From a virus: a stretch of DNA of 41,155 nt. Shown in pieces: positions 1 through 41,155 of this stretch. The notes beneath the pieces are model-generated. The model ran no database searches and had not been told where the DNA came from. It was given only the letters and a program-made list of their open reading frames with translations. Made by a program: the position numbers and the translations under genes. Numbering within the stretch: the first letter of the stretch is position 1; the number at the start of each line of letters is the position of its first letter. Location: positions 1 through 41,155 of the IMG/VR virus record IMGVR_UViG_3300037200_000007; one strand, given 5' to 3'.

Positions 1-472
1 TGAAGTATGCGTGAGTGTTGCAAGGAGTATCTTTCGTGATGGTTAAAGTGTCTGATACATTCCACATTGCCAGAACCACTTGCCTATCATCCGGGTTTTT
101 ACGCAGCTTGTCCGCAATAATAGATAATTGATCCCCACAGGCGAATTGTTTTCTCCACCTGTAGCCGTATGCTCCGTAGAAAGTTTTACCATCGTCACTA
201 TAATTCCGTATGTTTTTTGCGAACATTGCCGGGAACTCAACATCATTGCGCCCTGCCAGCATCCACATAGATTCCATAAGGTGAAAAAACGGGTTAGCGT
301 CGCGCTCCTTATTGAACAATACGCGCTTACAGGGATTAAGGTATGTAATGGTAGTAGGCGCGGGGGCGGCAAGCACCTCGCCATTTCGGCTATTTTGCTT
401 TATGCCCTTGCTCAGCAATACTTGTAAGGCCGTTGGCAGGGCTTCATTCACTGTATCTTTTGTAATTTCCAT
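1..472 (-). CDS. dUMP hydroxymethylase / thymidylate synthase-like protein (C-terminus cut by window edge)
   Basis: The first 157 residues of a thymidylate-synthase-fold protein are present; the rest lies beyond the left edge. Visible family landmarks are NPFFHLMESMWMLAG (about 60-74), YGAYGYRWR (about 99-107), the DQL...LRKNPDDRQ segment (about 114-131) and AMWNVSD, followed by TPCNTH with the presumed catalytic Cys at about 151. The start ATG lies 2 bases after the stop of the preceding gene and is preceded by AGGAG. Thymidylate synthases methylate dUMP using methylene-tetrahydrofolate; phage relatives make 5-hydroxymethyl-dUMP instead. The two activities cannot be told apart from this half. 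The two genes transcribed just before it resemble 5-hmdU DNA modification proteins, so hydroxymethylase is the preferred reading. It would supply hmdU for the phage DNA. Confidence 0.85.
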   Translation of the reverse strand, partial: MEITKDTVNEALPTALQVLLSKGIKQNSRNGEVLAAPAPTTITYLNPCKRVLFNKERDANPFFHLMESMWMLAGRNDVEFPAMFAKNIRNYSDDGKTFYGAYGYRWRKQFACGDQLSIIADKLRKNPDDRQVVLAMWNVSDTLTITKDTPCNTHAYF

Positions 473-474
473 AC

Positions 475-1314
475 TTATACTCCTGGATAAAGTTGTTTTG
501 GACGACCTTCACCTAACCTTACACGCTCATACTTATCGAACTCACAAAGACAGTTCTGTAAGTTCTGAGCATCAAGTTTAGGAATCGAAGTATTCTTGGT
601 GGCGAGAATATTGTCTAGAACCCCATGCAAGTCGGCCAGCATATTTCTGAATGTTGTTTCATTCATTGCCTTATGGGGGTCAAGTTTATAGACTCGGTTG
701 AGGCCGCGCTTAGACCCAGGTCCAGACACCACGAAAGTCCACCAGTCATCGGCAGTTTCAAGCGGCGGCACGGCTTTAAGATCAGCGACAACTTGCCCGG
801 TTAGGAAGCTACCGAGACCCATACATTGAATTAATCGCATGGCGTAGCTGCCAAGTAATTCCCCTTTTTGCGGCCTTAAGTTTAGCCGTTGCGCCCATAG
901 TGGGGTTAGTACCCTCGCTGCTATGTAGGTCGGCTTGTCCATAGCAACCCCGTTTGTGGAAACGATATATGCAGGGTTGAAGATCCTAGCCCCCACGCTT
1001 GCTCTGAGTTCCAGGGCTTGTATGAACTTCGTAAAGTCCCACTCTTTTACATAGCCTACGGCTTTTATAGAATCGGGTTCGTTAAGCAAGCGGGCGATAA
1101 CAATATTGAACCACAGGTCGGGATCCCCTTTATGCTTTTCAGTGATATTGCTTCTGATCCATTTTGTAACTGTATCATTTTCCCTGTGAACATTACAGAA
1201 CCTATAGGATTGAAAAATTGGATCTTTGCTCCAAGGTTTGTCTTCTCCATTGGTTTTTCTAACATATATGTTGTAGCGCTCCTGTATGAATAAGAAAAAG
1301 TCCGCTAATCTCAT
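475..1314 (-). CDS. DNA base hypermodification protein, 5-hmdU DNA kinase helical-domain / aGPT-pyrophosphorylase-like
   Basis: A 279-residue soluble protein. Its N-terminal motif reads FFLFIQERYNIYVRK (about 6-20), PWSKDPIFQSYRFCNVHRE (about 27-45) and a following WI. I recognise this from the helical domain of phage 5-hydroxymethyl-dU DNA kinases and the related alpha-glutamyl/putrescinyl-thymine pyrophosphorylases (DNA-glycosylase-like helical superfamily). These proteins act on hmdU already inside DNA: the hydroxyl is activated with pyrophosphate and then replaced by an amino acid or amine. The start overlaps the end of the upstream P-loop kinase gene by four bases (ATGA), and the next gene is the dUMP hydroxymethylase, so all three are translationally linked. 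The domain assignment is firm by motif. Whether it is the kinase partner or the transferase step is open. Confidence 0.75.
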   Translation of the reverse strand: MRLADFFLFIQERYNIYVRKTNGEDKPWSKDPIFQSYRFCNVHRENDTVTKWIRSNITEKHKGDPDLWFNIVIARLLNEPDSIKAVGYVKEWDFTKFIQALELRASVGARIFNPAYIVSTNGVAMDKPTYIAARVLTPLWAQRLNLRPQKGELLGSYAMRLIQCMGLGSFLTGQVVADLKAVPPLETADDWWTFVVSGPGSKRGLNRVYKLDPHKAMNETTFRNMLADLHGVLDNILATKNTSIPKLDAQNLQNCLCEFDKYERVRLGEGRPKQLYPGV

Positions 1315-1901
1315 ACGCCCCCTACTAACATCAATAAGTCCGCAGCTAGTTCGGTAGGGCTGAGTTTATGATCAAACATTTCAACTCTATGTCCTTGTTC
1401 TCCGGCGATACGCGCTGCTCCAGCACAACCTCTGTAAGTAGATCGCATAGTTCTTTCTGGGTCAAAAGGGTTTTCGTTTCCACTATTCTTACGACGTTCC
1501 AGGACTCGTTGAACACAGACGTCAAAGGGCGTATCCATAAAACCGTAGATCCAGTTTCCAAATTGGCCTTCAGACTTACTATATTCGCCGATAGCTCCAT
1601 ATGTTTTCCCCGTTATTAGACCTTCAAATATTACATGGTCTTTATTTTCGGCGTAGTGCTTTATAAGGGCAAGCCGTTTTTCCTTGTCGCTTATTGTATC
1701 CATGCCGCCGCAAGAGGTTTCGTAACTTCCCAGTAAATACACAGTAAAGTCGTACTTAAGAAAGTACATTTGATAAGCACTCGGTTTTTTCTTACTTATT
1801 GCAGCTTCCTGAATGGGGGTAACTTTGTCGGCGATTTTTAGAAGTTCGCGAACCATTGTGGTCTTACCGCTGCCGTTGCATCCGCCGATTTTAATTATCA
1901 T
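1311..1901 (-). CDS. P-loop kinase, probable 5-hmdU DNA kinase
   Basis: A 196-residue P-loop NTPase. The Walker A motif GGCNGSGKTT is at about 6-15. A GSYETSCGGMDT stretch follows at about 58-69, then an acidic FEGL at about 92-95, and an Arg-rich RVLERRK lid-like segment at about 132-138. The CGGMDT plus FEGL combination fits the small kinases found in phage thymidine hypermodification clusters, which phosphorylate 5-hydroxymethyl-dU in DNA with ATP. In some phages the kinase and the helical domain are fused; here they are separate genes overlapping by ATGA. A ribosome site (AAGGAG) precedes the ATG. A generic nucleotide or polynucleotide kinase is the alternative, but the neighbours on the 3' side argue for the modification role. 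Confidence 0.7.
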   Translation of the reverse strand: MIIKIGGCNGSGKTTMVRELLKIADKVTPIQEAAISKKKPSAYQMYFLKYDFTVYLLGSYETSCGGMDTISDKEKRLALIKHYAENKDHVIFEGLITGKTYGAIGEYSKSEGQFGNWIYGFMDTPFDVCVQRVLERRKNSGNENPFDPERTMRSTYRGCAGAARIAGEQGHRVEMFDHKLSPTELAADLLMLVGGV

Positions 1902-1924
1902 TTGCTTACTCCTTATAAAATGAT

Positions 1925-1951
1925 GGCGACGGAGCTTTTACAACCGTCGCC
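1925..1951 (-). terminator. Stem-loop after the small basic protein gene (possible terminator or processing site)
   Basis: GGCGACGG (1925-1932) pairs perfectly with CCGTCGCC (1944-1951) around an 11-base loop. It lies 18 bases past the stop of the 1970-2227 gene and before the kinase gene. On the transcribed strand it is followed by ATCATTTTATAAGG, which is not a clean U-tract, so partial termination or RNA processing is as likely as full termination. Confidence 0.5.
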
Positions 1952-1969
1952 ACTCCCTTCCGGGATTCT

Positions 1970-2227
1970 TTAGACAGCGATGTGTTCGCTTTCAACCCAA
2001 GCGTCGATATATTTCAGCTTGTGGCCGCTGTTGTAATAGTCACCCATTGTCTTGCATTTCAGCAAGTCGTCAAAGGCTTTAGCACGACCGCTACCTTCGC
2101 GGTGTGGATTTTCTTTGTTTTTAATGGTGATTTTATGGTTCTCAGCGTACTTGCGCTTCGCACCTTCAACTTTTTCGCCTTTTTCCTTTTCAGGTTTCGG
2201 GGCTTTCTTAGTTTCTTCTTTAGCCAT
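1970..2227 (-). CDS. Small basic NPH-motif protein, paralogue A
   Basis: An 85-residue lysine-rich protein. The N-terminal third (about 1-30) is a low-complexity Lys/Glu tail. The C-terminal half holds KNKENPHREGS (about 36-46), RAKAFDDLLKCKTMGDY and LKYIDAW. The same pattern occurs in the proteins at 12830-13132 and 16597-16899, so this is one of three paralogues. The start is placed at the ATG preceded by AAGGAG (2227); a longer frame reading upstream lacks such a site. The family resembles small phage and proteobacterial proteins with an N-P-[HK]-[RK] core that I know only as uncharacterised. A DNA- or RNA-binding role is inferred from charge alone. Confidence 0.8.
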   Translation of the reverse strand: MAKEETKKAPKPEKEKGEKVEGAKRKYAENHKITIKNKENPHREGSGRAKAFDDLLKCKTMGDYYNSGHKLKYIDAWVESEHIAV

Positions 2228-2246
2228 AGTTAGTCTCCTTCTTGTT

Positions 2247-2302
2247 ATGATTGAAAGTAAAGTCGAGAGTTTCAACATATAATGCCTTTTCCTGACTGTA
2301 AA
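2247..2302 (-). promoter_or_regulatory. Candidate promoter(s) for the small basic protein and hypermodification genes
   Basis: In the 78-base gap after the SNF2 helicase gene, the leftward strand carries TTTACA, 17 bases, then TATGTT (2302 to 2274). It also carries TTGAAA, 17 bases, then AATCAT (2275 to 2247). Both are sigma70-like matches with correct spacing. The first shares its TTTACA and 17-base spacing with candidates at 8757, 12742 and 16361. The gap is unusually long for this block, where most genes overlap, which supports a promoter here. Confidence 0.35.
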
Positions 2303-2305
2303 GTC

Positions 2306-3781
2306 TTATTTCCGTTGTTTTATCAATGCGTATTTTCTGAGGGCGTTCATAAAGTCTGTTTGCACTTGCTTCTTACCATACAGCACGGATAGCATTACTT
2401 CATCTATAGTACCCTCAGCTATTATATGGTGAACCATTATTGATTTATGCTTGGAACCTTGCCTTGCAATCCGCTTGATAAATTGATCATATAACTCGTA
2501 GTTCCACGTGAGGGAGTGAAATATAATAGTGTTGCCTGATCCTTGCAGGTTAAGGCCATGACCCATAGCTTGAGGGTGACCGAGTAATACTGGAATACTG
2601 CCGTTATTCCATGCTTTTTCAATTTCGATACTGGTCTTAACACTCGCTCCACCTCCAAGCACAGGCGTATTCTTTCCAAGGGCTTTAAGTAATCTTTCTT
2701 TGTCGTGGGCAAATTCATAAGATATAAGGCAGGGCTTACCTTGCAACTCTTCCACAATATCCAAGACTGCTTCAGTTTTTTCAGCATGTACTTCTCTCCA
2801 TTCATTAGATTTTACAATACGCATACTATCTTCATCAAACTCTGGGTCTAGATATATTCCCCCATTAGCGATTTGTCTACACTTAATACTCGCCGCCGCC
2901 GCACTAACCGCCGATATTATTTTCTCATCGCTAAATATGGAAAACATTTCCTTCTCCATTTCCTCGTATGCTTTTCTCGCATCGCCGGGTAACTCTACCG
3001 TCACCTTATTGTAGTTGATGTGAGGTAACTCCAGATAGTCCTTTGCGTCCATGCGTATGACTTTATTCTTTATACGTTCCTCTATACGGTCGGCGCTACC
3101 CGGCTTTATCTCGTACTTACTATAGGCTCCCATCTTAATATCGTAGAAGTATTCGCGCCTGTACCAAGTAATATATTCCCCCAAAGCTTCGCCCATATCA
3201 ACGATATACATCTGCCCGAAAAGGTCTAGTAATCCATTCGGCGTCGGGCTTCCAGTAAGTATGTATCTGCGCTTGAACATGGGAAGTATCTTGCGTATAA
3301 TTTTGAAGCGCTGAGTTTTTGTGCGTTTGAACTTACTTGATTCATCAACTATAAGACAGTCAATTTTCATAGCCTTAACCAGCGCCTTGTTCTTATCGCT
3401 AAATAACCACGCCAGCCCTTCCGGGTTTATAAGAAAGAAGTCAACATCCTGCCTCGCCGCTTCGGCCTTTTTGCTGCCGTGCAATATCGCACAAGTCATA
3501 TCCTTAAAATTAGACCACTTTTTAGCCTCATAAGGCCATACCATATGGCATACCCGCATAGGGGCTACTATAAGGGTTCGCTGTATTAACCCCTTGGCTC
3601 GCAGTTGCTTTATAACCGCTAGGCTAATACTGGTCTTACCTAGGCCGGGGTCTAAAAACGCGCCAGCCCCGCCCCTGGCTACCATGAACTTCGCAGTCTT
3701 AAGTTGGTATGCGTGAGGTATCCATTCCTCTAATTTGGAGCTGCTTGAGAATGGCGATTTTTGCTTCTTTGACATTGTCAT
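2306..3781 (-). CDS. SNF2-type DEAD/DEAH helicase
   Basis: A 491-residue superfamily 2 ATPase. Visible motifs in order are the Q-like HAYQ (about 23-26), Walker A DPGLGKTS (about 44-51), the DESS box in place of DEAH (about 146-149), motif III TGSPTPNG (about 176-183), GHPQAMGHGLNLQ in the second RecA lobe, and motif VI QFIKRIARQGS near the C-terminus. These are the landmarks of phage SNF2/DEAD-like helicases, which translocate on DNA with ATP and are common in phage replication modules. It starts 83 bases inside the VRR-NUC gene, so the two are translationally coupled; a weak ribosome site leaves two ATGs three residues apart as possible starts. Its role in recombination, replication or restriction avoidance cannot be set from sequence. 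Confidence 0.9.
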   Translation of the reverse strand: MTMSKKQKSPFSSSSKLEEWIPHAYQLKTAKFMVARGGAGAFLDPGLGKTSISLAVIKQLRAKGLIQRTLIVAPMRVCHMVWPYEAKKWSNFKDMTCAILHGSKKAEAARQDVDFFLINPEGLAWLFSDKNKALVKAMKIDCLIVDESSKFKRTKTQRFKIIRKILPMFKRRYILTGSPTPNGLLDLFGQMYIVDMGEALGEYITWYRREYFYDIKMGAYSKYEIKPGSADRIEERIKNKVIRMDAKDYLELPHINYNKVTVELPGDARKAYEEMEKEMFSIFSDEKIISAVSAAAASIKCRQIANGGIYLDPEFDEDSMRIVKSNEWREVHAEKTEAVLDIVEELQGKPCLISYEFAHDKERLLKALGKNTPVLGGGASVKTSIEIEKAWNNGSIPVLLGHPQAMGHGLNLQGSGNTIIFHSLTWNYELYDQFIKRIARQGSKHKSIMVHHIIAEGTIDEVMLSVLYGKKQVQTDFMNALRKYALIKQRK

Positions 3782-4043
3782 GTACTTCTACCGTGTATCC
3801 GAGTTTTCTAAGCAAGTTGATTTTTCGTAGTTGTCCGCGAGTAGGATCTTTCTTTGGAGCTTTGAACTCGATAATGAATGGCCGGGCTGTATCGTTGCCA
3901 TAACCGGGCAACCAGAAGCATCTGTCTGGTATAGATTTATCACCCATGACGTTAAGTTTCGTAACATACAGCCCTACCACATTTCTCGCCCACGCAACAG
4001 TGGGGTTTTCTATCTGCCTTTCTAATACTGTGATCCCTACCAT
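3699..4043 (-). CDS. VRR-NUC domain nuclease
   Basis: A 114-residue single-domain nuclease of the VRR-NUC branch of the PD-(D/E)XK superfamily. Key residues are E9 in the first helix, IPDR with D40, IIEFKAP with E59 and K61, and GQ at about 70-71. Phage VRR-NUC proteins are stand-alone enzymes that cleave branched DNA and often neighbour an SNF2 helicase, exactly as here. The 3' 83 bases overlap the helicase gene. The start ATG shares its A with the stop of the 47-residue gene upstream (TAATG), so translation is probably re-initiated. Confidence 0.88.
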   Translation of the reverse strand: MVGITVLERQIENPTVAWARNVVGLYVTKLNVMGDKSIPDRCFWLPGYGNDTARPFIIEFKAPKKDPTRGQLRKINLLRKLGYTVEVHDNVKEAKIAILKQLQIRGMDTSRIPT

Positions 4044-4186
4044 TATTCATCCTTCACTACCAATACACAGCGCCACCCCATTGTTCTTGCGAAGTTCTTA
4101 GCTATCGCGGTTGCTCTAGCAAGGCTGTCGTAATATTGCCGGTAGTGGCGAACACCCTTCTCATCTACAAACTCAGCCTTTATCAC
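4043..4186 (-). CDS. 47-residue hypothetical protein, GTG start
   Basis: A short frame bridges the Cas4-like nuclease and the VRR-NUC gene. It starts at GTG five bases after GGGAGG, overlaps the upstream gene by 14 bases and ends in TAATG shared with the next start. The product begins MIKAEFVDEKG, continues with RHYRQYYDSLARA and ends WRCVLVVKDE, a beta-helix-beta-looking pattern. Without it there would be an unexplained gap of about 130 bases in a block of overlapping genes. The pattern resembles small phage proteins of the V-x-D-x-x-G type such as those at 15805 and 16444, but the likeness is weak. Function unknown. Confidence 0.7.
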   Translation of the reverse strand: MIKAEFVDEKGVRHYRQYYDSLARATAIAKNFARTMGWRCVLVVKDE

Positions 4187-4850
4187 ACGGACCTCCCTTG
4201 TGTTTCCCACTCCAAATACAGAAGCGGCAATAGTCCCCCGGCTTGGGATAGAATGCTGTATCGGTCAGCATCGGCTTGGTTTTCGCCAACCACTTCTTCT
4301 TTAGCTTCTCAAAATCGGTGCGTTCGTATTCTTGAACAATTTCCTCACCTTCATCTAAATACCATATTTTTGTAATGACTTTCTTAACCTTGCGATATAG
4401 GACAAAAGCAGCAAGAGCATACAACTCGAGTTGATCCTGATATTGGGAATCAGTTCTACCTGTCTTGTGGTCAATAACGACCATAACATCATCGCACTGG
4501 AAATAGGCAACATCAACCTTGATCCTAAGCCAAGCGTCTCTATCAAACCATCCGGTGCTTCTCCACTTATCTGTAAGAGTCCATTGTTGCTCCAGGTTAG
4601 GGTTAGATTTTTTAAGTTCGGCAAACTCCTGTTTAAATGCTTCCAACTCTTTCGGTAATTTTTTAAGAACTCCACCTGCGTAATCCTCCGCTAATTTATG
4701 AATTAATAATCCCCGATCCATTGCCTTGCTGCCGGGTTCTTTTTGCTTTTTCTCGATATGCTTGTAAAAAGCATACTTCGGACATTTAGTGTAATCCTTG
4801 AAGCGGCTATAGCTCCAAGATTCTAGGCGCTTAAGAGTTTTAATCGGCAT
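4173..4850 (-). CDS. Cas4/RecB-like PD-(D/E)XK nuclease with Fe-S cysteines
   Basis: A 225-residue nuclease. SYSRFKDYTKCP (about 13-24) opens the domain. RGLLIH with H51, KVDVAY with D113, VIDHKTG with D127 and K129, and the QLELY motif (about 140-144) give the RecB-family active site. One cysteine near the N-terminus (C23) and three near the C-terminus (C208, C211, C222) match the iron-sulphur staple of Cas4 and AddB nucleases. Such phage enzymes are exonucleases used in recombination or DNA processing. No CRISPR array or other cas gene is present, so a CRISPR role is not suggested. It overlaps the polymerase gene by 11 bases. Confidence 0.88.
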   Translation of the reverse strand: MPIKTLKRLESWSYSRFKDYTKCPKYAFYKHIEKKQKEPGSKAMDRGLLIHKLAEDYAGGVLKKLPKELEAFKQEFAELKKSNPNLEQQWTLTDKWRSTGWFDRDAWLRIKVDVAYFQCDDVMVVIDHKTGRTDSQYQDQLELYALAAFVLYRKVKKVITKIWYLDEGEEIVQEYERTDFEKLKKKWLAKTKPMLTDTAFYPKPGDYCRFCIWSGKHKGGPCDKG

Positions 4851-6714
4851 ATTTTTCTAAAGCTCCCCAATTTAATCCAGTTCCACCATCAGTTACAACG
4901 GGTACATCTAGCTTAATGCTTTCCATCGCGGCCTTTAGTATTTTCATTTCGCTCTTAACGTGCTTAACAGGCACACTTATATTTATTTCATCGTGTACTG
5001 TCACCATAAAGCGGCCATGCTTCTTCATTTTATTGTAGGCTATTACCGCCCGCTTTGTCATATCCGCCGCGCTGCCTTGAATCAAATAGTTGAACAGCTT
5101 GTACTCAAATGTCATTGTAAATCGGCCATTGTGGAATGGTTCTTCGCAATAATATTCTCTGCCGCCGAAGGTATGTATCGCTTCTCCAGCTTTACCTATT
5201 GATTTTATAGATTGCTCTACATCGCGTATTCCGGGCAGGGCAATCCTATGGGCGGCTTTCAATTCATTGGCTTCGTCTCTACTGCATCCTATATCCTTTG
5301 CTAGGGCGTCTACCCCGTACCCATATATGATGCCGAAGTTCGTAATCTTTACGGCGCGGCGTTCAAAGGTTTTACCTGTTATACGGGTTATTTCATCCCC
5401 TACGAACTTGTGTACGTCAAGTCTTGGATTGGTGCGGTACTCTTCAGCCAATGCCCCGCCTTCATAGTGCGCGGCCAGCCTCAACTCTTGCTGGTTGTAA
5501 TCTCGATGGCAAAAGACCCCTCCTTTGTCGGGTAGAAGGTAAGTACGCATGAGCGGAAGTTCCTTGACTTTAAGATGGTCGGGATGAATGTACCCATCAC
5601 CTTTATCTGTAAAGATCTTCGGTATGTTTTGGAAGTTAGGCGAACTCGATAAGCGACCCGTCCTCGTACCTTTACTCTTTTTATCATTGCTGTATTGTCT
5701 AACTTGATTCCAATTGGTGTGAATGATCCCATTTGTCTCCCTAGCAGTTATGAGCCAAGGCTCCATGAATGTTGAAAGGCAAGTCTGCAACTTAGAACGA
5801 TAGCTCATTGCATTTGCCACGCGGGGGTCGTTAAATTGCTCTGGTTTTAAGTTGTCTTTACTTACGCTCTTCTTACCTGTTGGTGTGAGTACCCAGTCCC
5901 TAACTACGCCGCTTTCTTCAAGCGCAACCGCTAACTCTGCTTTGCTGTCTATATTAAGGTCGGGCTTCTTAAATCGTTTACGCAACCACTTATCGCAAGT
6001 TACCAGCGCCCCTTGATAGTAGACAAAGTCTTCCTCCAATTTGTCTAAGTCTACCCTTATACCCTGCTTTTCATTGTCCAGCAATATAGGCATAAGTTCG
6101 CGCTCTATATCGTAGGCGGTTAGCATATCTGCTTGCTGCACTTGAGGCCACAATAATTTGAACAACTTTTCAGTACGAATTACGTCCCCATTTGCGTACT
6201 CGCCAACAAGTTTACCGGGGGCATAGGCTATATACCGCCCGGTATTGTGTTCAGCCTGTTTACCGGGCATTATTTTAATACCAGCGAGCGGCTGGTTTTG
6301 TAGTAACCAACTTGCAACCGCATCCTGTTCCTCTGGCGGCATGTCCAGCAACCTTTCAGCACTTGGCTTTAAGCTAAAGCTGTCAGCATGGGGGTCAACT
6401 AGAAATAGTAAGTATTGAGTATCATGGTAGCGACTCCAATCCAGGCGCGGCATACCAAGATGCTCTTCGGCCACGTCTATATCAAACTTGGCATTGTGGA
6501 ATAACAGTCCATAGTTGCTATCATAGGCTTGCTTTAAGTTGAAGATACCCACTTCCTTGGAGCAGTTGTTTTCAGCAGTATGTCCCCAAGCAAAGTATTT
6601 CGCGTTCTTGCCCGGCCACTTGATAGATACCCCCACTGGAACTGGAGGATACTTCGGGCGGCGTTCAATACCAAAAGTTTCAAAGTCGATTGTAATGACT
6701 TGTGGGGTTTTCAT
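4840..6714 (-). CDS. Family A DNA polymerase with 3'-5' exonuclease
   Basis: A 624-residue replicative polymerase. The exonuclease domain shows DFETFG (D10, E12), HNAKFD (about 73-78) and YANGD (Y173, D177). The polymerase domain shows motif A RDYNQQELR (D405, E410), motif B RRAVKITNFGIIYG (about 452-465) and motif C VHDE (D575). There is no N-terminal 5' nuclease domain, as expected for phage enzymes of this size. The O-helix position that sets ribose-type discrimination is Phe (F460), as in E. coli Pol I rather than Tyr as in T7. It is expected to copy the phage genome, possibly incorporating 5-hmdUTP made through the dUMP hydroxymethylase at the far end of this block. It overlaps the small upstream gene by four bases. 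Confidence 0.95.
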   Translation of the reverse strand: MKTPQVITIDFETFGIERRPKYPPVPVGVSIKWPGKNAKYFAWGHTAENNCSKEVGIFNLKQAYDSNYGLLFHNAKFDIDVAEEHLGMPRLDWSRYHDTQYLLFLVDPHADSFSLKPSAERLLDMPPEEQDAVASWLLQNQPLAGIKIMPGKQAEHNTGRYIAYAPGKLVGEYANGDVIRTEKLFKLLWPQVQQADMLTAYDIERELMPILLDNEKQGIRVDLDKLEEDFVYYQGALVTCDKWLRKRFKKPDLNIDSKAELAVALEESGVVRDWVLTPTGKKSVSKDNLKPEQFNDPRVANAMSYRSKLQTCLSTFMEPWLITARETNGIIHTNWNQVRQYSNDKKSKGTRTGRLSSSPNFQNIPKIFTDKGDGYIHPDHLKVKELPLMRTYLLPDKGGVFCHRDYNQQELRLAAHYEGGALAEEYRTNPRLDVHKFVGDEITRITGKTFERRAVKITNFGIIYGYGVDALAKDIGCSRDEANELKAAHRIALPGIRDVEQSIKSIGKAGEAIHTFGGREYYCEEPFHNGRFTMTFEYKLFNYLIQGSAADMTKRAVIAYNKMKKHGRFMVTVHDEINISVPVKHVKSEMKILKAAMESIKLDVPVVTDGGTGLNWGALEKYAD

Positions 6715-6923
6715 TTGAAGTTCTCGTTTTTCTTATTAATGCTGCGGCCTCGAGACTTAATGCGGCTAACGAAACTTGGCCTGTTCTGCCCCTTTTCTTC
6801 AGCCGCAAGCATAGTCAAAATTTCTACCTCAGTCATGTAACCAAGCACCCGAGTATTGAACTGCTCCCAGGTACAGTCCTGTAAAAACTTCGTAATATTG
6901 GTGATATTTCTAGGGATAGACAT
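6711..6923 (-). CDS. Small conserved-looking phage protein, 70 residues
   Basis: A 70-residue basic protein ending in a Lys/Arg-rich tail (SRIKSRGRSINKKN). The middle, TWEQFNTRVLGYMTEVEILTML, looks like two helices. Its ends overlap the genes on both sides (TAATG with the upstream gene, ATGA with the polymerase), so it is a genuine member of the operon. I do not recognise a family. The position directly before the polymerase suggests a replication accessory, but that is inference. Confidence 0.75.
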   Translation of the reverse strand: MSIPRNITNITKFLQDCTWEQFNTRVLGYMTEVEILTMLAAEEKGQNRPSFVSRIKSRGRSINKKNENFK

Positions 6924-7693
6924 TACTTCGCCTTCTTCTTACTAAATTTGCTTTTATCAACTTTCTTGGTTTCTTTTTCTTCGGGCTTCTGGTAGTCGAC
7001 TACTAAACCATTATCCCCAAACTCACGAAGCTTCTTAAGAACCCGCATTTGATCTTTCTTTTCAATATCGGCAACCTTGCTAAGAACAATCTTGTACCGA
7101 TTCTTTTTATCCGCCTCGGTGCTTATATTCAGGGCAACGCTAAAAATATTATTCACCAGCTTCCCTTTACTGTCGCGGCATATGGTATAGTGAAAGTCCT
7201 CAAAGTGCTTGACATTAGTAACCGACAGTTTCATAGTTACGACCTCAGCACCCTCAATATCCATTTCACTATCGTATGGGATACATGCAAGTTGCATAAC
7301 ATTCTTACAAGCCTTACCTCTGCCTGTGTCGGCACTTTCCCATTCATTGTTGGGGCAAGTAGCGCATACATCTGATTGCTTCTCAGCGCTATTGTCACTA
7401 GGGACAAGATCATCCTTGTTTCTACTATGAGCGTAGCACACAGGACTGGTATTATCATCAGGATCATAGCGTCCTTTGTAAAATTGATTTTCATATATAC
7501 AGTCTATAACTATAAGGTCAATATTATTGTTTTCAACTTCTTCGCCATCAAAGTATAGCTTCCCGTCTGGGAAAGTGAAACGTCTGCGCCCCTGCGACTT
7601 TACTACGGCTGTCTGCTGTGCCGCCGCTGCCGCCAGTTCTTCATCGTAATTAGCTACTTCAGTCGATTGTGGTTTTATCGGTTTCTTCGCCAT
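6923..7693 (-). CDS. Cysteine-rich phage protein, candidate ssDNA-binding protein
   Basis: A 256-residue protein if started at the ATG preceded by AAAGGAG; an ATG ten codons further upstream lacks such a site. The centre holds a cysteine set that could bind zinc: PVCYAH, DVCATCP, GKACKN and LACIP. The C-terminus is a charged KKVDKSKFSKKK tail. I recognise the C-x-x-C-P...GKACKN pattern from conserved proteins in phage replication modules that are sometimes labelled single-strand DNA-binding, without firm proof. No other ssDNA-binding protein is visible in this window although the polymerase and helicase would need one, which favours that reading. It shares 35 bases with the end of the upstream gene. 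Confidence 0.65.
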   Translation of the reverse strand: MAKKPIKPQSTEVANYDEELAAAAAQQTAVVKSQGRRRFTFPDGKLYFDGEEVENNNIDLIVIDCIYENQFYKGRYDPDDNTSPVCYAHSRNKDDLVPSDNSAEKQSDVCATCPNNEWESADTGRGKACKNVMQLACIPYDSEMDIEGAEVVTMKLSVTNVKHFEDFHYTICRDSKGKLVNNIFSVALNISTEADKKNRYKIVLSKVADIEKKDQMRVLKKLREFGDNGLVVDYQKPEEKETKKVDKSKFSKKKAK

Positions 7694-8063
7694 TTTGGTT
7701 CTCCTTTTGTTTGGTTTCTTCAACAGCTTTCGCCATCTTGTAACGTAGTTGACTTAGTCGCGCACTTATCAGCATTTCAAGGTAATCTAGCTCCGCTGGA
7801 TGTCCTATGTACCCGCCGACAAATTTGTACTTCCCCTTTTTGCTGCCGGGGGCGTCTAACTCACTGACCTTGACAAACACTATAGCACAATCCACTTGTG
7901 CGGGGTTAATATCAAGCATCCCAGCTATCAACCTATTAACTTCTTTCTGATGGCCTATATCCCCTATATGGGTCGCGCTGTACTCATGAAAGAACTTTAA
8001 CGCCCCCGCTTCTATATCTGCGGATAAGTCGGCTTGTTCTTTTAATTTTTCAAGTTCTGTCAT
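7659..8063 (-). CDS. Hypothetical protein, 134 residues
   Basis: The start is placed at the ATG one base after the stop of the preceding gene; a further in-frame ATG 45 bases upstream would lie inside that gene. The product begins MTELEKLKEQADLS, has a predicted helical first half, a central VDCAIVFVKVSEL strand-like segment, and a Lys/Glu-rich tail from about residue 112. I do not recognise the family. It lies between two conserved small phage genes in the replication block. Confidence 0.7.
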   Translation of the reverse strand: MTELEKLKEQADLSADIEAGALKFFHEYSATHIGDIGHQKEVNRLIAGMLDINPAQVDCAIVFVKVSELDAPGSKKGKYKFVGGYIGHPAELDYLEMLISARLSQLRYKMAKAVEETKQKENQNGEETDKTTID

Positions 8064-8064
8064 A

Positions 8065-8484
8065 TTAAATCTTATGAAGGCTAACAGTGCGATACGCGAT
8101 TTCTTCAACGCCTGGAACCTTTTTACCAGCCTCTAAAATTTCCTTTATTGCCGGCTCTGACAATCGCTTTTGCAATAAATAGAACGCATTGTTCTTTTTG
8201 ACATAAGCGTAAAATTCATCCCAACCTCCGCTGTACTTCTGCCCTTCGTCGGGGGATTTAATCTGCATACGCGATTTGCTGACTATAAGCACCCGCGCTA
8301 TCTTACCGGCTATGCCCGTCGCGGCACTCTTCGGCAAGTTCTGTATTATATGCTCCTTAAGTTCTTTCTCAAACTTTTCTAACTCTGCCGCTTGCCGCTG
8401 TAATGCGTACCGCTCTGTTTGTGTTGTATAAAGCGCGTCAGCGCATCCTGCTAATGTTTTTGGTAATTTTTGCTTAGTCGCCAT
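8065..8484 (-). CDS. Conserved phage hypothetical protein with N-terminal coiled coil
   Basis: A 139-residue protein. Residues about 17-48 form a probable coiled coil (TTQTERYALQRQAAELEKFEKE). The rest holds NLPKSAATGIAGKIARV, WDEFYAYVKKNNAFYLLQKRLS and PGVEEI. This arrangement is familiar from podovirus replication modules, where the protein has no assigned function. AGGGGGT lies seven bases before the ATG. It overlaps the preceding gene by 11 bases. Confidence 0.78.
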   Translation of the reverse strand: MATKQKLPKTLAGCADALYTTQTERYALQRQAAELEKFEKELKEHIIQNLPKSAATGIAGKIARVLIVSKSRMQIKSPDEGQKYSGGWDEFYAYVKKNNAFYLLQKRLSEPAIKEILEAGKKVPGVEEIAYRTVSLHKI

Positions 8485-8725
8485 TTGTACCCCCTACAAT
8501 TTCTACGCCAGCATCGGCCAAGGCCTCTCTAATATTGGTATAGGTTTCGGCCACTTGCATCGTACCTTTCCCGACTACAATGCTGTTCGCGCCGCTAGAT
8601 ATATCTTCTGACGCCAAGTTATTTTCTATAGGGTATATTGCAGAAATTTCTTCTACCTTCATTAGAAACACAACGGGGGTAACCCTGTGTTCCTTAGGAA
8701 AACATTTAGTGAGTTCGATATACAT
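8474..8725 (-). CDS. Small conserved-looking protein, 83 residues
   Basis: Starts MYIELTK and carries VVFLMKVEEISAIYP, then SGANSIVVGKGTMQVAETYTNI. The pattern of a short strand, a V-x-x-I segment and a late V-x-E-x-Y motif resembles short FlbD-like beta-rich proteins that are frequent in phages. GAGG precedes the ATG. It follows a 73-base gap with a candidate promoter. Function unknown. Confidence 0.72.
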   Translation of the reverse strand: MYIELTKCFPKEHRVTPVVFLMKVEEISAIYPIENNLASEDISSGANSIVVGKGTMQVAETYTNIREALADAGVEIVGGTNGD

Positions 8726-8756
8726 AAAACCTCGTTTTGTTAATGTTGCAAATACA

Positions 8757-8785
8757 TTTGTAAGTAGGGTTTACTCTATTGTAAA
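8757..8785 (-). promoter_or_regulatory. Candidate promoter before the 83-residue protein
   Basis: On the leftward strand TTTACA (8785-8780) is followed after 17 bases by TACAAA (8762-8757). It sits in the 73-base gap after the ligase gene. Just downstream comes AACATTAACAAAACGAGG, a relaxed form of the rightward leader AACACTAACAAAGGAG. The -10 match is only 4 of 6. Confidence 0.35.
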
Positions 8786-8798
8786 GTGGTTATTTTGT

Positions 8799-9686
8799 CT
8801 ATAAATCTATTGTAGACCTGAAACCAAGGAATACAGGGAATCGCGGTTTATCTTTAACTCCGCCAGCAAAGTATTTATACTTAACGATTGTAGCTGGAAC
8901 TTTGGCTCGAACTCTCCAGATTTTATCGCGCTGCTCTTGAGAGAATCCCGTGCCGATTTCAAACTCGACTCCAGTTTTGATATCTCGCACTCTAAGTGCT
9001 CCCATAGTACCTCCCTTTCGCTTATTAGCTTTGTGGCTAGATCGTTTGCTTCTTCCAAGTTCGTCTGTAATTTTTTCATTATCATTGTGCTCCAGTTCAA
9101 TTACCTCAAATACAACCGCTTCGCTATCTTCAAAACGCTTTACCTTAATTAGATAACCCTCCCGCTCGGTGCTTCGGCCATGCTTGTAGGGGGAGTGTAT
9201 TCCTCTAAGCATCGCTCCTTCGTAACCTTGTTGCAGAAAATTTCCTTCATGAAACTCTACATCACTAAATTGTATTACTCTATAATGCGGTACAGCAACG
9301 AAGTTTTTATCATTCTTAACCATATCGTAAGCCTTAGTATTTCTACTATCCCAATCACCTGGGTGGTCATATTTATCAAACACATGAAATTTCACAGTTG
9401 GGAGGCCATCTCTACTCATAACTCCACTACTGGTAGCTTGGAATACATTTTTGTCACATGGATCTCCCACTATAAGTTCACCATCTAGACCTTCCCACTT
9501 TGGTTGTCCGAATAAAACTTGGGTATATCTATTTGGAATTAGTTTTAGATTACGGCTTACCAGTTTACCGTCTACCACCATAGCCCTCACACCATCCAAC
9601 TTCGGGCTTATATACATGGGGTATTGCAGGGCTTCGGGCTTTGTCAGCTTCGCAGCAAGCATTGGTTTGAATTGTTTAGTTTCCAT
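8799..9686 (-). CDS. ATP-dependent DNA ligase
   Basis: A 295-residue nucleotidyltransferase of phage T7-ligase type. Motif I is SPKLDGVRA with the AMP-accepting Lys at 29. LDGE (about 68-71), FDKYD (about 103-107), EGAMLRG (about 156-162) and LIKVKRF (about 179-185) follow. The C-terminal OB-fold part includes RKGGTMGALRV and FEIGTGFS. It seals nicks using ATP during replication and repair. GAGGA precedes the ATG, which overlaps the upstream gene by 11 bases. Confidence 0.94.
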   Translation of the reverse strand: METKQFKPMLAAKLTKPEALQYPMYISPKLDGVRAMVVDGKLVSRNLKLIPNRYTQVLFGQPKWEGLDGELIVGDPCDKNVFQATSSGVMSRDGLPTVKFHVFDKYDHPGDWDSRNTKAYDMVKNDKNFVAVPHYRVIQFSDVEFHEGNFLQQGYEGAMLRGIHSPYKHGRSTEREGYLIKVKRFEDSEAVVFEVIELEHNDNEKITDELGRSKRSSHKANKRKGGTMGALRVRDIKTGVEFEIGTGFSQEQRDKIWRVRAKVPATIVKYKYFAGGVKDKPRFPVFLGFRSTIDL

Positions 9687-9993
9687 TGTGTCCTCTACTC
9701 CCTAATCTTTGTGATACAGCGTAAAACTTCATTAAGTCTTTAGTAAATTCTTCCGACATTGTTTTTCTAATAACGTGCTTGGGATCGAACCCCGCGTAGT
9801 CGCATACAGCCCTAAAATCTCTGCTGCCTAGCCAAGCCTTAGCCCTTCTCTGCTTTAGTTCCGCCTTAGCTTGTTTATCTATCCAACCTACCCCTTCGTA
9901 GTTGGTTGGATAAGTTGCGTCCTTTAACGCTTGCAACAGCACCGCGCACCATAAGTTCTGGCATTGTTTCGCCCATGTTGCTGCATCTGGCAT
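9676..9993 (-). CDS. Conserved-looking phage protein, 105 residues
   Basis: A basic, helical protein with QRRAKAWLGSRDFRAVCDYAG (about 48-68), a segment I have seen in proteobacterial prophage and phage proteins of unknown function. It starts on TAATG shared with the J-domain gene and runs 11 bases into the ligase gene. It contains W and C residues typical of a folded small domain. No function can be assigned. Confidence 0.72.
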   Translation of the reverse strand: MPDAATWAKQCQNLWCAVLLQALKDATYPTNYEGVGWIDKQAKAELKQRRAKAWLGSRDFRAVCDYAGFDPKHVIRKTMSEEFTKDLMKFYAVSQRLGSRGHNGN

Positions 9994-10313
9994 TACTTTA
10001 ACACTAACCCTAATCCGTTACATACCTTGCAAACCTCTTCTCCAACCTTAACCCATCCAACTCTCTTAGGACGCTTTCCACGCCCCTTACAGCAGTCGCA
10101 ACCCTTATACTTAGCCCGTAGGGTTAAGTTATACCTGTTACGCTCGTGCTTATCCGTTAATAGCTGGTAAACGCTGCCGACAGTGTCAAACAACTCAGCG
10201 CTTCCGCCAGCATCTGGGTGATCGCTCTTGGCCTTGTCCCTGTATGCTTGCTTTATTTGCTCGGTTGATGCAAGCCAGTTCACGCCTAATAATTCATAGT
10301 ATGTCGAGTTCAT
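9993..10313 (-). CDS. J-domain protein with zinc-finger half
   Basis: A 106-residue DnaJ-like co-chaperone. YYELLGV opens the J-domain, helix II is basic (QAYRDKAKSD), and the essential HPD is at about 32-34, followed by AGG. The C-terminal part has two C-x-x-C-x-G-x-G units (starting C72 and C95), half the usual four of a DnaJ zinc region, which could hold one zinc. J-domain proteins stimulate host DnaK. Next to the primase-helicase, the protein may help load or remodel replication complexes, which is inference. AAGGAA precedes the ATG. Confidence 0.9.
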   Translation of the reverse strand: MNSTYYELLGVNWLASTEQIKQAYRDKAKSDHPDAGGSAELFDTVGSVYQLLTDKHERNRYNLTLRAKYKGCDCCKGRGKRPKRVGWVKVGEEVCKVCNGLGLVLK

Positions 10314-10572
10314 ATTTCCTTATTCCTTTCGCTAATGCTTCCATAACATACGCCATATCACTACCAGTCAATATAAAATCTAATCCAAGTTGTACCGGCT
10401 TTCCCGTTTGCGCTTCGGTGAAAAATAAATCAACGCGATTAACGTTTTCATCAAGGATAATATCGTAATGTTGTAGTGTTCTGAAATCTTCATAGTTTAT
10501 TACTCTCTTTCTTTTTAACTTTAGTTTTACTAGCAGCAATGCTAACATCTGGACGCCCACGTTCTTTATCAT
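10294..10572 (-). CDS. Hypothetical protein, up to 92 residues, start uncertain
   Basis: The convincing part is VINYEDFRTLQHYD through ILTGSDMAYVMEALAKG. It reads like a small alpha-beta protein and fills the gap between the primase-helicase and J-domain genes, overlapping the latter by 20 bases. In-frame ATGs at 10572 and 10548 both lie inside the 3' end of the primase-helicase gene and neither has a strong ribosome site. The first 20 residues from the longest start are an odd Leu/Lys-rich string and may not be translated. Function unknown. Confidence 0.6.
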   Translation of the reverse strand: MIKNVGVQMLALLLVKLKLKRKRVINYEDFRTLQHYDIILDENVNRVDLFFTEAQTGKPVQLGLDFILTGSDMAYVMEALAKGIRKYELDIL

Positions 10573-12523
10573 AATATCTACCTACTTCTGCTCCTTTTAA
10601 TAAATCAAAATACTCTATGTCTCTCAATGCCCACAATCGCACTTGTCCTAAACTTGTTCGGCAACCCATACCCTCGGCCACCATATCAAACCCCGCCTTC
10701 TTCATTTCTCGGGCTAAACCATTCGTCGTTACTCTGGTATTCCCAAGGGGGTCAAATATCTTTAGCAGGTCTTCCAACCTCCACAGTTTATATGGATACT
10801 CAGTCTTACCGCTCACAAGCGTCTTATCCATATTATTGACAATATTACTAACCCACATCGCCAAATCGCTCTTACCTATGTTTATCATTTCCCCCTTGAA
10901 TCGGGTGTACATTGCATGACCCCTTGGATTAAAACCTGTAAGGTCAATCCTAAGCAAATGGTCATAAACGGCACTAGGGCCAATGCTATTATACCAAGCG
11001 TTCATTGCCGTATAGTATTCTTCAGACATTGGCGTTCCTCGTACTTCCCAGATAAAAAAGCGTCTATCACCATCCTCAAGAAAAAAGGAGTCAGGGTGAT
11101 TGCTAGTAAAGTAATAGTTAATGCAATCGCGTATTTCATAGCTCCTCACATGCTTAGGATTAAGACGCACAGTTTCTCTGGTTATCATATTCTTTAAGTC
11201 TTCCTTAAAGTGTCTACTATCACCGCTTGTTATTTCGTTACCTACGATAAACTGTTTATTCTCTGCCCATTCATTGAAGCTGGCCGCTAATTCCTTATTT
11301 TCTATCAGTGAAGCATTCTTACCATATATCTTGCGAAGTATCTCGCCAATAAAGCTCTTGCCTGTACCCTTTATCAACCCCCACATCACAACCGCTGAAT
11401 ACATCTTTACTCCGGGGTTCTGTATTGGATACGCGCACCATTGCTCAAACCACTTACGAGCCTCTACATCACCTTTGAATATAAAGTCTAATTGCTTCTG
11501 CCAGAAACTAACCTCGCCCTCCTTTGCCTCGCAACCCCATTCCGGCCAGACATTATAATCGCCGCCTATAAGCTTCACCTTCCCTGGCTCGTACACCACT
11601 TGCTCAACCTCTGACCTACCCGTCCACCTTACCCATTCAGCAGGGGCGCTCTTTTCTATTTTCTTACTTGATTTTTCTGTGTAAACTTCTTCTATATAGC
11701 GCCGATTGGCGTATGCGTGATTAACAAAGTCGTGAACGTTAAGACGCTGGTTGTTCTTCAGTTTCATTATCGTACCGGGGTTCCTTATGTACACGACCTC
11801 TGTATTTAGCTGGTGCAGCATTTCTACGCCCTTATAAGGTACTGCCCCGGCAATAAGCGCATCCACATCGCCATCGGCAACTATATAATCATCCAAACCT
11901 GTTTTATGCTTGCCCTCTTTAGGAATCCTCACTATATGCGGAATCGCTCCTAGCTTCTGTAACAGCTTGCACAATACGACCTCTGCATTAATGATATTTG
12001 GATTACCAGCGGCATCACTATCGTATATGATATATACAGTTCTACCTTCCCACTTTACAAGGCTAAACCACGGCAACGCATCCAGGTTATTTTTGCCGCT
12101 CCGGAACATCCATACTCCGCCTAGCCCCGCCGTCGCAAATCCTGCTTTACAGGCACAAGCGGCCTTTAACTCACCCTCTGTTATTATAAGCGCGGCGCTC
12201 GGGTCCTTCGCTAAGTCAGCCCATTTTATCAGGGGCGGCATATACACTTCGTTGAGTGTGCCTTCTACTTGACAGTAGCGCATCCCTTTGCCGGTTGTCT
12301 TCTTGGCAAAGCCTGTTCGCGTATCTTGTAAATAGCGGACACGATAGAAGTCTGTTGTATTGCCCTGTAAATCGAAATAAGGTATTTTGAATGCGTCGTA
12401 TGGCGGGAGGGTTAGTTCTTTACATTGTTCGCCAGATAAAAGTGAAAAGTGCAGCTTATCCCCATCCTTAATTGAAAGATTACTGGCCTTTAGTTTATCT
12501 GCATATAGTTTCTTAATATCCAC
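10490..12523 (-). CDS. Primase-helicase: TOPRIM plus SF3/D5-like ATPase
   Basis: A 677-residue two-part replication protein. The N-terminal half has a TOPRIM-like (DUF3854-type) domain: IITEGELKA with E116, IIYDSDAAG with D168 and D170, and GLDDYI. The C-terminal half is a DUF5906/D5-like ring helicase: Walker A GLIKGTGKS (about 382-390), FIVGNEI as Walker B region (about 425-431), the polar TSNH (about 473-476) and DRRFF with a finger-like Arg pair (about 486-490). It should prime and unwind at the replication fork. The start is GTG, eight bases after GGAG. It is the first gene of the leftward block, next to the divergent control region. Confidence 0.9.
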   Translation of the reverse strand: MDIKKLYADKLKASNLSIKDGDKLHFSLLSGEQCKELTLPPYDAFKIPYFDLQGNTTDFYRVRYLQDTRTGFAKKTTGKGMRYCQVEGTLNEVYMPPLIKWADLAKDPSAALIITEGELKAACACKAGFATAGLGGVWMFRSGKNNLDALPWFSLVKWEGRTVYIIYDSDAAGNPNIINAEVVLCKLLQKLGAIPHIVRIPKEGKHKTGLDDYIVADGDVDALIAGAVPYKGVEMLHQLNTEVVYIRNPGTIMKLKNNQRLNVHDFVNHAYANRRYIEEVYTEKSSKKIEKSAPAEWVRWTGRSEVEQVVYEPGKVKLIGGDYNVWPEWGCEAKEGEVSFWQKQLDFIFKGDVEARKWFEQWCAYPIQNPGVKMYSAVVMWGLIKGTGKSFIGEILRKIYGKNASLIENKELAASFNEWAENKQFIVGNEITSGDSRHFKEDLKNMITRETVRLNPKHVRSYEIRDCINYYFTSNHPDSFFLEDGDRRFFIWEVRGTPMSEEYYTAMNAWYNSIGPSAVYDHLLRIDLTGFNPRGHAMYTRFKGEMINIGKSDLAMWVSNIVNNMDKTLVSGKTEYPYKLWRLEDLLKIFDPLGNTRVTTNGLAREMKKAGFDMVAEGMGCRTSLGQVRLWALRDIEYFDLLKGAEVGRYYDKERGRPDVSIAASKTKVKKKESNKL

Positions 12524-12741
12524 CGGCTACTCCAAAATTTACTCTATGGCAAAGGCGGCTCGTTTGCCTTATAAAGCGACTATGTCTAACTCCATAAACG
12601 CGCCAGATAGACCACTAACAGGCGGAGTAAACGCCTTGATAATCTAACTCACTAAGCCCTTGCCGTGCATATATAAATTGCATAAGTAAAGGGGAAAGTA
12701 AAGGCGGCAAACCATCAGCATCACGCTAGACATAAAAGCAA

Positions 12742-12770
12742 TTTACATGTGAGTTCGCTCGGGTTACAGT
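12742..12770 (+). promoter_or_regulatory. Candidate early rightward promoter
   Basis: TTTACA (12742-12747), 17 bases, TACAGT (12765-12770). The -35 matches sigma70 at 5 of 6 and the -10 at 4 of 6. Start of transcription would fall near 12777, about 50 bases before the first rightward gene. Confidence 0.4.
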
Positions 12771-12799
12771 TCAATTACTTAGCCAGCAATGGCGCAAAC

Positions 12800-12808
12800 A
12801 TTATAACA
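12800..12808 (-). promoter_or_regulatory. Candidate leftward extended -10 promoter element
   Basis: On the leftward strand the sequence reads TGTTATAAT, a perfect TATAAT with the upstream TG of extended -10 promoters. No good -35 is seen at 17 bases. It overlaps the leader of the rightward gene, so the two directions would compete. It would give the leftward block a leader of roughly 270 bases. Confidence 0.35.
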
Positions 12809-12823
12809 ACACTAACAAAGGAG
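12808..12823 (+). repeat. Leader element copy 1 (AACACTAACAAAGGAG)
   Basis: Exact copy of the 16-base leader element, six bases before the ATG of the 12830 gene. GGAG is the Shine-Dalgarno core; the preceding 12 bases are conserved beyond what ribosome binding needs. Confidence 0.85.
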
Positions 12824-12829
12824 AACTAT

Positions 12830-13132
12830 ATGGCTATCGAATCTAAGACTAATGTAAAACCCTCGCCTAACGCTAAAAATACTAAAGCGCCAGCGGGTAC
12901 TAAAGCCAAAGGCGGCAAGCCAAAGGCTAACCACGAAAAGGATGTTCGCACAATTTCTATTGTAAAGAAAGAGAATCCGCATAAAGCTGGTAGCAAAAGG
13001 GCAAAGGCGTTTGATGCCGTGCTGAAAACCAAGACCGTAGGAGAATACTCTGCACTCGGCGCTCCGTGCAAGTTCAAGTACCTTAAGTCTTGGGAAAAGG
13101 CTGGTCTGATTAAACTGTCGAGCAAAGAGTAA
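12830..13132 (+). CDS. Small basic NPH-motif protein, paralogue B
   Basis: A 100-residue lysine-rich protein. Residues 1-40 are a low-complexity Lys/Ala/Pro tail. The core is VKKENPHKAGS (about 45-55), RAKAFDAVLKTKTVGEY and KFKYLKSWEKAGLIKL. It aligns along the core with 1970-2227 and 16597-16899. It is the first gene after the rightward promoter and carries the leader element, so it is likely strongly and early expressed. An in-frame ATG 81 bases upstream lacks a ribosome site. The charge suggests nucleic-acid binding or a histone-like role, not shown. A stem-loop follows its stop codon. Confidence 0.85.
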   Translation: MAIESKTNVKPSPNAKNTKAPAGTKAKGGKPKANHEKDVRTISIVKKENPHKAGSKRAKAFDAVLKTKTVGEYSALGAPCKFKYLKSWEKAGLIKLSSKE

Positions 13133-13141
13133 CAATTTACG

Positions 13142-13159
13142 GGGCGGCCAGAGCCGCCC
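13142..13159 (+). terminator. GC-rich stem-loop after paralogue B
   Basis: GGGCGGC (13142-13148) and GCCGCCC (13153-13159) form a perfect 7-base-pair stem around CAGA. It begins 9 bases after the stop codon. No U-tract follows; the next leader element begins two bases later. It may attenuate transcription or protect the 3' end of a processed message. Confidence 0.5.
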
Positions 13160-13160
13160 T

Positions 13161-13176
13161 CACACTAACAAAGGAG
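13161..13176 (+). repeat. Leader element copy 2
   Basis: CACACTAACAAAGGAG, one mismatch from the consensus at its first base, six bases before the ATG at 13183. Confidence 0.8.
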
Positions 13177-13182
13177 TAGGTT

Positions 13183-13854
13183 ATGAGTTTAGAACTAGAA
13201 GCAGCGTTGAAAGCTGAAAAGGATAAACTATTGGCGCAACTTAATGTTGTCAACAATATGCTAGAAAGCTATGGTGCGGCGAGTACAATAGTGAAGCAAG
13301 AAGTTACCCCTCTAAACAGTGATGTATTGCTGTATAGTCGTGGTCAAAGAACACAAACCTCTAGAGTAAAAAGAACGCACTGGACGCCAGCTATGGACAA
13401 GTTATTGCTACGCTGCGTTAAAGACGGCAATAGTTTGGAGTCTATCGCATTAACAATGAACCTTCCTTACGCCGCCGTGTACTCTAGAACATACGGAATG
13501 CGTGAAAATGGCAGGATAACTGAACTGCAAAGACGTAACACACTTGGCAGACCAGCAAGGCCACAAACTCCTGTTGAAGCGCGAATAGTCTACAAAACCA
13601 ATAAAAATACGGATGGTATAGGCGACGAACTTCTTCTGTGCAAAAACCAAAATAAACCTTGGACTTTAGCGGACATAAAAGTAGTAGTAGAGGGTAGGGA
13701 TCAAAATCTGACGGCCAGAGAATTAGCTGTCTTATTAGATAGATCTGACGGTGCTATTAAACAGAAGTTCGTAACAATTAAAAGATATGGAGCTCAAGCT
13801 CTTATAGATGTCTACACGCAAATAGACAACGAAAGGACGCGCAATGAAACATAA
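13183..13854 (+). CDS. Putative DNA-binding protein with two Myb/SANT-like helix-turn-helix units
   Basis: A 223-residue protein. Residues about 1-30 form a coiled coil likely to dimerise it. Unit 1 (about 66-107) runs HWTPAMDKLLLRCVKDGNS, then LESIALTMNLPYAAVYSRTYGM. Unit 2 (about 159-202) runs PWTLADIKVVVEGRD, then LTARELAVLLDRSDGAIKQKF. Both show the Trp-led helix, spacer and turn of Myb/SANT or GcrA-like domains. It is a good candidate for an early regulator that could read the palindrome at 16370 or the GTGTWACAC sites, but the partner site is not known. It has the conserved leader. Confidence 0.65.
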   Translation: MSLELEAALKAEKDKLLAQLNVVNNMLESYGAASTIVKQEVTPLNSDVLLYSRGQRTQTSRVKRTHWTPAMDKLLLRCVKDGNSLESIALTMNLPYAAVYSRTYGMRENGRITELQRRNTLGRPARPQTPVEARIVYKTNKNTDGIGDELLLCKNQNKPWTLADIKVVVEGRDQNLTARELAVLLDRSDGAIKQKFVTIKRYGAQALIDVYTQIDNERTRNET

Positions 13855-13987
13855 CATCTTCAAGATAATAGATATAATTATTGTGGGTCTGGGTTTATCC
13901 ACAATGGTTATTGTGTTAGCCTGTGCAGTAATGGTTGAACTTAAACATGTGGAGGCTACTCATGCTATCAAACACACCACTCACTGA
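13844..13987 (+). CDS. Small membrane protein, 47 residues
   Basis: The product begins MKHNIFKIID and carries one strong hydrophobic helix (about residues 8-31, IDIIIVGLGLSTMVIVLACA), then a short His-rich tail (HVEATHAIKHTTH). The N-terminus is basic, so an N-in, C-out orientation is expected. It overlaps the regulator gene by 11 bases and the next gene by 26, typical of this compact region. The ribosome site is weak (GGACGCGCA). Early phage membrane peptides often affect the host envelope or exclude other phages; nothing specific can be said here. Confidence 0.6.
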   Translation: MKHNIFKIIDIIIVGLGLSTMVIVLACAVMVELKHVEATHAIKHTTH

Positions 13988-14306
13988 GCCTTATCTATAT
14001 AACGTCGCGGGTCAACAACTCGGCGTATTAAAGAAAGCATTGGAGGTTGAAATAGAAGCAATAGAAGATGAAATATATGACGATGTTAATGAAGCGAAGC
14101 AAAATTGTCTGCTTGAAAAGCACTTCATATTGTCTGGAATCTGGGGTATGGCTAATACTACTCTATTGCGCTTTGACAGACTGGAGCAAATACAGCTACT
14201 TTTAGACTGCATCGTAGCTGCAGAGCATACGCCTCCAGAGCTTGTTGATCTAGCGGCTTTTCTACACCACTTAACTCAAACCATTATACCGCAGAAAAAT
14301 GTTTAG
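13962..14306 (+). CDS. Hypothetical protein, 114 residues
   Basis: Starts at the ATG seven bases after GGAGG; an in-frame ATG nine codons upstream has no such site. The product is acidic and helical, with a run of Glu/Asp (EVEIEAIEDEIYDDVNEAK, about 31-49) and a later FDRLEQIQLLLDCIVAAEH helix. No family recognised. It lies among small early genes. Confidence 0.65.
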   Translation: MLSNTPLTEPYLYNVAGQQLGVLKKALEVEIEAIEDEIYDDVNEAKQNCLLEKHFILSGIWGMANTTLLRFDRLEQIQLLLDCIVAAEHTPPELVDLAAFLHHLTQTIIPQKNV

Positions 14307-14493
14307 GTCACAGCATACCATGGTAAACCGCATTCCAAATTCCGAAGCTTGTATTGTCAAAAAGATGATAGAAAAATACGGGGCGGTCTGTGTCATAGCT
14401 CAGATTGCTGAAACGCTCTACGCCACCGGGGTAGCCTACGATATGGCAAGGGACTTAAACGCCGTCGCAAACAAATACGCTGACCCCGTCTAA
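14299..14493 (+). CDS. Hypothetical protein, 64 residues
   Basis: Overlaps the preceding gene by eight bases and reads to a stop just before the next ribosome site. The product is helical with VKKMIEKYGAVCVIAQIAETLYATGVAYDMARDLN. A second ATG seven codons in is a possible start; neither has a strong ribosome site. No family recognised. Confidence 0.55.
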   Translation: MFRSQHTMVNRIPNSEACIVKKMIEKYGAVCVIAQIAETLYATGVAYDMARDLNAVANKYADPV

Positions 14494-14522
14494 TCGGTTT
14501 AGATAATTTGAGAGGAGATTAT

Positions 14523-14678
14523 ATGAGTGAGAAACAAAGCATACGAATCCCGGATAAGGAAAGTTGGGAGGTTGATTTACTGGGTACTAAAACTGTTGTT
14601 ATCAATAACACTGGCGTAGCTATAGACTTTATCGTGCATATCAACGGCACAATACATTTGAAGGACACGCACCAATGA
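14523..14678 (+). CDS. Hypothetical protein, 51 residues
   Basis: A clear ribosome site (GAGAGGAG) lies six bases before the ATG. The product, MSEKQSIRIPDKESWEVDLL to DFIVHINGTIHLKDTHQ, looks beta-stranded. Its stop overlaps the next ATG as ATGA. Function unknown. Confidence 0.65.
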   Translation: MSEKQSIRIPDKESWEVDLLGTKTVVINNTGVAIDFIVHINGTIHLKDTHQ

Positions 14679-15121
14679 AAAACATGGAAACTAACCACCA
14701 GGATGCTACGAGAATTAGGGAGTTGGAGGAGGTGATAAAAGCCTTATTCAAGGATATGAAAATGAGAATTGATGTTCAGCATAATATGCCACCAGAACTG
14801 CAAACCTGTGGCGGATATAAAGATGAGGATGGTGTTTATACATTCCCTTGGGGAAATAGTGTGCAAGCAGGTTTAGAAGCAGCCCTCACTAAATCCGCCC
14901 TTGCATCGCGCCAGGGGGGTGAAGTGGGAGGGAATGGGCTTAAATGTTGTCCGTTTTGTGGTGATGACGATATTATGCCAGCGTTTGTCATGGCGGATAA
15001 GATTCCTGAGCATTGGCAATGTGGGTGTGATAATTGCAGAATATATAAAAACGGCAGTACAGAAGAATATGCGATTAAATTATGGAACACCCGCGCACCA
15101 ATCAACCAGGGGGAGGAGTGA
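14675..15121 (+). CDS. Lar-like zinc-ribbon protein
   Basis: A 148-residue protein with a helical first half (RIRELEEVIKALFKDMKMR). The C-terminal zinc ribbon holds KCCPFCGDDDI (about 90-100), HWQCGCDNC (about 113-121) and the closing EEYAIKLWNTRA (about 130-141). The order CPFCG, C-x-x-C and A-x-x-x-W-N-x-R is that of the Lar restriction-alleviation family. Lar of the Rac prophage modulates type I restriction. Many phage proteins carry this domain without a tested role, so anti-restriction here is a hypothesis. It overlaps the next gene by one base (TGATG). Confidence 0.75.
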   Translation: MKNMETNHQDATRIRELEEVIKALFKDMKMRIDVQHNMPPELQTCGGYKDEDGVYTFPWGNSVQAGLEAALTKSALASRQGGEVGGNGLKCCPFCGDDDIMPAFVMADKIPEHWQCGCDNCRIYKNGSTEEYAIKLWNTRAPINQGEE

Positions 15122-15528
15122 TGTACTTCCCATTGTCTTATTCTTTACTGCTTACCGATATAGAGCAAAAAATACTTGATGGATCAATAATGGCAATGGC
15201 TGCTGATATGCATCATTATCTAAGCACCTGTCCTAAACCTGTACCAGAAAAGACGGCAAAGGAAACAGAGTATTATATTGAATTATTGCAGGGGGTAAAT
15301 CTACTGCTCCATAGCCGGGGTGCTCTGGAACTTAACTGCCCTCATTGCATTTTAATAATCACTAACATAATCGCAGACTACCATCCACCAGAATATAATT
15401 GGAAGGACGCCGAACGGCTATTAAAAGAGTGTACCAAGTTTATGACTGATGTTGGTATATTCATGGCTGGCAATAGCAGCGCAAACGACAATGTACCCCG
15501 CAACGCCAGGGGGCATGTACTACATTAA
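15121..15528 (+). CDS. Hypothetical protein, 135 residues
   Basis: The start is the ATG after GGGGGAGGAG, sharing one base with the Lar-like stop. The product is mostly helical with cysteines (STCPKPVPEK, NCPHCILI). C-P-x-C at about residue 72 alone is not enough for a zinc site. No family recognised. Confidence 0.6.
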   Translation: MYFPLSYSLLLTDIEQKILDGSIMAMAADMHHYLSTCPKPVPEKTAKETEYYIELLQGVNLLLHSRGALELNCPHCILIITNIIADYHPPEYNWKDAERLLKECTKFMTDVGIFMAGNSSANDNVPRNARGHVLH

Positions 15529-15613
15529 GAGCCTATAATGGGTTATAGCGAGGGCTTGGTGCTGGCAAGGCGGGTATTGGTAGCCTATACTTAACCTAAT
15601 AGCCCTAGCGGGT

Positions 15614-15629
15614 AACACTAACAAAGGAG
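15614..15629 (+). repeat. Leader element copy 3
   Basis: Exact AACACTAACAAAGGAG, seven bases before the ATG at 15637. It follows a 108-base gap that holds no gene; a TGGCAA-17-TATACT pair at 15563-15591 is a weak promoter match. Confidence 0.85.
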
Positions 15630-15636
15630 TAATACA

Positions 15637-15801
15637 ATGACAACCGAACAAAGAATAGACCGTATATCAGATATACCAATACATGATAATAATGCTTCTG
15701 CCGTTGCTGCATTCATAACCAATGGCGGCTCAGTTATCTACTGCGCTCCCCGTTATGCGGATGGTATTCAGCAAAACCAAAAGATCAAAGGTAAGAGGTA
15801 A
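15637..15801 (+). CDS. Hypothetical protein, 54 residues
   Basis: Product MTTEQRIDRISDIPIHDNNA, then SAVAAFITNGGSVIYCAPRY and a basic tail KIKGKR. It has the conserved leader, which is the main reason to accept it. Four bases separate its stop from the next ATG region. Function unknown. Confidence 0.65.
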   Translation: MTTEQRIDRISDIPIHDNNASAVAAFITNGGSVIYCAPRYADGIQQNQKIKGKR

Positions 15802-15804
15802 TAT

Positions 15805-15963
15805 ATGAAACAGCACACAGCATTCGTAACTAATGAACGCGGCGCTATCGTCAGCCATTACACCAGCCTTAAACGGGATAAAGCTATAAGAGTCGCGGCA
15901 CGTCGCGCTCCAGCTAATCAGGGAGTACTAACTATCCACACAACCACTAATCCAGAGGTATAA
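15805..15963 (+). CDS. Hypothetical protein, 52 residues
   Basis: Product MKQHTAFVTNERGAIVSHYT, then SLKRDKAIRVAARRAPANQG and VLTIHTTTNPEV. AAGAGG lies before the ATG, inside the previous gene's end. The beta-helix-beta look (short strand, Lys/Arg helix, short strand) resembles the 47-residue protein at 4043 and the 43-residue protein at 16444. Function unknown. Confidence 0.6.
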   Translation: MKQHTAFVTNERGAIVSHYTSLKRDKAIRVAARRAPANQGVLTIHTTTNPEV

Positions 15964-15964
15964 T

Positions 15965-16267
15965 ATGACTAAGTACAGCTACACTTTCAACGTTAAATCG
16001 TCAATACTAGGGGACTCTGATAAACTTATTAGCGATGATGTAATTAGTAAAGCCCCGCCTGAGTTTATCGTATCTGTAAGTAAACCGCTTAATGCTAAAG
16101 GGTACGAATGTAATCTGCAAGATTTTACGGATTGGATAGATGATTTCCATAACTGGAAGAAGGACGAAGCACATCTTGGTTACTATACTATGTATACAAT
16201 CCCCAATAAGGTTGATCCAAAGAAGCCCCTCGGTACTATCACCTTACAGCGCGTTATCGTTAAATAG
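15965..16267 (+). CDS. Hypothetical protein, 100 residues
   Basis: Begins MTKYSYTFNVKSSILGDSDK and ends GTITLQRVIVK, with DFTDWIDDFHNWKKDE in the middle. AGAGG lies seven bases upstream, and the ATG is one base after the previous stop. No family recognised. It closes this run of small genes before the promoter at 16361. Confidence 0.65.
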   Translation: MTKYSYTFNVKSSILGDSDKLISDDVISKAPPEFIVSVSKPLNAKGYECNLQDFTDWIDDFHNWKKDEAHLGYYTMYTIPNKVDPKKPLGTITLQRVIVK

Positions 16268-16360
16268 CGGCAACTCACACCCTTCTCCGCGCCTGGACAC
16301 TCAAAGCACATACCGTGCCAAAGGGCGAATATTTATTTCGGTGGTGACTGGATTATTTTG

Positions 16361-16401
16361 TTTACATATGCAAATGCATTTGCAATAATAATCATATGTA
16401 A
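16361..16401 (+). promoter_or_regulatory. Promoter with a perfect palindromic operator in its spacer
   Basis: TTTACA (16361-16366), a 17-base spacer, and AATAAT (16384-16389) match sigma70 at 5 of 6 each. The spacer contains GCAAATGCATTTGC (16370-16383), a perfect 14-base palindrome. A larger inverted repeat, TTACATATG (16362-16370) and CATATGTAA (16393-16401), brackets the whole -10 region. It drives the genes at 16444 and 16597 before the terminator at 16917. This is a classic layout for a repressor that blocks RNA polymerase. Confidence 0.65.
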
Positions 16402-16421
16402 GGCAATAACGCCAAGCATAA

Positions 16422-16437
16422 AACACTAACAAAGGTA
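16422..16437 (+). repeat. Leader element copy 4 (variant GGTAG)
   Basis: AACACTAACAAAGG is intact, but the Shine-Dalgarno continues TAG instead of AG. It lies before the ATG at 16444 and about 25 bases after the predicted transcription start. Confidence 0.8.
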
Positions 16438-16443
16438 GCAAAT

Positions 16444-16575
16444 ATGTACCAAGTAATAGACAACCAAACAAAGGCTGTTGTAGGCATCTATAAAAGCCGC
16501 AACAGGGCAAATAATAAAGCCGACAGGTTGGATAATGCTTATGGTGCATACCGCTATTTAGTTAAGAAAATATAA
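16444..16575 (+). CDS. Small conserved-looking phage protein, 43 residues
   Basis: Product MYQVIDNQTKAVVGIYKS, then RNRANNKADRLDNAYGAYRY and LVKKI. The pattern Y-x-V-I-D, a basic helix with N-K-A-D-R-L-D-N, and Y-G-A-Y-R-Y resembles tiny conserved proteins in many phage early regions whose function is unknown. It has the leader element, and its stop codon overlaps the next leader. Confidence 0.75.
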   Translation: MYQVIDNQTKAVVGIYKSRNRANNKADRLDNAYGAYRYLVKKI

Positions 16576-16590
16576 ACACTAACAAAGGAG
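16575..16590 (+). repeat. Leader element copy 5
   Basis: Exact AACACTAACAAAGGAG. Its first A is the last base of the previous stop codon, and it ends six bases before the ATG at 16597. Confidence 0.85.
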
Positions 16591-16596
16591 TACTAT

Positions 16597-16899
16597 ATGT
16601 CTAAGGCAAACAAGAAAGAAAAAGCGGTTGTAGTTAATGCGGTTGCCCCGGTAGAAAAAATAACTAAAATCCGGGCGAATAAAATGCCCACAACTATATT
16701 CCCATTAACTGCTAAAATTACTGTTGTTAATAAAGCTAACCCGCATCGTACTAACCCTATGACACTACGAGCAGAAGCCTTTAATTTCGCAGTTACTTGC
16801 AAGTCGGTAAATGAGTACGTGGAAAAAGGCAAGGGCAAAGGGTATAAGTTCAAATACCTTGGCCGTTGGGTTGCTATGGGTTTAATTAAAATAGCCTAG
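16597..16899 (+). CDS. Small basic NPH-motif protein, paralogue C
   Basis: A 100-residue basic protein. The core is VVNKANPHRTNP (about 43-54), LRAEAFNFAVTCKSVNEY and YKFKYLGRWVAMGLIKI. It is the most diverged of the three paralogues but keeps NPH, the R-A-x-A-F helix, the late K-x-x-x-x-Y and the KFKYL-x-x-W ending. It is the last gene before the strong terminator and lies in the unit controlled by the palindromic promoter. The N-terminal tail is less charged than in copy B. Function unknown. Confidence 0.83.
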   Translation: MSKANKKEKAVVVNAVAPVEKITKIRANKMPTTIFPLTAKITVVNKANPHRTNPMTLRAEAFNFAVTCKSVNEYVEKGKGKGYKFKYLGRWVAMGLIKIA

Positions 16900-16916
16900 C
16901 CCTAGGCACTCGCCAT

Positions 16917-16948
16917 AACCCGCTGGTAGCAATGCCAGCGGGTTTTTT
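16917..16948 (+). terminator. Rho-independent terminator
   Basis: AACCCGCTGG (16917-16926) pairs perfectly with CCAGCGGGTT (16935-16944) around an 8-base loop, and the arm runs into TTTTTT (16943-16948). It ends the early rightward unit. A second small hairpin, TGCCC-TTTA-GGGCA, follows at 16951-16964. Confidence 0.92.
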
Positions 16949-16994
16949 AATGCCCTTTAGGGCATTTGCGTAGCGCCTTGCTGCCGGGGTATGG

Positions 16995-17060
16995 GCTGGC
17001 CGCTGGCATGGTTGCCCTGCCGCCTTGCGCCCCGGTAGCGTGGTTATGCTGGCCGCTGGC
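16995..17060 (+). repeat. 13-base direct repeat GCTGGCCGCTGGC
   Basis: Exact copies at 16995-17007 and 17048-17060, in GC-rich non-coding sequence just after the terminator. Each copy itself contains two GCTGGC units. It borders the GTGTWACAC cluster. Confidence 0.7.
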
Positions 17061-17062
17061 TA

Positions 17063-17422
17063 GTGTAACAGGCTGTAATGCCCTGTAGCCGTGGCGCGTG
17101 GCGCTCTGGATTATACCGCTGTTACACTAAGAAAGTGCTGAAACACTAGTGTAACAACCGATGCAACGGGGCTGTGGCTGTAGCATTGCGACATGGATGT
17201 TTCGGTGTTACACTAGTTTTACCATATTGCTTATAGGTAATAGTAATTATTTGCTAAAGGTTAATAATTGGTAAACAAGTGTAACAGTGTAACACAATAT
17301 ATATATTATACTTATAAAACATACCCTTAAGACCGTGTTACACTAGTGTTTCGGTAGTGTTACACTTGTTTTATTAACCTACCCTAAAGGCCGCAACGCT
17401 AGGCGGCTGTAGGTTGTTACAC
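17063..17422. repeat. Cluster of nine GTGTWACAC elements with AT-rich core (candidate origin or packaging/regulatory region)
   Basis: Nine near-palindromic 9-mers start at 17063, 17119, 17149, 17205, 17279, 17287, 17335, 17357 and 17414. Four are exact (17205, 17287, 17335, 17357) and five differ at one end base. Several extend to TGTTACACTAGTGTTTC. An AT-rich stretch with AATATATATATTATAC lies at about 17220-17330, between the sites. Irregular spacing and mixed context rule out CRISPR. Iterons of an origin, operators of the late genes, or terminase binding sites are all possible; the next gene is terminase small subunit. Confidence 0.7.
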
Positions 17423-17724
17423 TAGCAACTAGCCGTGTAATGCCAAGCACCAGATAATAAATAAGTTGCGGAGCCACGACGTAACGTGGTACGCTGTTCT
17501 AGAGGATATGAGGACGATGTACGACGCCACCCAGCACCCGATACCGAAGCGACCGAGCAGCGACGCGCCCTGCCGCTCTGCACCGAGAACTAGAGGCACG
17601 ATGATGACGAGGGAACCATGGATTTTGGGTCGCCGTCGCGTAAAATTTTGTTTCGCCTGTCTATATGTATATATCCCCAGTGCGACGCCGCGCGGATTCT
17701 TATTAGAAAATCAATCAACTCACT
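17423..17724. other. Non-coding stretch before terminase genes
   Basis: About 300 bases without a gene I trust. It is GC-rich with frequent CGACG, holds a CCACG...CGTGG hairpin (17473-17489) and turns AT-rich at 17641-17675 (TATATGTATATATC), a place where a late promoter could sit; I cannot define its -35. A 90-codon open frame across it (17466-17738) lacks a ribosome site and looks random. Confidence 0.5.
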
Positions 17725-18372
17725 ATGTCAAAGCGTAAATCAACAGCAAAACACCAAAACGCTCGGCCCCTACGCCGCCACGCTCTAATGCGATTAGACG
17801 GGGGCTTGACCGCGATGAACGTCACCTTTATAGACCACTACTTGATGAACGGTTTCAAAGTAAAAGAAGCCGCCATATCAGCAGGCTACTCAGAAACGAA
17901 TGCCGCGAGCGTCGGAAATCGCTTATTAGAAAGACCGAGTATTAAGAAAGCGATAGAAGCTAGACTGGCTACCCGAAAGGAGGAAAACGCCGTTACTGCG
18001 AAAAAGGTTATTGACGAATTCGCCAAGATAGCTTTCGTTAAAATTACAGACATTTTCCAAAATGATGGAAGTGTGAAGCCCCTGGACGAGATACCGGAAG
18101 CGGCATTGGCCGCGCTAGTAGGCGTGGAGCGCCGAGTATCTAGGCATAGCGAAACGATTAACTATCTATTAGCAGACAAGCAAGCCGCGCTGAATTCGTT
18201 GGGTCGCCACTTCGGCCTATTCACAGACAACCTCAATATAAGTGGTAAGATTGATGTAACTAAAATGGACGATGGAGAACTAGATGCACTCATTGGAAAA
18301 TATCTCGCCAAAACAAGCATTAGCAATGCTGGCGATGGAGAAGGAACGGCGTCAGAGGGAAAGGAAGATTAG
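17725..18372 (+). CDS. terS: Terminase small subunit
   Basis: A 215-residue protein of the Terminase_2 type. After a basic tail it shows FIDHYLMNGFKVKEAAISAGYSE (about 34-56), the DNA-binding helix-turn-helix, then GNRLLERPSIKKAIEAR, and near the C-terminus DKQAALNSLGRHFGLF (about 151-166). It recognises phage DNA and hands it to the large subunit for packaging. The ribosome site is weak. It overlaps the large-subunit gene by 89 bases, which is long but usual for coupled terminase genes. It stands first after the large repeat-rich non-coding region. Confidence 0.88.
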   Translation: MSKRKSTAKHQNARPLRRHALMRLDGGLTAMNVTFIDHYLMNGFKVKEAAISAGYSETNAASVGNRLLERPSIKKAIEARLATRKEENAVTAKKVIDEFAKIAFVKITDIFQNDGSVKPLDEIPEAALAALVGVERRVSRHSETINYLLADKQAALNSLGRHFGLFTDNLNISGKIDVTKMDDGELDALIGKYLAKTSISNAGDGEGTASEGKED

Positions 18373-19756
18373 TCTATTCTACCCTGACGAAGGTAAGTTT
18401 CGTAGAGAATTGTATCCTAAGCATTGCGAGTTCTTTAATGCGGGGGTAGACTATAGGCAACGATTAATGCTGGCCGCTAACCGGGTCGGTAAAACAGAGG
18501 GGGTAGGTCTTTATGAGTTGGTGTTACATGCAACCGGATGGTATCCAGAATGGTGGTGTGGCCGACGTTTCGCTAAACCTGTTCGTGCTTGGGCAGCGGG
18601 GGACACTGGTAAAACTGTTCGTGAAATCTTACAGCTTAAGCTCCTTGGACCCGTTGGTAGTTTCGGCACTGGTCTCATCCCTGGAGAATGCCTCGAAAAA
18701 GTGGTTAGAGGAGGAGGGGTTGCGGATTCTATCGAAATTATGTACATTAAGCATAAAAGCGGGGCATTATCAAGTATCACTCTTAAGTCCTATGACCAGC
18801 GAGTTGAAGCATTCCAAGGAACCGAAATAGATATTATCCTGTTGGATGAGGAACCGCCAGAAGACATCTATGTAGAGTGTCTGATGCGTACTATGACGAA
18901 TAATGGTATGATAATGCTGACCTTTACCCCATTGCTCGGCATTAGTAATGTAGTACTCAAGTTTCTGCCCGACGGGCGGCTTACAGGAAGGACGAATAAC
19001 AAGGAAGTCGGTAAGTACGTCGTCATGGCTACTTGGGACGATGTTCCCCACCTGTCGGAGAAAGCTAAGAAAGAACTGTGGGAGAGCATCCCTCCATTCC
19101 AACGCGACGCTCGGTCTAAGGGTATTCCTCAACTTGGTGCTGGTGCTATTTTCCCCATAAACGAAGAAGAGATAACAGTTAAGGACTTTGATATACCCGC
19201 GAAGTGGCCTCGCGCCTACGGCTTTGACGTAGGTTGGAAGAAGACTGCGGCGGTTTGGGGAGCTTACGACAAGCAGAGTGATGTAATATACCTATATAGC
19301 CAATACTATCGCGGCCAAGCCGAGCCTGACGTCCACGCAAGCGGGATTAAGGCTAGGGGCAGTTGGATGAAGGGACATATAGACCCCGCTGCAAATGGCC
19401 GGGGGCAAAAGGATGGAAGCCGGTTATTGGCTGAGTATCGTAAACTTGGGTTGAAGTTAGAAAAAGCCCCGAATGCGGTTGAGGCTGGCCTTCTTGAGAT
19501 GTGGCAGATGTTTAGTACAGGGAGGATAAAAGTATTTTCCAGTTTACAAGACTGGTTTATGGAGTATAGGCTGTATCGTAGAGATGAAGATGGAGATGTT
19601 GTTAAGGAAAACGACCATTTAATGGATGCAACTCGCTATCTTATTCTTGCCGGTACTAAGTCTACCGCTATGACCAGAAAACCGGCGAAGCGTGGTCGCG
19701 CAGATATACGGCAGAATTTACGTTACGGGTACACAGATCAAAGTTGGTTGAAATAA
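18284..19756 (+). CDS. terL: Terminase large subunit
   Basis: A 490-residue packaging motor. The ATPase has a Walker A of the terminase kind, AANRVGKT (about 64-71), Walker B DIILLDEE (about 183-190) and the C-motif TFTP (about 213-216). The nuclease starts at YGFDVGWKK with D315 and ends with NDHLMDATRY. It cuts concatemers and drives DNA into the prohead. The start at 18284 has GGAG six bases upstream; later in-frame ATGs at 18326 and 18335 have none. The portal gene begins immediately after its stop. Confidence 0.94.
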   Translation: MHSLENISPKQALAMLAMEKERRQRERKISLFYPDEGKFRRELYPKHCEFFNAGVDYRQRLMLAANRVGKTEGVGLYELVLHATGWYPEWWCGRRFAKPVRAWAAGDTGKTVREILQLKLLGPVGSFGTGLIPGECLEKVVRGGGVADSIEIMYIKHKSGALSSITLKSYDQRVEAFQGTEIDIILLDEEPPEDIYVECLMRTMTNNGMIMLTFTPLLGISNVVLKFLPDGRLTGRTNNKEVGKYVVMATWDDVPHLSEKAKKELWESIPPFQRDARSKGIPQLGAGAIFPINEEEITVKDFDIPAKWPRAYGFDVGWKKTAAVWGAYDKQSDVIYLYSQYYRGQAEPDVHASGIKARGSWMKGHIDPAANGRGQKDGSRLLAEYRKLGLKLEKAPNAVEAGLLEMWQMFSTGRIKVFSSLQDWFMEYRLYRRDEDGDVVKENDHLMDATRYLILAGTKSTAMTRKPAKRGRADIRQNLRYGYTDQSWLK

Positions 19757-21877
19757 ATGGCAAATGAACGCGATATAGATCTCGATACAGAGGTCGCAAG
19801 TAACGAAAAGAAAGAAGATAGCCCGGACGCGCAGTTTTTTGCAACGGCGATGAAAAGGTTCAAGCTGGCGGCAGAAGCAGAACAAAAAAATCGCAAGGAA
19901 AGTTTACAGGATCTTAAATTTTTAACCGGGGAGCAATGGCCGGATGATATACGTCATGATCGTAACAAGTATCATCGTCCTTGCCTTACTATCAATAAAC
20001 TACCACAGTTTACTCACCTCATCATTAACGACATGCGACAAAATAGGCCAGCTATTATGGTCAGCCCCACTGGTGATGGTGCAGATATTGATACTGCTGA
20101 GGTTATTCAAGGATATATTCGCCATGTAGAGTATGAAAGCCGTGCGGATATAGCATACGATAGAGCTGGCGGCGCGGCAGTTAATGGTGGCTTCGGCTGG
20201 TTCCGCCTAACCACAGAGTACGAAAATGCTACGAGTTTCAAGCAGGAGATGCGAATTAAAAGTATTCGTAATGCTCATAGTGTTTACGCCGATCCAACCG
20301 CCCAAGAGCCAGATTTTAAGGATGGGCAATGGTTGTTTATATGTGAGGATATTCTTGAAGAAGATTTTAAGGCGGAGTTTCCCGGTGTAGAGCCGTACAG
20401 CTTGGCGAACTTCTACGCCACAGGCGACAATAAACCAGAGTGGGCGAAGGCCGGGTCGGTTCGCATTGCTGAGTATTACTACATAGAAATGGAAGAAGAC
20501 ACCATATACCTAATGTCAGATAAGTCGGTGCTTCGTAAATCGATTTTGATGAAGCAAAATGACGGCAAGGTTATAATGCCCGAGCATCTTACAATAATGG
20601 ATGAACGGGAAACCAGGGTTCCTCATGTTAAGTGGGCCAAGATAACCGGCAACAAGAAACTAGACGAAACCGACATACCCGGTACATTTATTCCGGTTAT
20701 ACCTGTTTATGGTGATGAGTATGACGTGGATGGGGAAATTGTTCGTGAATCTGCGATACGCCACGCCAAGGATCCTCAGCGCATGTATAACTACTGGGCG
20801 AGTGCCGAAACAGAAATGATCGCCCTTGCTCCGAAGGCTCCATGGGTCATGGCCGCTGGACAGGCCGAGAACTTCGAACAGAAGTGGCAGAATGCTAATA
20901 ATGAAAGTTATCCATATTTAGAGTATAATCCAGTAGCAATAGGAGACAAACTTGCCCCGCCCCCGCAACGCAATAGTTACGAACCGCCTGTTCAAGCAAT
21001 TACGAATGCTCGTGGTCAATCAGACCAAGACCTTAAAGCAACAATGGCTATATACGAACCGGGTATGGGACAGCCCGGTAACGAAACGAGTGGTCGTGCG
21101 ATACTTGCTCGCCAGAACCAATCCCACGTCAGCAATTTCCATTTCACAGACAATTTGTCACGGGCGATTAGACATCTTGGCAAAATAATACTTGACTGGA
21201 TACCCACTTATGTAGATGAACCGCAGATGGTTCGCATTATAAGCGAAACCGGCGACCACTCAATGGTCAAGGTTAATGAAGAATATGAAAAGAACGGGCT
21301 TAAGGTGTTGCACGATCTTACAGTACCAGAGTACGACGTTGTTATAAGCAGCGGACCGAGTTACCAGACAAAGAGACAAGAAGCGGCAGCAAGTATGCAG
21401 GAGGTTATTAAAGCCTTCCCAGATATTATGAAAATTGCGGGGGACATACTGGTTAAGAACTTCGACTGGCCGGGGGCGCAAGAACTAAGCAAGCGGTTAT
21501 ATAAGGCGCTGCCTGCCAGCTTACAGGATGATCCAAATAGCAAAATTCCGCCAGAGGTAAAGGCGCAAATGGACCAACAGTCGCAAGTCATTCAACAACT
21601 GACTGCAGAGTTGAATAAGGTTACGCAAAAGACCGAAAACAAGACTATGGAGATTCAGACTAAGTACAAGACCGAAATGGCGAAGATACAGGCCGACCTA
21701 GTTAAGACAATGGCGACGCTACAAAGTAAAGAGGCTATGGAGATGCACGGCCACGAAATTAACCATATTAATGAACTGCTCGGTCACCAAGTAGATCTGC
21801 TAAAGCAGCAAATAGACGGGGCGCAACAGGCAGACGCTGCGGAAGTTAAGGCCAATTCAACCGATCAGGGAATGTAG
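19757..21877 (+). CDS. P22-type portal protein
   Basis: A 706-residue protein, close to the 725 of P22 gp1. Family landmarks include FFATAMKRFKLA, GEQWPDDIR, RPCLTINKLPQF, INDMRQNRPAI, the GGAAVNGGFGWFRL segment, and RAILARQNQSH in the second half. The last 130 residues are a long Gln/Lys-rich helix (about 600-700), like the portal barrel. It forms the dodecameric DNA entry vertex and docks terminase. It starts on the base after the terminase stop. Confidence 0.94.
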   Translation: MANERDIDLDTEVASNEKKEDSPDAQFFATAMKRFKLAAEAEQKNRKESLQDLKFLTGEQWPDDIRHDRNKYHRPCLTINKLPQFTHLIINDMRQNRPAIMVSPTGDGADIDTAEVIQGYIRHVEYESRADIAYDRAGGAAVNGGFGWFRLTTEYENATSFKQEMRIKSIRNAHSVYADPTAQEPDFKDGQWLFICEDILEEDFKAEFPGVEPYSLANFYATGDNKPEWAKAGSVRIAEYYYIEMEEDTIYLMSDKSVLRKSILMKQNDGKVIMPEHLTIMDERETRVPHVKWAKITGNKKLDETDIPGTFIPVIPVYGDEYDVDGEIVRESAIRHAKDPQRMYNYWASAETEMIALAPKAPWVMAAGQAENFEQKWQNANNESYPYLEYNPVAIGDKLAPPPQRNSYEPPVQAITNARGQSDQDLKATMAIYEPGMGQPGNETSGRAILARQNQSHVSNFHFTDNLSRAIRHLGKIILDWIPTYVDEPQMVRIISETGDHSMVKVNEEYEKNGLKVLHDLTVPEYDVVISSGPSYQTKRQEAAASMQEVIKAFPDIMKIAGDILVKNFDWPGAQELSKRLYKALPASLQDDPNSKIPPEVKAQMDQQSQVIQQLTAELNKVTQKTENKTMEIQTKYKTEMAKIQADLVKTMATLQSKEAMEMHGHEINHINELLGHQVDLLKQQIDGAQQADAAEVKANSTDQGM

Positions 21878-21940
21878 AACAGAAATTTTCTGCTTGCTAT
21901 TGTTCCTGGTCAAATGTTAATTATAAACAAAGGAGTCTTT

Positions 21941-22888
21941 ATGGACAATGAGTACACGGATATCGAAACTGAATCTAACGAGGAAGGTTTTGATCCGGCT
22001 AAAATGCCAAAAGGCCGAGCCGACAAGCCAGAAAAGTCTGGTGAGGAAACGCCCCCATCCGAATCGGCAACGGAAGGAACTGGAGAAGATACTCTGCCTA
22101 AAAAGAAGAGTACCAAATCCGAAAAAGTTATCAAAAGCCTTAAGAAGCAAATCAAGGAATTAAGTTCCAAGGTTGCGGAAGTCGAGAAGGGTAAACCGCC
22201 CGTTATTGACAAGAAGGTCGAAAAACCCGAGGAAAAGAAACTGGTAAAGCCAGACCCCGAAAAGTTCGAAGACCATGATAAGTACATTGAAGCCCTGACT
22301 GATTACAAAGCTGAAATCAAGTTCAAAGAATTTGAGGAAAAGCAAGCTAAGAGGCAGAAGGACGATGCCGAAGCTGCCAAGCAGGACGCGCAGAAAAATT
22401 CTTGGGCTAAAAAGGTGGATGCAAGCAAGGCGAAGTACAAAGATTTTGATAAGTACGCTTATCGGGACGATGTACCTTTCAACCCTGCTATCGCACAAGC
22501 CGCGTATGAATCAGACATAGGTGCTGATGTAATATATTACTTAGGGAAGAATCCAGAGAAGGCTAAGGAATTAGCTGACCTTGCGAGTAAAAGCCCTATT
22601 GAGGCGCTAAAGCGTTTCGGAGTAATAGAAAAACGGGTGAGGTTCTTGGAAAAAAAGGCTGCTGAAGTGAAAGCCGGCAAAGGGAAAGAAGGTGAAGGGG
22701 AAACCCAGGTCACCGAAAAACCTGAAGAGAAGAAACCTCAGACTACATATAAGAAAAAACCGAAACCGGCGTCCACCACGAAAGGTCAGAGCGGCAGAAA
22801 CGCCCCCAAGACTTGGGACAGCAAAGATGCTGATATTGATGATGATGGATGGCGGGATCAAAGAGATAAAACAAGGAAAATAGCCTAG
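21941..22888 (+). CDS. Scaffolding protein (probable)
   Basis: A 315-residue, highly charged protein between portal and coat, the scaffold position. It has an acidic N-terminus, Pro/Lys/Glu-rich linkers (KPPVIDKKVEKPEEKK), a helical centre with YIEALTDYKAEIKFKEFEEKQ, and a Lys-rich tail. The start is the ATG five bases after AAAGGAG; an in-frame ATG nine codons upstream has no site. Scaffolds guide coat assembly and leave the prohead. Assignment is from position, charge and coiled coil rather than a motif. Confidence 0.78.
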   Translation: MDNEYTDIETESNEEGFDPAKMPKGRADKPEKSGEETPPSESATEGTGEDTLPKKKSTKSEKVIKSLKKQIKELSSKVAEVEKGKPPVIDKKVEKPEEKKLVKPDPEKFEDHDKYIEALTDYKAEIKFKEFEEKQAKRQKDDAEAAKQDAQKNSWAKKVDASKAKYKDFDKYAYRDDVPFNPAIAQAAYESDIGADVIYYLGKNPEKAKELADLASKSPIEALKRFGVIEKRVRFLEKKAAEVKAGKGKEGEGETQVTEKPEEKKPQTTYKKKPKPASTTKGQSGRNAPKTWDSKDADIDDDGWRDQRDKTRKIA

Positions 22889-22903
22889 GAGGGCTTTTCA
22901 TAA

Positions 22904-24130
22904 ATGTCTAACCAGATACTAACCATTTCTGAGATTACGCGGGAATCGCTGCGCGTCTTGGAAAACGAGTTGGCATTCACGAAGGGAGTGAATAGACAGT
23001 ATGACGATAAATTCGCTGTAGAAGGCGCAAAAATCGGTGATACTATCAACATCAGGCTCCCAGCGCGTTATGTCGGTCGTACCGGTCAGGTCATCAATAT
23101 CGAAGACCAAACCGAAACCAGCATTCCGTTGCAGCTCAATACTCAACGTGGTGTCGACCTTGCTTTCACCAGTAAGGACAGGAAACTTTCGTTGGACGAT
23201 TTCAGCGAACGGGTTCTTAAACCAGCCCTTGCGAACATCGGCAATGGTATAGATAGGGACGGCTTAATCATGGCCGCTAACTCCGTCTATAACGCAGTCG
23301 GTACGCCAGGAGTAACCCCGAACACCGCGTTCACCTTCTTGAGCGCTGGCGCGAAACTTGATTTTGAAGCTGCTCCGAAAGAAGGCAGAACAGTAATCAT
23401 GGATCCGCTTTGCGAAGCAAGCATGGTTGATGCCTTGAAGGGCTTGTTCCAAGACTCAGGCGATATTGCTAAACAGTATCGTAAGGGTCGCCTCGGTATG
23501 GCGCTTGGCTATGATTGGACGATGGATCAAAACATCCAACAACATACTATAGGCGCTCTCGGTGGCACTCCTACCATGTCAACTCTTGCTAACCAAACAG
23601 GTTCTAGCATCTTGACCACTGGTTGGACGGCGACTACTGGAGCGGTAGCGGCGGGCGACATATTCACCATCGCAGGTGTTTACGCTGTCAACCCACAATC
23701 GCGTCAATCAACCAACCAACTGCGTCAGTTCTTGGTGACTGCTGCTGCAACGGCAAACGGAAGCGGAAACATGACTATAAACATATTCCCAGCTATCGTA
23801 CCGCCAATCAGCACGACCATTTCTGCCCAATACCAAAACGTGAGTGCGGCTCCTGCGGGATCTGCTGCTATCACTATACTTGGTAGCGCGGCAGCTAACG
23901 CGACTTGCAACATGGTCTATCACAAGGATTCCTTCGTTCTCGGATGTGCAGATTTGCCACTTCCGGATGGGGTTGACCTTGCCGCTAGAGCTCGTAGCAA
24001 GAAAACTGGTCTTTCTATTCGTGTTGTATCAGCCTACGACATTACGAATGACCGCTTCATAACTCGTCTCGACGTGTTGTATGGATGGGCTCCGCTCTAC
24101 CCGCAACTCGCCTGTGGCGTCAAAGGTTAA
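22904..24130 (+). CDS. P22-type major coat protein
   Basis: A 408-residue HK97-fold coat protein of the P22 gp5 branch (P22: 430). The N-terminus reads LTISEITRESLRVLENELAFT and continues with GDTINIRLPARY and VDLAFTSKDRKLSLDDFSERV. The middle region (about 225-330) is variable and Thr/Ala-rich and corresponds to the telokin-like insertion domain of P22 coat. AGGAGGG precedes the ATG. This gene, with the portal, fixes the phage as P22-like in head design. Confidence 0.94.
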   Translation: MSNQILTISEITRESLRVLENELAFTKGVNRQYDDKFAVEGAKIGDTINIRLPARYVGRTGQVINIEDQTETSIPLQLNTQRGVDLAFTSKDRKLSLDDFSERVLKPALANIGNGIDRDGLIMAANSVYNAVGTPGVTPNTAFTFLSAGAKLDFEAAPKEGRTVIMDPLCEASMVDALKGLFQDSGDIAKQYRKGRLGMALGYDWTMDQNIQQHTIGALGGTPTMSTLANQTGSSILTTGWTATTGAVAAGDIFTIAGVYAVNPQSRQSTNQLRQFLVTAAATANGSGNMTINIFPAIVPPISTTISAQYQNVSAAPAGSAAITILGSAAANATCNMVYHKDSFVLGCADLPLPDGVDLAARARSKKTGLSIRVVSAYDITNDRFITRLDVLYGWAPLYPQLACGVKG

Positions 24131-24145
24131 TGGGAGGATATAAAC

Positions 24146-24859
24146 ATGCCAGGACCTAATAACCAATACGCGACCTACAACCCGACCGGACCGTCTACTT
24201 CAAGTACGAATCCGGGACCGGCTGAAGTCACTACCGTTCAGCAAGAAGTGCTGACAGGTGGCGATGGTGGGGTGATTCTTGGGCAATCCGTAAATGACTA
24301 TATAGGCTTCTATGGGTTGACTCTGGGTATCCAACAACAAGCAAGCAGCGTTGACTTGATAACTCAACTTGTGAACTTGGGACTTGTAGCTAGTGGAACC
24401 GCTGTACAGAATGCCGGAGGATCTAACTCCGTTATTAACTCTACGGCTGCAACGCTCACTATAACCGCTGCTTTACATGCGGGTAAAACAGTCACCCTTA
24501 ATAAAGCGTCGGGACAGGCGATTACCCTGCCAGCCGCTACGGGTACGGGCAACGCTTATAGTTTCGATATCGGCACTACTATTACTTCGGTCGGCACTAC
24601 TATAACCACGGGAGTCACTGGCGCAAGCTCAGATTCTTTCCAAGGTTACGCGCTGCTTGAGGATAGTGCTGCTATGACGGGCTATGTTGCGACCGCCGGA
24701 GCAGGTGGAAGCGACGTAATAACGCTGAATGGTAGCACGACCGGGGGATTTGTGGGCGACCGCATTGTTCTACGGGATATCACTGCCGGACAGTGGCAAG
24801 TGGACTTCTTTGTTGCGAAAGCGACTGGAACCGCTGCTACGCCGTTCTCACACACTTAA
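24146..24859 (+). CDS. Putative head decoration or structural protein
   Basis: A 237-residue, Gly/Thr/Ala-rich beta protein directly after the coat gene. Residues about 92-140 read STAATLTITAALHAGKTVTL and ITLPAATGTGNAYSF, a pattern found in several phage surface proteins. The N-terminus (about 1-45) is a Pro/Ser/Thr-rich linker. Position and composition suggest a capsid decoration protein. GGGAGG lies before the ATG. Confidence 0.6.
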   Translation: MPGPNNQYATYNPTGPSTSSTNPGPAEVTTVQQEVLTGGDGGVILGQSVNDYIGFYGLTLGIQQQASSVDLITQLVNLGLVASGTAVQNAGGSNSVINSTAATLTITAALHAGKTVTLNKASGQAITLPAATGTGNAYSFDIGTTITSVGTTITTGVTGASSDSFQGYALLEDSAAMTGYVATAGAGGSDVITLNGSTTGGFVGDRIVLRDITAGQWQVDFFVAKATGTAATPFSHT

Positions 24860-24868
24860 TCGTAAACC

Positions 24869-24894
24869 GAGGGTGGCTCGAAAGGGCTGCCCTC
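24869..24894 (+). terminator. Stem-loop after coat and decoration genes
   Basis: GAGGGTGGCT (24869-24878) pairs with GGCTGCCCTC (24885-24894) over 10 pairs including three G-U wobbles, with a 6-base loop. AAATTT follows. It may reduce read-through after the highly needed coat gene. Confidence 0.5.
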
Positions 24895-24913
24895 AAATTT
24901 AAGGAAACATTAT

Positions 24914-25372
24914 ATGGCTACACAGCTTGACGCAAAACCAAAGCCATTTGTAGATTACCTAGGGGATGGTGATGATGCAGATGATTTGGATATTAAATAC
25001 CCGTATCCTCCTAAGAAAATTTTAAGGAGGCTCAACGCTACCCGCCCTCATCAGGACTATCCGAAATACATGTTCCATGCACAGTTGCCCGATGTTTTGG
25101 TACAAGACCAAGAAGAAGCAGACATTTTGCTTGCCCGAGGAGACTGGTTCGAAAAGAAATCAGAATCTGGCTGCCCAGAAACTGCCCCTTCGGCTGGTGC
25201 AAACATGTTAAATACTCATGGATTTGACTTTGAAGCATTAAAACGCGAGCACCGCATTAAGAAGGCGAAGGCTGCCCGTGAGTTAGCGGATAAGGAACTT
25301 TTAGACGAATCAGAAAAGGAGGTAAGCGATAATGAAAAAGAAACCTTGCCCACGATAAAAAGGAAGAAGTAA
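24914..25372 (+). CDS. Hypothetical virion-region protein, 152 residues
   Basis: An acidic N-terminus (DYLGDGDDADDLDIKYPYPP), then RPHQDYPKYMFHAQLP and EADILLARGDWF, then a Lys/Glu-rich helical tail. It lies between the decoration and gp4-like genes, where P22-like phages often carry small uncharacterised genes. AAGGAA precedes the ATG, and the next gene follows immediately. Function unknown. Confidence 0.7.
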   Translation: MATQLDAKPKPFVDYLGDGDDADDLDIKYPYPPKKILRRLNATRPHQDYPKYMFHAQLPDVLVQDQEEADILLARGDWFEKKSESGCPETAPSAGANMLNTHGFDFEALKREHRIKKAKAARELADKELLDESEKEVSDNEKETLPTIKRKK

Positions 25373-26134
25373 ATGGTAGCGACTCCCTATGCGATCACGA
25401 CTTTTAGGGATCTAATTCGCCTTGCTCTACAATCCTTCGGGGCTATAGAGCAAGGCGAAGACGTAAGCGCGGATGAAGAAAATGACGCGCTAATGGTTAT
25501 GAATGAAATGTTAGACGACTTTTCTACAGAGAGTCTACTAATCTACACAGTTCAACGGCGAGTTTATAATTTAGCAGGGATAACCCAGACCTATACATAT
25601 GGACCAGGAGGAAACTGGGATCCAACGCCAGATGTACCCGCCCCCATAGAAGATGTCTACATCATGCTTCAACAAGCGAATGCCCAGACAACTGAGCTGC
25701 CTGTTCGCATTGTGTCCTATGATGAATGGGCGGCAATACCTGTGAAAAGTACTCAGTCTCCAATTCCATTACAGGTTTGGATAGACTATCAGAATCCGCT
25801 GTGTAACTTTAGCTTCTATCCTATACCGAATAATTCGTCTTATCAAATTGTTTTATACACTTGGCAAACATTAGGGCAGGTGACGAATATCACCAATTCT
25901 ATAATATTCCCCAAAGGGTATGCGTCGCTAATTAGAAAGAATTTAGCTTTGAGGTTGTTGCCTCACTATGGTAAGTCTCGTACAGATGAACCAGATATTG
26001 CTGTGGAAGCATCTGAAGCAAAGAAAAGGGTGAAGCTGATTAACCAAAGAATGAAAACCCTGTTAATGACGTGCGATGCGGCATTGATAGGTACGACAAG
26101 AACTTTCAACTATTTAACAGGTGAGTCAAGTTAG
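25373..26134 (+). CDS. P22 gp4-like head completion / DNA stabilisation protein
   Basis: A 253-residue protein beginning TFRDLIRLALQSFGAIEQGE, followed by ALMVMNEMLDDFSTES, the signature start of the gp4 family. The C-terminus has KGYASLIRKNLALRLLPHYGK, which pairs with portal in this family. P22 gp4 (166 residues) binds under the portal to seal DNA and begin the tail. The extra length here lies in the centre. It ends 14 bases inside the gp10-like gene. Confidence 0.88.
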   Translation: MVATPYAITTFRDLIRLALQSFGAIEQGEDVSADEENDALMVMNEMLDDFSTESLLIYTVQRRVYNLAGITQTYTYGPGGNWDPTPDVPAPIEDVYIMLQQANAQTTELPVRIVSYDEWAAIPVKSTQSPIPLQVWIDYQNPLCNFSFYPIPNNSSYQIVLYTWQTLGQVTNITNSIIFPKGYASLIRKNLALRLLPHYGKSRTDEPDIAVEASEAKKRVKLINQRMKTLLMTCDAALIGTTRTFNYLTGESS

Positions 26135-27659
26135 TGTGGACGCAGAACAAGTTGAGATACCTTTCGTTGGACCGAGTTATGAACTTAGAAGCATAACGGC
26201 GGATGCACAGAGAAGTGTCAATCTATATTTGGAAACTATTGAATCTGAGGATGGCGAAAGTCAAAAGCAGTTAATCGGTACATGGGGCTATACAACTTTT
26301 CTAACTTTGCCGACATATCCTATAAGAAAGCATTGGGAAGTAAATGGAAGACTTTTTGTTGTTTCTGGCAATACTCTTTACGAAGTAGCTGCAACTGGAA
26401 TATTCAATGTTACCGGAGGCGTAGGAAGTAAGTTCAACGCTATAGGAACCTTGAATACCGCTTCTGGACCAATAGGAATGCGAGACAATGGCTTCCAACT
26501 TTGTATCGTAGATGGTAACAATGAATATATATATCAACTACTCGCCGGTCAAGTTACTAATCCAGCCAATGAACAAACTACGACTATTGCCCCTGGAACA
26601 TGGCTTGTTAATCCTGCGGGTGGTGAGTTCTTTGGATCGTACACTGTTGCTTTTATCGATGGTTACTTCGTATTTTCACAGCCCCTAAGTAATCAGTTCC
26701 AACTGTCGCAGTTGTTTGATGGTACGAATATGAGTGATTTGGACATTGCTCAGAAGGAAGGGTACTCAGATTACATAGTTCAGGTATTTAATGACCATGA
26801 TGAACTGTACCTATTCGGCAGTGAAACAACCGAGCCGTGGTACGATAGTGGAAGTAACAGCTTCCCCTTCGTGAAGATTCCAGGCATATTCATAGAAAAG
26901 GGAACTGTGGCCGCAGAGACGGTTCAGCAGTTTGACAATACCATATTCTTTATGGGTAAGGATAAGAGAGGAGCCGGCATCATATACCGCCTTAACGGAT
27001 TTACCCCTGTTAGGGTTAGCACCTATGCCGTAGAGAACGCTTTACGGAGTTACGGCGACCTAACGGGTTGCACGGCCTATACATACCAGGAAGCAGGGCA
27101 CGATTTTTACTGTGTGAACGCCCCAAACGGCAAGAGTACATGGTGCTTTGACGCAGGGGAAAAGCAATGGCATGAAAGACAGTATTACAATCCTAAATCC
27201 CGCAGATACGAAAGAGACCGTATTCAATATCATACATATGTCTGGGGTTTACATATTTGCAGCGATTATCAAACCGGCCAGCTATACGTCGCGAGTATAG
27301 ACACGCTATCCCATGATGGTGCAGACATTCACAGAATTAGAATAAGTCCTCATTTGAGGCAAGCCTTGAAACGTATCTTCTACTATATGTTCCAAGTTGA
27401 CATGGAAGTGGGAATTGGTCTTGATGGCGGAGTACAGGGTGAAGATCCACAAGCAATGCTTCAAGTAAGTAACGACGGTGGAAAGACTTGGGGTAAGGAA
27501 CGCTGGAAGACTATTGGAGCGCTAGGCGAAACCTTGACTCGTGTATTGTGGAGAAAACTCGGCAAAGCGAGACACAGGGTTTGGAAGTTAGTAATCACAG
27601 ATCAAATAAGAGTAACCATACTGGGAGCAGTAGTAGAATCTAAAATAGGTAAGAACTGA
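26121..27659 (+). CDS. P22 gp10-like DNA stabilisation / tail hub protein
   Basis: A 512-residue protein, near the 472 of P22 gp10. It starts at GTG. Typical gp10 features are VDAEQVEIPFVGPSYELRS, ADAQRSVNLYLE, a beta-propeller-like body (GRLFVVSGNTLYEV, SDYIVQVFNDHDELYLFGS) and TEPWYDSG. It binds after gp4 and helps hold the tail spikes. Placement right after the gp4-like gene repeats the P22 order. Confidence 0.9.
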   Translation: MSQVSVDAEQVEIPFVGPSYELRSITADAQRSVNLYLETIESEDGESQKQLIGTWGYTTFLTLPTYPIRKHWEVNGRLFVVSGNTLYEVAATGIFNVTGGVGSKFNAIGTLNTASGPIGMRDNGFQLCIVDGNNEYIYQLLAGQVTNPANEQTTTIAPGTWLVNPAGGEFFGSYTVAFIDGYFVFSQPLSNQFQLSQLFDGTNMSDLDIAQKEGYSDYIVQVFNDHDELYLFGSETTEPWYDSGSNSFPFVKIPGIFIEKGTVAAETVQQFDNTIFFMGKDKRGAGIIYRLNGFTPVRVSTYAVENALRSYGDLTGCTAYTYQEAGHDFYCVNAPNGKSTWCFDAGEKQWHERQYYNPKSRRYERDRIQYHTYVWGLHICSDYQTGQLYVASIDTLSHDGADIHRIRISPHLRQALKRIFYYMFQVDMEVGIGLDGGVQGEDPQAMLQVSNDGGKTWGKERWKTIGALGETLTRVLWRKLGKARHRVWKLVITDQIRVTILGAVVESKIGKN

Positions 27660-30127
27660 TGGCAACCGCAGCAGCGACAGTAAAACAAAATCTTGCAATT
27701 TCACCGCCGCCTTTCAAGCAAAGTTTTCTAGACCCTAGCGGGAATATTGCTTCCGCTTGGCAGATATGGCTGAGTAAGGTTCAAGTAAGTGCTAACACGA
27801 GCAATCCCATAGTTGTGACGGGCGACGCGCAAGGTACAGGCAATGCGACAAACCAAATAACTCTAGATGTTGAAACAGTTCAAGGCAAGCCGATCGCAAC
27901 AGTAGGGTTCACTGGAAACTACAATGATTTAATAGACACGCCCCCCGCTGCTAGTGTGGATCCAGGATTTGCGAACTTCGTAGTTCCACCGCTGGTTGCC
28001 CCCGCGGTCAGTACCGCAAACAATGTTGGATTGTCAGGGGTACAGCTTCCGTCTGGTCTAGCAGTATTGAACAACCAACTCGTTACCATTCCTGCGGTTA
28101 TTTTAACAGTACCCGATAATACCTTGACTAATTACTGGCTGAATCCCGCAGGAAGCGCAAATCCTTGGACTATAACATATACCCCGCTTGATAATTATAC
28201 AATCGCGCAATCGTACCACAACCTTATAAATGTTTGGTCAATTCAATCTAGTGGTGGTTCGATACAATCAGTCTACATGGTAGGAAGGACGCGTCCGGTA
28301 ATACCCCGCACTACAGACTATTTACGGGTAGCCGATGATATACCACAGCTTTATAGCATAGGTATTGGAAGCCTATATACGCCGACAGCTTGGTCAAGTG
28401 GGATGGCTTTAACCTTCGGGCAGGTCTTCTATACCAGCACCGGCCAGATGTATCAATCATTCAGCATAGTTGCCGGTGTGGGCGGTACGTCTGCTCCTAC
28501 ATTCACAACACCCGGAACGCAAGCATTTGGAACAGTAGACATAGGATATTACGGCGATTATGCTTATGTAGGGCTTTCGCGCTATGCTTTGAATAATGGA
28601 ATAGAGCACTATTTCAGCAACATAATGGCTACGTTATATTGTGATTTACAAGGCACAAGTGGAACTCAGTACAGCAGCGTCGCTAAGACGTACTTTCAGA
28701 CATTAATGAAGCATGTTGTTACCCCTTGGCAAGCAAGTTCATCTTACAGCTACGGCCAGAAGGTTATAGATGGCGCAGGGTTTATCTGGCTCAACATTAC
28801 AATGGGTAGTCATACCACAAGCGGCAGCAACCCGTTTCCCGGCACTCCTACTATTAACACAGTACCATATCCCAATTTCAATGGCACTACGCAAACGGAC
28901 GGCGGAGTTACTTGGCTTTGTATCTATAAGAATTATCAAGCGACTTATGGCGGTGGCAGTCCTACTTATCAACAATATATGTGGCTCGATACTGATGAAA
29001 CGATGTACATTTATAAATACGCCGATTCTCACGATAGCTACGCCTCCACAGCATTTTCTCTACTATGGGAGTACATTAAAGTAACGAATGACTGGCATTG
29101 GCTCAACACAGCTAGTCCTATACCTGGGCAGACTTACGCGGCCTTGTTACAGAATATCTTCTACTATAACTTAGCGTTCCTATTTAACTTCTTAACTCCA
29201 ACATTTCAAGGGCAAGTTAGTCCTGTAGATGGAAGTGCTTACACGATAAATTATGGTGAAGACAACTGCGAAAGTAGCGCGGGTTGTCAAGCGGCATATG
29301 AAATTTTCACCCTGTTAGGCAATACATATTATGCGACCTTTGCCAGTGGCAATGTAACTGACATAAATGGTGCGTTGTCGGGAATGTCCAACCTCAATAC
29401 TAATTATTTCGGCTGGTATTATGGGGACAATTTGAGTTGGACTGCGAACCCTACTCAATTAGCATGGTATCCATGGTGGCAAGCACAATTCTTTCCAGAG
29501 CTTAATCAATGCCCCTTTGCTGATGACGCCTTTAAGGAAGGTGTGAAGCAGAATGTAATGAAGTATTGGAATAACTGGCCTGAAGATCCCGGTTTAACCG
29601 GTGGGTTGCCAGCGGCATTTCTAGGCTACATGGCCGCGAAATACTGGGGTGACTTAGAAAAGGCGCAAGCGGTAGTAGACATAATAGAAACAGTATTCTT
29701 GAGTAATGGCTTGATAGCCAGTGATTTCGGCTATTATCTTCAGACTAAGAAGTTGCTGACCAGCCCTCATAGAATTAGAAATGTGAATGGACGTAAGACT
29801 ACTACTACAGACCCCACAGGCGCGGCCTATACAGACAATGCACTTAGAACAATAACCGGGGCTAACGCAAGTGAATTAGTGAGTACGAATTTAGATCATG
29901 TAATTCATGTGAATAACACGACTAGCGCGGCAATAACAATCGTACTACATACGCCGACTACAGACAGTTTTCCCCTTAATATTGTAGATGTTGCCGGTAA
30001 CGCTGCTACTTACAATATTAGCATTCACTATGCGAATGGAGCGAGTACTACGGTGAAAATAACCGCGAACAATGGAGCGTTGCGGTTGCGGTATAATTTA
30101 AGTCTTACGGGGTGGTTCACTGAATGA
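27659..30127 (+). CDS. Tail spike-like protein with a probable helical-barrel glycosidase domain
   Basis: An 822-residue protein. The first 150 residues are Ser/Thr/Ala-rich and likely attach to the virion. From about 215 the sequence is helical, with HDSYASTAFSLLWEYIK (about 455-471) and GWYYGD, a pattern I associate with six-hairpin (alpha/alpha) glycosidases. Two Trp/Tyr/Gly-rich modules interrupt it (about 241-300 and 356-431), each with W-x-x-x-x-x-Y-x-x-G-x-x-V and G-x-T-S and looking like carbohydrate-binding inserts. The last 90 residues are beta-rich (IHVNNTTSAAITIVLH). A surface polysaccharide depolymerase is inferred; active-site acids cannot be named. It starts on the base after the gp10-like stop codon begins to end, sharing TGATG. 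Confidence 0.6.
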   Translation: MATAAATVKQNLAISPPPFKQSFLDPSGNIASAWQIWLSKVQVSANTSNPIVVTGDAQGTGNATNQITLDVETVQGKPIATVGFTGNYNDLIDTPPAASVDPGFANFVVPPLVAPAVSTANNVGLSGVQLPSGLAVLNNQLVTIPAVILTVPDNTLTNYWLNPAGSANPWTITYTPLDNYTIAQSYHNLINVWSIQSSGGSIQSVYMVGRTRPVIPRTTDYLRVADDIPQLYSIGIGSLYTPTAWSSGMALTFGQVFYTSTGQMYQSFSIVAGVGGTSAPTFTTPGTQAFGTVDIGYYGDYAYVGLSRYALNNGIEHYFSNIMATLYCDLQGTSGTQYSSVAKTYFQTLMKHVVTPWQASSSYSYGQKVIDGAGFIWLNITMGSHTTSGSNPFPGTPTINTVPYPNFNGTTQTDGGVTWLCIYKNYQATYGGGSPTYQQYMWLDTDETMYIYKYADSHDSYASTAFSLLWEYIKVTNDWHWLNTASPIPGQTYAALLQNIFYYNLAFLFNFLTPTFQGQVSPVDGSAYTINYGEDNCESSAGCQAAYEIFTLLGNTYYATFASGNVTDINGALSGMSNLNTNYFGWYYGDNLSWTANPTQLAWYPWWQAQFFPELNQCPFADDAFKEGVKQNVMKYWNNWPEDPGLTGGLPAAFLGYMAAKYWGDLEKAQAVVDIIETVFLSNGLIASDFGYYLQTKKLLTSPHRIRNVNGRKTTTTDPTGAAYTDNALRTITGANASELVSTNLDHVIHVNNTTSAAITIVLHTPTTDSFPLNIVDVAGNAATYNISIHYANGASTTVKITANNGALRLRYNLSLTGWFTE

Positions 30128-30161
30128 TATTTCAGGGTTTACAAAAGGGCGGAGGAAATGT

Positions 30162-30623
30162 ATGATAAATTTAACTTTTCAAGAAGAGTCGTGGCGTAAA
30201 GTAGCGAAAGAAATATGGACACCTATGTTGGATCATTGGCATGAAGTAGCTCTTAACCAAGATAAAATCAAGCTGGCGATGGATTATGAAGCATATGCTA
30301 GAAAAGAAGAAGAAGGCAAACTCGCAACAGTTACCGCTCGAGATGGGTCAAAGTTGGCAGGATACGCGACAGCTTTTATCGATAATCACATGCACTACAG
30401 ACATACTCTTCATGGCTGGTACGATGGCTACTATATTTTACCAGAGTATCGCAATGGATTTAATGGGCTTAAGTTGCTTGGATTACTGGAGGTTGTATGC
30501 AAGGAGCGAAAAGTGCAAAAGCTAGTTGCCGGAACAAAGGTCGAACATGACGCGAGTACATTGTTTGAAAGAATGAAGTGGAAGCAAGCTGAGAAATTAT
30601 TTACGAAGTACATAGGAGATTGA
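30162..30623 (+). CDS. GNAT-family acetyltransferase-like protein
   Basis: A 153-residue protein. DYEAYARKEEEGKLATV leads to GSKLAGYATAFI, then HMHYRHTLHGWYDGYYILPEYR and GLKLLGLLEVV, then a final FERMKWKQAEKLF. The P-E-Y-R followed by G-x-x-G-x-x-L is the acetyl-CoA loop of phage GNAT proteins often found among virion genes. The ribosome site is GGAGG. Its target is unknown; it lies between the spike and ejection genes. A TTTACA-17-TATGAT pair (30138-30166) overlaps its start and may be chance. Confidence 0.8.
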   Translation: MINLTFQEESWRKVAKEIWTPMLDHWHEVALNQDKIKLAMDYEAYARKEEEGKLATVTARDGSKLAGYATAFIDNHMHYRHTLHGWYDGYYILPEYRNGFNGLKLLGLLEVVCKERKVQKLVAGTKVEHDASTLFERMKWKQAEKLFTKYIGD

Positions 30624-30624
30624 C

Positions 30625-31413
30625 ATGGGAATAATGGCAGCGGCGCAGTTGGCGGGGGGCGCGACAAAAGCAGGGGGCGCGATAGCAGGTGGTCAAGCGC
30701 AAGTACAGGCCGAGAATGCGGCAAGACAGGAAGCCCTTTCAGGGTTTAATGCGAACACCGCGATTAATCAGCCCTTCATACAAAGTGGCAATACCGCACT
30801 AGGAGAACTAGGAACACTTACAGCCCCCGGCGGTCAGCTTAACAGCAACTTTACTATGGCTGACTTTACCCAAGATCCAGGGTATGCCTTTGACCTTAGT
30901 CAAGGTAATCAGGCTATACAGAGATCTGCTGCCGCGCAAGGAACCCTTGAATCTGGAGGTACACTTAAAGATCTTACGCAGTATTCTCAAGGCATGGCGA
31001 GCAACGAATTTCAAAACGCTTACAATCGCTGGCAGACGACTAATCAAAGTAGATTTAGCAACTTGTCAACTTTGGCAGGGATGGGGCAACAGGCGGGAGT
31101 TAATCAACAAGCTAACCAAAACTTTGAAACTCAGAATCAGACTGCTGATATTATTGGCGCGGGTAACGCAAGAGCAGGGCAAATTACAGGTGCAGCAAAT
31201 GACATAGGCGGCGCAATGCAAGGGGTGGGGGCCATGTACGGATACTCCAACCTCCCACAGCCGGGGGTGGGGGTGGGGGCTGGCGGTGGCGGCGGTACAG
31301 GCTACATTCCAGGCACACTTGCTTCTAATTTTGCAGCGGCTACGTCGGGAATGAATCAAACAGCATATAACCCAAATAATCCTAACGGCTACGGAACAGG
31401 TGTTCAATGGTAG
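30625..31413 (+). CDS. P22 gp7-like ejection protein
   Basis: A 262-residue Gly/Ala/Gln/Asn-rich protein (P22 gp7: 229). DPGYAFDLSQGNQAIQRSAA (about 88-107), then GTLESGGTLKDLTQYSQGMA and YNRWQTTNQSRFSNLSTLAG are a widespread signature of phage DNA-transfer proteins at this locus. These small ejection proteins leave the virion with the DNA and insert in the envelope. The C-terminus is Gly-rich and disordered. The next gene overlaps by seven bases. Confidence 0.82.
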   Translation: MGIMAAAQLAGGATKAGGAIAGGQAQVQAENAARQEALSGFNANTAINQPFIQSGNTALGELGTLTAPGGQLNSNFTMADFTQDPGYAFDLSQGNQAIQRSAAAQGTLESGGTLKDLTQYSQGMASNEFQNAYNRWQTTNQSRFSNLSTLAGMGQQAGVNQQANQNFETQNQTADIIGAGNARAGQITGAANDIGGAMQGVGAMYGYSNLPQPGVGVGAGGGGGTGYIPGTLASNFAAATSGMNQTAYNPNNPNGYGTGVQW

Positions 31414-32879
31414 ACATACCTCAAGTAAACGCATCCATGCTGCAACCTTCCAGCGATGATAACGGAATGGCGACGCTGTCTCAAATGATGAATATGAAGT
31501 ACATGGGGCAGAGAATGCAACTCGGTCAAGTGCAGTTGCAGGGTGCTCAGATGGAGAATGAAAAGAACAGTATAGAACTAGGGCATACTAAGGCTATTAA
31601 TGATGCAATGATGCAGAATACGGGCAGGGATGAAAATGGGAATGTAACGATAGACCAGCAAGGGGTAAAAAATACTCTCGGAAATACAGATCCTATGGCT
31701 TTGTTTACATACAATAATATGCAGCAGGAAAAGTCTCTGCAGATAGAAAAAATGCAGCAGGATATCATAGGCGCAAAATTGGGAAATAATGCCAAACAAG
31801 CAGACATAGCGCAGCAAACCGGGGTTGCGCTGCTCAACCCAAATCTATCACAGAATGATTATGATAACTATATAAAACCTAAGTTCCAAACTGCTTTTCC
31901 TAACGTACCCGCCCCTGACAGTGTTGGCCAAGCGCAGCAACACGCCCAGACATTAATTGACAGCGGGTCAACAGCGAAAGATAAGGCAGAGGCGCAAGCT
32001 ATTCCTCTTCGTTTACAGCTTCAAGGTGAAGAATTATACAACAAAAAAGTTAGCGACTTTAATGACTCCTATAAAGAAATTGACCAAAAATACTCAGATT
32101 TTATGAATGGTGCTCAGCAAGCGCAGCAAGCAATACAAAGTCTGGCGCAAGCCCGTAAAGGGCTTGGCGGGTACAGCCCCGAAAACGTGGGCGGTCTTGA
32201 ATCTTCCTTCGTAGCTGGTTTGGGCAGAATGGAAATCGGTGGGGTAGTGCGACAAGCATGGATTAGGCAATTATCAGAAGGAGGCAGAAGTACGCCCCAA
32301 GAAGCTGAACTGGCAGTTGATAACTTTATGTCTGGTAAGATGGATAAACTTAACGACAACCAATTTAAGAATCTTTCACAGTACGCTAGCGACTGGGTCA
32401 ATAAAAGATATCAGAATCAACTTGTAGCGGAGCATGGTAGAATAGGAGAAGCCACCAGTCGGGGTTTGAAGCTAGAGGACGTCCATCTAGGTGACGATAA
32501 TCGCCCATCTGTAGAATATCGCAATCCATTCCAAGATTACAAAGGCATCGATGCAATGATAGGCGATAAAAAGGCTGGAATTGCGCCGGGGTCAGGCGCG
32601 ACGTTCAGTAGCGGCGCGATGCCTACTAAATCGCAAGCTCAACCTTTAGCCCCGGCCGATGCACCATTTCCAGGTGAGAAGGGCGGCGAGGTTACTATCA
32701 ATGATGCCCTACAATCGCCCAATGGCGAAATACCCGCGCCAGGAAACGGTGCAGATTTAAGCAAGCAAGGAGCGCCAACTAAGTTGATGCACCCCGATGG
32801 CAAGACTACTGGAACTTTAACCGACCCTAGCCAGCTAAAAGCGTTGCTTGCCAAGGGTTATAAGATAGTGGGGCAATAG
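31407..32879 (+). CDS. P22 gp20-like ejection protein (by position)
   Basis: A 490-residue Gln/Ala/Asn-rich protein, near the 471 of P22 gp20. Long helical runs (MMNMKYMGQRMQLGQVQLQG, KDKAEAQAIPLRLQLQGEEL) and no globular domain I recognise. The C-terminal 90 residues are Pro/Gly-rich linkers. The assignment rests on the order gp7-gp20-gp16 and on composition. Its TAG stop shares a G with the GTG start of the next gene. Confidence 0.65.
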   Translation: MVDIPQVNASMLQPSSDDNGMATLSQMMNMKYMGQRMQLGQVQLQGAQMENEKNSIELGHTKAINDAMMQNTGRDENGNVTIDQQGVKNTLGNTDPMALFTYNNMQQEKSLQIEKMQQDIIGAKLGNNAKQADIAQQTGVALLNPNLSQNDYDNYIKPKFQTAFPNVPAPDSVGQAQQHAQTLIDSGSTAKDKAEAQAIPLRLQLQGEELYNKKVSDFNDSYKEIDQKYSDFMNGAQQAQQAIQSLAQARKGLGGYSPENVGGLESSFVAGLGRMEIGGVVRQAWIRQLSEGGRSTPQEAELAVDNFMSGKMDKLNDNQFKNLSQYASDWVNKRYQNQLVAEHGRIGEATSRGLKLEDVHLGDDNRPSVEYRNPFQDYKGIDAMIGDKKAGIAPGSGATFSSGAMPTKSQAQPLAPADAPFPGEKGGEVTINDALQSPNGEIPAPGNGADLSKQGAPTKLMHPDGKTTGTLTDPSQLKALLAKGYKIVGQ

Positions 32880-35248
32880 TGGACGCAGGATTTACCCCCG
32901 ACGCTGCCCCGGCTCCCGACGCTGCCCCGGCTCCCGACGCAGGATTTACCCCCGACGCCAGCCCAGGAGGAGTGCCAAAGGCTGCAATAGGGGCGCAAGC
33001 AATAGACCCAACGCTTGGTACAGACGATATAGCGAAGTGGGCTGGTATGGCTCCTGATAGAATTAAAGATCTTCGTACAAAAGGCTTAATGGACGATGAT
33101 ACTTTCAAGCCCATACAAGAAAATACTAAGAACAAGCAGGATCTTGAAAAGCTAACTGATAGCAGCGGCGCGGAAAATATCTCCACAGGGTTGTACCGAG
33201 ATTTACTAGGCGCTCACCAAACCTATCTAGGGGTGACGGGCAGCCTAGAAAAAGATCCAACAAAGCGAGCAGCTATCGCAGATCAAATGCGGGTTGTAAA
33301 TGCGAAAATTGATCTTGACAATGCCAATCAAGCCGCTATAAAGGGTAGACCAGTAGGCTCAGAACCATCATTTGGCGAAAACTTAGGCGTAGGCACAGGT
33401 GCAGGATTACCACTGACCGCAGTGACTGGCGTAGGCGGGGTAATAAAGGCGGGGGTAATAAAGGCGGCGGAAGCAGTGGCCCCGGTAGTGGCGAAGCCCT
33501 TGCTTACACAGGTAGGTATTAAAGGCGCGGAAGGCGCGGGTTACGGCGGCGGCGGCGGCGCGGTCGTGGGCGGGTTAACTCCTGAACCAGGCATAGATCC
33601 CGAGAAGGATCCAATTGAACAGTGGTATCAAAAGAAAACTGGTACTGTGTTAAGTGATACAGGTAGCGGCATATTAGGCGGGTTAGTGTTCGGCGGCTTG
33701 TCGCCAATGGTTAAGAAAGGATTAAACGCCGCGTTCGGTACAAATCAAGATACGAATATGGCGGCAACGGCGGCGGAAGGCAAGCAATGGGGAGTCAAGA
33801 TTGCATCTGGCAATAGTGGTCTAACCAACGCTGCCGCTGATAATCTTAATGCGTCGAACTTTAAGCAGAATACTGTCAACTTTAGTTCAATGACCAATGC
33901 TCAGACAAAGGGCTACTACTCAACAGCACTAGCGAATATAAAGAGTTTTCCGAATTATGATCAATTAGTGGCAACGGCTGCTGGCCCGACAGATAAACGT
34001 CAGATAACCGCAAAAGCTATTTTGGATGTAATACACAATTCCCCGAACGATTACCAGTTGGCAAAAGCAAGCAATGATAGTAACCTGCTAAATAAGCAGT
34101 TGTTTGCCGACCAAAAATACGCGCAAGCATCCGCAAAATCTGGAACAACGGAGATACGACGTGATAGAACTTTTGACGCTCTTGATCCTAATACCCCTAG
34201 TAGTGTACTTAACAACGCTCTTTCTCAGCCTACCGAAATAGGAGACCAGGAATTTCAATACGGTAATAATAGAACCACTATTGGCAAGTACCTGACAGAA
34301 GTATCGCAGAGGTTGGATCAACCTACTACTTTTCAAGATTTATCTACCATATCTAAAACTCTAGGAAGCGCGTTTAACCAAATGCCAGATGGGAGTTTGG
34401 CAAAGACTGCCTTATCTGATGTTAGAAAAGCTGTGCTGTCAGATATGAAAAAAGGCGGTCAAGCGAGTGGAGCTTGGCAATCTTATAGCGATGCTAGTGA
34501 CTATACTAGAGATGTAGTTAAGCCTTTGCAAACCAGCGAAGCGTCTAAGTTGATTAATCGCGCGGCTGGCGGCACTCAATCAGCAGTTAACGACGTTTAC
34601 AAAAAGTTTTCTGACTGGACAAACCCCACAGTAGTCAACGAAAGTATCTCTAAAGAAGTATTCGCGCAACTTGATCCAATGGCTCGTAACGCCGTTAAAT
34701 CTGGATTGATAGCACGCGCAGTACAAAGTTCCACTACAAAAGGCGCGGTAAATTACAGGTCATTATCAGACCAACTTACTCAATTACTTAATAAATCAGA
34801 ACTTGACTTCAAGGGTTTCGACAAATTCGATGTGCAGGGGTTGAGTAATGTTGCCGAACATCTGGCTTTACAAAAGGAAGCCGGAGCTGGTAAGTTGCCA
34901 AAGGCAAGCCCCGGTGGGATTATGGCTAAATTCGCAGGGGCGGCGGCGGCAGGTGCAGAGTTTTTTCACATGCTAAGTAGTGGACAGTATGTGCAAGCTG
35001 GCGGTGTAGCTGCTACGGGCGGCGGTACATATGGAATGTATAAGTTCATGCAGAGCGGCAGGGGGCAGAAATTTGTAAGAAGTGCAAGTAGTATGAAGCC
35101 AGGAAGCCCTCAACTGGAGAATTTAATAAATAAGATGGTGACTACAATGTCAATCGGTACAAGTAACACGAAATTGGTTCCTAAGGTAGCAGCGGGAATG
35201 TCCCTGTTTGGTGGGCAAAGTGATCAGCCCATGGAGCAAAGTAAATGA
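32879..35248 (+). CDS. P22 gp16-like ejection protein (by position)
   Basis: A 789-residue protein (P22 gp16: 609), starting at GTG in TAGTG. Residues 2-26 are a tandem Pro-Asp-Ala repeat. Two Gly/Ala-rich hydrophobic stretches (about 180-235 with TGVGGVIKAGVIKAAEAVAP, and about 678-725 with AKFAGAAAAGAEFF) could cross or disturb membranes, fitting an ejection role. No lytic transglycosylase motif is visible. It overlaps the fibre gene by four bases (ATGA). The assignment is from order and composition. Confidence 0.65.
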   Translation: MDAGFTPDAAPAPDAAPAPDAGFTPDASPGGVPKAAIGAQAIDPTLGTDDIAKWAGMAPDRIKDLRTKGLMDDDTFKPIQENTKNKQDLEKLTDSSGAENISTGLYRDLLGAHQTYLGVTGSLEKDPTKRAAIADQMRVVNAKIDLDNANQAAIKGRPVGSEPSFGENLGVGTGAGLPLTAVTGVGGVIKAGVIKAAEAVAPVVAKPLLTQVGIKGAEGAGYGGGGGAVVGGLTPEPGIDPEKDPIEQWYQKKTGTVLSDTGSGILGGLVFGGLSPMVKKGLNAAFGTNQDTNMAATAAEGKQWGVKIASGNSGLTNAAADNLNASNFKQNTVNFSSMTNAQTKGYYSTALANIKSFPNYDQLVATAAGPTDKRQITAKAILDVIHNSPNDYQLAKASNDSNLLNKQLFADQKYAQASAKSGTTEIRRDRTFDALDPNTPSSVLNNALSQPTEIGDQEFQYGNNRTTIGKYLTEVSQRLDQPTTFQDLSTISKTLGSAFNQMPDGSLAKTALSDVRKAVLSDMKKGGQASGAWQSYSDASDYTRDVVKPLQTSEASKLINRAAGGTQSAVNDVYKKFSDWTNPTVVNESISKEVFAQLDPMARNAVKSGLIARAVQSSTTKGAVNYRSLSDQLTQLLNKSELDFKGFDKFDVQGLSNVAEHLALQKEAGAGKLPKASPGGIMAKFAGAAAAGAEFFHMLSSGQYVQAGGVAATGGGTYGMYKFMQSGRGQKFVRSASSMKPGSPQLENLINKMVTTMSIGTSNTKLVPKVAAGMSLFGGQSDQPMEQSK
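32882..32958 (+). repeat. Tandem repeats at the start of the gp16-like gene
   Basis: Two adjacent exact 18-base units (32900-32917, 32918-32935; GACGCTGCCCCGGCTCCC) lie between two exact 23-base copies starting GACGCAGGATTTACC (32882-32904, 32936-32958). Unit length keeps the frame, so slippage would vary the Pro-Asp-Ala repeat number without breaking the gene. Confidence 0.9.
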
Positions 35249-36948
35249 CAACTCCTAATTTCAGCCTTTGCCCCTTTCCAGTATTTCGCGCATTTGACGC
35301 TAATGGCGAGCCGCTGGCCGGGGGGTTACTACATACCTACGCCGCTGGCGGCTCTACGCCCCTCGCCACATATACCGATAGTACGGGCGGCACGGCAAAT
35401 GCGAACCCCGTAGTTTTAGACAGCACAGGAACAGCGAATGTCTGGCTTGGCAACGCTCCATATAAACTGGTTCTTACTGACAGCACCGGCTCCAATACAT
35501 ACTTCACCATTGATAACATCTATAATGGCGTAACGGTGAATTATGGGGCGAGCGTAATCTCCTCTGGAAGCAATGTCGCGCTAACCAATCCGATGTTTAC
35601 GCTGTACGACGTAACGATGACAGCATCCGGTAAAACCTTGACTTTGCCAGCGGCCAATTTAACGAACAGCATACCCCTAGGAGTACCGATCTGGTTTCAC
35701 AATGCTGGTAGTTATTCCTTTGTTATTTACGCGCAAGACGGTTCCACCCTATTGGCAACAGTGCCTGCAGGAGCCACTTATGGGTTGATACTTAATTCTG
35801 CCAGTACCGCAAATGGAACCTGGGACGTTGCTCCTGTACAACCGCCGACTACCTATGGTAGCGACCAAGGGTTGAATAGCAACGGGGCGATTGTGAATAT
35901 CGAAACATTGAATTCCATCAATGCCGCTACATACTCTATAGCAGAGGGTAATCGCGGGGAAATAGCTGTATCAGCGCAGAATTGTGTTTACGCGGCAAAT
36001 CCATCAACACTAGGAGCAGGTTTCAAATTCGCTATCGCCAGCGGCGGCGGTTTTATTGCGACGTTCACCCCGACTAGCGGCATTGTAACGAATGACCTTA
36101 ACGCAAGCCTTTCAACGATAAGTTGGACGGGGGCAGGTCTGGCCGTTGCTTACTTCGAATGCGATGGAACCAATTTCCATATGACCAGTGGTAGCCCGAT
36201 TGCTTTCGGCGCTGCAAGACCTCCTGTTCGCGCACTTAACAACCTTAAAATCACCACTACTGGCGGCAATACCGTGAACATAACGGCAACCGAATTAGTT
36301 CTGCATGATTCAGCGAATGGCGACACTGTAAAACTCACCAGCGTCAGTTGTTCTTACGCTACGGGCAACTCCGGAGCCGGCGGATTAATGAATGGTGCGA
36401 ACAGCCAAGGTACGAGTACATGGTTGAGCGATGTAATCATATACAACCCATCTACCGGAGTAATCGCCGCTATAGGATGTCCTCAATCCTCAGGATACTC
36501 ATCCCCCGTTGCCGGGTATAATTATTTCGTAGTTCTTGGACCTACTCGCGTAAACAGTAGCGGCAATCTTGTCGGCAAGGTGCAAAATGATAAGGATTGG
36601 CAGTATGTAGTCGGCAATAACCTAGCCGCATTGCCGACCATAGCAAGCGGTAGTAGCGGCGACCCCACAGTGCCGACCTGGATAGCTGAATCCGTAAGCG
36701 CGGCGGTAGGCAGCAATACTGCCGAAATTAAGCTGGTACTTTCAGCGCCTAGCGGTAGCGGAATAGCAGCGGTAGCCCCGAATGCAAGTTATGGTGCTTC
36801 ATCTAGTTCATCTAATCCACCACCACTGGTAATCTACAGCACCACTAACAGCGGTAACATTGAATTGATGTTAGAGAGTTCTAGCGTCTACTATGCAAGC
36901 AATAGCTCGAGTGCTATATTACAAGTGCTCGGCGGCAGAGAAACATAA
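35245..36948 (+). CDS. Tail fibre / spike protein with common N-terminal virion-attachment domain
   Basis: A 567-residue beta-rich protein. The first 95 residues, FRAFDANGEPLAGGLLHTYAAG, then TPLATYTDSTGGTANANPVVLD and ANVWLGNAPYKLVLTDSTG, are a very common N-terminal domain of phage tail proteins. The rest is Ser/Thr/Gly-rich with no enzyme motif. The C-terminus is IELMLESSSVYYASNSSS. It probably is a receptor-binding fibre or an adaptor. It overlaps the preceding gene by ATGA. Confidence 0.78.
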   Translation: MTTPNFSLCPFPVFRAFDANGEPLAGGLLHTYAAGGSTPLATYTDSTGGTANANPVVLDSTGTANVWLGNAPYKLVLTDSTGSNTYFTIDNIYNGVTVNYGASVISSGSNVALTNPMFTLYDVTMTASGKTLTLPAANLTNSIPLGVPIWFHNAGSYSFVIYAQDGSTLLATVPAGATYGLILNSASTANGTWDVAPVQPPTTYGSDQGLNSNGAIVNIETLNSINAATYSIAEGNRGEIAVSAQNCVYAANPSTLGAGFKFAIASGGGFIATFTPTSGIVTNDLNASLSTISWTGAGLAVAYFECDGTNFHMTSGSPIAFGAARPPVRALNNLKITTTGGNTVNITATELVLHDSANGDTVKLTSVSCSYATGNSGAGGLMNGANSQGTSTWLSDVIIYNPSTGVIAAIGCPQSSGYSSPVAGYNYFVVLGPTRVNSSGNLVGKVQNDKDWQYVVGNNLAALPTIASGSSGDPTVPTWIAESVSAAVGSNTAEIKLVLSAPSGSGIAAVAPNASYGASSSSSNPPPLVIYSTTNSGNIELMLESSSVYYASNSSSAILQVLGGRET

Positions 36949-36963
36949 ACAAAGGAGAATAAT

Positions 36964-37323
36964 ATGTACACAGATCAACATTATGCTGCTAAACCGTACC
37001 AGGAATATCCGATCACTACTAATTCCAGCACGGCTGTTCTTAAACAACTTATTTTTGACCCTATCACGTTGGAAAACAGTAAACAGGAGCAGTACATATT
37101 CTGCGAAGCAGTCGGGGATACAATAACAGTAGCTTTCGGCGGAAGTGGTGTAGTGGCGAGTAACACAGTTGCTACTAACAGTTTACCGACTGGTAACTTC
37201 ACCCTTACGGAAGGCATCGTTTACGGGTTTTATGTACGACCTAGCACGGAGAATTTTATATCAGCTTTAGGCAACACAGGGGCGGGGTTGTTAAGAGTTC
37301 GCCTTTGCCGTAAACCAACATAA
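36964..37323 (+). CDS. Hypothetical virion-region protein, 119 residues
   Basis: Begins MYTDQHYAAKPYQEYPITTN and is beta-rich (TITVAFGGSGVVASNT). ATAAACAAAGGAG lies before the ATG, a partial version of the early leader. Size and composition suggest a small structural protein or a fibre cap. No family recognised. Confidence 0.65.
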   Translation: MYTDQHYAAKPYQEYPITTNSSTAVLKQLIFDPITLENSKQEQYIFCEAVGDTITVAFGGSGVVASNTVATNSLPTGNFTLTEGIVYGFYVRPSTENFISALGNTGAGLLRVRLCRKPT

Positions 37324-37333
37324 GGAGGACAAT

Positions 37334-37837
37334 ATGAATGTAACTTCAGCCACTACCGCCAGCGTATCTAAATTTATAGATCTTATTATAGAGGTTGCCA
37401 AAGATCCAAAAGATGTATTGGCTAATTTAGAAAATATCAATAAAAGTCTAGCGCTTAGTGAACAATTAAAGCTAGATGTGAAAGAGGCACTCGCAACTAT
37501 AGATAAAGCCAAGAAGGACAAACAGGCCAATGATCAATTATTGGAAAAGGTGAATAATATAACCGCAGCGAATACCGAAATATTAAGGGATGCTGAGTCT
37601 ACCTTGCTAGAAGCCAAGGCTGAAACAGAGAGATTAACTGCGGCGAAAAAGGTTCATCTTGAAAATGTCAGGTTACAAGAAGCAAAAGATAGAATTAGCG
37701 ATGCTAGAGAAAAAGATACTATTAACAAAAATTCCAAGGCTGAAAACTATCTAGCGCAAGCTGAGGAAACAAAAGAAAAAGTTGTTGCGCTGCAACAAAA
37801 ATTAGCCTGTAAACTTCAGCTTATTAATGCAGAATGA
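37334..37837 (+). CDS. Coiled-coil protein, 167 residues
   Basis: Almost entirely helical: a short N-terminal domain ([20 protein letters not shown]) and a long coiled coil from about residue 45 to the end ([33 protein letters not shown]). AAGGAGG precedes the ATG. It overlaps the following fibre gene by four bases, so it may be a fibre chaperone or a rod-shaped virion part; both are inference. Confidence 0.65.
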
Positions 37838-39615
37838 CGGATTTAAGATTTGATCGCGTCCAGGAAACAACTACTGTCACAGGAACAGGGGCGGCTACAT
37901 TACTAGGTGCTGCTGCTGCTTGCCAGGCCTTCGGCAGCGTTCTTTCTGATACCAACACCTGTTATTATTGCATCCGCGCCCAATCCGGTAATCAATGGGA
38001 AGTTGGTCTTGGTACTTATAATTCAGGGGCTAATACCTTAACACGCACTACAGTTCTTTCAGGTAGTAATGGCGCCAGTGCCGTAAACTTTACCGCAGGC
38101 ACGAAGGATATTTATAATACTTATCCGGCGGAACAAGCATTTCTAAAAGAAGATTTGGCGGTCGGTGCAACAATAGGTTCCGGCACTGCCGGTTCCATAC
38201 TATTCATCAATCCCACGGCGACGCTGGCGCAGGACAATGCCAATTTCTTCTGGGATGAGACGAATAAGCGGCTGGGGATCGGGACGGCGAGTCCGACAAA
38301 TGATATTGCTATCGGTCCTACGGCTGGTCCAACTAATCTGCAGGGTCTGAATGTTGTTCACGCCGCCTCTGATTCCCATGTTTTTGTGGGTGAGAGTTCT
38401 ACTGTTGGAGCGACATTTGCTTGGTCGCAAAGCAGCCATACAGGGCAATTCGTTACCTGTAGTTATACAAATCCATTTTATTTCGATGGGTCCCTGACCG
38501 CATTTCAAGGACAGAATACTGCTGGAAATGTGGTAATTGGTGCATTGACCAACACTACTTCAAAGCTTGCAATTATTAACGATACTGCCGCAAAAATCGG
38601 TCTCACCGTCCAAGGCGCCGCCTCCCAATCTGCAAACCTTCTTCAGCTACAAGATAGCAGCGCAGTAGCTTTGTTCCAATTCAATGCTGCCGGCACCCAA
38701 ATAATAACTGCAATTTCGGGAATTATTGGCATCGGTGGTGGATTTTTACAAGTTGCAGGTCAGGGCACAGGCGTTGGAAATAACATCACGGCTTCTGTTC
38801 AAGGTTCCGCCTTTGGCTACAATGCTATAGCGTCAATGCAAGCCAGTGCCTTTGGTGCTGGTGCAACTGCAGCGCACACATCGACCATCGCTCTTGGCTT
38901 CGGTGCCTTTACAACGGCAGATCACCAACTTGTAATAGGTGCCCCGGATTATTTTGGCACATCGGCGTATATCAATACTGTGTTCATCGGTAACGGTGTG
39001 ACTAACGCCGCACCTTCTGGTTTCACACTAAATGCTACTGGCGGTTCTGGTTCCAATGTCGCGGGTGCGGCGATTACTTTTGCGGGAGGAATCGGAACTG
39101 GGACGGGCGCTGGGGGGAATCTTATTTTCCAAACTTCGCTCGCTGGTTCTTCAAGCAGCACACCAAATTCGTTAACAACTCTATTAACTCTCTCTCCAAC
39201 CACCCAGAATGCACTACTGCAAATCTCCGCCCCCGCTACAGTAGGTTTAGTTGTTCAAGCTGCCGCCTCCCAAACCGCAAACCTCACGCAGTGGCAGAAT
39301 AGTAGTAGCACCGTCCTCAGCGCCGTAAACGCAGTAGGCGCGTTCGCCTCCAACGTGGCGCAAACTACGGTAAACGGCAGCACATCAGGAACGGCGGTAT
39401 TTTCACAAGCAGAAGCCGGATCGTCTTATAAATCCATAATGATTTATTGCAACGCGCTTTTAGGGACTGCATCTTACACGTTCCCGACAGCATTCACGAA
39501 CACGCCACAAGTGCTTTCACAAAGTCTGGCCGCCGTGGTAACATCAATTTCTACCACCGCTGTCACGGTTACAGGAACCACGAGCACCGGCTACATTGAA
39601 CTGAACGGCTTTTAA
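37834..39615 (+). CDS. Tail fibre with YadA-like beta-roll and conserved receptor-side C-terminus
   Basis: A 593-residue protein. The N-terminus, [20 protein letters not shown] and [14 protein letters not shown] through ARTTVL-like [11 protein letters not shown], is a shared phage tail attachment domain. [17 protein letters not shown] (about 135-151) is a common fibre repeat start. [20 protein letters not shown] (about 324-343) and following [18 protein letters not shown] match left-handed trimeric YadA-like rolls. Two similar segments, [21 protein letters not shown] (about 255) and [21 protein letters not shown] (about 470), are internal repeats. The end, [10 protein letters not shown] and [10 protein letters not shown]-like [11 protein letters not shown], is a frequent fibre tip domain. 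It likely forms a trimer that binds the host. Confidence 0.8.
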
Positions 39616-39631
39616 CAAAAAGGAGGAAACT

Positions 39632-39790
39632 ATGCCTACACTCGACGAACTTTACACCACATTCGGCAAGCTAACCATTCAATCTGAGATTCTGCAATCT
39701 CAAATTATGCAGGTTAAGAAAGCGATTGCCGATGCAATTAATGCGCAGAATGCGTCCTCATCATCGGATACAATTCAACCGGAGGAATAA
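39632..39790 (+). CDS. Small coiled-coil protein, 52 residues
   Basis: AGGAGG lies five bases before the ATG. The product, MPTLDELYTTFGKLTIQSEI then LQSQIMQVKKAIADAINAQN, is a single coiled-coil helix with a Ser-rich end. Two bases separate it from the next ATG. Such short helices after fibre genes could be assembly helpers; unproven. Confidence 0.7.
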   Translation: MPTLDELYTTFGKLTIQSEILQSQIMQVKKAIADAINAQNASSSSDTIQPEE

Positions 39791-39792
39791 TC

Positions 39793-40143
39793 ATGGCCCT
39801 TTCTATGAATTTTACCGACAGTTACGGCGTGGTGTTTCCCTCCAGTTACTGGCGTCTCGTGCAATGGAATTTCAGTAAAGATGGCACTGGGGCATTAACA
39901 TTCTATGGGTTCTCCGATGTAACCCAGAAAGGCAATCGTGTTATCGGACAGAAACAATACTCCATAGCCGCTGCCGACTTTGCCACATACTTTACTGCGG
40001 TAGCTATTGATCCGTTGAACATTAATCCACAGTGTCAGGGGTATGCGTTCGCTTTAGCAAAACAAGATGTCGTGGTGACACCGGCAGTAGGCGAATCACC
40101 TGCTGTAATGGCGAGCTTCTTCGCAAGTGCGACGAGCGTGTAG
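39793..40143 (+). CDS. Hypothetical tail-region protein, 116 residues
   Basis: Contains YWRLVQWNFSKDGTGALTFYGF and KQYSIAAADFATYF, beta-rich with aromatic residues. GGAGG, inside the previous gene's end, precedes the ATG. The pattern recalls small proteins found after phage fibre genes. Function unknown. Confidence 0.7.
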   Translation: MALSMNFTDSYGVVFPSSYWRLVQWNFSKDGTGALTFYGFSDVTQKGNRVIGQKQYSIAAADFATYFTAVAIDPLNINPQCQGYAFALAKQDVVVTPAVGESPAVMASFFASATSV

Positions 40144-40313
40144 TGTACGGGGGGTTTGCTTATGCTGATGCGCCTTATGCTGGAGAATCAGCGGTTCCCC
40201 CAAACCCTCCAGCAACGCCTAAGTTTAGAGCCACAATCGGGTATACAGGATGGGGGGCAGGGGGTATAATCGGGCATAGTGCAACTGGGATAGTTCAAGG
40301 ATCTAGTACTTAG
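40143..40313 (+). CDS. Hypothetical protein, 56 residues, GTG start
   Basis: The stop of the previous gene overlaps a GTG as TAGTG, and the frame reads to one base before the next ATG. The product is MYGGFAYADAPYAGESAVPP, then ATPKFRATIGYTGWGAGGII. The GGFAYADAPYAG opening resembles short phage tail-module proteins. No strong ribosome site; translational coupling is assumed. Confidence 0.55.
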   Translation: MYGGFAYADAPYAGESAVPPNPPATPKFRATIGYTGWGAGGIIGHSATGIVQGSST

Positions 40314-40314
40314 T

Positions 40315-40683
40315 ATGACAACAGAATGGTTTCAGTGGATTATAGGCGGCCTTGTACTTATATTCGGAGTGGGGTTCTCTGCTTTATGGGTTCTTCAATT
40401 AAGGATGGAGGAACGTTTAACTAAAAGTATGAATGATACAACCAAGGCTTTAAGTGAGTGGATTAAGAAGCATATTTCCGACGATGCAGTTGTCCACACA
40501 GGTATTGAGAAAACTGCCGCCGAAGTGGCGAAGGATCTTCATGCCAGTGAAATGCGTAACCTGAACACCTTCGCTACCAAAAATGATTTAGACCGCATAA
40601 CAACTCACGTTGATGGGGGGTTTAGGGACGTAAACGCTAGACTAGATTTGGTGCTTATGAATATGACCCCCGGTAAGCAATAA
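40315..40683 (+). CDS. Single-span membrane protein, candidate holin
   Basis: A 122-residue protein with one transmembrane helix (about residues 8-28, WIIGGLVLIFGVGFSALWVL), then a charged helical domain (ERLTKSMNDTTKALSEWIKK). It lies directly before the endolysin and shares one base with it. A holin of the single-span kind, or a spanin-like protein, would fit the place. The large cytosolic or periplasmic domain is unusual for a small holin. Confidence 0.6.
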   Translation: MTTEWFQWIIGGLVLIFGVGFSALWVLQLRMEERLTKSMNDTTKALSEWIKKHISDDAVVHTGIEKTAAEVAKDLHASEMRNLNTFATKNDLDRITTHVDGGFRDVNARLDLVLMNMTPGKQ

Positions 40684-41096
40684 TGGATCAGGATACAAAC
40701 GCTCTAGCTTTAACGATGATAGGCGAAGCAAGCAACGGCGGCGCGGGGGCGATGCAGGACGTCGGTTCTACAGTAATGAACCGCATCAAGAAAAAGACTT
40801 GGTATGGTGGCGATGTCTGTACTGTCTGTTACCGAATGAAGGACGGTATCTATCAATACAGTTGTTGGACGCCTGGAACTAAAGACCTTGCCCGAATAAT
40901 GAGAATTACCTTTAGCGACCCCCTTTACGCGCTAGCTACAGCGATTGCCGAAAGTCTAATTAATGGCTCTGCAACCGACCGCACGAGTGGCGCAACGCAC
41001 TACTACGCAAAAACTATTGCTTGCCCCGCATGGGCTAGGGGTTTAACGCCGTGCTACGAAAGTGACGACCAATTATTTTTCAATAATGTCCCGTAA
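40683..41096 (+). CDS. SleB-type cell wall hydrolase, endolysin
   Basis: A 137-residue Hydrolase_2/SleB domain protein. LALTMIGEASNGGAGAM carries the catalytic Glu (E15), and VGSTVMNRI and YSCW follow in the right places. The end reads GATHYYAKTIACPAWA, typical of phage endolysins of this class. It cuts peptidoglycan to free progeny. There is no signal peptide, so a holin is needed, and the gene just upstream is the candidate. Confidence 0.9.
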   Translation: MDQDTNALALTMIGEASNGGAGAMQDVGSTVMNRIKKKTWYGGDVCTVCYRMKDGIYQYSCWTPGTKDLARIMRITFSDPLYALATAIAESLINGSATDRTSGATHYYAKTIACPAWARGLTPCYESDDQLFFNNVP

Positions 41097-41141
41097 TGAT
41101 TTGCCAATGAGTTTGTTTAAGCATAAGCTATATCTATCTTC

Positions 41142-41155
41142 AACACTAACAAAGG
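41142..41155 (+). repeat. Leader element copy 6, cut by the window edge
   Basis: AACACTAACAAAGG runs to the last base. The other complete copies lie 5-7 bases before a start codon, so another gene should begin just beyond the edge. Confidence 0.8.

Follow-up and report, generated by a model that had tools for sequence, protein, structure and literature searches.

The left end of the phage record analyzed here raises two questions: whether three adjoining genes make and decorate 5-hydroxymethyldeoxyuridine (5-hmdU) in phage DNA, and what is contributed by one of their products, HEL, which Pfam names after the kinase of this pathway. The window, by which we mean the whole stretch of DNA analyzed, is 41,155 bp long and is the complete IMG/VR record; there is no sequence to the left of position 1, so no leftward extension is possible. 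A search with the window HEL gave 80 viral loci (loci are numbered L001 onward), and this comparison bears on the role of the so-called kinase helical domain. The features of the window that are used below are as follows.

2..472, minus strand: N-terminal 157 aa of a thymidylate synthase (TS)-like protein, putative dUMP hydroxymethylase (phrog_5131, 3e-63; PF00303, 9e-9)
475..1314, minus strand: HEL, PF18723 "HMUDK_hel" protein, 279 aa (1.4e-44)
1311..1901, minus strand: P-loop kinase, predicted 5-hmdU DNA kinase, 196 aa (phrog_800, 8e-17; PF18748, 4.6e-5)
1970..2278, minus strand: small 102-aa open reading frame (ORF) upstream of the kinase, without a convincing Pfam or PHROG match
2306..3781, minus strand: SNF2-type helicase, bordering the exchangeable slot on its left side (PF00176, 1e-20)
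4840..6714, minus strand: family A DNA polymerase, also in this operon (PF00476, 3.5e-56)
17725-18372: small terminase (PF03592, 1.9e-30)
40683-41096: cell-wall hydrolase, right end of the window

The cassette and the phage that carries it

On the minus strand, the genes at the left end are arranged in the order SNF2 helicase, 102-aa ORF, kinase, HEL, and TS-like gene. The three frames named in a preliminary description of this DNA are in place, together with the motif RFCNVHRE (residue 38 of HEL), the P-loop and CGGMDT of the kinase, and the catalytic Cys of the TS. Its statement that the three genes overlap is slightly off, because HEL and TS are 2 nt apart, and holds for kinase and HEL, which share 4 nt. 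Its proposed profile searches recovered the expected families for HEL and TS, with scores well above chance level; the kinase match is weaker and falls below the cut-off for PF18748.

The P22-like head that it had predicted is confirmed by profile matches of the portal (PF16510, 1e-175) and the coat (PF11651, 1.5e-46), and both terminase subunits, small and large, are also encoded. The nearest isolate found is Rhodoferax phage P26218, whose portal, coat, and SNF2 helicase (gp13) are 41%, 40%, and 39% identical to those of the window, and which shares the order of polymerase, nuclease, and helicase, a kinase followed by TS, and the P22-like portal and coat. The window is thus a P26218-type podophage with a P22-like head, and the pairing of such a head with such a cassette, which had been taken as an oddity, is already found in this isolate. 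The 102-aa ORF has weak relatives at the equivalent place in L009 and L020, and the SNF2 helicase flanks the slot in about 50 relatives. The polymerase would be expected to copy a modified template.

The TS-like frame is open at position 2, and the record ends just past the catalytic Cys151. Based on synteny with P26218 and other relatives, the missing part would be about 1 to 3 kb and would hold the remainder of TS, followed by an HD gene and, before the lysis module, one to three small genes. Left of TS, relatives mostly have only HD and DUF3310-type genes; further enzymes to the left of position 1, including an ADDT in the missing 1 to 3 kb, are possible. Among viral contigs, the closest HEL is approximately 51% identical to that of the window, so that no relative is near enough to supply the missing sequence.

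A hydroxymethylase-type TS and a P-loop kinase

In the window TS, the residues PC are found at positions 150 and 151, with the Cys aligned with Cys146 of Escherichia coli ThyA (PC-His), and an Ile takes the place of ThyA Trp80. Trp80 is replaced in every phage TS that was aligned, and PCH is changed to PCN in all of them. Loss of Trp80 is a mark of hydroxymethylases, and a specificity Asn is a mark of dUMP use; because the window TS ends early, this Asn can be read only in its complete relatives, where it is kept. The protein is 54% identical to gp58 of Pseudomonas phage M6, and the best PDB match of the M6 TS is the CMP hydroxymethylase MilA. Replacement of Trp80 and the proximity of the M6 enzyme to MilA support the view that the window TS is of the hydroxymethylase type. 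The window thus has the predicted TS-family dUMP hydroxymethylase gene of the M6/ViI-type 5-hmdU cassettes, with the C-terminal half outside the record.

The kinase carries the P-loop GCNGSGKT from residue 7 and CGGMDT at residue 64. As its score against PF18748 (HMUDK_HMUD1) is under Pfam's curated cut-off, its family membership stands on alignment and synteny. Aligned with the L009 kinase it reaches 52%, and with those of L011, L018, M6, Sonora, P26218, and RaNi 24 to 31%, with the P-loop and DTP motifs kept, and it occupies the position equivalent to M6 gp54 and P26218 gp15. We assign it on these grounds as the P-loop 5-hmdU DNA kinase of the M6/ViI-type cassettes. Such kinases phosphorylate 5-hmdU in DNA with a preference for TG/TC and increase resistance to restriction (PMC7653180, PMC6449724). 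Proteins of this group (M6 gp54, PaMx11 gp49, and P26218 gp15) are labeled "terminase small subunit" in phrog_800 and RefSeq. This looks like a propagated misannotation, and the label is doubtful because the real small terminase of the window lies at 17725-18372.

Comparison with known modification systems

Pseudomonas phages of the M6/YuA cluster (gp51 to gp58) resemble the window in having a separate kinase (gp54) and HEL (gp55), then TS (gp58). Pseudomonas phage PaMx11 carries gp46 (PUGT), gp47 (FAD enzyme), gp48 (acetyltransferase), gp49 (kinase), gp50 (HEL), gp51 (TS), and gp52 (HD); its block gp49 to gp52 has the kinase-HEL-TS order of the window and ends with HD, and its HEL is 34% identical to that of the window. 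Sonora has the same gene order as M6, PaMx11, and the window. The separation of kinase and HEL, which the preliminary description had singled out, is therefore ordinary. The differences concern the genes around this core: M6, a siphovirus and not a podophage, adds an ADDT (gp51), a PLP enzyme (gp52), a radical SAM protein (gp53), and Nmad5 (gp56), none of which was identified beside the window cassette, and PaMx11 adds its ADDT (PUGT; PDB 8z2m/8z2n), the FAD enzyme, and the acetyltransferase. In P26218 the order is ADDT (gp14, 5.7e-48), kinase, and TS without HEL; the window encodes HEL, and no ADDT is matched in it. The profile matches, the synteny with M6, PaMx11, and P26218, and the type of the TS support the proposed hmdU pathway: the window carries a genuine member of the hmdU modification systems, and its pathway is already known.

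Two isolates of other groups also carry HEL. Microbacterium phage Golden (39.6 kb) resembles the window in that HEL adjoins a P-loop kinase, a TS is encoded (here elsewhere in the genome), and no ADDT is matched, and differs in that it is an actinophage siphovirus whose kinase belongs to the family Ploopntkinase3, and whose HEL and TS are distant from those of the window. Brevibacterium phage LuckyBarnes (L090) has HEL beside a TS-containing modification operon, as in the window, but with two TAGT glycosyltransferases and no kinase match; HEL, the two TAGTs, and a 517-aa TS lie in a row at 31993-36008. Judged from its genes, LuckyBarnes would be a good candidate for glycosylated hydroxymethyluracil. 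The glucosylation of hydroxymethylcytosine in T-even phages (T4 BGT/AGT; TAGT in T6) likewise has a hydroxymethyl pyrimidine decorated by exchangeable transferases, and in T6-like phages TAGT occupies the place that BGT has in T4 (PMC13390438), but its base is cytosine and no HEL is described, in contrast to the uracil base and the kinase in place of a glycosyltransferase in the window.

Sequence and predicted fold of HEL

HEL belongs clearly to PF18723 (score, 153 bits; cut-off, 25; coverage of profile positions 5 to 277 of 281), its sole profile match; it does not match the ADDT/PUGT profile (PF18724). Thirty columns, many of them polar, are invariant in the alignment of the family. The AlphaFold2 model is confident (pLDDT, 95.3; pTM, 0.91) and mostly helical, so that a Z score near 10 alone is no proof of relation. 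By VIA-align it matches best PUGT, the ADDT-family enzyme of the hmdU pathway (8z2n; Z, 11.2; 221 residues; 4.0 Å), the 8-oxoG glycosylases 3n0u and 3fhg (Z, 10.6), and EndoIII 2abk (Z, 9.0), and the leading rows all belong to a single superfamily or to the queuine salvage DUF2419. Foldseek gave the same two top matches, with E values of only 0.066 to 0.08. The model thus has the overall fold of the HhH DNA glycosylase superfamily, and because the Foldseek E value is just 0.066, the likeness would be one of fold level only. HEL and ADDT (E, 0.13), and HEL and E. coli Nth, are not significantly related by hhalign, and the HEL profile gave only chance-level matches among PDB sequences; the relation therefore rests on fold.

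The stretch GLGSFLTGQVVADLK of HEL was recognized by eye as the HhH motif; in the same manner, K120 of EndoIII falls on the invariant F170 of HEL, and D138 near S197/G198. If this comparison is correct, HEL would have an HhH motif with an invariant Phe in place of the catalytic Lys of EndoIII and an SGPGS loop close to the position of the EndoIII Asp.

Exchange of the decorating enzyme beside HEL and TS

HEL recurs in an operon of polymerase, nuclease, SNF2 helicase, a variable slot, HEL, TS, and HD. The slot contains a kinase, a TAGT (two members match PF20691 at 2e-21 and 4e-20), a GT4-like protein (PF00534, 6e-5, below the cut-off), a radical SAM/SPASM protein, or members of families that match nothing in Pfam. 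Among the last, the model of family c11 (pLDDT, 84) is closest in the PDB to T4 DNA beta-glucosyltransferase (BGT; Foldseek, 3.5e-10); T4 alpha-glucosyltransferase ranks lower in the list.

The presence of a kinase was scored by profile searches on all ORFs. Sixty-five loci contain both HEL and TS; 20 have a kinase, 43 a glycosyltransferase (TAGT, T4 BGT-like, or GT4-like, where family c16 is labeled so by its look alone and c15 by a subthreshold match), none both, and two neither. These two are L010, which has a Pfam TAGT match, and L041, which is only a fragment and has almost the same HEL as L042, a kinase locus. When 50 records were searched whole, 17 contained a kinase, 17 a TAGT, and none both (Fisher P = 1.3e-4), the kinase being absent from all 17 TAGT records; ADDT was found in nine of the 50, all of them with a kinase. 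In 42 out-of-sample HEL clusters the corresponding numbers were 26, 9, and 0 (P = 2.6e-5), and three clusters had a BGT-like enzyme and a kinase together.

A strict rule of either a kinase or any glycosyltransferase held in the 65 loci and was broken in the out-of-sample set by L135 to L137, L138, and L214, which carry a kinase and a BGT-like c11 enzyme alongside HEL and TS and possibly make a doubly decorated base. We therefore retain exclusion for TAGT and kinase only; between kinases and glycosyltransferases in general, the gene content suggests a tendency, not a strict exclusion. On the HEL tree the state changes between kinase and TAGT at least 11 times, and the HELs of L044 and L052 are 73% identical and have different partners, which indicates that the decorating enzyme has been exchanged beside a constant HEL-TS pair. 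HEL and TS thus form a widespread core, beside which the decorating enzyme is swapped.

Several further gene combinations were observed. Radical SAM/SPASM proteins (c9) recur beside glycosyltransferases in HEL-TS cassettes (L006, L007, L019, L026 to L029, L038, L063, L067, L078, and others); perhaps they perform further chemistry on the sugar or the base. A single open frame of L173 (3318-5060) matches the TAGT profile as well as that of c9 and may encode a fusion of radical SAM protein and glycosyltransferase in an hmdU cassette. L004 encodes, between HEL and the BGT-like gene, a 260-aa protein (10819-11601) with a sulfotransferase-like look by eye. In bacterial genomes only four HEL loci were found (L093 to L096; 30 to 48% identity), on metagenome-assembled contigs that are likely prophages or binned phage contigs.

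Alternative explanations

Ordinary nucleotide metabolism, in which the TS would be a standard thymidylate synthase that raises the dTTP supply together with a dNMP kinase, and the DNA stays unmodified, is very improbable. The TS does match Pfam's general TS model, and the kinase weakly matches generic AAA and thymidylate kinase models; against this stand the loss of Trp80 and the change of PCH to PCN in all the aligned phage enzymes, the proximity of the M6 TS to a CMP hydroxymethylase, the strong HEL match, and the presence of the same cassette in M6, whose DNA contains 5-NedU (PMC6449724). The Pfam name implies that HEL is a kinase-specific substrate domain split off a fused kinase. A fused kinase-HEL protein occurs in SP10 (F8WQ30, 637 aa), and HEL adjoins the kinase in the window, M6, PaMx11, and Golden. 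We nevertheless consider this improbable, as the 43 glycosyltransferase loci have no kinase match, no kinase was found in the 17 TAGT records searched whole or in LuckyBarnes, and P26218 has a kinase without HEL. HEL is common to phages of the kinase type and the glycosyltransferase type, and so is probably not a part of the kinase or specific to it; the earlier view of it as such a part is doubtful.

HEL has 30 invariant columns, many of them polar, and could itself be an enzyme. It would then be a transferase, an ADDT paralog that uses some nucleophile to drive off the phosphate of 5-phosphomethyl-dU, or that has hmdU as its substrate, and that stands in for ADDT in this phage. The fold match to PUGT agrees with this, as do the weak match of the PaMx11 HEL to the ADDT profile (0.0059), a similar C-terminal Q..x..LC.F/W motif in HEL and ADDT, the invariant columns, and the complementary occurrence of HEL in the window and ADDT in P26218. 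We regard it as rather unlikely, since ADDT and HEL are both present in M6, PaMx11, Sonora, and Rhizobium phage RHph_TM26, since TAGT phages without a kinase keep HEL where the phosphomethyl substrate would not exist, and since the hhalign comparison with ADDT was not significant. The reading that we favor, at slightly better than even odds, is that HEL is a base-presenting partner shared by different decorating enzymes; the natural fusion in SP10 and the kinase without HEL in P26218 count against it. More tentatively, and a little short of even odds, HEL may serve generally as a partner on 5-hmdU DNA, or be a cryptic transferase, and link the base to interchangeable enzymes, which would be kinases in one group of phages and TAGT, BGT-like, or GT4-like enzymes in another; uncultured phages that have TS, HEL, and a glycosyltransferase would then contain sugar-decorated hmdU, and window-like phages would have phosphorylated hmdU as the final base.

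The predicted final base

ADDT (PF18724) was not found in the 41-kb record, which is incomplete as a phage genome, by a search that finds it in P26218 and M6. We therefore file the window as a kinase-HEL-TS variant and not under the M6-type amino acid pathway. A kinase and HEL without an ADDT match are also present in L003 (44.7 kb), L018 (50.2 kb), L024 (43.8 kb), L042, and L076, and in the isolate Golden. The PDB title of the solved ADDT-family enzyme gives 5-phosphomethyl-dU as its substrate, which makes the pyrophosphorylation mentioned in the preliminary description doubtful. For this class, phosphorylated hmdU is the simplest product, short of a further step by HEL or by an unrecognized enzyme. 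As ADDT was not found, the product of the window is most likely 5-phosphomethyl-dU or a derivative made by HEL; judged from its genes, the cassette likely yields 5-hmdU and 5-phosphomethyl-dU.

We propose, with a probability of roughly 0.7, that the window carries a thymidine modification cassette of a P26218-type podophage in which the kinase acts after TS, HEL serves as a shared base-presenting partner, and the product is phosphorylated. Against it weigh the subthreshold PF18748 match of the kinase, the truncation of TS ahead of the dUMP-specificity Asn, the missing 1 to 3 kb, which could encode an ADDT, and the invariant polar columns of HEL. The TS homolog would make 5-hydroxymethyl-dUMP, which would replace thymidine in phage DNA, either in part or completely; HEL, with its predicted ADDT/HhH glycosylase-like fold, may bind and present the 5-hmdU base; the P-loop kinase, as in its family, would phosphorylate the 5-hydroxymethyl group in DNA; and the final base, 5-phosphomethyl-dU or its HEL-made derivative, would block restriction.

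Implications

What the comparison adds is evidence that HEL is not tied to the kinase, and the expectation that some phages contain glycosylated hydroxymethyluracil. The current Pfam name of HEL is probably too narrow, and if HEL serves kinases and glycosyltransferases alike, the name "HMUDK_hel" misleads annotation. Glycosylated hydroxymethyluracil is best known from eukaryotes, as base J. If the prediction is true, uncultured phages would constitute a large reservoir of base J-like, sugar-decorated hydroxymethyluracil.
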